Below are positions 1-64,000 of a stretch of DNA of 64,000 bases, one piece after another. The notes beneath the pieces were generated by a model. That model saw nothing but the letters and a program-made list of their open reading frames with translations. It did no database searches and was not told the origin of the DNA. The stretch is from positions 4,425,815 to 4,489,814 of the forward strand of contig CAIIXF020000003.1 of NCBI GenBank assembly GCA_903813345.2, read 5' to 3'. The stretch comes from Owenia fusiformis (lineage: Eukaryota > Annelida > Polychaeta > Sabellida > Oweniidae). Position numbers and translations under genes: made by a program. Positions within the stretch are counted from its first letter, which is position 1. Each line of letters begins with the position of its first letter.

Positions 1-2379
1 TCATTCTATATAAGTTGCATATATAGTCATTCCCTAGTTCCATGTGTTATTCTGTGTATCCCATATCTTGCTGTCAATCCAATTGAAAATACCACACGTG
101 GAAATGACTTTGACAAATCTGCAAAAAGTAAAATCCTCTCAATAGGATTCAATGTTCAAAACTTTGAATGACTGAACAATACTATTCTATTTCAGATACA
201 TTGTCTTTGAAATGTTATGCACATCATATTTTGACATTATTGTTGGCAAAACCTGCCAATTCCCTAGTTCATATGTCATTTTTGGTCCGCCCCAGGGTCC
301 ATGGGCTCTAAAATAACAAGAATTTGCATTCCCGGGAGCGAAAAATTGGTTAATTTGAATGCTGCCTGTTGTATTTTTTCATCTGCCTCTTGTACAAAAC
401 GTTACTGAAACCACTGCTTTAAGATAATGTTTCAAAGGGTTTAGCATAAATTCATATGTTTTAGCATCATCTTGAAGAAAAATCAATTTTAAATATAATT
501 AAAGCATAAAATATGTTTATCTCATTTGAAAGTAAACAAAAAGACCGATAAGAAAAAGAGGTATCAAAATGTTCTCTTTGAATGTTGCATTGTGGATAAT
601 TATCAAGAACGCATTCCAATAATAAAAATAAAATTTGTGGGAGGAAGGTCACTTTTTGCCATAATTATGATGAATTCCATTTTATATTAAATTATCAATA
701 TGTATGCAGTGGGAGATTGTATTTTAAGATGATGTGACCAGTGAAGAGTTGTTGCAAGCAGTTAGATATTGCTCAGTGGTCCTCCAAGCAGTGATCAAAG
801 TCCCCCAAAGGTCAGATAAGTACAACGTTAAAGTATAAAAGTGTACAATATTCTGAAAAGGTTTTTATTGAGAAAACACAGAGAGAAAAATTGATTTTAA
901 TCTTTATATTTTGTATCTTTTAAACTAAGTCTACTGATAATTTACTGTTTTATTTTTTCAACACTGGCATCCCCAGCCTGACTGTGATTTCTGACAATCC
1001 CACTTAACATGACAATGAGGAAGAATGATGGTGTACTCAGAAACATCCCTACCTATCCCTAAGTGTACACAAACAAGCGTGTAATGCTATTTAGCTTAGT
1101 TAGAAAGGCCAATTTCGTTGTGAAAGTAAAAGGCATTTTTTGAAAAATGTCAAAAATAATGTGATGTGATAATACAAATATTTTGCAAGTTGTGCAAGAT
1201 TACACTATGGAACTAATTTCTATTCCCAAACAACTTGATATAGTACTCACATTTCACTTTTATTTTGGCTTGTTATATTAGCATATCAAAAGTTTCATCT
1301 ACATAGTTTAATTAAAGAACTGTTAAATTGTGCTGTAATTACACATTTCACTACTTAAGTGACAAGGAAGGGGTACAACCGTTACATGGAAGTTGGAGGG
1401 GGGCCATGTTATTTTCATCTCCTGAAAAAATAAGGCTTGTAATAATAAAATAACAACGGAAGAAAACATTAGAAATTTTATTAAGTAGATAATCAGTTAA
1501 GAGTATATTAACAAATGAAGACATATGAAAATGATTACAAAACACAACAAAAAATTAAAAATGAATTAGTTAAGAAAACCGGTGAGATACAAAATAAGTA
1601 CTATTGAAAACAATAATAACTCAAATATACATACAGTAATGGAATAGGTTTTATATTTTTTGTTTTTAAAATACAGAAATGGAAAGACTCTGCCATATAA
1701 CAATTATTGAAAACAGCTTCACTGACAGATTGGAAAAATCTAATCATGAAATTGAAAAAGACCCATTGGAGTTCGAAGAGCCTAAAGCAATCATATCATA
1801 TAAGGGTTATTTGAAATAGATCATTTGAAAACAAGTAGAGAGTTGTTGCATTAAACAGATATAGCATTATTTTAAATACGAGAAAATGATACGGGGATTT
1901 AGAAAAAAGCAAAAAGTATTAACATTTTGTCCATAACCTAAGACCATTTCATTGGAGTGCAACAGATTTAAGTTTATTTATAAGCAAGATGAACCTTATG
2001 TGTTATGCTCCTGCAACAATAAGAACACATGTATCAGTAATATCATACTTCCATAAAACTTAAGGTGTAAAAGATCCCACAAAGTCATATGTCATACAAC
2101 AAGCCTTACTAGGGATGACAAAACAACCTGCTAACATGGATCAAAGAGAACCCATAACTGATGAGCTGTTAGAAAATATGTATGTCAAAATATTTATTTA
2201 TTTATATAGCCTCCAATACCGAAGAATACTTTGACAAACATGAAATCATCAGCCCCTTTCTGAATGAAATAACATTGACAATTAAAACAATCCTATTATC
2301 CAACTATACCTTATGCTAATTGAACAATTACAGTATCATGAATTATACACAGTTCTGTATAATTGATACATATTTTATT
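1..2379. other. AT-rich intergenic sequence, no gene recognised
   Basis: Only short open frames with no recognisable motif occur, and no splice-consistent exon series was seen. A/T runs are frequent. Confidence 0.5.
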
Positions 2380-5300
2380 TGATTTTTTATATGACTTTAT
2401 AGTACCCTACCCCTGGAAAGTGGACGTGGTCAATGTTATCATTTTGCAGCATACAATTAAAAACTTGTATTGATAGAAAGCAAATCAATGCATTTAAAAC
2501 ATCTTCACTTATTACTTGACATTGTAATTCATTTATTATTAAAATATAGGACTCTACATATTTTATATATACGATTTCAATTTTGTACAATGTATCATAA
2601 TGAAATCTAATAGGCTGTTTCAATTTACCAACTTTTTCTCGGATCACCCTTACCTTTTGACAACAATGTTTCCACAATATCTGGGAAATGAGATAGTGCC
2701 ATTAAGAATATGTATGCGCAGATTCAAGATCATGGTGTAAATGCTTGCCGATGTATCGGCTTTCAAAAATGAGGAAAGCTGTCTTGAGTGCTGTTTCAAC
2801 TAATTTTGAATTAAAACTGCTACTTATGAATTTTTTTCTCAACAACTGTGATTTGGTTAGAGTCCAAACACAGGATATCAAGACATAGTGCTACCAAATT
2901 CTGGTATTGAAAATTTCAGATCTCTAGATCAAGTATTCATATCTGAATGGACTCTTAAAAAGACCCAAAAGACACAAAATGCAGTCAGATATCGCGAAAA
3001 AATGTGATAAAATGCACTATTCAGAACAATTTATCTCTTAAATTTTACTTTTATTTACCATAATTTCTGATTCTGCCTCTAGTTAGTAATACCAATAATA
3101 CATATGAGTAGACTTAAGGTCATAGTAAGTGTAGTTACAGATTTATTAACATTTAAAAATGGGAGAAGCAGTGTAGCAAGTGCAATTTTCACCTATAATT
3201 CATAATATTAAACTGCAGCTTTCAGGATTTTCTTCTCTAAAACAAGAATTCTGTGAGACCCCAAAAGACAGGATTCCATATCACTGTACCACCAAATATA
3301 TATGAGAGTAGTTTCAGGAGGTTATATCAAATAATTATTGAACCATTGACACCTAAAAATATGCAAAATACAGTCAGAAATGGTGAAATTGTGATTGTGA
3401 AAAAATGTATGTATTCTTAACAATTTTGTAACTAAACTGTATTTTATTTAGAACTGAAACTTGAAGTGCTTACTATGAGTTACATCTAGTTATTATTTAT
3501 TAAGTGACTTCAGCATCCGAATTGATATAATATAGGAATATCCTATGGTTTTGAAAAAATATCATTTATATCCATGATTGGATATTGATATTTTCATGAG
3601 TGAGCGCAGCGAGTGAGTGAAGATATTTGTATCCATGAGTGGATATAATTGATGATTTTGAAAAAAAAATTATTTATCCCATGGGAAATCATCATCAGCA
3701 AAAAAATGTGAAAAATATAATTTGAGAAAAATTTGAACAAATGATTGAAAAAAAATTGTGAAAAAATGTTGAAATGTTTTAAAAATGTTTTTGAAAATAA
3801 TTTAAAAAATGTAAAAAGAAATTCTTTTTTGAAAAAATTCGAAACCATCGAATATCACTTTTTAAGACGTGATATTCAATAGTTTAAAAGTGATATTTGA
3901 TGGTTTGTGAATTTTTTGCTAAAATATTATAACTTGATCCACATATCAAATATATCTTCATGTGATATTCGATCTATATCCTTGCAACCATCGGATAATC
4001 ACTGATATGCTTAAGACCAAAAAACCTATAAAGAATGTTATTATTGAATACTGAGAATACATTGTTTTTACATTGCGGAGCTTTATTTCTACCTGAAAGT
4101 ATTTTGGAACATATCTCTTGCTTAAACATTTCATGCAATGTTACTTTCAAAAACTTTCTTAGAACAATTAGTCCATCCTATACTTTCACATGTTATTCTC
4201 CATTTCATTTTTAAAAATTGTGGGAGCTTTAAACTCTAGAAGAGCTTAATTACCAATTATACCATGCACCCTCTTTGCCCTCCGTCGCATTTTTCTTAGG
4301 ATGGCCAGGCATATTTCAAATTGAAGAGTAAAGTCAGTTAAAGTGATATATAGCTGTTTATAACCAGATAACAACGTATCTTTCACTTGATACTGTGATG
4401 TCAAGCTTAAGCATTCAAACAGTGTATTTTGTCCCAAGATACAATAAAGTACTGATTTCATTTATTTATCAATTCAGATGCCTTGGAATTAAAGTAAACA
4501 CTTGGTATATATTACCAATATTATTTTTACTTATTATTGGTGGTACAATGACCAGGTTTCCTTTAATGTCTTTGGTCTTACTGTGCAGTTTGTAAAAAGA
4601 AAATTCAGAAAGTTGCAGTCTTAGATGAAAAACTGGTGAAAATCATACTTGCTACAGCTTTTCCCATTTTCAGAAGCCAATATATCTGTACTTCAACTTA
4701 CTATGACGTTAAGTCTTCTCATATGTATTATTGGTGGTACTAACTGGAGGCAGAATCAGAAATTATGTCAAATAAAAGTAACATTTAAGAGATAAATTGT
4801 TCTGAATAGTGCATCTTTCATATTTTTCACGATATCTGACAGGTTTTTGTCCTTTTGGGTCTTTTTAAAAGTACATGCAGAAGTGAATATTTGATCTAGA
4901 GCTCTGAAACTTCCAATATCAGAACTTGGTAGCATTATGTCTTGGTATCTTATGTTTGGGGTCTAAAAAAGTCACAGATGTTGAGAAAAATATTCATTAA
5001 GCAGCAGTTTCAGTTCAAAGTTAGTTAAAACTGCACTCACGACAGCTTTCTCTATTTTTGCACGCCGATAGATCAGGTAAGTATTAGTATTAGGACCTTG
5101 AAACTGCTCATATTATGTAGTCTTTGTGGTACTTTCTCATTGCAAAGGTAATTTGGAAACACTGTGACTTACATTTCATGCGTTAGTGAACACTGAAAAT
5201 GAAACAGCCTATTAGATTTCATCATGATACATTGTACAAAATTGAAAACGTATATATAAAATATGTAGAGTCCTATATTTTAGTAATGAATGAATTACAA

Positions 5301-5450
5301 TGTCAAGCAACGAGTGAAAATGTTAAAAATGCATTGATTTGCTTTCTATCAATACAAGTTTTTAATTGTATGCTGCAAAATGATTAGATTGACCACACCC
5401 ACTTTCCAGGGGTAGGGTACTATAAAGTCATATTAAAAATCATAAATATT
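2380..5450. mobile_element. Large inverted-repeat element, arms about 1 kb
   Basis: The left arm (about 2380-3480) and right arm (about 4400-5450) are reverse complements with moderate divergence. Outer marks are AGTACCCTACCCCTGGAAAG at 2401 and its complement near 5425. Inner marks include the blocks around 2860-3120 and 4690-4990. The same 62-codon reading frame is open in both arms (2491-2676 minus; 5199-5384 plus, both containing YIKYVESYIL). The core has A-rich homopolymer stretches and a short palindromic TCCATGAGTGGATAT block (3570-3650). No transposase is recognisable. Confidence 0.75.
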
Positions 5451-6419
5451 ACATTATCATTATTATAATTGTATTACAATATCAAACAAAGCTTGAATTA
5501 GGTTTTAGAAAACAATTTTGAGCTATTTAAGCTGCCATCTTTTGCTGGAAGCTACAAATATAAGATACGTGAGACTTAAAAATGACTAAAATTGCATATT
5601 TTTTTCCTATTAATTGCAATATTTCTGAGACTAATATAGATATCGGCCTATAACTTTAGGATATTATTCATCTTTGGACTAGTAATGTGTGCTGTAGAAA
5701 GCAGAACAATAGCAACTATATCCTTTATGTTATGAAATAGTCTTATAGTACCTCCTGAAATCGCAGGAATTGAAGTCCAATTCGGCCGTGAAAATTGTAT
5801 TTACCACTTTAGAGGCCATCACCTTATATTTTCTTACACCTACTAGGTTACTCTAACATACTGCATTGCCAAAGGTTACTTCTTGGGAACTTCCGGCAAA
5901 ACTGTGCCAGCATCTGATACATTTGGATAAGCCTGAAAATAAGCCTAAAAATGAGCCTTATATATAAATTAAGCAAAAATGTGACTTTGTATTCTGGAAC
6001 ATGTGATTGATGTGATCCTTTGAAATAAAATACCTAATATAAAATATTGAATTGTTGTTGTTCAAATGTTGTCATTCATCTGTTAGTACGTCACCCCAGG
6101 AATAACTTCATTTGGATTTGCTACATTGGCGTTGCAAATATTTAGTAACAAATAAAATGTTAAAAATATACTCAATGGATTAGTATACGTATAAACCTCA
6201 ATTCAACATAAAAGTGATGGTCATGTGATTAGAAACAAAACTATTAAACGTCAACAGTTTGGATCACGATGCCCTAGAAATAGAAAAAATTGAAAAGGGA
6301 TCTATTTATCCTAACGCCAATCCCAAAAACGAACAAGCTTTTGATTTTTCAAAAATAGAAAAATCTTTCTGAGAAGTGTACTTTTCTTCCATTGATTGCA
6401 GTTTTCGATGGAGGCAATT
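5451..6419. other. Intergenic sequence, nothing recognised
   Basis: There is no coding stretch, repeat pair or terminal inverted repeat that I can support here. Confidence 0.5.
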
Positions 6420-7761
6420 TTTCTTAATGCTTTGCTTGTTCAGTTTTTGATATTTGTTTAAGTGTAAAGACGATCATACAATTTAAAGCGAAGTATACAT
6501 AAATTTAAAAGACCATGGATCCCATTTAAGTCATAGTTTTTGTCGCTTGGACAATCAGATGAGTTGATTATTTACCAAATACCTTACAATTCTATTTCTA
6601 TACCTCGTTGGCCTTACTTCTAAATCATCTATTTGACTTTTTCGTAGAATTTAGAATAACAATCAGTATTCTCTTATCCATCGAGGATTGAAACTAGGGT
6701 CTACTAGAAACACAAGAAAATGTCAAATTTATTAATTTGATTTATTCGAATGTAAGCTCTCTGGAGATATGTAAAATGTTTGCGTTAACTAATCCTACAA
6801 AAAACTACACTCGGCTTCTTTTTATTGCAAATATAAAACACAGGGGTTGTTCGAAAAGTTTTGCACGAAAGCTTCTTAAGCATATATGAAATTTCAGGAT
6901 AATGCACTGCAATGCACTTCTTGAGATACATTCGCTTAAAAAATGTAAATCTGGTCCATTGTCTATATGTCGTTATTGAATTGAATTTATTTTGTGAATG
7001 CCTTGATTGTCTGAAATGGTTCGGTCATCTTTGTTCTTTCTGCCGTTAATCAGGTTATGTTGTAACTAATTTATATTTTATCTAATGTATATGGTACTTA
7101 ACATGTAGTCTTCCGTTTTAGTAATGCATTACTTGTCCTGTCCATAAGTAAATGTATCAAGATCCTACCTATAGGATATCAAGCCTTCTCATAACTACGG
7201 GTACCTTCAATACATTTTCCCTTCTCTCATTTCATCTTAGAATACTTAAGATTACCTATATTTGAGACATCATATGCAATATATCTTAAGGCATGAATGA
7301 CTATTACTTGTGTATTACTGTTTCCCCATTCCTTTTCATGTATTCTATCTATTTTTCTGCTTCAATTCATAAATTCATGAGAACTTTGATAACGTCATAA
7401 AATCAAGTGATTTGTTCAAGATGTTTGAAGAGTATGTTTACAGTCATTCTTTGACATAACCAAAGAAAACAAGATAGAAAATATTCATATAAGATTCACT
7501 TTTACCATGAGAACAATACTAGATATTATTTAAATTTAAGTTAACACTTTATGCAAGTCTATGTTATGTTTATATCTAGCACCTATGTCCATCGTTAAGA
7601 GTCCAATCTTGGCTGCCATTTTACCTTTCTACTAAACATGAAACTGCCGACGTTTAAAATATCAAAACCCATCAGAAGCCAGTTCGATTTCAATTCAACT
7701 AGCTAGTTCTACATCTTTGAATCCAAAACTCTGGTTTCCGTTCATCCTCTCTATTGTCATT
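6420..7761. repeat. 3' flank of the receptor gene, duplicated at 29.1-30.3 kb
   Basis: Several collinear blocks of roughly 70% identity match 29080-30260 in the same orientation. Examples are the region around 6500-6580 with 29168-29250, TGCGTTAACTA near 6781 with 29611, and the CATGAAACTG and TTTGAATCC blocks near 7640-7730 with 30080-30175. A GGGTTGTTCGAAAAGTTTTG piece near 6843 looks like an isolated mariner-type end. The homology reaches the last codons of the receptor's final exon. Confidence 0.55.
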
Positions 7762-8106
7762 TTAACATACATTGTCAATAGTGAAATCTAAAAATAAGCT
7801 GACTTTTGATGACATTTTTAACTTTGGAAAGTCGTAATCATAGTAGTCATCGATGCCGTTCAAAACATTTACATTAACACGACTTGTATTTCCATGGTGA
7901 TGGTAGGCAGTATACAAAACAGACTTTTCACTTCTGTCAATCTTTCCGGCGGCAAGGGCAACTCCTGGCATTTTGAGCGACTTATCGGCACCCAATCCTG
8001 GCATTTGGCCTTCTCCAGCAACTGTCTCCAAGAAACCAAACGCTGCACCGATTGGGGAAAATAACTTCATGGAAAGTGGATCTCCTCCCTTTGCTACAAT
8101 AATGGC
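7762..8106 (-). CDS. Receptor exon 15: cytoplasmic tail and stop
   Basis: The last exon has 114 codons plus TAA after a TATTTTAG acceptor. The tail is Gly- and Lys-rich near the membrane (AKGGDPLS, GAAFGFLE), then has an Asp/Tyr cluster (DDYYDYD). It has no coiled coil of the kind used by vertebrate GABA-B1/B2 for pairing, and it is short for the family. Confidence 0.82.
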   Translation of the reverse strand, partial: AIIVAKGGDPLSMKLFSPIGAAFGFLETVAGEGQMPGLGADKSLKMPGVALAAGKIDRSEKSVLYTAYHHHGNTSRVNVNVLNGIDDYYDYDFPKLKMSSKVSLFLDFTIDNVC

Positions 8107-11100
8107 CTAAAATACATGTAAAATAACAGGTAATGTAGATTAATTCCAAAATACTCCTGCATTTATTACATATTTTATCTAATTGTGTTATCGATTCCAA
8201 GAGTCCAAAATAGTTTTCGAAAACAGCCTTTAACTTTTAACTTTAACAAAATGTATGAACTTCCTGAACACTAATTTTTTGTTGATAATCATAGTTTTGC
8301 GAATTAGCATTTAGTACAAAGTTAGACAAAATAGTATAGAAATGCTCTCTATTGGATATTGGATTTTTAAATCGAGATGTAATCCATGCCTTTAAACCAT
8401 CGCTTTTGTTACATTGACGTAAGTCGTCAAAGTAACATACATTGATAATATAACGGAATTTTGTCAATGCAACACAAGCGAGGGGCTAAATATATGAGTA
8501 GCAGCTTCATTCACAAAACAAATTTCGAACCGAAGAAACTTATTAAAACTAAACTAACATACATTTTTGATATAACGGACTTTCGTCAATGTGCGAATGT
8601 TCAACGTTCGTCAAAAGCGAGGGGCAAAATATATGAATTACAATACAAATTTCAAATGGAAGAGATTTATTAAAACTAGACAATATTTTCTAGCTTTGTG
8701 TCAAATTATAATCTGCAATTTGACTTATAAATAGGTTTCAATCGAGAAAACAAAAAACAGGAAGTTCAACCATTTTGTTGCATTGACGTTCCGTCAAAGT
8801 AAGTGGCTGTGGAATAGTGAGTATGAAATCTAAGAATGGATGTTATTTCTGCCCATTTTTATTTTATTCAATATTGATAAGTATTACCTTTGAGATGAAA
8901 ATTAGAAGAGTAGTCAGAATTGTTGTGAATAAAATCAGACATCCAGTTATGATGAACAGAGCATTTGGTTCAGTTGGGATCAAGAACGAGATAACAACCA
9001 ATACAATGCTGGACAGCAGACTTATGAAGACAGCTACAGCAAAACCGGAAAAGTGAGTGAACCCTTTCTTCATTGACACAAACCTTAGTAAATATAAATT
9101 TAAGTAGTTTATATGTCTATGTACCTTTATGCAAAGGGACACGATGACAAACTTGAAAAATCACTACCCGTACATAATTAAATAATTGCTTCAGTATGTG
9201 AGAACATATATGTATTTTTATTAGTTATAAATATCACTTACAATGCTGGCCAAACTATTAATCCACCGAGCAATAACACAATGCCTTTGTAACATAGTAT
9301 GGCAATTAGAAAGTAGTTCTTGTATGTAGATTCACATTCAATCATTATCGTTATTGTCCTTATCGAAGTATAATCGTCAAGCTATAGAGAAAAGCATACG
9401 ATGTTTTTTTCAACAAATATATTCAGTTCTATGTTTCATGAAGTGTCGCACCCCGATGTCGCCTTATTCGTTTATTACTTAACATTAACCTATTTACTCC
9501 TTCCTAAACTTGCTTTTGTAAAAAATTAGGATCTGGCTGCTTCATATAAGCACGGGAGAGCAGTATCAGTTGTGTACACATTTTTTGGCCCAACCTGTAT
9601 TATGTCGTGTGGCTTTAAAATGGGAATATTCGCAGTTATTTAACAAAAATTTATTTATTTTTTATAATTATTGATTTGTGTATGTTCTAAAAGCATTGCT
9701 CTGATCACAATATTTTGACGGCAATTGAGGAAACATGTTTTTATGTCCTATAAAAACCAGATCTACCGAGAATCTTTTTAGTATGATATTTAATCTAGCC
9801 GTATTCGTATTTCCAATTTGTTAAAAAAAGGATCTATTCACGTGTATCAATGCATTTTTTCTGTGCTGTTCCAATGTGTCAGGTCTTGTTCTGAATTAGA
9901 CTGGTTAAAGTAAATATACATATATCATATTAATACTTATAAGATCATTATGTCTAGTAACATGCTTTATGGATGTGATGAGTGCAAATATCATATCCCG
10001 ATCGGATAATTTGCATTTAAGATCTGATCTCAAATATAAAATAAAATAGCTTAAAATGAAAATCAGTTACGAGAAAAAGTCTGATTCATATCATAATTTT
10101 TCAGCAATATACGTACTGTTCGTTGTTGGCTAAATAACTTATATACACCCCATAATTTTACAGTCATTCCTCCGTAAAAGAACGTGAATCCAAAGATGAG
10201 AAGTCCAGTGGAGGCCTTAAATAAGGACATTGAAGTTTTACTTATACAAACTTTCCCAAATGGTGGCTGCAATGGAATACTTGTAAGTAATTCCTATGAC
10301 AGAGGAATGACATAATTATCCTCTAGGTCATTGTTAAATGATAGATGAGGTATAAGGAGTGTTTCCCCGTAAGTATAACGTTAGGCACTGTCACGGATTT
10401 ATCATTGGTGTACACTATGATTTTTCAGGCCCGTAGCCAGGGGGGGGGGGGGGTTTGCAGGGTTCGGGCGAACCCCCCCTGGCCAAATTTTATTTCAAAA
10501 TCATGCAGTTTTTGACCATTTTGAGCACTTCTCTAGTGATTTTAGCCTAATTTGGGCCAAAATTGTCAAATGTGAACCCACCCTGGAAATTTTTGAAAAT
10601 TGAACCCCCCCTTGGCAAATCCTGGCTACGGGCCTGTTTTTAATATTTGTTTTAAGTGTTATTCTCTGGTCTTTTCTCCTGCGATTGCATATTATTTAAG
10701 TGAACATACAATTGCCAAATCACAGGGTGCGTTAGAAAGATTTTTCATCATTGAGAAGCATTCTGTTTTACATTTCTGATTAAAGTTCAATAACGCTATT
10801 AGTCCATGGTATGAAATCTGTAGGGCGTCTAATAAAGGAGTCGGTAGCACACTATAACGCAGCGATATGTGACCTTACATTAACATACCTAATAATTTTT
10901 ATTATAACCGTTCAATTTACTTCCGGCTTTTAGGCTGAATCATGCTTGCCATTAACAGAGGTCAAAAAATCACTAAAAAAATAAAATCCCAATTTTTCAC
11001 AATTTGGAGTACATAATGCAACAGAAAATAAAATAATGCGAAATGATTTTAAATATATGATTTAGGTTACTAAGCTATAAGTTTGAGGTTATTTATCAAT

Positions 11101-14100
11101 ACCAAAAATATGTAATCAGTGTACCGACGTTTTGTATTGTTTCTCAGGTATTAATAAGATAAATGTTACAAATGAATCACTTTTATATTGGAATAGCAAA
11201 TGTCTAAATTATGCTAGTTTTTCACAAAAGGGGTCTCAATACGTTTTGAGATATGGACTTTTATTTAGCTGTGAAAATGATCAATAAAGGCTGGCCTATT
11301 GCTCTTCCTTGACTAATTGGGGCTACAGCTAAAATTCTCTTTCCCGTAGTTGGATATAGTTCAGTTACTTATAAAACAACCATCAAGACTTGATCGAATT
11401 CATAAATAATTGAGAAAAATCGTTATCATTGTCTTTCTAACATTTGATTGTATCCAGCGGTAATGCCAAAGAACAAACGGCCATCAGAAAACTTGATGAT
11501 AGCCACAAGTAACGTCGAGGAAGAATTTCAAGGCGTTCGATTGTATATGACTCTAATTGATAATTAGACATGCCTTTGGAATATATGAACATTCCAATAC
11601 CTCTGTAACATTTAGTTAGATATAAATCTTACCTATTTGTTATTGTATTATGTTTTGTAAAACATGAACAATAATTTGTTGTTAGACCCCTTGCGATTAT
11701 ATGGAAAAATTCTGGCAATAAAATGTTTTAAATGATAAGATAACTAAATGTTCCCTATCATAAATTACCTAAATATTCCACATAATTTTGTTGAATCGGC
11801 TTGGCTCATATTTGAAAAATCTGAAAAACACACTTTCATAATTACACTAATTAAAAACCAACATCTACGGTAAAATTAAATAGTATATTTTTAAATTATG
11901 ATAATATTTTTTTGTTCGTATGCTTAGAATAACGGTCTGTGTCTTGTAAAATGTATAAAAGTTCGAGTCAAAACATTTTCGTTTTTTGACTCTTTGTGAT
12001 GAAAGACATTTTTCGACCCACAAGCCGGACGTTTTTTTCAGCAAATGGTATTTTAAAAGAATAAAGACATGTACACCTTCATAAATATTGCTTCAAATGT
12101 TGCTGCGCTATAGTGTGCTACGATCGTTCATATTCGGAAGTCATACCATGGACAATATGAGTTAAAGGGATATTGAAGCTATTCGGATTCTGAAAGTGAT
12201 TTTTAAAGAGAAAGTGAAAGTCAGATCTTAGAAGTCATATCATAAGTTAAATTGCATTAAAACTTTATTATTGGTATAATTTATAAAGCAATTGTCAAAG
12301 CTAAAAATGTGAACTCTTTAGAGGATAGCAAAAAGAAAAAACAAAAGAAAAACCAAAACATTACAACATATCATCTGAACAAATCAAGTGAAAATGACAC
12401 TAGTAAAATATGAAGGCCATAATGCTACATGTATTTTGACAAAACTGATCCATTTTTTATGGAAATACCACAGAGGAAGACAATGAACAAACTACATTTT
12501 ACTGCTTGTTTTCTGTTGGCTAGGTAATATGTTAATGACGTCACAAATTAAAATATAATAAAGACTGTGATGTGTGACGTTTAGCTTTCTTGTCTGTTTA
12601 GTTGATAGGGCAATAAGTAACTGATGTCATAGTTTATGTTATATTACGTCATATCTTCATCACAAACACATCATATGACGTCGTGATCGTTGCTTTGATG
12701 ATTTGCCACATAAGGTAATAATGGCGAACTTTTGGTCACGTGAATGGTCGACAGTCGGTCCATAGAACGAATGGCTCCGCCCACTTCGTGGGGGGCCTTC
12801 GTAAAAATGTGAACTCTTTAGAGAATAGCAAAAAGAAAAAACAAAAGAAAAACCAAAACATTACAACATATCATCTGAACACAATAAACATTTAACCAAA
12901 ATAAGTTCAAGATGCTTTTTGGTGTTTACAGTGTATCACATTGAAATAGAAACATAGATGTTAAGCATATAATTCGCGGTTTGATTGTTACAATGATTTG
13001 ATCATTTCAGAGTACGGAGGGTTCATTTGCAGCGTCCTTTTTGATAAGTAATTAATTATTTTGCCTACCAGACATATATCTCTATGTAAAGGCTCCGGCT
13101 GTACACCAGTCTGTAGATCACCTATGTGAATCAACACATAGACGTCAAGTAGAATACAGCCAATAATGATCGCACACGTCATAATCGGCCATTCGTCTTT
13201 TATCATTCTAAAATATTAAATAAGCAAGGTGATACAAGCTAAAATTTATAGCTGATATCATTGTTATCTATTGTATTGTCGGAATTCTGTTTTAGTGATA
13301 AATGTTTTGCGTTTTACAAATTTATTCAAACCTGTAGTTGTAAATATAATTATTTTTAGATATAATAATTATATGTATCTATGGTATATAATGGCATAGA
13401 TGATGTCTATCAATGCTAGTAATAATAATACGCCTATAATGATACTTACACCGTTGTGTGCAATTGTATACACGATGTATATGTTACGCGGTAAACACGA
13501 TACAAAAATATGTCATATTCCGCAACAAATATGGCATATTCACTTTCGGTGTATGACAGATTCACCTGTGGTAAATGGCATGCTCACTAACTAATGAGAA
13601 CGTGATACGGAAGTACTCAATTGTCAATTGCATCAATTGAATGAACAAGTATATTATTATATTGATTACTGAATCAACAGTACTGTGTATCGAATATATT
13701 AATTTAGCAAAAGTATCAGTCACCAATCTTGCGTAATAAACTTACTCAATCAATCTAGAATAATATATTAGTACTCGACACACTACCTACATTGGCAATC
13801 CAGAGTAGTTTTACATTTAGAGTCGATTCTCGCAACCAATCAAATCAAGGCTTTCTGTATCACGTTTTCACCTGCGGTATATGTCATATTCACCTGCGGT
13901 ATATGGCATATTCCGCAAGTGAGTATGACATATTCCGCATGTGAGTATCTGGTATTCACTGAAATCAATGTATCGCATATTCACTGTGGAATATCGCATA
14001 CTCACCTACGGAATATGCCATATACCGCATGTGAGTATGGCATATTCACCCGTATCACAAATACCGCGCAACCATGAATGTATGCCATATACCGCGTAAC

Positions 14101-17100
14101 AGTATATATACGCTAGTAGTATTCCTATGCCAGCAAATACAGAGCGTACGACAATAGCAGTCTTACTAATACGGCTATGATGATACTTACACATGCCCGT
14201 TGTGTACAACTGCATACATGATGTAAATCAACGCTAGTGCTATTCCAACGCCAGCAAATATAGAGAGTACTGTTATAGCAATCTTACTTATACGTCTACG
14301 GACAACATGCTCTATTTCAGAGTCGGTAGGTGTAATTCCGCCTAAGGTGTAGAAAATGGAAAGGTTTACCTCATTTCCCATAAAGTGCCACTATATTTAC
14401 ATATCGATAAGATGAGTGTACACGATGGGTCAAAATATGTCTACCTTTTTCATTTTTTCATTTTCAGATCTTTACTAATAATAAATCATAGATATATTCT
14501 TGATGTAGACAAAGAATTAAACATAACAGGTATCGCAAGACAACTTATAAATATAAAGTGCAAATGCCATGGGGAAAGGACCAAACACCAAAAAGCGAAC
14601 TCTTAGTGTAAACCTGCCATAATTATAAGAAAAATTGGCCAATAAAAGGGTTGTTCAAGAAGTAATGCACTATATGCTCTAACTATTCAATTCAGCTGAA
14701 ACATTACCTTTTGACTTCCATATAACGTCAGCGGGTTCTGTCATCTTCAGGTTTCTCTCTCTCTTCTTGAAAAAGCCGATATTGGACAATGTCGCGTTGG
14801 CTGAAAGTATAAACATACTTGAGAATGCTGCAAGGTACTGAAAATTTGTTACTATTAGAGAAACGTTAAAAACGATAAGTAAAGCAACATGGTGACCGAT
14901 AAGGTACATTCGGGGTTTTATATTTTGCAAAAATAAAATTTATACAAGGTAGGTATAATTGACATACCGTTCAATAACCCAACGTAACTGTCAATCTGTC
15001 TTACTCCAGATGTTTCGTTGTAATACTAAAGACCCTGAAATAGAAAATATATTATTTTGTTTTTAACCTAACTTAGGTTGCAACATAACCGACTGGACTG
15101 TACTCTATTTTAAAGAATAAACAACCGTAACAAAGAGGTGTTGATACTTTTTCTACTGTGTTCAAAATGTACATGTACACTTGGCAAGCTATCCAAAATT
15201 AGTGTGCACAAAAGACAATTGCTCAATGTTTACTGGTGGACTGTCACATGGTGTGCACCGAGGCTCAACTATTCACTCACTCACAACCACCATTGCACTG
15301 AAGCTGAACTTATTGTATCCACTCACTCACTTACCTGTATCAACTGACTTACCCTTAGTTAAAGAGACATTATAAAAGAAATCAAATTTTCCAGATTTGA
15401 TCATTAACCATTTACCTTTCACAAGAGTCTGTGTGAGGTTAATTGTCCACTGCTATTATTTTCTAATATTAAGTGTCAACGTAATGCAACTAATGGGTCG
15501 ATAAATTACAAATAAAATGTCTTACCGACACTCCGTCAAAGTCCTCTTCGAGAAGATTTTTGTAAAGTGATTCTAGTAACGTTTTGTTTTTGTCACTGTT
15601 GTGCTTATAATTCTTTACTTCGTCTATGCCATACTTCTGAATAGTTGTATTGATCGCCAATGCTATTGCCCACATGTTGTCATATAACAGAGCCTGGTAA
15701 TGTCTTGCTGTAGAGGGAGTAGTTGGCTTTAGAATATGTGCCAAATCATCATATGTCTACAAAATGTGTACCATATTATATGTCTACTAAATGCTTACAT
15801 CAACATCAAGAGTCTATTTTAAAATATCTATTAATAAACAGACTGTTTTGTTGTTAATCATTTTCGAACAACAGGTTGCTAAAATGTACCAGAAACTGTC
15901 TTGTTTTAAGGTAGTACTTCACACTGTATCAGCTTTGTAAAATTCAGATTTTCTTTAAAAAATTAATTTCTTTCTATAAGGCAACAAATTTATGTATGAA
16001 ATATTTGAGAAAATTCACCGTCCAGATCTTGAGAAAAATAATTGATTTAATTTAAATTATTAATTATGTTATTCCATTGGATATAATGACTAAATCTGCC
16101 ATATAAAGGTCTAAAACTAATAAATATAAGAAGGCCTAGTATGTGTCATATCAAAAGTATAAAAATACGAAGTTGTTCCAAAAGGTGAAATAAAAGTTAA
16201 AAAGAAAAGAAAAAACAACCAATGCAATTAACGGGTGCGCGAATTATATATTTTCTTATTAACTATATCAGCCCAAGCCCCAGCCCATACCAATCCCCTA
16301 AATTACATTCCCCTATTTATTCTTTTCGTATACACCTATTTTACATGTCATGTATTAAAATTAATCAATTATGTAGCTAATGATGTAGCTATCGTCAAAC
16401 ATAACGCGCAAAATACATCAATAAACTCCAAAAATCTCCCTTTTCACGTAGTATAAAAGGATATTCATGGTCGATTGGAAAAATTTCAAATTATGAAAAA
16501 ACATTATCCAAAATAATATATGCATACACTTTACCTTATTCGTTGAAAAATGCCTGTGACCGGTGAATATTCCAAGGGTGGTCGAAACAAATTGAGAACA
16601 AACTATAGCTCCTTCAAGAACTTCTAAAGCTTGACTTGAATTGCACCCATGATTAGCCTTATCTATGAGATCCAAGGTTGCGAAAGGGTAGTAGAAGGCC
16701 AGTAACACGTGATGTCGTCCGTACAGTCCAAGTTCATGAAGCTTAATACAATAATTATTGTTAGTACCTCACTTGAAATACTCGATTTTGAATGGTCAAC
16801 GAGCGGTGAATAATTTTAACTGTACACCGCGCAATGCATTGCCGGTGAATAATATTCCCAGCATTCCACTAAAATGACGTCATTATCAGACGATAAAATG
16901 GCCGCCGCTAGCACTAGCCGTTTCAAAAATGTTGAAGATGAGGATATTATTAGTCTCTTAGAGAGTAAAAACAGTCAAAATACGAAGAAAAATCTAAAAC
17001 TTTGTACAAAGCTTTTAGTGGACTTCGCCCAGGAGAGTGTTTGAAATACAACATGAACGTCTCGAGGGTCTGGATCCAACTTCAAGTCAACTTCAAGGGT

Positions 17101-20100
17101 CAGAAGAAATTCTTCGGACTAACAAAACAATTATAGACCTCTCCATTCGGTTTACTGTCAAAATTATATCCCTCGACTGTAAACCTCGACCTACGGTCTC
17201 GGTTTACAGTCTCGGGATATAATTTTGACAGTAAACCTCTGGAGAGGTCAATAATTATATATTATATCATTAATATTAGGTATACATTAAGCATTACAAC
17301 TTAAACTTAAAGATACCCTGCTTAGTTTGAAGATTGTTTTATCTTTCAGATATTGTTTTACATGACTAAACATTGTTTCAGAAGTTGTTTGACATTCAAT
17401 TTTCTGATGTTAGATTTTCCACAGTTTTAGCCTTACAAGAAATTGTAGATCATCAATCTCATTGTTGATACATTACATCCATTTGCATTCCTTTATTAGC
17501 ACTATTTAATATTCAAAGGAAACAAGTCAAGCATTTTTAAAGCTAAACCCACATTATATCTCGTTCTTCAAAAAATGCCAAGACAGAATATGTAAAGTAT
17601 TATAAAAAAAATAGGTTCATGTTATGTTTTTTTAACACGAGGTGAAGTGATATGATATCCTTATTTTACACTACAGTTTCATTGGTATCTATCGGAACGT
17701 CCCTCGAGTAGATTACCCAACAACATCGATCTCTAAGTTTAAAAGAACAAGCCTAAATGTACATTTTGGAAATGTTAATGTTGATTAATAGATCTCTGAA
17801 TATATACTATAAAATGTCATTTATATAATTTATATAAATAATCCATACCTTGCACAGCACCTTTGCAAAGTCCACCTCCAAAAGCGCAAACGAGACAAAT
17901 ATCCTAAGGCCCTTTAATACAAACATACGATAGTGATGTTTGCATTTCCAATTGCTTCAGAAATAAACATGTAATAATTTTATTAAATTCAGATAATATT
18001 TCGTCACAAATCCTCTTAGCAAGACAGTTAAATAAGAATTGAGAGAGGATAGTAAATGATAAAAAACTATTCAAAAGTAGCTTTCCACGGTAGTAATTTT
18101 ACTTAGATATTGTAAGATTTTTGTCATATTTGTTCGATTTTACCTTCAATGGTTCCCAAATAACATCGGGTACGTCATGTGATTCACTTGCGAACAAAAC
18201 GTCAGCGTATGATTCTATATTTCGTTCAGCTAGTTTCTCCCTGAACACACTAGCGGCCTTGTGATAAAGAATATAAATATGAATGTATGAAGTAGCTAAT
18301 TAGCCTGTTTGAATCAGTTACTGATGCCATGTATAGACCCTTGTCAATCAGCTTTCACTTGAGCATTTTTTATAATTGAACCTTTTTGATCTTGTGTTAC
18401 TTAAGAGGACTATAACCCAAAAGTTCAACGATGATAATACATTCATACGCTTATAATGTAAATCTGTATTGAGATGGTATACGTCTCTGATTCGTCGAAA
18501 TCGACAAACAAAATGGCGGACTCAAAATTTTCGAAACACGATTCTTCTTCTTCAACATGTATTGTAATGACTTCAGTATGAATGAAATGTCCCTTAGTGT
18601 TCTGGTCCTGAATTGTGATATTGGTTCTCGATTGGAGGGGGAGGGGATGTTAGACATTGTTTCTTTTCACGTTAGATTATGGTTTTTGGATATATAGGGT
18701 CTACTTTTCTTATGGCAGATTTACACTTACAGTTTGCTTTTCTTGTTGGGTTTCTTAAAAGTTTTTAGTCACCCTTCCCTTTGGCTTTTGCGCTTATATA
18801 TTCGAATAATATTATGTCAATTTCATTGTTATGATAGCTTGTTATTTCACATCAAGATGAAGAAGGTGTAAAGAATCGAGAGTGGTACGCAAGAGATTTT
18901 TGTAACTATGTATAGTAGAATATGTTGACGAGAGGGGTACATAATTCTAGATGTGATGGATATCATGTATTAATTGCGATGCAAGTCAAAATTGCAGACG
19001 GACGAAATGTCTACGAATTTGTGACAAAAAAACGTGAACTGAATACAAAATTATATTTTTTTGTCAAGTGAGAAATCAAGACTAAACGGGTATCACTTCA
19101 GAGCGGGCCACAATGTCAAATGCCATGGAAATAACAGAAATGACAGACATTGATATAAAGTGAATTAAGTAGTTGGGCATCGAAAACATATAGTCTAATA
19201 CAACCTATACACAAATGCAACGGAATAAACAGAAGGTGACATACAATATACAGGGTGTTTCTTATTGACCGCCCCCCCCCCAATCAGCCGCCAATCCTAA
19301 ATAGCACACCATCATATGAGCCTGGCCATTGGAAAACCAGTCTTATCACAAAAATTAAAATTGTGCTACAGAGCCAAAAATGTGCCCAAGATTAAGAAGA
19401 AAATGTGCTAAATTAAAACCCCACTTTTTAGTCGATATATGCAAGGAAAATTGTTAAGTCATAAGTCATGGCTCATTTGAAATGTATTTTTGTGCTTTTT
19501 AAGATAAACAAAAAAAATATTGAACAATCTGTGATAAGAACCATTTTCCTGTGGCCTGGCTCTAATGTTATATATCATATGAAAGCTTAATGATATGTTC
19601 AATTCTGGACAATATACAACATTTTCTTAGACCCCTCAATATCATTAGTAATACAAAGGAAATTTTGGTTGATTTAACAAAAAGTATTTAAAAAATTAAA
19701 ACAAAAAACCCCGAAATATATAAAAAATTAAGATTAACAAGTTCATTGTTTTACAATTACAATATTGAGAGACCTAAATACGTTGTGTTTATGTCATTTG
19801 TTTCAATGAGGTTCGGATAAATGTTTCATTCCATTCCGAACATATGATAACAAGAACAAAAGAAGTGTCTGATGTGTTTTCTAAAACAATATTGAGATAA
19901 GTATATATTTACTTCAAATTATATTGTTACCATTCAAAAGATGACCATTGAATTGAATCCTTTATTATGGTATATAGATTATGGGGCCATGTGATCTAGG
20001 ATTGGTTGTGGATGGGGGGACGGTCATTATGAAACACTCTGTAGAGTTAATATAGGAAGTAGGCATTAAGAGCATACAGACTTTACACGATTGTTTGAAT

Positions 20101-23100
20101 GATTTTTATACGTTTATAAGTTTTTACTTTTTTTTTGTTTTCAGTTAACTAGTAACCCTTACTTACCCTCACTTCAAAGGAGAATCAGATATAGAGTTTC
20201 TTCTTAGATTTATTTTTCTCTTGAATAAATATTAAGAGATCAATTCTTACTTCGACTTCTTGTTTACTGGAAAAGCTTGAACTTAATATTGACAATCAAG
20301 GATTAAAAGCCAATACGATCATTCAAAGTGTCGAATGTTCGCGTCTTTTTAGTAGCTTCGTATTACATACGGGTGACACAATTGTACAAACATGACACCC
20401 GCCTTACATTGCATAACTTTTTTTTTTTTAACTTGTTTGTTGATTCACAGTTGACTTGTCATTAAGCACCTAAAAAGAAGACATAATGCGAGAGCACCTC
20501 GAGAAATTTCAGATGTGAAGCTCAAAGTCAAATTTCATCATGAGTGTTACAACATTCTTCACAAAAAATGCCAACCAGCTTTTGCAACATAACTTGTAAA
20601 TACTAATGATTTTGGCTTGTACCTTCAGGAAAATGAAGTTCATCCAATTAAAATAATGTAGTTGTCATTGATAAAATCTTAAGTCCAAAATGATGTTACA
20701 AAACGTGGGTGTCTTTTTGTGTAAGATCAAGTTGTGCCAGTGAAGGAATATACGACAAATTTTGTAACCCATAAATGTGCATCTAGGTGGGCTAGGCATC
20801 TGAAACTTTTTGTGGAGTTGCAAAACAGGGTGCAGTTTTATTGTGCCTAACACGAGTCAGAATTTATTTTCAGACAAAATGTAATAAAACATGTTCTTCC
20901 GACGAATTATCATTCAGGAGCACGATTGACATCGTCATTGCATGTGATGACTGCTGACTCATTTTCTATAGCTTTCAAATTGAAAAACAAATAGTTTAAA
21001 ACCATTGAAGCTAGAACAAACTACCTGCTCAGACACATTGTCCAAATAAGTTATTACAATAGGTGTAATACATCCATGGTATTAAATACGATGCTAGTGT
21101 TTACTATCATTTTTTATTGCAGTCTACTTACATTAGGCATTATGTCATTATTGGCTGTTATTATTCCCATCTTTTCCCACTTAAAATGCTGTATAATCGC
21201 ATCGAAAACTAAAGAAACATCAGAGTTTTCAGCAACTGCCTTGGTGTAGTATTTATACGTTTTGGCGTCAAAATCCGATTGCATACCAATAGAATTCTGG
21301 AAAGGTATAAACCAATGTTATATCATTTGACCTACCGTTTCAGATTTTAATACACCCTCTTAAAAGTTTTGAATGACCGATAACATGGTACCCTACCTTT
21401 TACTCTCCCTCTTCAACTTAGGAAATGCCATGGGGGGGGGGGGGGTCATCTGACCCCCTGTCCATAAGTGTTATGAAATTTACGTTGTTCACATTAGGGT
21501 TATAAGTACTATAAGTAAATGTGTAAATAGAATTTTAATTATTGCTCAATCCCATGCTATCGTTTTTAAAATCTTCACGTGTGTGGTGGGACAATGGATG
21601 CTGTTCTGAAATGAACCGATACTAATATAATATCTTATGTCCACGTATCTAATAAACTACATATACTATGGATTAACTCTTAATTACGAGGGGTGATCCA
21701 AAAGTCTTGGACGCCCCGCTCTAACTTTGCTATTTTTTAATATAACTACATGAAACTTTCAGGTAATAAAGATCAACATCTTAACAATTTTATGTATAAG
21801 TTTCAACAGAAAATAATATATTTTAGCTACTTTTCTACATATCTTTTAATACCGGGTCCCCGCCACCCGGAACGGTATATAAACATAGCAAATCACGTCA
21901 CAACTGTTATAATATGGCAAATACTTTAGGTGCAGGTGTACAACCTAACACCAGCCATGATATGAGAGAATTTTTGATTTTCAATCTGAGTGTCATCTGC
22001 CATCATCATCTTCACATATTAAGACCTACTTTTCAACATATTTTCCACGAATTTGAACACATTTTTCATACCACTTTACCGATGAATGGAAGACATTTAT
22101 GAAACCGTCATTGCTTATGTGATACAAATGCTGCTGGAGTGCTACTCTAAACCTCATTCAATGAGTAAAAAACATTTTATTTCAACCATCCTTTCAACTT
22201 GGAGAAAGGGAAGAAAATTACATGGAGCCATAGATAGACTGTATCATGCATAATGTAGCTGCTCAAGGTCAATAATAGTGAAAATATCTTGTAGTATTCT
22301 TTGTTCCACTTTGATTTCTTTCGTGTTCTGCATTTCAGCAGCCATCTTGGAGCAAACATGATACCAGAATGAGGGTTGCTTGTCAGATGTCATTTTATTT
22401 GAATGTGACATATATGGCCATCCTCATATGTGACATTATAATTAAAACACAATTAATTGGTTGCCTAGTAACAAAGGAAGTAAACTAACATGGTTTAACA
22501 TTCAAAATTCAAAGAAATATAGTGGTCAAGACTTGCGAAACAAGTGAAACGACGGTAACATTTGAGGCTGAAAGTTGCCATGTGCTAATACCGTTCCGGG
22601 TGGCAGCGTCCCTGTATTAAAATCTATCTAGAAAACTGTACAAAATATATCAGTTCTCCATGAAATTAATACACAAAGTAGTTAGGTTGTTGGTCTTTAT
22701 TATTGGAAAGTTTAAAGTAATTTTATCAAAAACCAACAAAAATAGAGCAGGGCGTCCAAGACTTTTGGATCACCCCTCGTATATTTCAGTATTTAGAAAT
22801 CTCCATCTTGGTACAATAGCCTCGAGACTCACTGCCAGGTGCAGCCACATATTGGCTAAATGTAACACTCAAAAGCAAGTAAACAATTTGGTTGTTCTAA
22901 GATACAACTAAACAAATAGAAAGACATGTACATTTGTAACTGTACGGACGACCATATCTTATTTTTTGTCATTCACAGAGATGATGATAGAAAATAACAT
23001 TGCATGGTCAGACCCATGAGAAAAAAGCTGTTACGATTTGAAAGTGTTACATACCACTATACACCCCCACACAGCGCAGACTGGTATCGTCGTGTCTTCG

Positions 23101-26027
23101 TCAATCCAAGGGATTAATATAAAGGGTGTATCATGTCCCCTGTAGATATAATCCCACAATTTTGTGTTCACGCCCACCACAGAGTCGTTCTTAATTATAA
23201 AATGTTCATTCATTTCAGATTTATTCTAATATTTATGTTAAAAGTTGTGACGTTGTCTGCATAGATTTTCTCTGTGTCTCGGTGATGCAGTATTCGAAGA
23301 TTTTCGTAAGACCCGCCTTGCAGGGTATGGCTGGCAATCTGGACCAATGAATCGTCATAATTTAACGCTGTAAAAAACGATTTTATACGCAGTTAAAAAA
23401 CAATTTTACGGCGTCAGAAATGACGGTCTACGCCGTTAAAATCATTTTGTAGGGCGTCAAAAACTGTTTTTAACGGCGTCAAAAAATGATTTTGCACAAT
23501 GAATCAAACTACTGGCATTTTAAATAATTGTAACGCAGTTTTGATTGGATGCCAGCTAAGACGTTATTTATATGTCACATACATTTCTTGACGCCGTTCA
23601 AAACCGTTTTTGACGCCGTTTCAAGTAGATTTTATGGCGTTGGATGTATGACAATACATTGGTTCAGATGGTCAGTCGTACGCAGAGAGGATAAGAGGTT
23701 TGACAGAAGTGGGATTTTGTATATTTTCTAGTTTGTATAGACGATTCATAAAATTATGCGAACAATAGTCCATTGTCTTATTTTGAGATTAATTTTTTGA
23801 AAACGATAGATTTCAATCAAAGGACGATTCTCGGTTTGGAGAACAGTCTCCTGGGCTAATATTTTTTTTCATGAAAAATATAGAAATATTACCCAAATTA
23901 AACTATGAATATTCAAAAGAGGACATTTAAATCTACAAGATGTAAAAATATCAAATTGGTCTGGAGCAGGGATAACGCTCAATTAGACCGATTTTAATAA
24001 AATACAAGTCTCTATTTAGGGAAAGAAGTTCATCAGTGTACTGCGCTAATATTTTTTTGAGAAAAATCTAGAAATATTACCCAAATTAAATTATGACTAT
24101 TCAAAAGACGACATTCAAATCCATATTATGTAAAAAAATCAAATTTGTCCGAAGCAGGGATAATGCTCATTTAGATTGATGAACTTCGTTCTCCAAACCG
24201 AGAATCGTCCTTTTGGCAGGATATGCAGATATCAATTACACAATCGCTCCTGGAGTGGAATAAATAAATATTTAGTTGTTCTCGAATTATAAGAAACAAG
24301 TTCTTTGATGTGTGGGTTCAATCAAGCACCACACTTATCTTTCTTACAAAAAATAAGATCAGAATAGCTTTTCCTGTACAGGGAGATTTTCCCAAATCAC
24401 CTCTTTTCTTTATTCTGAATCAGTTTTTCGTCTTCTTATTTGTTTGTCTTGTATTATACTTCCAATATTACATTTTAGTCTGTAAACTATTTCAGAATAT
24501 ACAGAACACCATAATCCATGTGTTTCTCTGACAGTCTGGATAATATAATGATATCAAATACTATATTTTGAGACATGACCTTTGAATTACATCCTGAAAA
24601 GATGGGTATCAATATGGCGAACTTTTTGAACTCACGTTTCTCTTAAACCAGTCATCAAAAAATTCTGAAAATTTTACACATTGTCAATTTAACGGTCATC
24701 TTTTGAATGGTAACAATATAATTGGGATAATATATATATAATATCATCTATATTGTTTTAGAAAACACATCAAACACTTGTTTTGTTCTTGATATCATGT
24801 TTCCAGAGTGAAATAAAACATCTTTCCGAACCTCATTGGAACAAAACGACATAAACACAACATGTTTAGGTCTCTCAATATTGCAATTGTACAAAGGAGA
24901 TTTGGGTTGATTTAAAAAAAGTATCTTGTTAATGAAATAAAAGGTTTATCTTGATTTTTATCTATTTTGGGGGGATTTTGTTTTAATTTTTTGAATAGTT
25001 TTTTAAAAGCAACCAAAAATTCCTTTGTATAACTATAATATTGAGAGGTTTAAAAACATGTTGTATATGTTATTTTGTTCAAACAAGGTTCGGAAAGACA
25101 TTTTATTTTATTCTCAAGAATTGGTAGAAAGGAGCAAAAACAATTGCACTAGAACAACAAAAAAATGTTAACAAAAACAGTTATATAAAATATTTCTAAA
25201 TAATTTTTGCATTAAATTGTTGTCAATCAGTCAACATTACATAAAATACTGTGTTTTTTACAGAATGTTTTTAATGATTGGTTTAAGAGAAAAACATTGT
25301 TGAATTCAGTTCTCCATATCGGTACCACTCCTTTAGATTTTTCAAATAGACCCCAACTAGGCTAGTGTATTTCAACCGTTATTGTTTAAGAACCCCTGAT
25401 TATTTATTCCACTCTACGAACAGTTGTAAAATGATTTTTTGCATATCCATGCATTTTAAAAAAATGTGGACGTTTTTTGGCCCATCCTCTACTCATCACG
25501 CAAAGCAACTATTGAGTATTTTAGTTTTTTAAAACCATAAATACACAGCTCCACAATAATTCAAAATTCAAAGAATATTCTTTTCTATCACTTTTTGAGT
25601 CAGAAATGCACAAAATAAAGTTCTTTCATTAACGCATGCTTTGCATAACGTGAGAAGACTTTATTTTTTATAAATCTGTCTGGTTTTATACAATTTCCAT
25701 GTAAGTTTCACGAGTATAACCATTCGCCAATTTTTCTCTCATTATTGCTTATATATATATATATAGTTATAAATTTAGACTTACTGGTAAACATTGATCC
25801 AGCTCCAGTCTGAATAAGGGAAACAAGTTAGCGGCATTATTGACATCCAAAACCGCCTGCTCTGCGAACTTGCATGCGTCATTTAAGAATCCATATGAGC
25901 TAAAAATAAGATTTCCTATCAGAATCGTATCTCGTTTTTTCAGTGTTGATGTAACATTATCAGTAGCTCCAAACGTGATCAAAAGTCCGACGCAAAAAAG
26001 ATTTACGATGCAAAAATTTATGGTCAT
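7762..26027 (-). CDS. GABA-B-like class C G-protein-coupled receptor (whole gene, 15 exons)
   Basis: This is a predicted plasma-membrane metabotropic receptor of the GABA-B branch of class C GPCRs. Fifteen exons on the minus strand join with GT-AG borders and compatible phases into about 821 residues: signal peptide and Venus-flytrap domain (about 1-440), TM1 (about 465-490), TM2, TM3, TM5, TM6 and TM7 (to about 705), then a 114-residue tail. Family marks seen are the lobe-1 cysteine pair, the YGRxH segment, the DNMWAIALAIN helix of lobe 2, IIIGC in TM2, FGFTFFYGGM in TM3 and YKG in TM5. TM4 and the lobe-1 WNL/SY segment, which carries ligand-contact residues in vertebrate GABA-B1, were not found. 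I therefore call it an orphan GABA-B-like subunit, not a GABA receptor. Introns are full of mobile elements. The assignment to class C is firm. Subfamily, ligand and full exon set are inferred. Confidence 0.85.
8432..8685. repeat. Two tandem copies of a ~125-bp intronic unit
   Basis: Both copies begin AACATACAT, pass through ATATAACGGA, CGTCAATG and GCGAGGGGC, and end TTATTAAAACTA. They lie in the last intron of the receptor gene, together with further GACG-GTCAAAG palindromic motifs near 8415 and 8785. Confidence 0.65.
8888..9083 (-). CDS. Receptor exon 14: TM6 and TM7
   Basis: A 196-nt exon, phase 2 in and phase 0 out (donor GTAATA). Two hydrophobic helices are seen: GFAVAVFISLLSSIVLVVIS, then after PTEPNA the helix FIITGCLILFTTILTTLLIF ending ISK. 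This is the class C TM6-TM7 pair with the short loop between, followed by the usual basic residue at the membrane edge. Confidence 0.9.
9242..9381 (-). CDS. Receptor exon 13: extracellular loop 2 and TM5
   Basis: A 140-nt exon, phase 0 in and phase 2 out (donor GTAAGT). It encodes ECEST, the conserved loop-2 cysteine that pairs with TM3. The helix FLIAILCYKGIVLLLGGLIV follows, containing the YKG of TM5. Confidence 0.88.
9950..10044 (-). pseudogene. Possible remnant of a TM4 exon
   Basis: On the minus strand a short open stretch reads KLSDRDMIFALITSI. This resembles the start of GABA-B TM4 (L-S/K-D-x-x-L-x-x-x-V), but it turns hydrophilic after about nine hydrophobic residues and has no GT donor in a suitable place. 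It lies exactly where TM4 is expected, between the TM3 and TM5 exons. It may be a decayed exon, a sequence-error victim or chance; boundaries are approximate. Confidence 0.25.
10117..10266 (-). CDS. Receptor exon 12: TM3
   Basis: Fifty codons, phase 0-0, acceptor CCATTGCAG and donor GTACGT. It encodes a cysteine, then GLLIFGFTFFYGGMTVKLWG and VYKLF. This corresponds to the C-x-x-R-x-W...GFxLxFGxMFxKTWRVxxIF block of TM3 and intracellular loop 2. It would join in frame directly to the TM5 exon if no TM4 exon exists. Confidence 0.86.
10426..10636. mobile_element. MITE, CAGGCCCGTAGCCAGG termini
   Basis: This 211-bp element has ends CAGGCCCGTAGCCAGG and CCTGGCTACGGGCCTG, flanked by TTTTT on both sides. 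It carries G- and C-homopolymer runs just inside the ends. The core contains AAAATCATGCAGTTTTTGAC, shared in inverted form with 39400-39580. It lies in the receptor intron between TM2 and TM3. Confidence 0.85.
12304..12886. repeat. Near-identical ~82-bp direct repeats around a 420-bp insert
   Basis: AAAAATGTGAACTCTTTAGA begins both copies (12304 and 12805), and they stay almost identical through CATATCATCTGAACA. The spacer ends in a CGTGGGGGGCCTTCGT sequence and contains several TGACGTCA-like palindromic blocks (12535-12690). The near identity indicates a recent duplication or insertion event. Confidence 0.75.
13069..13207 (-). CDS. Receptor exon 11: TM2
   Basis: A 139-nt exon, phase 2 in and phase 0 out (donor GTAGGC). 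It encodes IKDEWPIMTCAIIIGCILLD and ends RDIC. I first read it as TM4 because of IKDE. The IIIGC core, the trailing cysteine and the phase match to the TM1 exon all place it as TM2 (family I-K-x-S-x-P...I-I-x-G-C). Confidence 0.83.
13380..14184 (-). pseudogene. Tandem partial copies of the TM1 exon 3' end, one split by a MITE
   Basis: Immediately downstream of the TM1 exon's donor its 3' part starts again. The second copy reads RISKTAIVVRSVFAGIGILL (14101-14178), then is interrupted by the 618-bp element at 13482-14101. It resumes at 13441-13481 as IVYTIAHNG followed by the same GTAAGT donor. A third, shorter piece lies at about 13380-13440. The unit is about 118 bp and includes exon end plus donor but not the 5' exon part. 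These copies are probably not used in mRNA, although copy 2 stays open apart from the insertion. Confidence 0.7.
13482..14101. mobile_element. MITE with TGTTACGCGG termini, 5-bp GTATA duplication
   Basis: Ends are TGTTACGCGG and its complement CCGCGTAACA, flanked on both sides by GTATA. The interior is made of many short variants of CGGTATATGGCATATTC in both orientations. No coding capacity is seen. A 256-bp relative lies at 34098-34353. It is inserted in the duplicated TM1 exon copy. Confidence 0.8.
14191..14341 (-). CDS. Receptor exon 10: TM1
   Basis: A 151-nt exon, phase 1 in and phase 2 out (donor GTAAGT). It encodes PTDSEIEHVVRRR, then a hydrophobic helix IAITVLSIFAGVGIALALIY, then HNG. 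Position and sequence fit TM1 of class C receptors. Directly downstream are extra partial copies of this exon, described separately. Confidence 0.87.
14708..14800 (-). CDS. Receptor exon 9: flytrap-to-membrane linker
   Basis: A 93-nt exon in phase 1-1 between a TATACTTTCAG acceptor and GTAATG donor. It ends ADVIWKSK. With the next exon (GGITPTD) this gives the conserved I-x-W-x-x-G-x-x-P-x-D linker of GABA-B receptors just before TM1. Confidence 0.78.
14968..15025 (-). CDS. Receptor exon 8: small flytrap exon
   Basis: A 58-nt exon directly after a CTTTAG acceptor; the TAG completing the acceptor is the only stop nearby. It encodes YYNETSGVRQIDSYVGLLN and ends in phase 1 at a GTATGT donor. 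The residues fit the last lobe-2 strand pair (I-x-Q...G-x-Y-N) that precedes the membrane domain. Identified from phase and motif only. Confidence 0.78.
15526..15756 (-). CDS. Receptor exon 7: flytrap lobe 2, YDNMWAIALAIN helix
   Basis: Seventy-seven codons, phase 0-0, donor GTAAGA. It carries LLYDNMWAIALAINTTIQKY, the conserved Y-D-A-x-W-x-x-A-x-A-L-N helix. It ends FDGVS, which is the start of the F-x-G-V-S-G strand. Confidence 0.9.
16535..16741 (-). CDS. Receptor exon 6: flytrap lobe 2, YGRH motif
   Basis: Sixty-nine codons, phase 0-0, donor GTAAAG. The opening LHELGLYGRHHVLLAFYY is the clearest GABA-B signature in the gene. A later CNSSQALEVLEGAIV corresponds to the C-x-x-x-x-x-x-A-V-E-G segment before the lobe-2 loop. 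Confidence 0.9.
17129..17258. repeat. Foldback palindrome ~130 bp
   Basis: GACCTCTCC at 17136 pairs with GGAGAGGTC at 17241, and the arms continue through TTTACTGTCAAAATTATATC to a short loop near 17190. It is probably a foldback MITE in receptor intron 5. Confidence 0.75.
17849..17911 (-). CDS. Receptor exon 5: small flytrap exon
   Basis: A 21-codon exon, too short to appear as an open frame on its own, with acceptor AAG and donor GTATGG. It encodes LRIFVSFALLEVDFAKVLC, matching the R-I-I-V-G-x-F...A-x-x-x-x-C strand and helix of GABA-B receptors. It joins in phase to exon 6, which starts LHELGLYGR, recreating the family's C-x-A-Y-x-L-G-M-Y-G-R motif. Confidence 0.82.
18144..18257 (-). CDS. 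Receptor exon 4: flytrap lobe 2
   Basis: Thirty-eight codons, phase 0-0, donor GTAAAA. It begins with the amphipathic helix SVFREKLAERNIE and continues to DVPDVIWEPLK, the helix and strand that precede the RIIVG segment in class C flytraps. Confidence 0.85.
18540..18800. repeat. Dispersed repeat copy, GAAATGTCCCTTAGTGTTCT family
   Basis: TTCAACATGTATTGTAATGA, ACTTCAGTATGAATGAAATG and GGGGGAGGGGATGTTAGACA are shared, with drift, with 35885-36010 and, inverted, 50580-50700. It lies in receptor intron 3. Confidence 0.6.
19251..20041. mobile_element. Mariner-like non-autonomous element, CAGGGTGTTTC ends
   Basis: The left end TACAGGGTGTTTCTTATTGA and right end TCATTATGAAACACTCTGTA are inverted repeats, with TA at both borders (19249-50 and 20042-43). 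C and G runs lie just inside. The interior recurs, rearranged, at 24660-25110 and 52010-52200. No transposase frame is present. Confidence 0.75.
21132..21296 (-). CDS. Receptor exon 3: flytrap, lobe 1 to lobe 2 crossing
   Basis: Fifty-five codons between a TTTCCAG-type acceptor and GTAAGT donor, phase 0 at both ends. It encodes SLVFDAIIQHFKWEKMGIIT, the equivalent of the LLKHFGWKRVGTI helix-strand of GABA-B receptors. About 30 residues usually found between the exon 2 and exon 3 segments (the WNL...SY...S region) are absent; intron 2 carries a mariner-like element instead. Confidence 0.87.
21690..22781. mobile_element. Mariner-type non-autonomous element with ~180-bp terminal inverted repeats
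   Basis: Ends read CGAGGGGTGATCCAAAAGTC, and the complement is at the right border, with TA on each side. The arms stay inverted for about 180 bp, through the paired CCACCCGGAACGGTAT blocks near 21865 and 22590. The terminal sequence is of the Tc1/mariner CGAGGGxTGxTCxAAAAGT type. No transposase is present inside. It sits in receptor intron 2, where an exon for the lobe-1 WNL segment would be expected. Confidence 0.82.
23055..23225 (-). CDS. Receptor exon 2: flytrap lobe 1
   Basis: Fifty-seven codons, phase 0 at both ends, with donor GTATGT. It encodes VGVNTKLWDYIY followed by CAVWGC, corresponding to the GVGVxxxYDxIY...LLGxGC block of GABA-B receptors. The acceptor (ATATTAG) has a poor pyrimidine tract, so the first few codons are less certain than the core. 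Confidence 0.82.
23360..23645. repeat. Degenerate short repeat array, ACGGCGTCAAAAA type
   Basis: Variants of ACGGCGTCAAAAA and ACGCCGTTAAAA alternate in both orientations about every 20-30 bp. CpG density is higher than in the surroundings. No coding role is apparent. It lies in receptor intron 1, just upstream of exon 2. Confidence 0.65.
23818..24214. mobile_element. Element with 27-bp inverted ends around two direct repeats
   Basis: AAAGGACGATTCTCGGTTTG at 23818 and its complement ending 24214 form perfect outer inverted repeats. Between them lie two direct copies of a ~130-bp block (23859-23990 and 24045-24175, both with GCTAATATTTTTTT and ATTACCCAAATTAAA). It lies in receptor intron 1. 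Confidence 0.72.
24660..25110. repeat. Inverted fragment of the CAGGGTGTTTC element
   Basis: Blocks such as TAGGTCTCTCAATATTG and the stretch around TTCCGAACCTCATTG are the reverse complement of 19720-19960. The terminal repeats are missing. It lies in receptor intron 1. Confidence 0.6.
25785..26027 (-). CDS. Receptor exon 1: signal peptide and start of flytrap lobe 1
   Basis: Eighty-one codons from the ATG at 26027 to a GTAAGT donor (phase 0). Residues 1-20 are a hydrophobic signal peptide (MTINFCIVNLFCVGLLITFG). The rest matches the start of an ANF-receptor/GABA-B ligand-binding domain: a beta strand (ILIGNLIFSS), a helix with AEQAVLDVNN, then RLELDQC, whose cysteine belongs to lobe 1. The start codon is the first ATG of the open stretch and directly precedes the signal peptide. 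Confidence 0.88.
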
Positions 26028-26845
26028 GATGTTCTATGTGTTAGCCTACTTGCGACTTAACTAAGGCTTTAATTTTAATCAGTATATAAAGGTGTAAGAG
26101 ACTGACATTTGGGTATAAATAGCGTTGCATTGTTGTAGGTTACAAAGCGGAACTTGTTTTTTGAATGTACGGCCTTTAGAGGAGTTTTATTTTACAAATA
26201 ACAAAAACATAATTCAACATAAGAGACTCATTTTCAAACATGCAAGCATGGCTGGGACTTTTTCTTGGGCTTGATTGCTAAGTATTTTTGGACTTTTTCT
26301 TATACCCACTGGTTAGTTTTGCCTATGGAAGATGCACTTCACATGGTCATTCAATATTTGTATCGCCCCCCCCCCCCTAAACCTTGCTCAGAAAAAAACG
26401 TTTCCTGGATATAATTCAACCTGAACCTTTAATAAAAACGCACAATTTGAACATGTATTATTTTTTCAATATCCATACAACCGATACGATTAATAACACT
26501 TAATCATTTGATTTGCTTAATTATACAGTATCTTTTTGTAATTGTGAAATATAAAGGCTCCACCATTGAGTTAATAAAAAAGAGTCACCAAGTTACTTTA
26601 TTCAACAAATAACCACTTTCATTCACATTAGCTAGAATCTTGGCATCATGATCATATTATTCCCTTTCATGTTTATTTTTTACAAATCCGAAAGTGTTAC
26701 CATCTTTAGAAAATGCATAAATATAGGATAAAGTGGAAAGCAACGATGTTATTTCCAATGCCATTTTCACATTTGAAATATTTTGGATAAATCAGTAAAT
26801 ATAGAACAAAATAGTGATTCTATGTGATACTTTGAGATTAACTAA
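26028..26845. other. Upstream region of the receptor gene
   Basis: This 0.8-kb stretch precedes the receptor start codon and ends at the retrotransposon fragment. A C-rich run is present near 26367. A TATATAAAGG-like string near 26083 is not in a convincing orientation for a promoter. No coding sequence is recognised. Confidence 0.4.
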
Positions 26846-28700
26846 AGTATATTTTTAAGACGTGTAACAGATAAAGAAGTCAAAAAAATTATTGATAATT
26901 TAAAAGATTCAGCAGCAGGGTATGACGAAATTAAACCAATAACAGTTAAGAGTTCAAATGACATATTCACTCCTCCTTTGCTCCATTTGACCAATTTATC
27001 TCTCTCGACTGGTGTCTTTCCAGATCAATTGAAAATAGCCAAAATTATTCCAATCTTCAAAAAGAATGATCAAAGATACTTTAGTAATTATAGGCCAATA
27101 TCACTTTTATCAGTTTTTTCTAAAATATTTGAGAAAATTATGTATAATAGAGTTGTTGAGTTCGTTGAAAAATTCAAAATAATCTGTATCAATCAATTCG
27201 GATTTCGAAGGAATCGATCTACTTGTTTAGCTATTTTAACTTTCCTAGAAAACCTAAGGAAAGCTATGGAGAATAAACATTACAGTTTAGGGATCTTTTT
27301 GGATTTAAGTAAAGCCTTTGATACGGTTAACCATGATATTCTACTTACTAAATTGAATTTTTACGGCTTCCAGGGTAAATCTTTGGATTGGTTCAAAAGT
27401 TATCTTAGTAACAGAAAGCAAACTACTTTTTTTGAACATGAATACTCGGATATGAAAACAATACAATGTGGTGTCCCTCAGGGATCCATTTTAGGCCCCG
27501 TACTTTTCATCCTTTACATAAATGACCTAATCTCTACTAGCAATTTATTCAAATATGTAATTTTTGCTGATGATACAAATATTCTTTGCTCTGACAAAAA
27601 TATTTATTCCTTAATTGATATAGTGAATAATGAATTAAAAACTGTAGATGATTGGTTCTGTGCTAATAAACTCTCATTGAACATTGATAAAACCAACTTT
27701 ATGGTCTTTACAACTTCACAAAATAGGGTACCAGATAATATTTCAATCAAAATTAGAGACTCTTACATTATTCGTGTTTTTTCAACAAATTTTCTTGGCG
27801 TTATAATTGACCAAAATTTAAATTGGAAAGAACATATTCGAAAAATTGCACTAAAAATTTCAAAAACCATAGGTACTCTATTTCGAATAAAACACAAACT
27901 CAGTATCAAATCATTATTGAATATCTATTACTCACTTATTTATTCACACTTACAATATTGCATCCCAGCTTGGGGTGGGACAGGAAAAACACATATTGAT
28001 ATCTTATTAAAGCTGCAGAAAAGATTTGCCCGCTTAGTTACTAATAGTGAATATAATAAAGCACCATCATCACCTTTATTTCAACAACTAAATATACTGA
28101 AAATAAATGATATTTATAAACTCAATGTTCTTATCTTTACTTACAAATGCATCAAACGTCCATACAATTTTCCGAATGACTTATTTTGCAATTATTTTCA
28201 AGCAAATCAGCAGGTACACGACCATAATACAAGACAGACTGACAATCTTCATATTTCCAAATTTAGAACCAACTATGGCAAACGAAGTATTAAAACTCAA
28301 GGGGGAATAATCTGGAATTCAACTCAAGATGTTATCAAAAATTCAAAAACCATTTTTATTTTTAAGCGAGCCTTCAAAAGACATGTAATTAGTCTCTATG
28401 ATTAGTACCCTGTACAAATTTTTAACAGATGCACCTTTTTCCATTTAGCTATTCTACATCATTAAAATGTTTTATTACACTTTTTATAATGTACATCATT
28501 TTTATTTTTATTTATTTCCCAGTTTGGCTTACATAATTTATACTTTGAGACACTTTGTAACATCAATAATAAATGTAACTAACAATATGCCATTTTTAAA
28601 TATTTTAGCTTGTGATAAGACATACACCCACTAGGGTGTCATTATCACTTATATGTATATATGTTTATATGATTTTAATAAATAAAAAATAAAAAAAACT
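26846..28700 (+). mobile_element. 5'-truncated non-LTR retrotransposon (Jockey/CR1/L2-like)
   Basis: The fragment begins inside the region upstream of the reverse transcriptase (VTDKEVKKIIDNLKDSAAGY at 26860), without endonuclease or ORF1. The RT frame closes at 28405. A ~290-bp 3' UTR follows, with a short palindromic CCACTAGGGTGTC motif near 28630, then an A-rich TAAATAAAAAATAAAAAA tail. A shorter minus-strand relative lies near 61905-62330 and shares the CCACTAGGGTGTC motif. Confidence 0.88.
26863..28405 (+). CDS. Reverse transcriptase of non-LTR retrotransposon (partial)
   Basis: This RNA-dependent DNA polymerase would copy element RNA by target-primed reverse transcription. Seen in order are YRPISLLSVFSKIFEKIM (RT motif), FGFRRNRST, LDLSKAFDTVNHDILL (catalytic Asp of motif A), GVPQGSILGPVLFILYINDL, and FADDTNIL (motif C, the catalytic FADD). 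A thumb region follows, with LGVIID and WGG, and a C-terminal HDHNTRQ. The long uninterrupted frame argues for a young or recently active copy, though it lacks its 5' part. The open frame extends upstream of 26978 without a start codon; 26863 is the first codon of clear similarity. Clade assignment within Jockey/CR1/L2 is by eye. Confidence 0.92.
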
Positions 28701-29079
28701 ATAGAAACACGTGACTTTTTATCGCTGGCTCTCCGGGCCCTCGAAATAAATCATACTGTCCCTGGAAATAAAACCCAAATCCCTTCCAGTAAACAATCTC
28801 CATGTGTTCCGCAGTAATGCCAACAAGTCGAGTCATATGAAATGGTCACCCGTAGTGGGTATTGATAAATGCAATTCCCAAAATTGATTAAACAATGTTT
28901 GACTGATTTCGTATAAAAAATCTTTTTTGAACGAAAGTTAAAGTTACTGCATTTTTAGCAGTTCTAATTGAACGCCTTGTATAAGTTCACATCCGAAAGT
29001 GTTCTGAAATTTAATTTTGCCCTCAATTCAATGAAACGGTTTGCTTGGTGAAAACATTAAAAAAATTGGTAATCGTTGC
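28701..29079. other. Spacer after the retrotransposon, nothing recognised
   Basis: No open frame, inverted repeat or match to other window segments is evident. Confidence 0.4.
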
Positions 29080-30260
29080 TGGATGAGAGTATACAGATTG
29101 ACTTTATGTATACAGGCATTTCAATTTATTTTTTATGCTGTTGAAAGCAATGTATACATAAACACACACATAAAAATTAAATTCAAAAGACTATGAACCC
29201 CATTAAACTCATCGTTTTTGTTGCATTAACAATAAGAACGATGATCATTTACTCTACGCCATACAATGTCTCATTTTGCTTTGAAATGACTACAATCATA
29301 ACTCCATAGTAAAAATTATGTATTAAGCCTTTTCGTCTGATTTAAAATATGTTCGTATTAAACAACAAAAGTGTCGTGTTGCTCCGAAAAAAGTATTGCA
29401 GATTAGGGGGACTCGTGACCCTTGCAGAATGTTACCGCAGGCCACAGAAGAACGATAGGAAAAGGTTCTCTTACCATTGGGAATGTAAAATAGATTCTCT
29501 ATAAATCGAATTTGTAAAATTGATCTACAGAGACAAAACAACTAAAAAGAATGTATATGATTTCATTGATTTCGATATTTTACCGACAAGAGCAAAATTA
29601 GTAGAAAGTTGCGTTAACTAGCCCAGCTTTTTGCGGCTTTTTGTCGTAACATTATGATAGTATATGTGAAATCGAATCTCCTGCAAAACAATATACAAGG
29701 TGTCCAAAAATTATACCCAAATGACAAGGGTTTGACTCTTTTTTACCTTCACCGAAACACATAATAAAGAAGATCCATTTTTAAATTAGCTAAAAACGGT
29801 GAGACTTGTCTATTACTTCCCGAGAAATTGAACATATAAGACAAATTCAATGAGTATATACGAAATTTCATTTAGAGTGTATCAAGAATAAAATAGTAAT
29901 TAACTAGTAATTAACTTTATCAAATACATTTTATTTAAGTAATATGGTTTCTTGACAGAGCACGTATTACTTCACTAAGAAACATTTTATATCAAGCACC
30001 ACAGGCCAATGTCCATTGGATATAATATGAATTCAAAAGTAATCCTATCTAATTTCAATCTGGTTTCCTTACTCTTGTCTCCTCAGCATGAAACTGTGAA
30101 TCTTTAGATGTCCAAAAACATGGAAAGCGAGTATAGTTGGTTAGGAATGAGTAAGGTCTACATTTTTGAATCCTAGAACCCGTATTCTGTTCATTCTCTC
30201 TATTGTAAACTTTGAAGTATGACACTGATTGGCAATTATAAGAGCAAGACTTAGATTGGA
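29080..30260. repeat. Diverged copy of the receptor gene's 3' flank
   Basis: It is collinear with 6420-7800 but lies upstream of the receptor gene instead of downstream. The matching end falls at the 3' edge of the receptor coding sequence (TTCATTCTCTCTATTGTAAA versus TTCATCCTCTCTATTGTCAT). No matching coding exon can be found beyond that point, so it may be the leftover of a tandem paralogue. The boundary and identity are estimated by eye. Confidence 0.5.
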
Positions 30261-30707
30261 TTGAATTAGGTTACCTTGTGTCTTTTTTAATGAAGACCCT
30301 GTATACATGCAGTCGCTAGAAAACAACAATCGTCATTTGTAGTTATTGTGATATCGCATACATTAATGTGATAATAGTCTATTCATTTTAATGTTTCATT
30401 AAGCCCCATTGGAATTTACAAAATGGCAGTTTAAAACAATGCGTAACTTTGTTGATTGTTATGATGTGTTGTTCTGTTGATAGTTTTATTGCCTATAACG
30501 GCATGTTTGCGAAACATGAAGTACAATTGAAACATATACATTTCAACACAAAATTAATAGTCAATTTATTTGTATTCTTTTCATTTTCAAACTGAATAGA
30601 TCTATCTGAAATAAATTGAATATATCTGATGAATCTCTCGTATAACGAGCAGTAATTTAAAATGCACGTTGATTAACCACGGCCACTGAACAAGAGGCTT
30701 AACAAAG

Positions 30708-30777
30708 ATGAATTTTTTAACTTTGTTACTTTGCATCGTTGCTGCCGCAGTCTTCCCAGAATTTGTCAACGGACAGG
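30708..30777 (+). CDS. Galaxin-like gene exon 1: signal peptide
   Basis: A 70-nt exon from ATG to a GTAAGC donor, phase 1. It encodes MNFLTLLLCIVAAAVFPEFV and NGQ, a standard secretion signal with hydrophobic core and small residues before the likely cleavage site. It is too short to stand out as an open frame. It is placed by the signal peptide, the donor and the phase match to exon 2. Confidence 0.78.
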
Positions 30778-33700
30778 GTAAGCTACGATATCTGTAACAT
30801 TTTAACCAAACTTATTGGAATTGTTTTGCTCTCAAAATAAATAAATTCGTTTGAAATCAAATAATTAAAAAGATGTGATCGGAGAATACCTGGATTTAAA
30901 AAAAATAAAATCGTAGTGAAAAGTTTGGGTTATTTCTGGGAAATCGGAACAAACAGGGATTTGTATAAGAAAATCAAATCGGGTGGAAATCGGGATTTCT
31001 ATAATGAAATCGGGAGTAAAATCGGGGTTACAAAACTAAATCAACAATTCGAAAAAATGGATATAACGACATATCAATCTCAATAACAATAATAATTCTA
31101 CCACCATTTACCATTTCACCATTTTTATCAATTTTGAAGGTCATTGTGAAAGATCACTTAATACCATTTTCGAGTTCATTACCTTATATGACAAAACATA
31201 TGCTTGTCATAGAAACGGGAGGAAGGGGTCATCGGAGCTACCTATACCTTTACCGTAATTGCACGTTGCAACATTATTTCGTATGCCGATTTCCCTCAAT
31301 AAAACATTCAGTTTAAGGAATTCTATACACACTATGACCCGAGAACAAAGATTAATTGTATAAATTGTCTTGCTGCTGTGAAATCACCAAACAATTTAAG
31401 AGAAAGGATGAGCATCAATAAAATAAGACATGTGTTCCATCTGCTTTTATTTAACAGAAAACATTCTAGATTGTGAAAGAGACCTTTTAAATGGAACTTG
31501 CCAAAGGAGGTGTTCACGTGGACAAGTATTAATGAGGGGATATAGATGTCGTAAGAGACGTGTTGCTGCGTGCTGTGGTAAGTTTTTTATATTATACATG
31601 TCAAGTTCTTAAGGAAGATATGGATGTTCTCATAGAAGACATGAGTGTCGCCGTGAGCTTATTTTATATAATATACATGTCAAGTTCTTTAGAGAATACA
31701 TGGATGACCTCGTAGGAGACGTTTGTTCTGTGATAAATGTATTTATTTTATACATATCAGTGGTGATCCACTCGATTACGCTGGTTACCAAAACGGTTCG
31801 TTTCGGTAACAAAATGTCGGAACGTCGAAGGTATGCTTTTTCTTTTTTCCTTATTTCACGTGTCGTAGGCAGAACCCCCACATGCCTACAACGTGTGAAA
31901 TAAGGAAAAAAGAAAAATCGCACCTTCGACGTTCCGACATTTTGTTACCGAAACGGTTAATCCAGCGTAATCGAGTTGATCACCAGTGCATATCAAGTTC
32001 TCAAGGAGAGACATGGATGTCGCCGTAAGAGACGTGGGGGCTGGGGTAAATTTATTTTATAATCTAGATATTAAGTTGTCAAAGGTCTATGAATACTAAA
32101 CTTATAAAAGCTAATAGCCCAGTCAAACTAATGAGAAAAATAGCTTAACCCAAAACAAATTGCAATAGAAATCAAAATAGGTTAGTTATTTACATTTATT
32201 AACCTTGAAATACATACTAAAAATCTACCAAAATCGAAATAGTGGAACAATGTTAAAATTTGAATCGAAGATACCCCCTACCCCACCCCCTTCAATTTAT
32301 GAGTGCAGGACTAAAAAACATATTTCTTAAAGTTGAGGTCTTATTTTTACATGATTTAGCTTGACCACAATTGGATATTGTTTTTCCTAGATAATAATAT
32401 TGATTTAACAAAGAAAAAGTTCATTTGTCTTCTTTTTAACCCTTACAAACCCAGAAAATATAGAAAAAATCTCTCAAATTTTGCATATAATAATTTGAAT
32501 ACTGTAAAACAGGTATTGTTAGCGAGGGGTAATTGTTAGCGAATGTTAGCGATTGCTATAGTTTCGCTAAAAATTCATTTCGCTAAAATAAACCAGGGTT
32601 AAAATAAACCGGGCACTAAAATTTGCAAATTCCCGGGAAAATACATGAATACTAGTATTTAAGGAGCTTTTCGTTCAGTGCTCAACTTACAGTTTGTAAT
32701 TTGAGATTAGTTTGGACCGAAAAATCAACGATTTTAAATGCTACCGTGATTTTGTGATTAGTCAGATGAGATTGCAGTAGTTTGGACCAATACCATGTGC
32801 GTTAGAAGTCTTACATTTTGATAATTCCTCTTTCATGTCCGTTATTCATTCTTCTGCCATAAATGATAAAATTTCTAATGCATTTCGCTAATTTGATTTT
32901 TTAAAGCAGATTAATCTTCATTTCGCTAAAATTTCCAGCGCTAAAACCCCCTAAAATTGAAAAATCGCTAAAATTTCCCGGTGTCAAAATTACCCGTTGT
33001 ACAGTATGTGTTTTTATCATGATGGGACCTTCGAGAAAATGGCCTATAATTTATAACGATGGACCAACATTACATTTATTATTCCTTTGTAATATTGAAA
33101 TGATAGGTCTATTGAAATTTGAGAAATAAACTTTTTGATACCGTATGGTTAGGCTACTAAAATGTAGGTCAGAAAATGAAATTTGTACAAATGAGAGGAA
33201 AAGGCACAAATAAGGTACCGTTGTAAAACTAATGACCCAATATTTTCAAATCCACTTGTTTCCCAGTCTCAAATTTGTTACCAATAATGTCAAATGCCAG
33301 TTTCCATAGCAACCATTTGAATATTGTTAATAGATGTAATACGATATTAGGCAAATTCCACTCATTATTCCTCGACTCAAATTCATATTTGTATCATAAT
33401 GAAGCAATAAATATGCAATTAGCCCATATGCAAATTAGCTCATTTGCTAATTTATTATGACATCATATGATGTGTATTTTATCGTATCTAAAAAGGTAGG
33501 AAACTGTTGTCTGCTTGGCGGATGGGTGGTGTTGCATTTTTCTTGAAATCACGATTCCTGGAAAACCACTTAATGAATTCACTTCAAATTTTCACAAATG
33601 TTACATGGAAAGAAGTTCTAGAGCTGATTCACTTTTCGGTGGCCATGCATCTTGCATTCTGGCGGCCATCTTGGAAGTTTTTAGATAAATCTTGCCATCA

Positions 33701-36700
33701 CAATTTTCAAAAAATCCCTCAACATATTCATTTCAAATTTTTCACATGTTACATTGTAAGAAGTTCTAGATCTTAAAATCTTTTCAAAAGCCATCTTGCA
33801 TTCTGGTCCCCTTTCAGTAGCCATCTTGCATTGTGGCGGCCATTTTGGAAGTTTTTGGATTAATTTTGTCATTGGCATTCCATGAAAACCACTTAATGGA
33901 TCAACTTCAAAACTTTACACATGTTACATGGCAAGATGTTCTACAGCTGATAAATATTTTGGTGGTCATGTTGCTTTTTGGGTAAACAAGCCCACACTGC
34001 TGATGTATTAGGTACAATATTGTTAACCCTGTGCCTTGTTCTACATTGTACTCATATATTTAGACACAATGTTGATTGGTATTGTAAAAGTTAATATTGT
34101 CACGCGGTAAACAGGATACAAATATATGTCATATTCCGCAACGAATATGGCATATCCAATTGCGGTGTATGCCAGATTCACCCGCGGTATATGGCATACA
34201 CACTAACCAATGAGAACTTTAAATGGAACCAATCAAATCGATGCTTTCTGTATAATATTTTCATCTGCTGTATATGGAATATTCGGCAGTTGAGTGTATC
34301 GCATATTCACAAATATTGCACAACCATGAATATATGCCATGTTCCACATAACAACTATAAGAGTATGACTGGAATATGTAAGCACTAGTGCCAAAGGGTA
34401 AGCACCAAAACTTGTTCAGAACAAAGTAAAAAAAATTAAGTATACATCAGTCACAAGAAAAAGCAAACCCAAACTTCCAAAAACCATAAATATTGTACTT
34501 TTGAGGTTCCGACATTTTGTTAACAAACAAACCGTTTCTGTATCCAGCTTAATCGAATGGATCACCAGTGAAATTCAGACTAAATACAATTAAATTTACT
34601 GAAAGCTACTTGAATTCAAAATTTTGACACTGAAAAGCCAAGGTCATATTTTTGCGATTCTGACACTACACTTTCATAATATTCATCGAGGTTCGATGTA
34701 CTGGTAGCCAAGAATATGCTAATAGCCTTAGCCTCAGAGGGTATATTGACCTACTTTTGAGATTTGTATGGAAAATAGGTCAGAGCAAAAAGTTCTAAAT
34801 GAATGCAATGTTTTAGGTGTCAAAACACTGCGAAATTTCTGAAATCTGACTTTGAGTTTAGATTCTTTGATTTTTTGAAATCTCGGAAAGTTGACTTGAT
34901 GATATCCTCATGTTAAGTCAATGGTGCGAACTTGATCAGCAACCCACTAAGCTTCTTAATCAGCTACTTACACAGCTACCTATATCATATTTATAGTGTA
35001 TATATTATTAATAAGATTTCATTTTCAAGTCCATAAGGGTTATTGGTCTCGATTCTCCCAGTAATTTAAAAATAAGTGAAACAAATGAAGGCCTATCCCT
35101 ATTTTTCAATTTGTTTTAAAAAATTATTAACTTTATATATATTTATATTATATTTAAGGCATACATTATATATATATGATTTCATTATAAAGTCCTTAGG
35201 GGTTAATGATCTAAATTCTCCCAGTTATTTAAGAATAAGTGAAGCGAATGAAGGCCTACCCCTAATTTTAATCGAAACTTATGATTTTTTTTCTCAACAA
35301 CTAATAAATGCAAAATTCTCTTGCTTTGTATATGTATGGATTACATAACAAGGTAAAACTGGGATTTTTCTTATACATGATTGAGTCGCTTTTTAGGAAT
35401 ATAATGGCGTTCACATAAAATTACAGTGCGCATTTAATGCAAAATTTCAGATGAATAAGGGTTAAAAATATTCTTATTCACTCTGAATACCAAAGTTAAA
35501 GAAATACACAGATTGGGATACCTTATTACAAGCAAGGAATTGTAAAATTACTTTAAAAAAATTGCAGGCATTTGGAAAATAATTTTTTCCTTCGGGGGGT
35601 CTGTTTTTCAAGGGGAGGGGGTACCAAAAATGATTTTTTTACATGTTCCACTGAATAGATTTTGGTAGATTTTTAGTATGTCATTTCAAAAGTTGATATA
35701 AATTGAAAAAAACAACATTTTATTACTATTGCAATTAGTTTTGGGTCAAATGTTACTTTGACTGGACTATAAGAGTATATTTAAAACATACTACTATGTT
35801 TAAAAACAATTAAATGCATATGTCATATGTATGGATAATTATTGGCATGTGATTGAAGATATGCAACTCACTTTTGATTTTCCCTTCAACATGTATAACG
35901 AAGACTTCAGTATAAATGAAGTGGCCTTTGGTCTTATGATCTCAGGTTGTGATATTGATCTTGGGTGGTAAGGGGGAGAAGGGGATATTGGATACCATTT
36001 CTTTTAACGTCGGATTATGATTTACGATGATTGGGGTTTGTTAACCTTATGACTGGTATACTCCTTGATGTTTTTTATTTATTCATGTATTATAGTTATC
36101 TAGTGTTACATTTACGCATCAGATACCCATAGGGGGTATATCAGTGCATTATCAAGAATTGAAAAAAAAACATAAAAGTGTACAATCAATATAAGTAACT
36201 GTGTTATGTAACCATTGTTGGTACTTTCCCGTTGGTGCTTGCGCAAACATTCAAATAAATGGATGAAATATATATTTACTGTAGACCTGCAAAATGCGTG
36301 GCAAGGGTTCCTTTAAAAAATAAAGAATAGTAATTAAATAAGACATTTGACAATTAAATAAGACATTTGACATTTTTATTTTTCAGCATTTTGACACAAC
36401 AACAACAAATTGTTTGTTATTGCGTAGTATGCATGGCAGTGCAAAATATATCTAAGCTAGTTCATACGTACTCAACTAAGAAGCTCCAGAGTTTTTCCTC
36501 GTGTAATTTCAGTGCCACTACCAACAACAACGACAGACCCATGTGGATTTCCCGACTGTGTTCCTATTAATGGCACTTCTGGTGGAGGTGTTGGCGCTTT
36601 AGATCCTATGGGCCCTGATTTTGACCCATTCGGTGGTGGGACCAGCGGTGAAGGAATTGGCGGTTGCCCACCTGGGTGTAAACCTGGAATAACTACGACG

Positions 36701-39700
36701 ACCACCACGACTGAGACACCTGCTGGTGGTGATGTAGATGAAAAAGGACTCCCCATCCCTAATCCAGTGACGGACAATACAGCGTCCGAAGAGGCTCCTC
36801 TGTCGGATGATTTAGGTGATAATTTTGTACTGATATATTACACTTAACGATATTGTCAAGTTTACTGCGCGAGCGATGTACATGTTTCAAAATATATAAG
36901 GTACGTTTACCTAAAATAACTTTCAAATGTGTGGATTTTGAGACAATTTCTACGGAAAGCTATAGGGGACATGCGCATAATTCAAAATCGAATGGAGTTT
37001 TAACATGGGAGTGATATCACACACCGCGGCCCAGTCAGATAGATTTCATCGCGCACTGAATGAATTACAGGGGCCGCGTTGTGCAAAGTTAATTAAAATA
37101 AAGTGCGCAGAAATTCCGGCATTCAGTGCGCGATGAAAAAATGATTATCTGTGAATAAATAACGAATAAAAATTCGTGGCACCACGAATTTGATTTTTTT
37201 CGAAAGACTGCGGAGTGAACCAGCGAAATGACAATTTTGGATAATATTGATGGCTCTAACGAGGAGAACTTTGAAATTTCCCGATTCTACCGCGCAGCAC
37301 ATCCAGGACCATGATGCGCACTTTTATCAGATTCGATTCTAATATGGTTTCAAAGATAATGTTCATTAAAAGAGGGCGTATGCATACAGATTACACATGG
37401 CGTTATGTTGAAGTGACCCTTGCAAAGGGTTCCATTGAAAATATATTATTTTTGGCCATTTCATATCTTTTAATTGATATTGTATAAAATATTTTCAATG
37501 TTTGAAAATTATAATCTTATAAATAACATTTTATGTAATAAAACTGTAACGAAATGGTAAATACGGAATATGATGCAATACAATGCAGTGCAATATGATG
37601 TTATACAATGCAGTGCAATATGATGCAATACAATGTGGTGCAATATGATGTAATACAATGCGGTGCAATATGATGCAATACAATGCAGAGCAATATGATG
37701 CAATACAATGCAGTGCAATATGATGCAATACAATGTAGTGTAATATGATGCAATACAAAGCAGTGTTATATGATGCAAAAAATGCAGTGCAATATGATAC
37801 AATACAATGTAGTGCAATATAATACAATAAAATGCAGTGTAATACGATGCAATACAATACAGTGCAATATAATGCAATACAATGCAGTGCAATGCAATAC
37901 AGTGCAAAACAATGCCGTGCAGTGCAATACAATGTAGTTCATTTCAATACAATGCAGTGCAATACAATGTGGTACAGTGCAATACAATGCAGTGCAATAC
38001 ATCGCAGTTCAATACAGTGCAATATAATGTAGTGCAATGCAGTGCAATAAAATACAATACAGTGCAATTCAATACAATGCAATACAACACAGTGCAATAT
38101 AATACAATGCTGTGCAATACAATACATTACACTGCAATAAAATACAATGCAGTGTAATAAAATGCAGTGTAAATCAAGACAATGCAATACAATACTGTGC
38201 AATACAAAGCAATACAGTGTAATACAATACAGTGCAACACAATGTGGTACAGTGCAATACAATGCAGTGCAATACATCGCAGTTCAATACAGTGCAATAC
38301 AATGTAGTGCAATGCAGTGCAATAAAATACAATACAGTGCAATACAATACATCACAGTTCAATACAGTGCAATACAATGTAGTGCAAAGCAGTGCAATAA
38401 AATACAATACAGTTACAATGTAGTTCATTTCAATACAATGCAGTGCAATACAATGTGGTACAGTGCAATACAATGCAGTGCAATACAATACATCGCAGTT
38501 CAATACAGTGCAGTGCAATACAATACATCGCAGTTCAGTGCAGTGCAATACAATACAGTGCAATACAATACATCGCAGTTCAATACAGTACAATACAATG
38601 TAGTGCAAAGCAGTGCAATAAAATACAATACAGTGCAATTCAATACAATGCAATACAATACAGTGCAATACAAAACAATGCTGTGCAATAGAATACAGTA
38701 CACTGCAGTACAATACAATGCAGTGCAATAAAATACAATGCAGTGTAATAAAATGCAGTGTAATTCAAGATAATGCAATACAATACTGTGCAGTACAATA
38801 CAGTGCAATATAATACAATGCAGTGCACTGCAATGCAATGCAATTCAATATGGTGCAGTGCAATATATTGCAGTGCAATTCAAAACAATGCAGTGTAATA
38901 CAATGCAGTGCAACACAATGTGGTACAGTGCAATACATTATAATGCAGTGCAATACAATACAATGCAGCGCAATACAATGTAGTACACTGCAGTACAATA
39001 CAATGCAGTGCAATAAAGTACAATGCAGTGCAATATAATATAATACAGTGCAATACAGTACAATATAATGCAATAGAATACAATGCAGTGCAATGCAATA
39101 CAATGCAGTGCAATACAATAAAATGCAGTACAATACAATACAATGATGTGCTATAAAATACAATACAATGCAATGAAATGCAATTCAATGATATGAATGT
39201 ACACCTTCTACAGTCAAATAAACACAGATAAAATTGTGATAGTATGTTAGTGTATGGAGTTTGAAGTGGGTGGGGGATACAATTACCAGTCTGCTGATTG
39301 ATGACTTAATAACTTAGAAAAGATCTCCTAGCTTTTAACAGGTGGCACTTATGTCTACCTTATGTTCTTGAACAATCTCGTCTAAGAATACAGACCCGTA
39401 TCCTGAATTAACCTGGGGGAGTGGTTTTACCAAGGGGGAGATTTTGCCAAGAGGGGGAGCTTTTTGACAGTTATGGCACAAAAATCATGCGAAAAGTGCT
39501 AAGAATGGTGAAAAACTGCATGATTTTGAACGAATATTTGGCAAGGGGGAGGGGGATGAGGCCCCCTGGCTACGGCCATGGAATACATATAGGAACTTTC
39601 CTTCTCCCAGAAGAAATGGTATACAGGTATTACATCAATCATTCTGGTATTTTGTATACGAAGGTCTGTAGTTACTTTATTGAAAGATGGCAGTGTACAC

Positions 39701-42700
39701 TGTGTACTACCATTTTGAGGTCAGTTTGACTTTATAATTCTGCGCACTATAATCTGTAATTCTCATAGATATCCTCTCCAGAGGCATCACTGTGATCCAA
39801 AATTACAATTTCGCAGGTCAAGTCTGCAGTCTTTCGAAAAAAGTTGAATTCGTTGTGCTACCCTTTCTTGTTGGGCATTTATTAACAGAAAACTATAATT
39901 ACATCGCGCCAGCATATACAAGCTTCAGCGCGATATTTTGAGTATGTTAATAAATAAAGTGCGCAGAAATCGATCTTACTGGGCCGCGATGTGCGATATC
40001 ACTCATAAACAATTTTTAATTGCGCACTGAATGAATTACAGGGGCGCGTTGTGCAAAGTGAATTAAATAAATAAAGTGCGCAGAAATATATCTGACTGGG
40101 CCGCGGTGTGTGATATCACTCCCATGTTAAAACTCCATTGAATTTTAAATTCTGCGGTATATCCCCTTTCGCTTTCCGTACAATTTCCCATGGGATGCGG
40201 GAATCACTTTTGCAGTTGTTTCTAAAATTGGGAAAATAAAAGTTCCCAAAGAAAAAAGCTAGATAGACATGAAAGGTCGATATGAAGAAAGATATACAGT
40301 TCTTTGGGATGAAATTTGGAGCAATTATTTTACATGTCATATTCTGAAATTAAGTTCAGACAAAAATAGAAAAATATCACAAGACAAATAAGTAAAATGA
40401 CGAAAACCTGATTCAGCATCAAGATATCTAGCCAGTAAAAGCTTTAATTAGATCTTCAAGTGCTATGAAAGAACATAAAGTTACTTGATTGAGCACGCAC
40501 ATTTTAAATGAGTTATTTCTTAATGATATTATATTTAATACTAAGCTTGTAGTCGAAAATTAAACTACTATTTTATGACCAACTAATTCAAATATGAATA
40601 GTACCTGCAACTTTTATTTTCCATTCATATTTAAATGAGTTGGTCATAAAATAGAAGGTTAATCCGGTGGCTGCTAGCCGTTAGTTTCATTCACGAATAC
40701 AAGCTTAGATTATTACTTTGTTATTCACATAAAGCATGTATAGATAGACAAGGTGTGTTCCATTCAAGTCAATCCGAACAGGCTATTTCAAATAACTGAA
40801 TTGTATTATATAGCTAACAACTCATCTAATGCCATTTCTTAAATTATAGTTAAACTAATGCAACCTTAAACTGATTCATTTTTTTCGAGTAAAATTCTTT
40901 AAATAGAACCATAGGGAATATTAAGCCAATGGCTTATGCAAGTAAAATGGTAAGTGTTGAATGGTTGTCAAAGTGACAAATTGACCCTTGCAAAAAAATC
41001 CGTTATTCCTTTTTAAGTCATTTGGTATATTCAAAGTAATATTGTTAAAACTATTTTGCAATGTGTAAAAAGATGTTTTGCACGAAAACAAATCGGGAAT
41101 ATTTGAAATTCGCCACCTGATTGACACCAAAGCGTATCTTTGTGTTGACATCATATTTTTAAATGATTTAAGAGCTTACATAATTACATACAAATATAGA
41201 TTGAACAGTTGAAGTAATATAAATCATGCTTGATAAATTCAACGAAGTAAATACAATGATGCGTGCTGCATTTGGTGACCTAAAAAATAGCTTTTATTTT
41301 TTTTAAATGGAGAATAATTCAATCAATCAATTTTTCTATAAAGTATAATTCAATAAATATCTAAAGTGGGATTTCTAGTCATAAAAAGTAACAATTGAAT
41401 GATTAAACTTTATTTTTAAAATCTACACGTAGTCTTTAAAAGAATCGCCATATTGAAATCGTGAACGTTTATATTTCAACCCTGAGGTAAGTTTTTTACT
41501 ATAATATTCACGTAAACACATGTCGTGTTTTTCGGGCAAATAGGGTCTACAATAAATTAGAGTAATATTGGCATAATTTCCCGGATACCTGAGTTACAGA
41601 TCGTTATTTTGTCTCAATTTGAAAATAAACATTTTTTTTTTTGTAGTGTCAAGTGGAGCTGAAGAAGATAATATTGCATCGGCTGAGAGCGCAACAAATA
41701 ACTCTCCTCCTCCTGGATTTGACGGGTCGGATAGCAAGGCTGACGATACGCCCGCTGAAATAAAATCGTTATTTGATGATGTGAAAACAATATCAGAGAA
41801 TGATGCTTTGGAACGCGATTCGATTGGTAAGTCTACGAATTAGCCTTTCTTACCTAGTAGCATCAATAAATGAAACATCTTTCGTTTTAATGCCACAACT
41901 CACCTCTTGATAAAGATACTTAATACTTGTCCATAATTATGTACTGATGTCTTTTAATAAAACGTAGTGTTTTTTAATAAATAAATTCGTCTTTGCTTTT
42001 ACAGTTAGGTCTGATGGTTTAACCGCGGACAGCATCCAGAAATCTGATACACCAGCAGAAAACAAAAATCAAGATGCTTTGATGGTCGGTCGATCGAATT
42101 CATTCACGAAGAAGTATTGGTACTACCCCCCAGCACCAGTCCGATGCGCTGGTCAATTGTTCGATCCAATACGCTACTTTTGTTGTTCCGGTAAACTCTA
42201 CTGGAAGACATTCTTTTATCGTTATTATTGGTACAGTGGTGTGTCATATGTCGACGCTTGTTGCTGTGGAGAACCGTACAACTCGCAGATATCATTTTGC
42301 TGTAAAGATAAGGTGTACTCGATCGAAAAGATTGGTCGACCAGGTTATATCGGTTGCTGTAACGGCAAAGCATACAACAAAGACAAACAATTGTGTTGTG
42401 ATGGGAAACTGTATAACAATGAATATGGCTGTAGTTTGAAATGCTGCGGCAGTAAAGCATACAGTAAGACAGACGCCTTGTGTTGTAACGATATACTAAT
42501 TCCGCGTAGAGGTGACACCCCGATGTCATGTTGTGGAAACGGCGTTTTCAATCCAACAACGGAACAATGCTGCGGGAATTGTGCAAGTAAGCTTGTGTCG
42601 GGAGAGCAGTGTTGCGGAGAGGGCGTATACAAGCCTGCAGTCGAAATATGCTGTGGGGGAAAGGCGTATCCTAAGAATAGATACAACTCGTGCTGTTGGA

Positions 42701-45700
42701 ATCCACCGAATGGAGTCGGAAGTCGTCCGTACGACAGTAGGAACTTTTTATGTTGTGGGAGCAAAGTGTATCGTAAAGTATTCGGTATTGGTACGAAATG
42801 CTGTAGCTGCTATATGAACGGGAAATACATTGCAAAGATATACAACTACGCCAAAAGTCGATGTTGCGGGTGTCGCGTTTACACCATGCCCAACCCCAGT
42901 TACACAAGTTGTTGCTGTAACTATAAATACTATTACTTCAATCGCTACTGCCCGTACTTCCCGTATTACTATTACTTCTCAAGGCCATATTACTACCACC
43001 ACAATTACCCCACATGCAGACTTATAAACCCAACTCAACAGTCGTGCTGTAATGGTAATGTATTTATTAAGTTTGGACCCTACGACAGATGCTGTAACAC
43101 TGCACGCTACGATCGGAGAACCTACATATGCTGCAATGGACAAGTGAGAAAGAGGGTGAGCCCAACGACAACCTGCTGTGGAACAGAGCCGTATAACTAC
43201 CGTGAAAACACATGTTGTTACAACCAGGTAGATCCAACGATACACAATTCCATTAAAATCTGTCGTCTTGCCACACAAAATTATATTTAATAGCAATGGT
43301 GCGATTGGTCAAACGAAGCAATGTTTTTGATCTAAATACAATAGATGCATTGCTTATAATCGGAACAATTTGATTGTAAATTCGTTTGTAAACATTCCAT
43401 GTATCTATGAAATTTGAATCATGGTTCTAGATGTGTCAATTAGTTGGAAAGGTCTTTCAAGCTCTAAATGACTAAGAGTGATGTACAAATTAAAATTTCG
43501 AATCATCACATTTCTCGTTCGTTTATTAAGGAGATACCTTTTTAATAGTTGGCAACAATGCATTGGTTACTGATGCGCATCCCATAATTAGAGCTTTTTA
43601 GTTAGTTCCTGAGTTTGGTTATTTTGAGTTTTCAATTAAAAGTATGAATATTACTTGGGTGCATCAAAAAGTTTTGCAATTTTGACTCTATCGTAATAAC
43701 TATATTGAGTTATGTCATAATATTCGGCACATACAATGATCATACATTTGTGGACATACCTGCAAAATTTTGAGACTGGATCTTCATTTTTTAAGAAAAA
43801 ATGGTTGTCATAGTAATATAAGAAGCGACCTCATGGTTCAATGCAAGTTTATTATTACGCAATAAACAGAATAAATGACATCAATTTGCCAACACCTTGT
43901 TTAGTCTCATATTAACAATTTTCTGCATATTAAAACATTGTTCTCAAATTCCTATTATCAATTTTCTGCAAACATTGTTCTCAAAATATTCAAAATAATT
44001 GCTCCCAGCTGCCAAACATTGTTGATGTCTGTGGACCCAGTCTCTGAAGACAGCCTGAAATCCCCTGCTGATAAAACAGCCAATCGCTTCCTCACGGCTG
44101 AGGCAAGTTCCTATTGGGTTTCAAAGCACATGCCCCTCAATCCCCTCTTCATATGACTGAACAAGAAGAAGTCGCATGGTAATGTGTCTGGGAGTAAGCT
44201 GCCTGTTGTTACACGCTCCCAATCCAGGTCCTCTTGAGCATCAATTGCCACCCTACTTGTATGGGGCCATGCGTTGTCCATATGGAAGTGGGGTTTGTAG
44301 CAGAAAGAGAAAATTTACTTGAAACAAAATGGCTGCCAGAATTCACAGGTTTTCCCCACAATCTACATCACAATGTAAATCCATATGTCATAATAGCCTT
44401 ATGTGATGTCATCAGAACAATAAGAAATAGAAAAGGGGAATGAAAAGACACACAAACCTGTAATTTTGGTGACTGAATCATAATATAACAGAATATAATA
44501 GAATTTAAAATTAACATATTCTAGGTGGAACCGAGTACCCTCGGGTTCCGTTACCATAGCAACCATATCTTTTTACCCAATCACAGATTAGCAACCAAAT
44601 CGTTACACACTATGTATAAATATATGATCTATAATTGTGCCAAATTTCAAAGCAAAGCTAAATGTATAACTTGAGATAGTGTCAAAATTGCAAAACTTTT
44701 TGATGCACCCAAGTACGTTCATTAGAGTAATTTGTATTTTCATATTGAATATTTAGGTTCTACGAATAACAGATGGCAAACGCTCGTGCTGTGGATATGA
44801 ACTATACAACTATAAAACACAAAAGTGCTGTAATGGCATTGTGGTGCCAGGCGGGACCAACTTTATATGTTGCGGGAACAGGGCATGGGACGGCAGGATG
44901 TATGGATGTTGCGGCAATGAACCGTTTTATAAACCAAGCTGGAGTTGCTGTAATGGCAAGAAAGTTAAAGGTGGAGGCGATGATACGAGGTTGGCAAGAC
45001 AGAATTTAACAAATAATTTTAGATCTAAAATTAAACGTTCATTGATAAATAGTTTAATTACTGATAAAACGTATACTTCATTTGAGATTTCGATCATACG
45101 TGAACGCATAACTTATATTTATGAGTATTCCCATACGGTATGAGTATAAGTGATTTGGAGTTTGGCGTTTCGCAAAAATATGTACTCAAACGTATAGAAA
45201 TGTATATTTCATCAATCAATTAAGATGTTCTTTTTACCAAGAATTAATGATTCAATCGCTTTCTCAGCAAAATCCTTGTTCATAAGGTGGATTAAATATA
45301 AATATATCTTCATGTCAAATATCACTATGATTCTCTACCAAAAATAGTATTAGTTCACTTATAAAGAACGTATATATATAAATGGATGGAGCTGCGCAAC
45401 AAGTGATGACGTAGTACACACATTTTATACGTTATAAACATAAGGGGTGTATAAAAACGCTTTAAGTGCAGTTGGGAAATTTCTCTATTAACACAATTCA
45501 TGCATTGATGACACAGACTGAGCTAAATTTCCAGTTACCAAAGGGATTTTTGTGCAAGGATGTGATCATAGGAAACGAAATCAATTTGTTATTAATGTAC
45601 CTCCTCTATAATGAAGGTATTCATTGATTGACATGCATTTTTTGATTAATATTTTCAAATCGTTTAATACCTTATGATTATGTGCTCTTCCCCTAGTGAA

Positions 45701-45987
45701 GTCAACTTTATTTTAATTAATCCTTTGAACACATCGAGACGACACATTTAGTTTATAGTTGTTTCTGTAATACGTGCATTGACAAAATTGTTGCCAATTT
45801 CAGATGCTGTGGACTAAAGACGTATAACAGAAACACTCATTTGTGTTGCTGCAGATGCATCCAACCTAAACAGTCCTCGCAACAGAGTTGTTGCGGCTCC
45901 CGCACATATGACAGGCGGAATGAGAAGTGTTGCCGTAACACTGAAACGGTTGTTCCATCAAATCAAATGTGTATTGCTGGGAGTTAA
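30708..45987 (+). CDS. Galaxin-like secreted protein with an N-terminal defensin-like cysteine module (whole gene, 7 exons)
   Basis: This is a predicted secreted extracellular-matrix protein of about 770 residues. Seven exons join with GT-AG borders and matching phases. The order is: signal peptide (1-23); Arg-rich six-cysteine module (about 24-63); Thr/Gly/Pro-rich and acidic linkers (about 64-224); then about thirty di-cysteine motifs spaced 10-20 residues apart (about 265-769), of the CCxGxxY...CC galaxin type, with a Tyr-rich block near 527-563. Galaxins are known from coral skeleton organic matrix, and galaxin-like proteins occur in other invertebrates. A structural role in a skeleton, shell, tube or adhesive is inferred, not shown. 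Exons 1-4 all end in phase 1, so domains 2-4 are symmetrical modules, typical of exon shuffling. The N-terminal module could make it bifunctional. Confidence 0.88.
31458..31577 (+). CDS. Galaxin-like gene exon 2: six-cysteine, Arg-rich defensin-like module
   Basis: Forty codons, phase 1-1, between a TTTAACAG acceptor and GTAAGT donor. Cysteines are spaced C-x8-C-x3-C-x11-C-x7-CC, inside the published beta-defensin ranges. The segment is strongly basic (RCRKRRVAACC near the end). Whether it folds as a beta-defensin or is a diverged cysteine module is not decidable from spacing alone. Its 3' end and donor are tandemly repeated just downstream. Confidence 0.78.
31540..32085 (+). repeat. Tandem copies of exon 2's 3' end plus donor, one split by a MITE
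   Basis: A 77-78-bp unit starts GATATAGATGTCGTAAGAGA in exon 2, runs over the donor and ends CATGTCAAGTTCTTAAGG. It recurs at 31617 and 31695 (interrupted by the element at 31758-31988) and about 32009. Copies have drifted 20-35%. Extra copies keep donor-like GTGAGC or GTAAAT strings, but none continues the coding frame convincingly. Confidence 0.72.
31758..31988. mobile_element. Foldback MITE, CACTGGTGATC ends, CATAT duplication
   Basis: This 231-bp near-perfect palindrome has left end CAGTGGTGATCCACTCGATT and right end complementary, with CATAT on both sides. The arms are about 105 bp each, meeting at GGCAGAACCCCCACATGCC. A right-end fragment of the same family (GATCACCAGTG with CCGACATTTTGTTA) is at about 34500-34570. 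Confidence 0.88.
32500..33010. repeat. Region rich in TTCGCTAAAAT motifs
   Basis: TTTCGCTAAAA, GCGAATGTTAGCGA and CTAAAATTTCCCGG variants recur in direct orientation at 32520-32630 and 32880-32990, the first beginning ATTGTTAGCGAGGGGTAATT. They look like the two ends of a ~500-bp insertion (TACTGTAAAACAGGT... and ...CCCGTTGTACAGTA inverted, 32500 and 33007). Confidence 0.55.
33550..33965. repeat. Degenerate tandem repeat, CATCTTGCATTCTGGCGGCC unit
   Basis: Blocks GAAAACCACTTAATG, TTCAAATTTTTCACATGTTA, AGAAGTTCTAGA and GCCATCTTGCATTCTGG recur in order two to three times, with ~180-bp spacing and loss of parts. Intronic and non-coding. The open frames on both strands are by-products of the repeat. 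Confidence 0.65.
34098..34353. mobile_element. Short copy of the TGTTACGCGG MITE
   Basis: It shares the left end (TGTCACGCGG), the internal GGCATATTC-like blocks and the phrase ACTAACCAATGAGAAC with the element at 13482-14101. The right end is CCACATAACA. It is internally deleted relative to that copy, and no clean target duplication is seen. It lies in the large second intron of the galaxin-like gene. Confidence 0.7.
34500..34570. mobile_element. Fragment of the CACTGGTGATC foldback MITE
   Basis: GAGGTTCCGACATTTTGTTA followed by CCAGCTTAATCGA and GGATCACCAGTG matches the right arm of the 31758-31988 element. The left arm is missing. Confidence 0.7.
34990..35290. repeat. Two tandem copies of a ~165-bp unit
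   Basis: ATTTCATT, AAGTCCxTAxGGGTTA, ATTCTCCCAGT, AATAAGTGAA and GAAGGCCTA occur in the same order at 35015-35100 and 35180-35265. Confidence 0.65.
36513..36815 (+). CDS. Galaxin-like gene exon 3: Thr/Gly/Pro-rich acidic linker
   Basis: A 303-nt exon, phase 1-1, acceptor GTAATTTCAG and donor GTGATA. It encodes PLPTTTTDPCGFPDC, a Gly/Asp/Phe-rich run with GPDFDPFGGG, CPPGC, a seven-threonine run, and an acidic end (EEAPLSDDL). The threonine runs are candidate mucin-type O-glycosylation sites. The four cysteines form two CxxxC-like pairs. The exon is symmetrical and could be skipped without a frame change. Confidence 0.8.
37571..39190. repeat. Degenerate 5-bp satellite, CAATA/CAATG/CAGTG units
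   Basis: About 1.6 kb is built almost only from CAATA, CAATG, CAGTG and close variants, e.g. GTGCAATACAATGCAGTGCA. Because 5 and 3 are coprime, every frame cycles through a five-codon series, which creates long open frames on both strands. These are not genes. The strong strand bias (G and C fixed by position, few T clusters) is a feature of the array. Confidence 0.95.
39395..39580. mobile_element. Degenerate copy of the CCGTAGCCAGG MITE
   Basis: It contains GGCCCCCTGGCTACGGCC near its right end, AACTGCATGATTTTGAACGA inside, and GGGGGAG runs. It is the inverted counterpart of the 10426 element, but the left end is eroded. An open frame across it is incidental. Confidence 0.6.
40563..40670. 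mobile_element. Short palindromic MITE, TTAATCCGGT end
   Basis: CTACTATTTTATGACCAACT pairs with GTTGGTCATAAAATAG, enclosing CATTCATATTTAAATGAGT, with GGTTAATCCGGTGGC at the right end. Same family as the copies at 51346-51463 and 51826-51942. Confidence 0.72.
40671..41646. other. Remainder of galaxin intron 3, nothing recognised
   Basis: AT-rich, no repeat match or coding sign. The acceptor before exon 4 has a pure T tract (about 11 T) at 41632-41642. Confidence 0.5.
41647..41826 (+). CDS. Galaxin-like gene exon 4: acidic linker
   Basis: Sixty codons, phase 1-1, donor GTAAGT. It is rich in Asp, Glu, Ser and Ala (GAEEDNIASAESATNN, SDSKADDTPAE, DDVKTISENDALERD), with no cysteine. An acidic segment next to cysteine repeats is common in biomineral-associated matrix proteins and could bind calcium; that role is inferred. 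Confidence 0.83.
42005..43227 (+). CDS. Galaxin-like gene exon 5: main galaxin repeat array
   Basis: A 1223-nt exon, phase 1 in and phase 0 out, acceptor TTTTACAG. After about 40 non-cysteine residues it carries about 21 di-cysteine motifs in units such as CCGSKAY...LCC and CCGEGVYKPAVEICCGGKAY. A Tyr-rich interruption (PYFPYYYYFSRPYYYHH) lies near residues 527-563. I end the exon at the CAG|GTAGAT donor at 43228, since this restores the repeat spacing (ENTCCYNQ then VLRITDGKRSCCG). If read through, the frame would stop at 43288 and lose the last nine repeats; this could be an alternative 3' end. Confidence 0.93.
43654..44713. mobile_element. Mariner-like non-autonomous element in galaxin intron 5
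   Basis: Ends are CTTGGGTGCATCAAAAAGTT and its complement, flanked by TA on both sides. The terminal inverted repeats continue through TTTGCAATTTTGAC. The interior has no transposase motif. It separates exons 5 and 6, taking up most of the intron. Confidence 0.85.
44757..44989 (+). CDS. Galaxin-like gene exon 6: galaxin repeats
   Basis: A 233-nt exon, phase 0 in and phase 2 out, acceptor ATATTTAG. It holds five di-cysteine motifs (SCCGYELYNYKTQKCCNG, FICCGNRAW, GCCGNEPFYKPSWSCCNGKK). The donor GAG|GTTGGC is weak, but it gives DDTR|CCG with the next exon in the correct repeat spacing. Without splicing the frame runs on to 45143 without cysteines. Confidence 0.86.
45804..45987 (+). CDS. Galaxin-like gene exon 7: last galaxin repeats and stop
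   Basis: A 184-nt exon after a CCAATTTCAG acceptor. It has four di-cysteine motifs (CCGLKTYNRNTHLCCCRC, SCCGSRTYDRRNEKCC), a final single cysteine (NQMCIAGS) and TAA. It is too short and out of the main frame to be noticed as an open frame; found by the repeat pattern. Confidence 0.88.
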
Positions 45988-46046
45988 TTGTTGTTGTTGG
46001 AAAACGTCGTGCCAGAAAAAGCAATACATGTAAATTCAAAATTTGA

Positions 46047-46052
46047 AATAAA
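46047..46052 (+). terminator. Polyadenylation signal AATAAA of the galaxin-like gene
   Basis: The hexamer is 60 nt after the stop codon, at a usual distance for a short 3' UTR. A T-rich stretch follows within 20 nt. Confidence 0.65.
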
Positions 46053-47699
46053 TGTGTACATTTATTTATGAAAGCCTCAATTACTTAAAATGCATATATA
46101 GAATAACAATGAGGCCCTATGCCGCTGGAGAACAAAATCAACACCCGTCTGTACGTCTTACATAGTACGATACAGGTATCCGGGTTTAGATATCCTTCAT
46201 TGCAGCGGCCTTCCAAGGCACATTTTGTAACAGCAACACTGTTCATAGAGTACTTAAAGTGCCCGATAAAGTATAAAATGCGCATGCGTCCAGGTGTTGA
46301 TAAACTATAAATAGCGAAAATCCAGGGTTTGTCACCACAAGGTAAGCCAGGACGTGTTGAGAGAACAGCTAGTGTTGATATTGAATTTATATGTAGCCAG
46401 ATAAGTTTCCTTATTGAAATTACATATGGTTATTAGCAATACTTTGTAGGTGCTAAATAATAAAATATTTAGAGTATATATGAGAGGAATTGGTCATTTC
46501 GAACCTGTTGAAAAGTTTGTGGCTCTCGGCTACACCGGGGAATTTACTTCCATGAGTACACACATAAATGTGGGGTTCCCCAAGAGGTACGCGACAAGGT
46601 GACCTGGCATCAAATGTGCGACTAAATGCTACTATCGAGAAGATAAATTAACGAATACGACAATAAGTTATTGAATGTGACAATTCCGAGCCTTCATCTC
46701 ACTGAAGTATTTTGAAGTGAAAATAGGATTTTTGTTTTGATACATGGATTCAGATGAACGTAACTTTATTCTGACAACTAATCAAAACTGAACAAAATTG
46801 ATTGTACGTAACAGACAATTTATTGCTTCTATGAATGTACATCTCTCTGGTAGTAATGTACAAAGTTGTTGATTTTCTTTCTCAGAGATATTTATTCTTA
46901 TTTTTGACGTTTCGTAGGATGTCCATCCTACTTCTTTTGAAGAAGTAGACAATTTATTGTTTTACAATGTTTTGATTGGCTAAACGAATGAAACCAACAA
47001 ATTATGACATGTATTAATCTTCACAATTTTGATATGTAAAATTTAAAAGTTACAAACACAACCTCCCTATCCACTCTTTGGGAACCCTAGTAAATTAGTA
47101 ATATGTACATGCAGCAGTGGTAGTGTGCAGCTTATTATCACACTACGCTTTGTATTCTAAAGCCTGTTGTTTGTAATAACACTGTTCACTCAACGTATGT
47201 TTTGTGTGTGGGCAGTCAACGATAATCATTGTTTTATCCCGGTTATATGACCTCGGCAATTATAACAAAACCGTACTAAACGAAAAAACGCAAATAAGAG
47301 AAAGCTTTCACACACATATAAAAAATGAACTAGTCTAATCCGCCAGTATAAACTCTGTGCTATACGTAGCCGGGTCAGGCGCACACTTTAAGATATGAGT
47401 TGCATTTTCCAATACTTATATATGTCCCACACATGGTGCATGTGTGAGATGATTGTAACTCTACTAGTAATTGTAAATGAGTATACACAAAAATGTGCTT
47501 TTGCCATTGTAACGTTCGATAATAACAGAAAGTAAAAACAGCAAAATATTAAGCCCATGACTCAGTGCAATGTTGAATGTCCATTCCTTGAAGGTGTTGC
47601 TTTCCAAAACGATTTTAACGTTTCAAGACAATTCGAGTCCATTGTGATGAATCACGTGATCACTAGTCCAGTCACAGCCTCTAGTCAATATCACCAGGA
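46053..47699. other. Intergenic, nothing coding recognised
   Basis: Two adjacent short palindromes (GTAGGATGTCCATCCTAC at 46915-46932 and CTTCTTTTGAAGAAG next to it) are the only structure seen. No exon series is apparent. Confidence 0.45.
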
Positions 47700-47739
47700 C
47701 TGAAACACCTTACACTATCGCCACTTTGTGAGGCCTTTA

Positions 47740-48235
47740 TACCAGAGTATAGTGCTGATACAAAATAATAAAGGGTGAGTTTTCAAACTAGACAGAGTTC
47801 TATCAAAATGGATTCGCCTATATACCCCTGAGACTCTTATCTGATCGATAGTATGCACAAATAAAATAAAAGTTTTGCTGTTATACAGGTAAAAAGTTCT
47901 CTTAAAATTTCGAAGTGATTTTACCTGCAAATTCTGTCATTGGTCCGTCATTTTTGCGGAAGTTACACTGAAACACAAACTCTATGAAACGAAACGAAAT
48001 CACTAGAAAAAGACATTGCACACATCGTGATTCGTGAGCATGCGCACTAAAAGTTTAAATCAATCCGATTATTTGATTATATTGCACACATGAATTATTT
48101 ACTTCTGAGCACTTAGCTAACCATAAACAAACCTGGCGGAGATTACCTGGGCCCTTACTTCATTTTAGCGAAATTTCAGCTCAAACTCGTGACAAATGCA
48201 TTATGCATACGTTGGTATGACGCCTTGGAGACACT
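47740..48235. repeat. Dispersed repeat, inverted copy at 59865-60350
   Basis: It is the reverse complement of 59865-60350 over about 480 bp. Matching blocks include AAATGATTTTACCTG-like, TTTTTGCGGAAGTTACACTG, AACGAAACGAAATCACTAGA and CTCAAACTCGTGACAAATG. It contains a GCATGCGCA motif. The ends have no obvious terminal repeat, so it could be part of a longer element. Confidence 0.72.
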
Positions 48236-49385
48236 CATGGTAAATATGATTTACGGTGTATACTTTTCTGCAGTTTGGGGGAGTTTGGGACATTTAGATG
48301 TTGTAATTCAAGAAAACATGCGACTTATACGACTTATCAATAAGTATCAGCACTGTTGCACTAAACTATAGTTTAGATTAGAAGGCTTTTATTTTACCTT
48401 ATTAGCCTAAACTATAAAATCTTAAATGTAACTATAATATATATGAATATTAATATATGCGTTTTGCATCACACTTTAGCGCCGTCTAGCCGATATAGTG
48501 TATAAACGTTTGACACATTGCATATTTCTAAACTTACTCGAGTCTCTAGCCAATATCCTAGATGCGAGTAGAAATAATCTTGATTTACGTCATTAAAAAT
48601 TGACAATTCAGTCAAACTGGTGTCATATTTGGAATCTACATGTGAAATTACATCTAAAAATGTGGTTATGAAAAGAGTTTATCAACTTTGAAAATTTAAT
48701 TTTCTTTGAAAATGTGAGTTCTTGGTCGGTGAGATTCCCAATAGACCCCATGTTGTAAAACTACAAAAAGTGAAATATCTTTTCTTGTGTTGGGCAGATA
48801 ATATTTTCTTTTACTGGACATATTTTAATTTGTATAACTATCACATAGATAAGGGTAATTTGAAAAGTGAACCACTAAAACTGATGCATATTCAAGTTTA
48901 AGGAAATTTTGTAATACCCTGTCATGTTATTTCCCCCAAATCAGCCACCTGGTGGCGAAACTGGTAACTACCTACTCGCATCTGAGTAATTACACGACAC
49001 TGTGACCGAAGAATAAGGTAATTCTAAACAGACTCTTTCAAATAAAAGATGTCAGGCAAATTCATCTAATGCGCAACGTTGTGGATGTTATGTTTAACAT
49101 ACTAGTATTCTCATTTACAGAAAAAGTCCATAAAGCGAGGCAAAACACAACTTGGTCAAGCAAACAAACAAATAAACAAAATACGATTATTGTCAATGGA
49201 ATTTCCCGTTTTCTGTCCGACAACGTAATTTAATATAATGTTGTAAAGATGTGAAGAAACAAATATAAATTGAGGTAATACACAGCCAATTTAATTTGGC
49301 ACCATTTCTGCATCAAAAACATTCGGCGCTGTTCCGGCACCGTTTCGGCACCGAAACCTTTCAACACCAAAATTTGGCACAGGAC
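48236..49385. other. Intergenic, nothing coding recognised
   Basis: ATGCGAGTAG near 48562 and CTACTCGCATCT near 48972 are inverted and may be the ends of a small element of about 400 bp. No other structure is seen. Confidence 0.4.
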
Positions 49386-49390
49386 AAGTC

Positions 49391-49697
49391 CAGGGGCGGA
49401 TCTGGGAACCAACAAGGGGGGGCAAACTTCTGGTCTGATAAAAAAAAGTTCCGCGCGGAAAAAAAATTTGGGCCCCTAAAACCAAAGAGTGGGCCCAAAT
49501 TATGAGGCCCATTTTCTTCAAAATTTGGCCTAAAATTATAAAATAAAGCACAAGAAGGCTCATTTATGACCAAAAAGGCCCACTTTTTGGGGCATTGAGG
49601 CCTTTTTTGGCTCAAAAATTTTTTGGGCCCAATTTTTTTTCTGGGCCCACCCAGGGGGGGGGGGGGTGCCTGCCCCCCCCCCCCAGATTCGCCAGTG
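49391..49697. mobile_element. MITE, CAGGGGCGGATCTGG ends, AAGTC duplication
   Basis: Left end CAGGGGCGGATCTGG and right end CCAGATTCGCCAGTG are flanked by AAGTC on both sides. The interior has repeated GGGCCCAAATT-like blocks and long G and C runs. Open frames on both strands here are by-products of its base composition. Confidence 0.83.
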
Positions 49698-50030
49698 AAG
49701 TCCGTCCATTTGGTGCCGAAACGTCACCGAAATTAACCACTAAGGGGAAAAGCAACAGCCCTAAATATCTGATATATACGAGCAATAAGCGGTACCACGT
49801 CCTCGTCCAACAGTTTATATATTTTTATTTGTTGTAATACACATTTGACATGGTAACTAACAAAGTTCACTCCCCTCCATAAGTTTGGCAAACAGAAGTT
49901 CAATGTTGGATCTTTTATCAATGACATTTATAGTTTTGCGATTTTAAAACATCAAACAATGTTATACATTTCCATAAGTAATAGATGGACAGAATCGGAA
50001 TCAAAAGATCCGAGGGATTTGATATTTAGA

Positions 50031-50146
50031 GGTTATGTCACTATCGTGGCATATATGCCCGAGGTCTCAGTGATATATGGCCCGACCTTGGGAGGGACAT
50101 TGATCTCTGAGAACCGAGGGCATATGTGCCACGATAGTGACATAAA
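50031..50146. repeat. Palindrome with TGTCACTATCGTGGCATAT arms
   Basis: ATGTCACTATCGTGGCATAT at 50035 pairs with ATATGTGCCACGATAGTGAC near 50122. The loop holds further CGAGG/CCTCG short pairs. Likely a foldback MITE. Confidence 0.75.
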
Positions 50147-50150
50147 CGAT

Positions 50151-50406
50151 TTATAACATACCTATGATGATGTAGACTGGTCAGAGAGTATCGTTTTAAT
50201 TCGTATAGAATTGACAAACAAATGGTTTGAAAATGATTGAAATGAGTTTAGAAAAATTGCTCGTGCAGTTTTATCTTCGATTGATTGGTTATGACGTCAG
50301 CGCCTTGACCAATCAGAAAGTTAGCGGGCGCGGGCTTTTCAAAACTTGTATTGGCCCGCTGTCTTGTGTACACTTTGTACTATACATCATCATAGGTATG
50401 TTATAA
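50151..50406. mobile_element. 256-bp element with perfect 24-bp inverted ends
   Basis: TTATAACATACCTATGATGA at 50151 is the exact start of a 24-bp terminal inverted repeat whose complement ends at 50406. The interior includes GATTGGTTATGACGTCAGCG and GACCAATCAG, which pair partly with each other. It directly abuts the palindrome at 50031-50146, so the two may form one element. Confidence 0.75.
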
Positions 50407-50454
50407 GAAAATCTAACGAACGCCTTTGTTCGCTCGAAACTATAGATATATAAG

Positions 50455-50705
50455 CACTAGTGCCAAAGGGAAAGGACCAAAGGTTGTAATGGAACTTAGC
50501 AAGAAAAAGCAAACTCTAAGTGCATACCAGTCAAGAAAAACAAACCCCATATAGCCCAAAACAATGATCTCACGTGAAAAGAAACAATGTCTAATACCCC
50601 CTTTCCCCCAACTATTCAAGAACCAATATCACAATCCAAGACCAGAAGACCAAGGGACATTTCATTCATACTGAAGTCATTACAATACATGTTGAAGAAA
50701 AAATG
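50455..50705. repeat. Dispersed repeat, third copy of a family at 18540-18800 and 35880-36260
   Basis: CACTAGTGCCAAAGGG followed by ATTCATACTGAAGTCATTAC and CAACATGTATTGTAATGAC (in either orientation) mark all three copies. The 50.5-kb copy is inverted relative to the other two. A CACTAGTGCCAAAGGG piece also lies at 34382. Non-coding. Confidence 0.6.
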
Positions 50706-51345
50706 AGAAATTAATACTTACTTATAACCTCAAAAATATGTGAGAGTTTTTAATTTCAGATAATATACCAATATGGTCATTGTGTTCAGAATTCATATTT
50801 GAAAAATTCAAAATTACTTGCATTTCGACACGTGGAGTAAAAGGTCTAAACTTATTGATATCTTTTAGTGATCCCGTTTATATTTCAGCATAACAATTAA
50901 TCAAGATATTTAACTTGTTTTTTACAAAGTACTTAGCAGCAATGTTTTACAGAGGTTAACAGGAATTATGTCATAAATCTGTTATTAACGATGATTGATG
51001 TCACCATTGATCAAATAATAACACCAGACATGACATCTGTAGGCAAGGATCAATTATCATCGCTGTTTTGCCGAGCTCCTATTCATAAACACCATATATT
51101 ATATTCTTATTCTAATTTCATTGGTGCAACATGTTGCATATGGTTTGTTCTCTGCTACAGATGAACAAAAACTGTATGAACAGGCATTGTGTCGTATCTG
51201 AATTAATATAGATCATAAAGAGCCGATACAAATAATAAAATGAGTTCAATTGCTGATGACCGCCTAACGATTTATTGTACGAGTATGATAAACTAGTAAT
51301 GATACAATCAGAACAATAGCAATAAAAGACAAAACTAACATCTAT

Positions 51346-51463
51346 CGGCTACCGGATTAACCTTTTATTTTACGGGAAACTCATTTGCATATGAATAGAG
51401 ACTGCCAATATTCCATTTACATTAAATGAGGTAGTCATAATAAGTAGATTAATCCGGTAGCCG
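51346..51463. mobile_element. Short palindromic MITE, CGGCTACCGGATTAA ends
   Basis: CGGCTACCGGATTAACCT at the left pairs with AGATTAATCCGGTAGCCG at the right. The inner arms hold CTCATTTGCATATGAATAG and CATTTACATTAAATGAGG. Second of at least three copies in the window. Confidence 0.78.
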
Positions 51464-51825
51464 ACAACCGTTAGTTGCATTCGGGAATACAAAGCTTAGA
51501 CAATTTTACAAGGCGTTATTCAAATTAACATGCATCTTTATCTTAACTGCTACCGGTTTGATTGCAATTTGATGTCGATTCATTTAAATATGAAAAGTAC
51601 CTGTCGTGTATTCCGAGAGTTGCAATCTATCATGTCGAACCCTATCGCAGACCTAAATAACGGGTGAATCTGCCTATTTATTTGCAAGTAACGCTGACTT
51701 ACGATCTGTTCACTAATTCAAACAAGCGTTACGGCGGCATAAAAAAGCATACGATCTCCGTATATTAAATGGTTAATCCGGTAGCCGACGTCCGAAAGTT
51801 GCTTTTGTGAGAATGCAACTTTTGG

Positions 51826-51942
51826 GTACCGGATTAATCTGCAATATTATGAGCAACTCATTTAAATATGAAAACTACCCGCCACTGTGTCATTCATATT
51901 TAAATGAGTTAGTCATAAAATAGTAGGTTTATCCGGTAGCCG
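51826..51942. mobile_element. Short palindromic MITE, third copy
   Basis: GTACCGGATTAATCTGC pairs with GGTTTATCCGGTAGCCG, with CTCATTTAAATATGAAAAC and CATTCATATTTAAATGAG inside. Another right end (GGTTAATCCGGTAGCCG) is at 51774 and a left end (CTGCTACCGGTTTGATTGC) near 51546. This makes 51.3-51.95 kb a cluster. Confidence 0.75.
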
Positions 51943-52009
51943 CCAGTTGAAAATTGCATTCGCAAATATAAGCTAAGGCACACGAGTTGATAATTGAGCC
52001 TCAGCAAAA

Positions 52010-52200
52010 CAAAACCGTCCTCATCTCAAAAACTTCAATTGTGCTACAGAGCCAAAATTGTACCCAAGGTTATGAGGAAAATATGTTTAACTCAAATCCG
52101 TCTTTTGGTCTATATCTGCATGGTATTTTTTAAAAGATATAAACAATGGCTTATTTAAAAGGTATTTTTGTTCTTTTAAAGATAGAGAGATGTAGGTGAT
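52010..52200. repeat. Fragment related to the interior of the 19251-20041 element
   Basis: TTGTGCTACAGAGCCAAAA, ACCCAAGxTTA and GTATTTTTGTxCTTTT match 19365-19500 in the same orientation. No ends are preserved. Confidence 0.6.
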
Positions 52201-53165
52201 TTTAAAATGCAAATATGTTGTAATAAATATAACTTAGAATAGACTTCTTGACACATTGTAAAATACAACACAAGGCAACAAAAGAAAACATTTTTTAAGT
52301 TGTTTATTATCTGTCATCCTGACAAATGGATTTTATTTACTAATAGACAGAATACAAAGTCCCGGAAGTGCAACAATTCAAGTTCTTGCAAAGTACTTGT
52401 AACCCGAGATGTAACCCTGCCCCGAGGGATAAATAAAAATATTCAAAATGATTTATAGTGCAGTCAGTTACGGCAATAAAACCCTCGAATTGCACATGCC
52501 ATATATAAAGCACCATTTTTTGACATACGTATCACTAATACATAATTATATTTTTGATATCTAACGAAGTGGCCCCATTTGATAATAGCAGGCCTTGAAA
52601 ATGTTGGACATTTACATGAGCTCCATGTTAATTTATCAATCTTCAAAAAATTCCCTGCACAACATTTTTAGAGAAATAAAGCCCATATTCCCAGGGTGTT
52701 ACAATAACATGATTATCTTCAAAATAAGTAGAGTTTATTTTTTCTTTAAACTGATTCCAAAGATATTTGCGTTTGAATTTTGGGAATTCTCCATAAGGAT
52801 AGAAATCTGCAATATTACAAAATTTCAACGTGGATTTTTTTAGAAAATGACACTTGAGTAAAGCCATATCGATAGCCATTTATAAAAAAAAGTCCACCGT
52901 GAAATGTTCTTATATTGCAGATTTCTATCGTTAATATATTGATTTCTGAAAATTTCTTATTTTTAATATATTTAGCCGTTAAAATCTATAAAAAAAACTA
53001 TATTATGCCCCATGTTGATTTATCAATCTTTAAAAGACCCCATGCAGAACAGTTTGAAATAAAAATGCCAAATCTCCTAATATGTTACAATTACATGATT
53101 ATCTTCAGAAAGAAAAGCATGTGCAATTGAACACCTAACTGACCACTATTAAACATTACCGGGTC
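52201..53165. other. Intergenic, nothing coding recognised
   Basis: Two halves (52610-52720 and 53010-53110) share GTTxATTTATCAATCTT and ATGATTATCTTCA at matching spacing. This suggests an old ~400-bp tandem duplication. Confidence 0.4.
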
Positions 53166-53170
53166 TTTAA

Positions 53171-54195
53171 CACGCCCGGTGATCGTGAAAATGGGACGGA
53201 GGGGGGGAGCAGGCAATTTCCGCTAGAAAATTCAACAAATCTGGTAAAATTATTTTTTCAAGACAGAGTTTACGATTGAATTGCAAATTGAATAAGCGCA
53301 CGGTATGATAAAATATGTTAGGTATTCTAGGATTATTTTTCAACTGATACTGTTTTAAGATATAAGATCTATTAAAAAAGGCGCAACGCAACCAACGTGC
53401 AAAAGTCAAAGTTTTTGCTATAAATCAAGCAACAATGGACTACACGACCTGTAATAAATACTTGTAAGTGATGTTATCATAACTAAATTAATGTCATTGC
53501 TGAATTTATAAAATAAGTTTCCATACGTAAAATAAAAAATAATCGAAAATAATTAAAATTGGACGGAGGGGGGGGGGGATGGAGGGGGGGGGGGAGTAAT
53601 AATTCTATAAAGTGAAACAACTTCACATGAATTCTTGTATTTGAAAAATGAACTCATTAACTTAGTAAGAAACTGGATGATATACCACTGGAGACTGAAA
53701 AATGGGGACATTTGGAGTAAAAGGACTTAAAGTCGCGAAACATCTCTAATCATGTCTTATATACATATTGCTCCCCCCTCCCCCTCCGTCCCCTCCCCCT
53801 CCGTCCCAAATTCATTATTTTCGATTATTTTTTATTTCACATATGGAAACTTATTTTATAAATTCAGCAATGACATTAATTTAGTTATGATAACATCACT
53901 TACAAGTATTTATTACAGGTCGTGTAGTCCATTGTTGCTTGATTTATAGCAAAAACTTTAACTTTTGCACGTTGGTTGCGTTGCGCCTTTTTTAATAGAT
54001 CTCATACCTTAGATGCGTATCGTTTCAGAAAAAATCCCAGAAAACCTAACATATTCTACCATACCGTGCGCCTATCGATTTAGCAATTCAATAGTAAACT
54101 TTTTCTTGAAAAAATAAATCTTCCAGATTTGTTGAATTTCCTAGCAGAAATTGCCTGCTCCCCCCTCCGTCCCATATTCACGATCACCGGGCGTG
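53171..54195. mobile_element. Foldback element, 1025 bp, CACGCCCGGTGATCGTGAA ends, TTTAA duplication
   Basis: Arms of about 430 bp (53171-53600 and about 53755-54195) are inverted repeats. The outer end is CACGCCCGGTGATCGTGAA, flanked by TTTAA on both sides. Both arms carry GGACGGAGGGGGG-type runs, one just inside the end and another near the centre. Nothing coding; the short frames on each strand mirror one another. Confidence 0.88.
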
Positions 54196-54543
54196 TTTAA
54201 TGTATTTAGACAGAAATGGGAACAGGTTCCATAGTAATTAAATCCTATATTCTTCCCCTACGACGATGTAATTAGAATGACAATGCAGATATCGCCTAGG
54301 GATGACATATTGTTTAATGCAATTGGAAGTGAGTGATCATCTCCGTCACTTGGTTAATTTCACAATAAAGTCAGTAGCTAATTTGATAAAAGGACAAGCA
54401 GTTTTTTCACATTGGGTGTAATTTTAAGGGCAATACCAGTTTCATTATTATGGCACACCATAAAAATAATAGTCAGTCAAGGATATGTCCGCTGCGAGAG
54501 GAAATGCGATAGCTGTTCCGCGGTAATTTGTAGAGTCATGGTA

Positions 54544-54698
54544 CAGGGTGACACAAAACGCCAACCTCCAATTTTGAAATAAATTCTAAATAAAAAGTGA
54601 ACCTTCATGAATTTATTTGTATAAATTAAATGTTTACTGCACTTATTATTAGGAAAGTCATTCCAAAGTTTGGGGTGGAGTTATTTTATGTCACCCTG
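54544..54698. mobile_element. Small TA-flanked MITE, CAGGGTGACA ends
   Basis: Ends TACAGGGTGACACAAAACGC and TTTATGTCACCCTGTA are inverted, with TA on each side. It is 155 bp long. Confidence 0.85.
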
Positions 54699-54772
54699 TA
54701 TTAAAGATCTAACGTATTGCCATCCTGTATTAAAGATCCAACGTATTGCCAGCCTGTATTAAAGATCCAATG
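54697..54772. repeat. Tandem repeat of ~31 bp, 2.5 copies
   Basis: CCTGTATTAAAGATCxAACG and TATTGCCA/G repeat three times directly after the MITE. The repeat begins with the MITE's own terminal CCCTGTA, so it may have formed by slippage after insertion or imperfect excision. Confidence 0.8.
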
Positions 54773-56412
54773 AACTATATATGGAACAAGGTTAACTTAA
54801 CATACTTCTGTATGTTCAGATATGACTAGTCCTTATAGGTCCTAGTCCAATTTTGAGTTCAGGTATACATAACTCCTTCTATAGGTCACTGATTTCTTTT
54901 CCTGTTTTACATTGTTTTAATTTAGTAATTTGTAGGCAGTTTACACAAACCATTAGTCGTAAAATGTGTATGTTGATTCTACTGAAACCGTTGGACGATT
55001 GGAACGTGCTAAATTACATTTTAAGTGAACGAGTTAAACTTAGTTAACATCTACAACTGGTTGGGCTTGTGGGCACGTGAACGTGAAAAATTACGACCTC
55101 TGGGATTTCTTCCAGTGATCTTATATCACATTTTTTCAAAAAACTTTATAACTTATTTGGGAGAAACTATTACGATGTTGCGGACTCATCCTTAGATGAA
55201 CATGATTCGACACGTTTATGTCCACGTTACAAACAGGTTTAAGTCAACTTCCCTATTATATGCGACAAGACGAATTCGACACGCCTATAAACACGTTACA
55301 AATACGTGTACGTCAACCTCCCCCCCCCGGGACCTCCCAATCATAGGCGACAAGACAATTTTGTGAATTCCATTGGTCAACACAGTTTCCAATTTCAATT
55401 AACCAGCCTATCATTCAAAGCTTATATAACCCATTAAGTTGGAGAATAAGTCATACTTTCTCTAGAGTCTGCTGCTGTCAAAACAGCGATTCTTGTAATC
55501 GATTTAGATCGATTTCCCTTGACAACATTCAGCTCCTCGAATTAAATAACAGTATTCTGCCAATTGTCGTGTTAGCAAAAGCCAGGGGAATAGCCATTAG
55601 GATGACTATTGTATCCTTAAACTAGTTAAACTGTCTTAAATGGTTTATAGGGAGATGGGTCTCGTGTTTCTTTCAGATTTCTTTGTTCACATTAATAGGA
55701 TTGGATTGATGCATTTATTGACGATATAAAGATGCCTGGTTTGTATAATACTCATTGCTAGTGTCGTGGAAAAAACGAATCGTCTGGTTGTCGGGAAAAA
55801 AGTTATCACTTACCAATTAAAGGAACTTTTATGTTAACAAGTGACAATGTTAGTTTAGTAAAGTTTATAAAGTAAGACGGCTACATTTAACTCTTTTGAT
55901 GTCATTCTTTTCAACCGAATCTATTTTTCACCTAATTAAATCGCATGTCTTAAAGTCTATTGAGGCAAAAGTATTTGTTATTAATGAGAATCTCAAAATT
56001 TAAATTTGGTCTACTCCCAACCTACTACCATCCATGGTATTTTACTTCTTGCATATAGAATTATTTGATCATTTATTTCTGCCATATACGAGATGAATAA
56101 GGTCCAAAAACCAATTTAAATAATAACAATAAACTGGATATACTGTAAAAGTGTAGGAGGTCCTATCAAATTATGGTCCTACTCCCCATTGATTTATATG
56201 GCGACCCTCATTATCTTATACACAATCAGGGCCAGTAAGGGCTGTTAAGAAAGGGGACCATAATCCCTGGGGGACCATCATTTCTTTCACAACACTTTTG
56301 ATAGAATATTATCAGAGATTAGAAAATCAGACAACGCTTCAAAGAGAAATGATGTGAGAAGTAATGACGACATTTTTTCCAAGAGAACAGATACGTCGCA
56401 CTTTTAATGCTC
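54773..56412. other. Intergenic, nothing coding recognised
   Basis: Two similar ~55-bp pieces containing CACG-TTACAAAxA and GTCAACxTCCC (55215-55270 and 55280-55330) form a short tandem duplication. No exon pattern is seen. Confidence 0.45.
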
Positions 56413-56417
56413 ATTTT

Positions 56418-58490
56418 CACGGTCCACATCCCGCTCCGTATGATATGGTCCGTTCGTGTGCTAGAATACGATCCCTTCGTGAGACAAAGAGGCCAAAATT
56501 GACAAAATGTCAGGAAAAAGTAGGAAACAGAGCGAATTTTGATATTTTGTGAATGGTTAACTATAGGCAACATAATTACCTATGAATTCATGAAAAAAGC
56601 AAGAAAAAAATATCAAGGCTTCATAGGTGAAAATAGGTCGAACATAGACTTTTCACGACAGAATACACTTCAATTGCAATAATTCTTTTATATTACCTTA
56701 TACATATCTAATTTCGTGCAATTTATAAAGTACATGCATTAATGCGTGCGACTGATAAACAAACATGACGTAATACATCACAAAAGTACATGAAAATGTG
56801 GTTTAAAACTCGAATAGAAGGATCCGACCCTACCACAGCTAGGATTCGACCAAGTCGTGTGAGGATAATTTGGGGACTCCGACCATGTCCTGTTAATAGT
56901 TCCATCTTTTCGTGTTCTTTGCACGACTAATTAATGCCCCAGTGCTAAGATTGATCTCTGAATGGAATAGGTTATCTCCAGTCTATTCCACCATATCTTT
57001 GTTCAAAAGTAAAATCAAAAACAAATCTTGAAAGTTTAATGACTTCAATACAACTTCTAAACTCAATCTTTCTCGAAAACAAGAAATTACCTTGAACAGA
57101 CAAGAATTAGATGCGGACTCTAATTTGAATCACAAAATATTGCTCATGATTTCCCTAATACAGCTAATCTAATTGTCTGTGGTAAGAGTACAACTCCTAA
57201 ACACTCGATTCTGCAATGTAAGCGCCATTCAACCCATTAATAAACCCTTGAGCAGCAAAATCTTGAGACCCATCTAATTGAACAAGATAAAACTGAATTT
57301 TTAATTTTCAAAAACTCATTTTCAATTGAACAGGATTCTCGATTAAAAGGAAGGCTCGTTGATTTTATTCTTAGCTTGGCCTAACCCATTTTATTCTGAC
57401 ATACTTTTCACCATTAAGTTAGCACAATTGTATGTATAACTCACTCAATTAATTTGATTTATGTTCATTCCAAAACGCTAGCCTGTAATGCACATTGCGC
57501 TAGGCAGCGACCTGTGTAACTTCTTTACTGCAATATAATTTGAAATGATGTATAATGAACTGAAAAAATCTTTTCGTGTGAAAAAATCCGACCAATTCGT
57601 GTTTTACGTATACAAAAAAAAATATATTCAAATTGGCATGCATATATACGATCATTGTATCATATAATTTATTTTTGTATATGCCATCCGTTTCAACATG
57701 AACTGGTCTGCTTGGACGACTGGATAATTCATGAGAATAAGTTGGCTTTGGGGTGTGGATGTCGATGGTAGTTCATTTTTATTTTCGTCTAAATAAGTGT
57801 CCGTTTCACTCTCTGTATCGGCACTTTTAACGACATCTAGAAAAGATGAACAACCATAATTAGCTATTGAGCTTTAATACACTGACTCTAGTGTAATAGA
57901 TATATTAACTTCCATGGATTTAGTATGGTAACTTTAAAATATGTTCATGGTATTTATTGGTTCAAAACACGACAATATGGAGCTCAAAACACGGTAGGGT
58001 CGGAAATGAAACACGGTAGGATCGTAAGAGAGACGCGCGTGGGTCGGATCCATTCTAAACATTTAACCTGCAGAGTCGGATCCTCTTCTAATTTGCTTTT
58101 GACCATTTTAAAATCAGTATATACCAAGAAACATTCAATTGGCGTTATTTCATCGATCAATATATACAAAGGCTTCATTTGATTAACATAATATACCATA
58201 AAGTAGTATATTTGACACGTAAATGACGATAAGGAAGCAGAAACTCACTCTCTCCGCATGTATGTCGTCACCACAAATAAATCCAATGTTTTTGAGCATT
58301 CAAATACTTAGACAATTTTTTCAATTTAATATTCATATATTTATCAATTTAAATCGCGCAGTATAAATGTAAACTCGAAGAATACTCTAATAATAAAACT
58401 CACCTCCGAATTTCCTCCCTATAGAAGCGGTATGGTCGGATCTTGTGCACACGAACGGACCATATCATACGGAGCGGGATGTGGACCGTG
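56418..58490. mobile_element. 2.07-kb DNA element, perfect 44-bp terminal inverted repeats, ATTTT duplication
   Basis: CACGGTCCACATCCCGCTCC starts a 44-bp terminal repeat whose exact complement ends at 58490. ATTTT flanks both sides (56413-17 and 58491-95). Subterminal repeats of GGTxGGATC/GATCCGACC (56820, 58010-58080, 58430) recur in both orientations, which is typical of transposase-binding sites. No full transposase frame is present, so it is a non-autonomous or decayed copy. The identical ends suggest recent movement. Confidence 0.85.
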
Positions 58491-58495
58491 ATTTT

Positions 58496-59864
58496 AAATG
58501 GAATAGAATAAACACAACATATTGCAAAAATATATAAACAACACAAGCACATGAGATCTATTGGAGGCTTGAACCATTTAAATGAGTAAGTAACGCTTTT
58601 TTCTCAATGAGGCAAACTTTCTTTTAAAATCATATATTTCCAACCATTGATTTTAAACATGGTGAAACAAACTGAAACAACCACTGTCTTTATCATTCAG
58701 TCGCTTATGTTTCTGACCAATCAGAATATGAGAGATCATCGTTGCATCGCAAGTGAAGATGTTAATACCACGACGATTGCCGATTCGGCTTCAATGAACC
58801 AATCATATTCCTCAATGATTAGGGCAAGATTTTCGGCCATTTTCGGTTGCGATCTTGCGGCCCCATTAGAATATTTGTACAGTGCTGGTATATATTAATT
58901 CTCCATTTCTCTGTTCGCTCTTTGAATCAGAACGTTCGCATATATGGTGCATATATGTACTCAAAAAGGACAAAATTTGATTGGTCAATATTTTTCAACG
59001 ATGCATTTCGTGTAGCTATTTGTGAGACCCGAAAGTTCTAAATCAAATTAATTACGCAATTTTGTTTTTACACCCGCAAGCTAAATAAAAAAATGACACC
59101 ATCGGAATTCTTCTTCTTTGTCATTGAATTAATAGTCAGTATACCAGATTTAATCAATAAAAGATTATACAATTAACAACAAAATTCGGAAACGAGTATG
59201 TAAGATTTGCTTTCGAACCACTAAACTTGACCTAGATAATAGCGACGTGTCTTCTTTGGTCAAATGCTCAGTTGTTTGTGGGTTTTCAACGTAACTCTAT
59301 AATGTAATATGAAGATGAGTACTTTTATTCAGTTGTTGCATCGATGTTACAGTTTGTAGTGCGGTAATATTGGCATGAACGTGTTGAAAGTCGAATGGAA
59401 TTGCTTTTTCCAATATGGCGACTAGTCACGTGACTTCTTCTCTTCCGGAATATACTCCCATTTTCAATCATTGTTTTCACCCCGTTAGGAGCCAATAAAA
59501 TGAAAAAAAATATATGTTATATAAAGATTATTAAAAGACTAATTGTTTCTGATAGTTTGTTTTCTCCGATCGCATGGAGATTCGATCGAAAATATCGCTT
59601 GAAAAATGGGTATGAAAATCCCCATGTTAAACCAACGGGGAAAAACAAGGTAGAAAACTTTTGTTCCCCCGCGAACTGCATCATGGGAAATATTTTGACC
59701 TTATAAGGAAAAACTTTCGCGCCATCTTTATTAGAGATTCAATACTACCGAATCCGCGATTTTAAGAATTGATTAGTCGTTTTATTGCCATATTTTCTTG
59801 AATTTTAACATTTAATGTCCCAAACTCACACAAACTGCAGAAAAGTATACACCATAAATCATAT
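58496..59864. other. Intergenic, nothing coding recognised
   Basis: No repeat pair or splice-consistent exons are seen. A CACGTGACTTCTTCTCTTCC stretch near 59435 with ATGGCGACTAG resembles promoter-type sequence, but nothing downstream looks coding. Confidence 0.4.
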
Positions 59865-60350
59865 ATACCAAAATGAGTGTCTCAAAGGCTTCACACCAGC
59901 GTATGCATAGTTCATTTGTCACGAGTTTGAGCTGAAATTACGCCAAAATGAAGTAGGCTCAGGGTAGTCTCTGCCAGGTTTGTTTATTGTGGTAAGCTTG
60001 TAAGTGCTCAGAAGCAAATAATTCATGTGCGCAAAATAATCAAATAATCTGATTGGTTAAAACTTTGCTGCACATGCGCACAATGTATGCCATGTTTTTT
60101 CTAGTGATTTCGTTTCGTTTCATGGAGTTTGCGTTTCAGTGTAACTTCCGCAAAAATGGCGGACCATGAACAGAATTAACAGGTAAAATCACTTCGTAAT
60201 TTCAAGAGAACTTTTTACCTATAATAGCAAAACTTTTGTTTTATTTGTGCATTCTATCTATCAGATAAGAGTCTCAGGGGTATTTAGGCAAATTTATTTT
60301 GGTAGGAGCACTCTGTTTAGTTTGAAAACGCACCCTTAATTATTATATAT
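59865..60350. repeat. Inverted partner of the 47740-48235 repeat
   Basis: It shares TCACGAGTTTGAGCTGAAAT, CTAGTGATTTCGTTTCGTTT and CAGTGTAACTTCCGCAAAAA in the opposite orientation. It carries CAAAAATGGCGGAC, resembling a YY1-type initiator motif; no transcript start is claimed. Confidence 0.72.
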
Positions 60351-61904
60351 CAGCACTGTACATGTGATTTTGGAATGTAAAACGGGATGCGCAATTTTCA
60401 TCTTAATGATAATTAATAAGAGTAAGGGGTGAATTTACTTCTAAGTGTTACATAACATACAGTATGATTAATTGAGTAGTATGCTTAAATGATGGGTCAC
60501 GTGTTTCGTTTGGTATTTCTCTTACAACATATCATAAAGAGAAGCCATTTTGATCAATCTTACTCTGTGTACGTATACATACATATGTATATGAATTCTC
60601 GGAACTATCGAGTTATGAACGAAAAACAAACACTTTTCATCAAATTAAAGTACGGGAATCACAAAATGGCATATTTTGCATCATAAGGTGGCTTTTGCTC
60701 AAGGACTAGAACGAAAATAATATTTGTATTCTTTGATTGAAATGAGCTTGTACATAATAAGATCCTTCGAGAGAATTGTATCTGAAATGGTAATGACCTT
60801 GAGATATTTTCTCAACTTAAAATGAAAATTCAACCAAATTCATTCACAATGACCCTGCCGTTTTATTATCATCTATCTATATATTTTCCATCTCTCTTAT
60901 TTTTCACCCTTATTCAAATACAAGATATAATGGCGTGTATTCTTATTCGCAGGATTTGAGTGTATCATCGAGAAATGGCTTTTTAATGATAGCATAAAAG
61001 ACTCACAAAACCAAAATCAATACACTATTAGCTGTTGTTAGCGTCGCAAATATTAGCCGTGAGCTTGTGTTTTTACCCTAATTTCTGCTAAATGTTGAAT
61101 GAATTCCTCCAGTTTTATACAATCATTTATTAATGCATCTGTCGAAGTATTAGTGGAGCATATATTTGCTTTATTTACACCAATCTCCAATTCTCAGTTT
61201 TAAAACATTACCATATGGTTTTTTTATTCTCAGGGAAAGTTACAGGTTCATAAAATAAAAAGAAGCATTGCTATTATGATCACAATCCAGCGGTAACTGC
61301 AGTGTACATGTCGTAAAATGTAAATGTCGTAAAATATAGTTAAGTGAAATATGTATGAACAACCACTCTTGCAATAAGATTTAACTGCGACTATTAAATC
61401 GCTGTTTCGCTCTTCAAAAAGGTAGCTTTAACTAACAAAAGAGATTCAAAATGACTAACTGAAAATGCTATAAAATTCCACTTCTTGATGCTGTCATAAT
61501 ATCACTAGAATGTCATTGAAAGGAGAAATGAAAAATGGCATTTCTTCGATTGTAAATACCTCGATACATTTTGAAATTATTAAAAACAACTGATAGATTT
61601 TAAACTCCAAACGTTTTATTAGAAATGTTGTTAAAACTGTATTAGAGTCAGACTCAATTAATATATGTCACTAATTAGGTCAAATAAAATGATTATGGTC
61701 GAATGTCGTCAAAGGATTGCACATCTTAACATTCAGCATTTCTAATTGTACATTATTAATACTATTTATGCGTCCTAGGGTTCATGTCATAAAAGCGAGA
61801 AGTAAAAATCGTGTTCTATGAAACCATTGACATTCCATTATTTATTTTTTCGATTGGAACGCCGTCTTACATGATCTGAAAGTTGTTTTCAATGAACAGT
61901 GTTT
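60351..61904. other. Intergenic, nothing coding recognised
   Basis: AT-rich with a few short tandem pieces (TGTCGTAAAATGTAAATGTC near 61310). No coding sequence is recognised. Confidence 0.45.
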
Positions 61905-62330
61905 TCAATTCAATTCAATTTCGATTTTTTTTTAAATTCTTATATAGTATACACAAAAACAAGCCGCTAGACACCCTAGTGGGTATATGTTGCGGTTTAA
62001 CAGAATGACAGAATTTAAAATGACATCTAGACTACATACGCTCGTATAAGAGAAAGCACTTATATTATGTTACATGTAGGTATATAAAAATAGTATTTAC
62101 AATTAATTTTTGAATGTACAATGTAGAAATGTTACAAAAAATCAGGTACAGTATAATAATGCAACTGTCTTGTGTAATGATGATGAACATTAATGTTTAT
62201 ATCAAACAAGTCTTGAAATAGAATTTTTGGAAGACTTGGGTGTTTAATAAATATATGTTTATACCTTTTACATTATATATAAAAAAAACTAACGAGATGA
62301 ACTCTATTTTTCATATTCCTCCTGAAAGTA
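61905..62330 (-). mobile_element. 3' end of a decayed non-LTR retrotransposon
   Basis: Read on the minus strand this gives the broken C-terminal end of a reverse transcriptase (HHHYTRQ near 62180, the counterpart of HDHNTRQ in the 26.8-28.4 kb copy). A 3' UTR with CCCACTAGGGTGTC and an AATTGAATTGAATTG tail at 61905-61920 follow. Stops and frame breaks are present in the coding remnant. Same broad family as the 26846-28700 copy, but older. Confidence 0.72.
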
Positions 62331-63012
62331 CCAACAGTCTAAATGGCAATAAAATATGTAGATAAAAAAGCCTCTAAACATGGCATCATAATATCTCATA
62401 ATTGAAACCCTAAACCTAATTTGTTAACCATGAAAGTCGCTTTATATCTCTTGAATAAGGCGGAAATTGGTGAGATTCGCCCCGCCGGAAGAAAATCAAC
62501 CTCGGGGCCATTGACCCCGTCATTGCTGAAGTATATCAGGGTACATATATCCTCATAATAATGACAGCTAATATTATAAATTGGATTACTGCAAGCAAAA
62601 AATCATGTATGAGCCTTAATAATTAGAGGAAAGTAGCTATTACGGGTGATAACTGAGGTTTATCATGATTTTATGAAGTTTTAATTCCCTGAGTACGCCA
62701 TAAGAACAGGTCAATGATCCTAAAAACTTGCACCTTTTTCAGTTGGCGAAATATTTCATGTCACACCTTGGCAGATATGTATGTCGGGCGGCATGGGCTA
62801 ATTGGATATTTTCCGTGTATGTAAACTTTAATCAACAGAGCAAATACTAAAATTGGAACATATGTACAATCCCCATAAAAAGCTTGTCCACAGAAATTAT
62901 TCTATTCTAACATTTGTTAAATCATATTCATGGATGCGAAATTGAGACTTATCCAATCCGACAATATTCAAGTACTAGTATTTAGATTTCAATTAATAAT
63001 ATTTATTAAGGA
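62331..63012. other. Intergenic, nothing coding recognised
   Basis: A GC-richer block at 62460-62515 (GCCCCGCCGG, TCGGGGCC, GACCCCG) stands out from the AT-rich surroundings but has no clear structure. Confidence 0.4.
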
Positions 63013-63159
63013 ATATAGCCCAAAGAGCTGGTGTATTATAATCGAATACACCCTGCAGGGCTAGGTACAAACGTTTTCTGTACCTCGAACGACCGAAAGC
63101 TTTTGTGCCTATCCCTAGGGGTGTATTCGATTATATTACACCCGCGCTGGGGGCTATAT
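63013..63159. mobile_element. Foldback MITE, 147 bp
   Basis: ATATAGCCC pairs with GGGCTATAT. The arms continue as GGTGTATTATAATCGAATAC pairing with GTATTCGATTATATTACACC. The inner loop has a second palindrome (AGGTAC/GTACCT). Confidence 0.83.
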
Positions 63160-64000
63160 AACGATTCGAACATAAACCCTTACCAAAATATTGCAAAATC
63201 ATCAATTTTCAGGTTCATTTCCACTCTTCATTTCCTACTTCCGTTGTTTGAGCTTTTGGCTGTTCCAATTTGTTAACTTACCTCCTCACCCCGACTTAAG
63301 TTTTTTTATTGACATTTTGGCCTATTCTATTTGTTTCACGCATATCTACAACATTGATAATTATTGAAATTATTTATATATTGCCCAGAAATAAAAAAGA
63401 TCTCGACCATATCCATATCAAGGAGTAATCACTGCATTCTGCTAAGTTCTTTCGCCCTCTTTACTTTGACCTTTTGATTAATTTTATGTTTTTCGCCATC
63501 TATTGAGAAATTTAAAAGGCAAACATGTAAACAATTTAACAATGTTTTTGACCAGTCATTTTGCAGACGAGAGGGGGTGCCAAAAGAACGGAACAGCTTG
63601 AACTCACCAATGAGTGCACTGAACGAAACACTTGATACAGAGCCGGGGCATGGATCTCGAATATACCCCGGGTGAAACATTGACTTTGTTCACAGTTTAT
63701 AGAAGGCGTGAATACAGTCATGTTTGAATTAATATCAAATCATGTTCATGTTTTGCGAATTGAGACTCATCCAATCCGATCATATACTTGACAATGTATA
63801 ACCGATGAAGAATAACTATATAAAAGCTTTGAAAATAATAAAAGTCGATAACTATTATTAATTGACTTAAATTAACATGGTTTCCAAAGTATTAACAGAC
63901 TTCTATTTACAGGGTTTCCAAATATGAAGGGGGGGGGGTGTACGTCATCATGCTCTATCGGTTTAAAATGAACACCTAGATTGTATACAAAGTGAAACAA
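63160..64000. other. Window end, nothing recognised
   Basis: Only short frames without motifs. A direct echo (GCGAAATTGAGACTTATCCAA at about 62937 and GCGAATTGAGACTCATCCAA at about 63756) suggests a small duplication on both sides of the foldback MITE. Confidence 0.4.

Follow-up and report, generated by a model that had tools for sequence, protein, structure and literature searches.

The locus at 30708–45987 on the plus strand of this 64,000-nucleotide stretch of the Owenia fusiformis genome (the window) raises the question of whether a defensin has been joined to a galaxin repeat protein, and of what the resulting protein might do. A sequence-only reading had placed a basic module with defensin-spaced cysteines between a signal peptide and an acidic linker leading into galaxin repeats.

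Gene model and the exon 2 module

One seven-exon gene is predicted at 30708–45987 from reading the DNA, with all exons on the plus strand. The predicted product has 770 amino acids and a pI of 8.4, and contains 83 Cys; its CC pairs number 31, and 30 of these lie in the galaxin body. The successive splice junctions have phases 1, 1, 1, 1, 0 and 2, and a single frame is kept. Exon 1 (30708–30777) holds the start codon and, as judged by hydropathy, a signal-peptide-like segment, MNFLTLLLCIVAAAVFPEFVNGQ; its hydrophobic 23-residue start was assigned by a hydropathy scan only, and the exon ends in a phase-1 donor. Exon 2 (31458–31577), symmetric in phase (1-1), encodes the 40-residue basic six-cysteine module. 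The acidic linker spans two more phase 1-1 exons, namely exon 3 (36513–36815), which is rich in Thr, Gly and Pro and has four Cys, and exon 4 (41647–41826), which has none. Exon 5 (42005–43227) carries the end of the linker, the pair KK 260-261 and the main block of galaxin di-cysteine repeats, and its donor at 43228 bypasses the stop codon that closes its open frame. The repeat pattern is carried on by exon 6 (44757–44989), with the acceptor tatttag and the donor gttggc, which is weak at 3 of 7 on a simple splice scale, and by exon 7 (45804–45987), with the final repeats and the stop codon. An AATAAA is found at 46047, 60 bases past the last stop at 45987. The four Cys of exon 3 form two short pairs, CGFPDC and CPPGC, at 36542–36679 within the acidic linker.

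On the plus strand from 29.5 to 42 kb, a scan for first exons that resemble a signal peptide and end in a phase-1 donor yielded exon 1 only. The galaxin body therefore has no other evident start in that interval, and a separate galaxin gene with a signal exon of its own was rejected for want of another candidate there. Since exon 1 is the sole exon of signal type in that scan and the phases agree throughout, one fused gene comprising exons 1–7 appears to be the best reading of the DNA. This bears out the order proposed before, in which a signal-peptide-like exon is followed by the basic module, the acidic linker and the galaxin body, with the first exon placed by hydropathy only. The range of 31458–45987 assigned to the gene at that time ends correctly at the stop and leaves exon 1 outside. 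Scans of the whole window for Rfam families and tRNAs gave no matches.

Exon 2 encodes ENILDCERDLLNGTCQRRCSRGQVLMRGYRCRKRRVAACC, which has six Cys and nine Arg among its 40 residues and a net charge of about +5.8. The translation confirms the cysteine spacing of C-x8-C-x3-C-x11-C-x7-CC that had been described for a 40-residue basic module at 31458–31577. A possible N-glycosylation sequon, N35-G-T, lies inside the module. When relaxed to loops of x4-8, x3-5, x9-13 and x4-7, the C-C-C-C-CC pattern has a single match across the six window frames and none in 60 simulated 64-kb sequences (order-2 Markov), and when the residues of the module were permuted 200,000 times, 0.068% of the permutations fitted it. 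This loose cysteine pattern is more than chance.

As a predicted exon, the segment is convincing. On the simple scale its acceptor scores 0.91, against 0.73–0.96 for the others of the gene, and its donor at 31578, GTAAGT, scores 5, against 3–5. Both strands of the window were also scanned, with a crude splice scale, for open phase 1-1 intervals of 60–300 bases between acceptable splice sites. At least six Cys were present in 5 of 87 such intervals. Four of these are parts of exons 5 and 6 and the fifth is exon 2, the sole one outside the galaxin exons. That the module might be a galaxin repeat that has diverged was also considered and rejected, as 144 of 300 Cys-preserving shuffles reached its alignment score against the galaxin body.

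Comparison of the module with defensins

The cysteine order of the module, C-C-C-C-CC, is that of beta-defensins, and its spacing had been described as within the beta-defensin consensus. The formulas given in the accessible part of PMC6805989 are C-x4-6-C-x3-4-C-x7-12-C-x5-7-CC for beta-defensins and C-x4-14-C-x3-C-x13-14-C-x4-7-CC for big defensins. The module falls outside the former by its C1-C2 loop, which is 8 and not 4-6, and outside the latter by its C3-C4 loop, which is 11 and not 13-14. Agreement with the consensus is thus lost at strict spacing, and only the looser pattern used above is satisfied. The module has a Gly two residues ahead of Cys2, as do all seven solved defensins taken as references; it has no Gly two residues ahead of Cys4, which is present in four of the seven, the vertebrate ones.

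Similarity beyond the cysteines was measured with a profile of the seven solved defensins, each sequence being compared with 500 of its own shuffles in which the cysteines were fixed. All seven references were recovered when left out, with 0–3 of 500 shuffles matching each score, although they came from oyster big-defensin and crocodile-defensin seeds and are therefore related by choice. Two other defensins without a printed alignment (6mjv and 6qeu) and the non-defensin matches were left out of the profile, and in the MAFFT alignment the Cys4 of big defensins and that of vertebrate defensins fall in different columns. For the module, 86 of 500 Cys-preserving shuffles reached its score against the full profile and 66 of 500 against a vertebrate-only profile. 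Against the three big defensins its score of 3.1 equalled the shuffle mean of 3.1 and was reached by 207 of 500. Alignment of the module by hhalign to four solved defensins gave a probability of 1.35% and an E value of 0.038 over 13 columns only.

Pfam and NCBIfam scans assigned the module to no family. The absent Pfam family weighs little, because the six-Cys core of a real oyster big defensin, run as a control, also obtained none and its longer form stayed below the cut-off (E 0.043). A PDB sequence search with the module returned no defensin; its four matches (E 1.2–6.3) were all Wilms tumour protein and were read as chance. Structure prediction, which had been suggested as a check, was carried out on residues 25–63 with AlphaFold2 in single-sequence mode. 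The best model reached a pLDDT of 66.5 and the others 50–58, with a helix at 2–10 and two strands of two residues each. No confident fold was thus obtained, and a Foldseek search with this low-confidence model gave no defensin, its two matches (E 5.9 and 8.9) being unrelated.

The hydrophobic N-terminal domain of big defensins is absent, as exon 1 is the signal segment only and exon 2 begins five residues before Cys1. A phase-1 intron behind a signal peptide is a generic feature, common in secreted modular genes. Entry into exon 2 in phase 1, like that into the Cys region of big defensins as outlined in the accessible part of PMC7203481, is a weak point of likeness. Because the strict spacing fails, no similarity remains beyond the cysteines and no fold is confident, a defensin identity of the module is not supported by sequence or model. 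The module may act like a defensin, yet it cannot be classed as one.

The galaxin body and its described relatives

The Pfam family Galaxin_repeat (PF24748) matches the body in five stretches, with E=5.9e-55 and 185.2 bits against a cut-off of 28. Together with the 30 CC pairs, this match upholds the earlier count of about thirty galaxin di-cysteine motifs. The steps from CC to CC measure 13–16 residues in 24 of 29 cases, and the longest is 45. By part, the net charge is +5.8 for the module, -13.3 for exon 3, -11.2 for exon 4, and +27.4, +4.6 and +6.7 for exons 5–7. The acidic region of exons 3 and 4 has a pI of 4.05 and adjoins the Cys-rich repeats, as in the Amgalaxin-like type.

No solved galaxin was returned by a PDB sequence search with exon 5; the two matches, at E 0.017 and 0.34, were both to Mediator subunit 31 and were read as chance in a Tyr-rich part. 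Exon 5 had no relative in viral_contigs or genome_contigs, collections of viruses, bacteria and archaea that are uninformative on animals. The 84-residue spliced N-terminus likewise had no relative in viral_contigs, and the DNA of exon 2 had no match among phages, both being non-animal collections.

Amgalaxin-like 1 and 2 of Acropora millepora (660 and 582 aa) are reported in PMC2726143, as far as its accessible text goes, to consist of a signal peptide, an acidic domain and di-Cys repeats, and a role in the organic matrix was proposed for them. By description, the Owenia protein shares with them the acidic domain and the long di-cysteine region, behind a start that resembles a signal peptide, and in Amgalaxin-like 1 the acidic part (pI 3.21) adjoins the basic Cys-rich part (pI 12.39), as it does here. 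No basic module with six Cys figures between the signal peptide and the acidic domain in the accessible descriptions of the two, with which the comparison was made by description only. The earlier statement that no described protein has this architecture consequently fails for the combination of signal peptide, acidic domain and di-Cys repeats, and can hold only for the module. That combination is known; the added part here is the cationic cysteine module.

Galaxin of Galaxea fascicularis and Amgalaxin have the same tandem di-Cys repeats, but the accessible part of PMC2726143 gives them as acidic proteins (pI about 4.5) that lack an acidic domain and have mature lengths of 298 and 292 aa, against a pI of 8.4 and 770 aa here. 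Cysrichin of Hyriopsis cumingii (PMC10045328) is likewise basic with di-Cys repeats, and is a matrix protein that has a signal peptide; it differs in its 163 aa and five repeats, and neither an acidic linker nor a Cys module appears in the accessible description. EsGal1 of Euprymna scolopes is also a galaxin; it is antimicrobial, and the accessible text of PMC5216023 and PMC8547416 does not link this activity to a defensin-like module. With big and beta-defensins (6QBL, 2RNG and others), as presented in the accessible parts of PMC6805989 and PMC7203481, the module shares the Cys order, the Gly-x-Cys at Cys2, the cationic character and the phase-1 intron. It is unlike them in its loop lengths, the lack of residual similarity, the lack of the big-defensin hydrophobic N-domain and the fusion to a galaxin.

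The SCRiPs of corals and anemones, according to the accessible text of PMC2652719 and PMC10892658, are small secreted Cys-rich proteins as well and were found via a beta-defensin model; they differ in having eight Cys, three of them together near the C-terminus, and in being separate proteins with no galaxin fusion. In one coral, SCRiPs are co-regulated with galaxin under heat stress, and typical antimicrobial function was judged unlikely for the coral SCRiPs (PMC2652719, accessible part); an anemone peptide that is related to them and has the same fold is antimicrobial (PMC10892658, accessible part). The SCRiPs urge caution, as defensin-like cysteines need not mean an antimicrobial. Within the accessible literature naming both galaxins and defensins, no fusion of the two is described, which is a weak absence as these were mostly non-subscription papers.

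Putative role of the protein and the sequence around exon 2

We give about an even chance to a secreted galaxin-type matrix, shell, tube or mucus protein in which exon 2 provides a cationic cap. The di-cysteine repeat body would form a basic, disulphide-rich scaffold, and the long acidic linker would bind cations or pair electrostatically with basic partners. The exon 2 module would then be a separately encoded, disulphide-closed cationic N-terminal cap and a second basic contact point, with an acidic polysaccharide, a mineral-bound acidic protein or a microbial surface as examples of its target. Secretion, disulphide bonding and all the binding roles are what we infer for this protein. We favor the galaxin-type matrix protein because of the coherent phases, the open 770-residue frame, the Galaxin_repeat match, the CC steps and the alternating charge. 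It is favored as well by the parallels in the accessible parts of PMC2726143 (Amgalaxin-like 1) and PMC10045328, where RNAi and shell-notching experiments assigned cysrichin, a bivalve galaxin-like protein, a part in the formation of shell layers. A "charge-complementary matrix protein", one of two functions offered by the sequence-only reading, is a better fit than a released peptide and has its parallel in Amgalaxin-like 1, as described in that part of PMC2726143.

A matrix role alone may nevertheless be too narrow, since galaxins are tied to immunity. According to the accessible parts of the respective papers, squid EsGal1 has antimicrobial activity on Gram-positive marine bacteria (PMC5216023), and mussel galaxin transcripts respond to Vibrio or LPS (PMC6697025, PMC7772429, PMC7773633). 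The pair KK 260-261 also leaves room for the module and linker to be cut off together, and in our judgement an Arg-rich six-Cys module is atypical of a purely structural cap. Galaxins span biomineral matrix and mucosal defence, with members that are matrix proteins in corals and in a bivalve shell and one antimicrobial squid member; a galaxin whose cationic cysteines sit in an exon of their own would allow one to ask whether a defence role can stem from an added module and not from the repeats. If the module is only a structural cap, the protein would be a modest variation on a known layout.

The other function offered, a masked antimicrobial freed by cleavage, is disfavored by the position of the basic sites. 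The sole furin-type motif (R-x-[KR]-R) in the protein is RKRR at residues 55–58, which falls between Cys4 and Cys5 of the module; RR at 40-41 is also internal to the module. Past the module, dibasic pairs resume with KK 260-261, which lies where the acidic linker ends and precedes the first galaxin-body Cys by 11 residues; RR at 392 comes next. In Galaxea and Acropora galaxins a dibasic processing site lies downstream of the signal peptide and ahead of the repeats, as the accessible part of PMC2726143 reports; here the dibasic pairs between signal segment and repeats are those at 40 and 55–58 inside the module and KK 260-261 before the repeats. Because the only furin-type site is internal to the module and no dibasic pair follows until 260, furin-type release of the intact module alone is not indicated by the predicted sequence and was rejected. 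A cut at KK 260-261 would release the module only with its linker attached, and cleavage by some other protease is conceivable.

A defence protein would depart from the galaxin-type matrix protein in that a trans-defensin (beta-defensin-like) module acts on microbes, either kept in a galaxin mucus or shell matrix or shed with the linker at KK 260-261. The C-C-C-C-CC order, the high Arg content, the Gly two residues before Cys2 shared with 7/7 references and the KK preceding the galaxin body are consistent with such a protein, as are antimicrobial EsGal1 and, right before the Cys exon, a phase-1 intron like that of big and beta-defensin genes (accessible parts of PMC5216023 and PMC7203481). We rate it as rather unlikely, since the spacing lies outside both formulas, 86 of 500 shuffles reach the score of the module, hhalign gives 1.35% over 13 columns, the Gly two before Cys4 seen in 4/7 references is missing, and the PDB sequence search and Foldseek returned no defensin. 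Dibasic pairs, the furin-type motif and the possible sequon N35-G-T moreover lie inside the module, and the phase-1 intron after the signal peptide is generic. A related scenario, which we regard as distinctly improbable, is that a defensin-fold exon was captured by phase 1-1 exon shuffling into a galaxin matrix gene, its antimicrobial head being fixed or shed with the linker and drift having left only the cysteine order, the Gly-x-Cys and the charge. An antimicrobial role of the module would be a guess, as its likeness to defensins appears to lie mainly in the cysteine order; by analogy, a defence role of the whole protein is conceivable.

Two other readings concern the splicing of exon 2. 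With intron 2 retained, the frame would run on through 31578–31612 (+), adding the 11 residues GKFFILYMSSS before a TAA at 31610–31612, and the locus could yield a short secreted six-Cys peptide ending CCGKFFILYMSSS in addition to the galaxin protein made by splicing to exon 3. The order of a signal exon and then a Cys exon recalls the plan of defensin genes, which have two exons in mammals and three in fish according to the accessible parts of PMC7203481 and PMC8231796. We hold two products to be very unlikely, as the donor of exon 2 is GTAAGT and the nearest AATAAA motifs, at 32587 and 32603 in the 1.4 kb scanned, are about 1 kb on. AlphaFold2 furthermore models the read-through form (pLDDT 64.5) with a long C-terminal helix at low confidence, its longer elements including two helices and one four-residue strand, and a Foldseek search of the PDB with this model gave no match up to E 10. 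Exon 2 might instead be unused or seldom used, with exon 1 joined to exon 3, as their phases (both 1) permit, and with the module as an open-by-chance part of a local tandem repeat. Intron 2 does contain three decayed partial copies of exon 2 on the plus strand, which are new here and place the exon 2 segment in locally duplicated sequence. The copied unit covers the exon 2 donor together with the 3' part of the exon and the first bases of the intron. Copy 1 (31617–31689) scores 63 against a best of 30 in 500 shuffles, copy 2 (31700–31759) 54 against 35, and copy 3 (31994–32060), past a palindromic insert, 51 against 33; the first two repeats are 79 bases apart, and a fourth stretch (32061–32200) did not score above its best shuffle of 500. 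This duplication suggests that the sequence at exon 2 is locally unstable, and it is silent on whether the exon is used. Skipping seems unlikely to us, as the copy alignments start after Cys3 and the copies thus lack the 5' half of the module, the acceptor (0.91) and donor (5) of exon 2 are in the range of the gene, its six-Cys frame is open, and it is the only open 1-1 interval with at least six Cys outside the galaxin exons.

Other features were noted in and around the gene. The palindromic insert between copies 2 and 3 (31753–31995) is MITE-like, with 73-base arms that are 92% complementary and outer 27-base arms that are 93% complementary, and is bounded by a 7-base direct duplication, CATATCA. 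By eye, 34505–34575 resembles one end of this insert. A 519-residue open frame at 26846–28402 (+) matches the reverse transcriptase family RVT_1 (E=1.5e-37), and the other five of the six window frames scanned with it matched no family. Intron 3 contains a degenerate tandem repeat of about 1.6 kb (37573–39195) with periods of 10–35 and units like ATACAATGCA, and its long open frames are attributed to composition.
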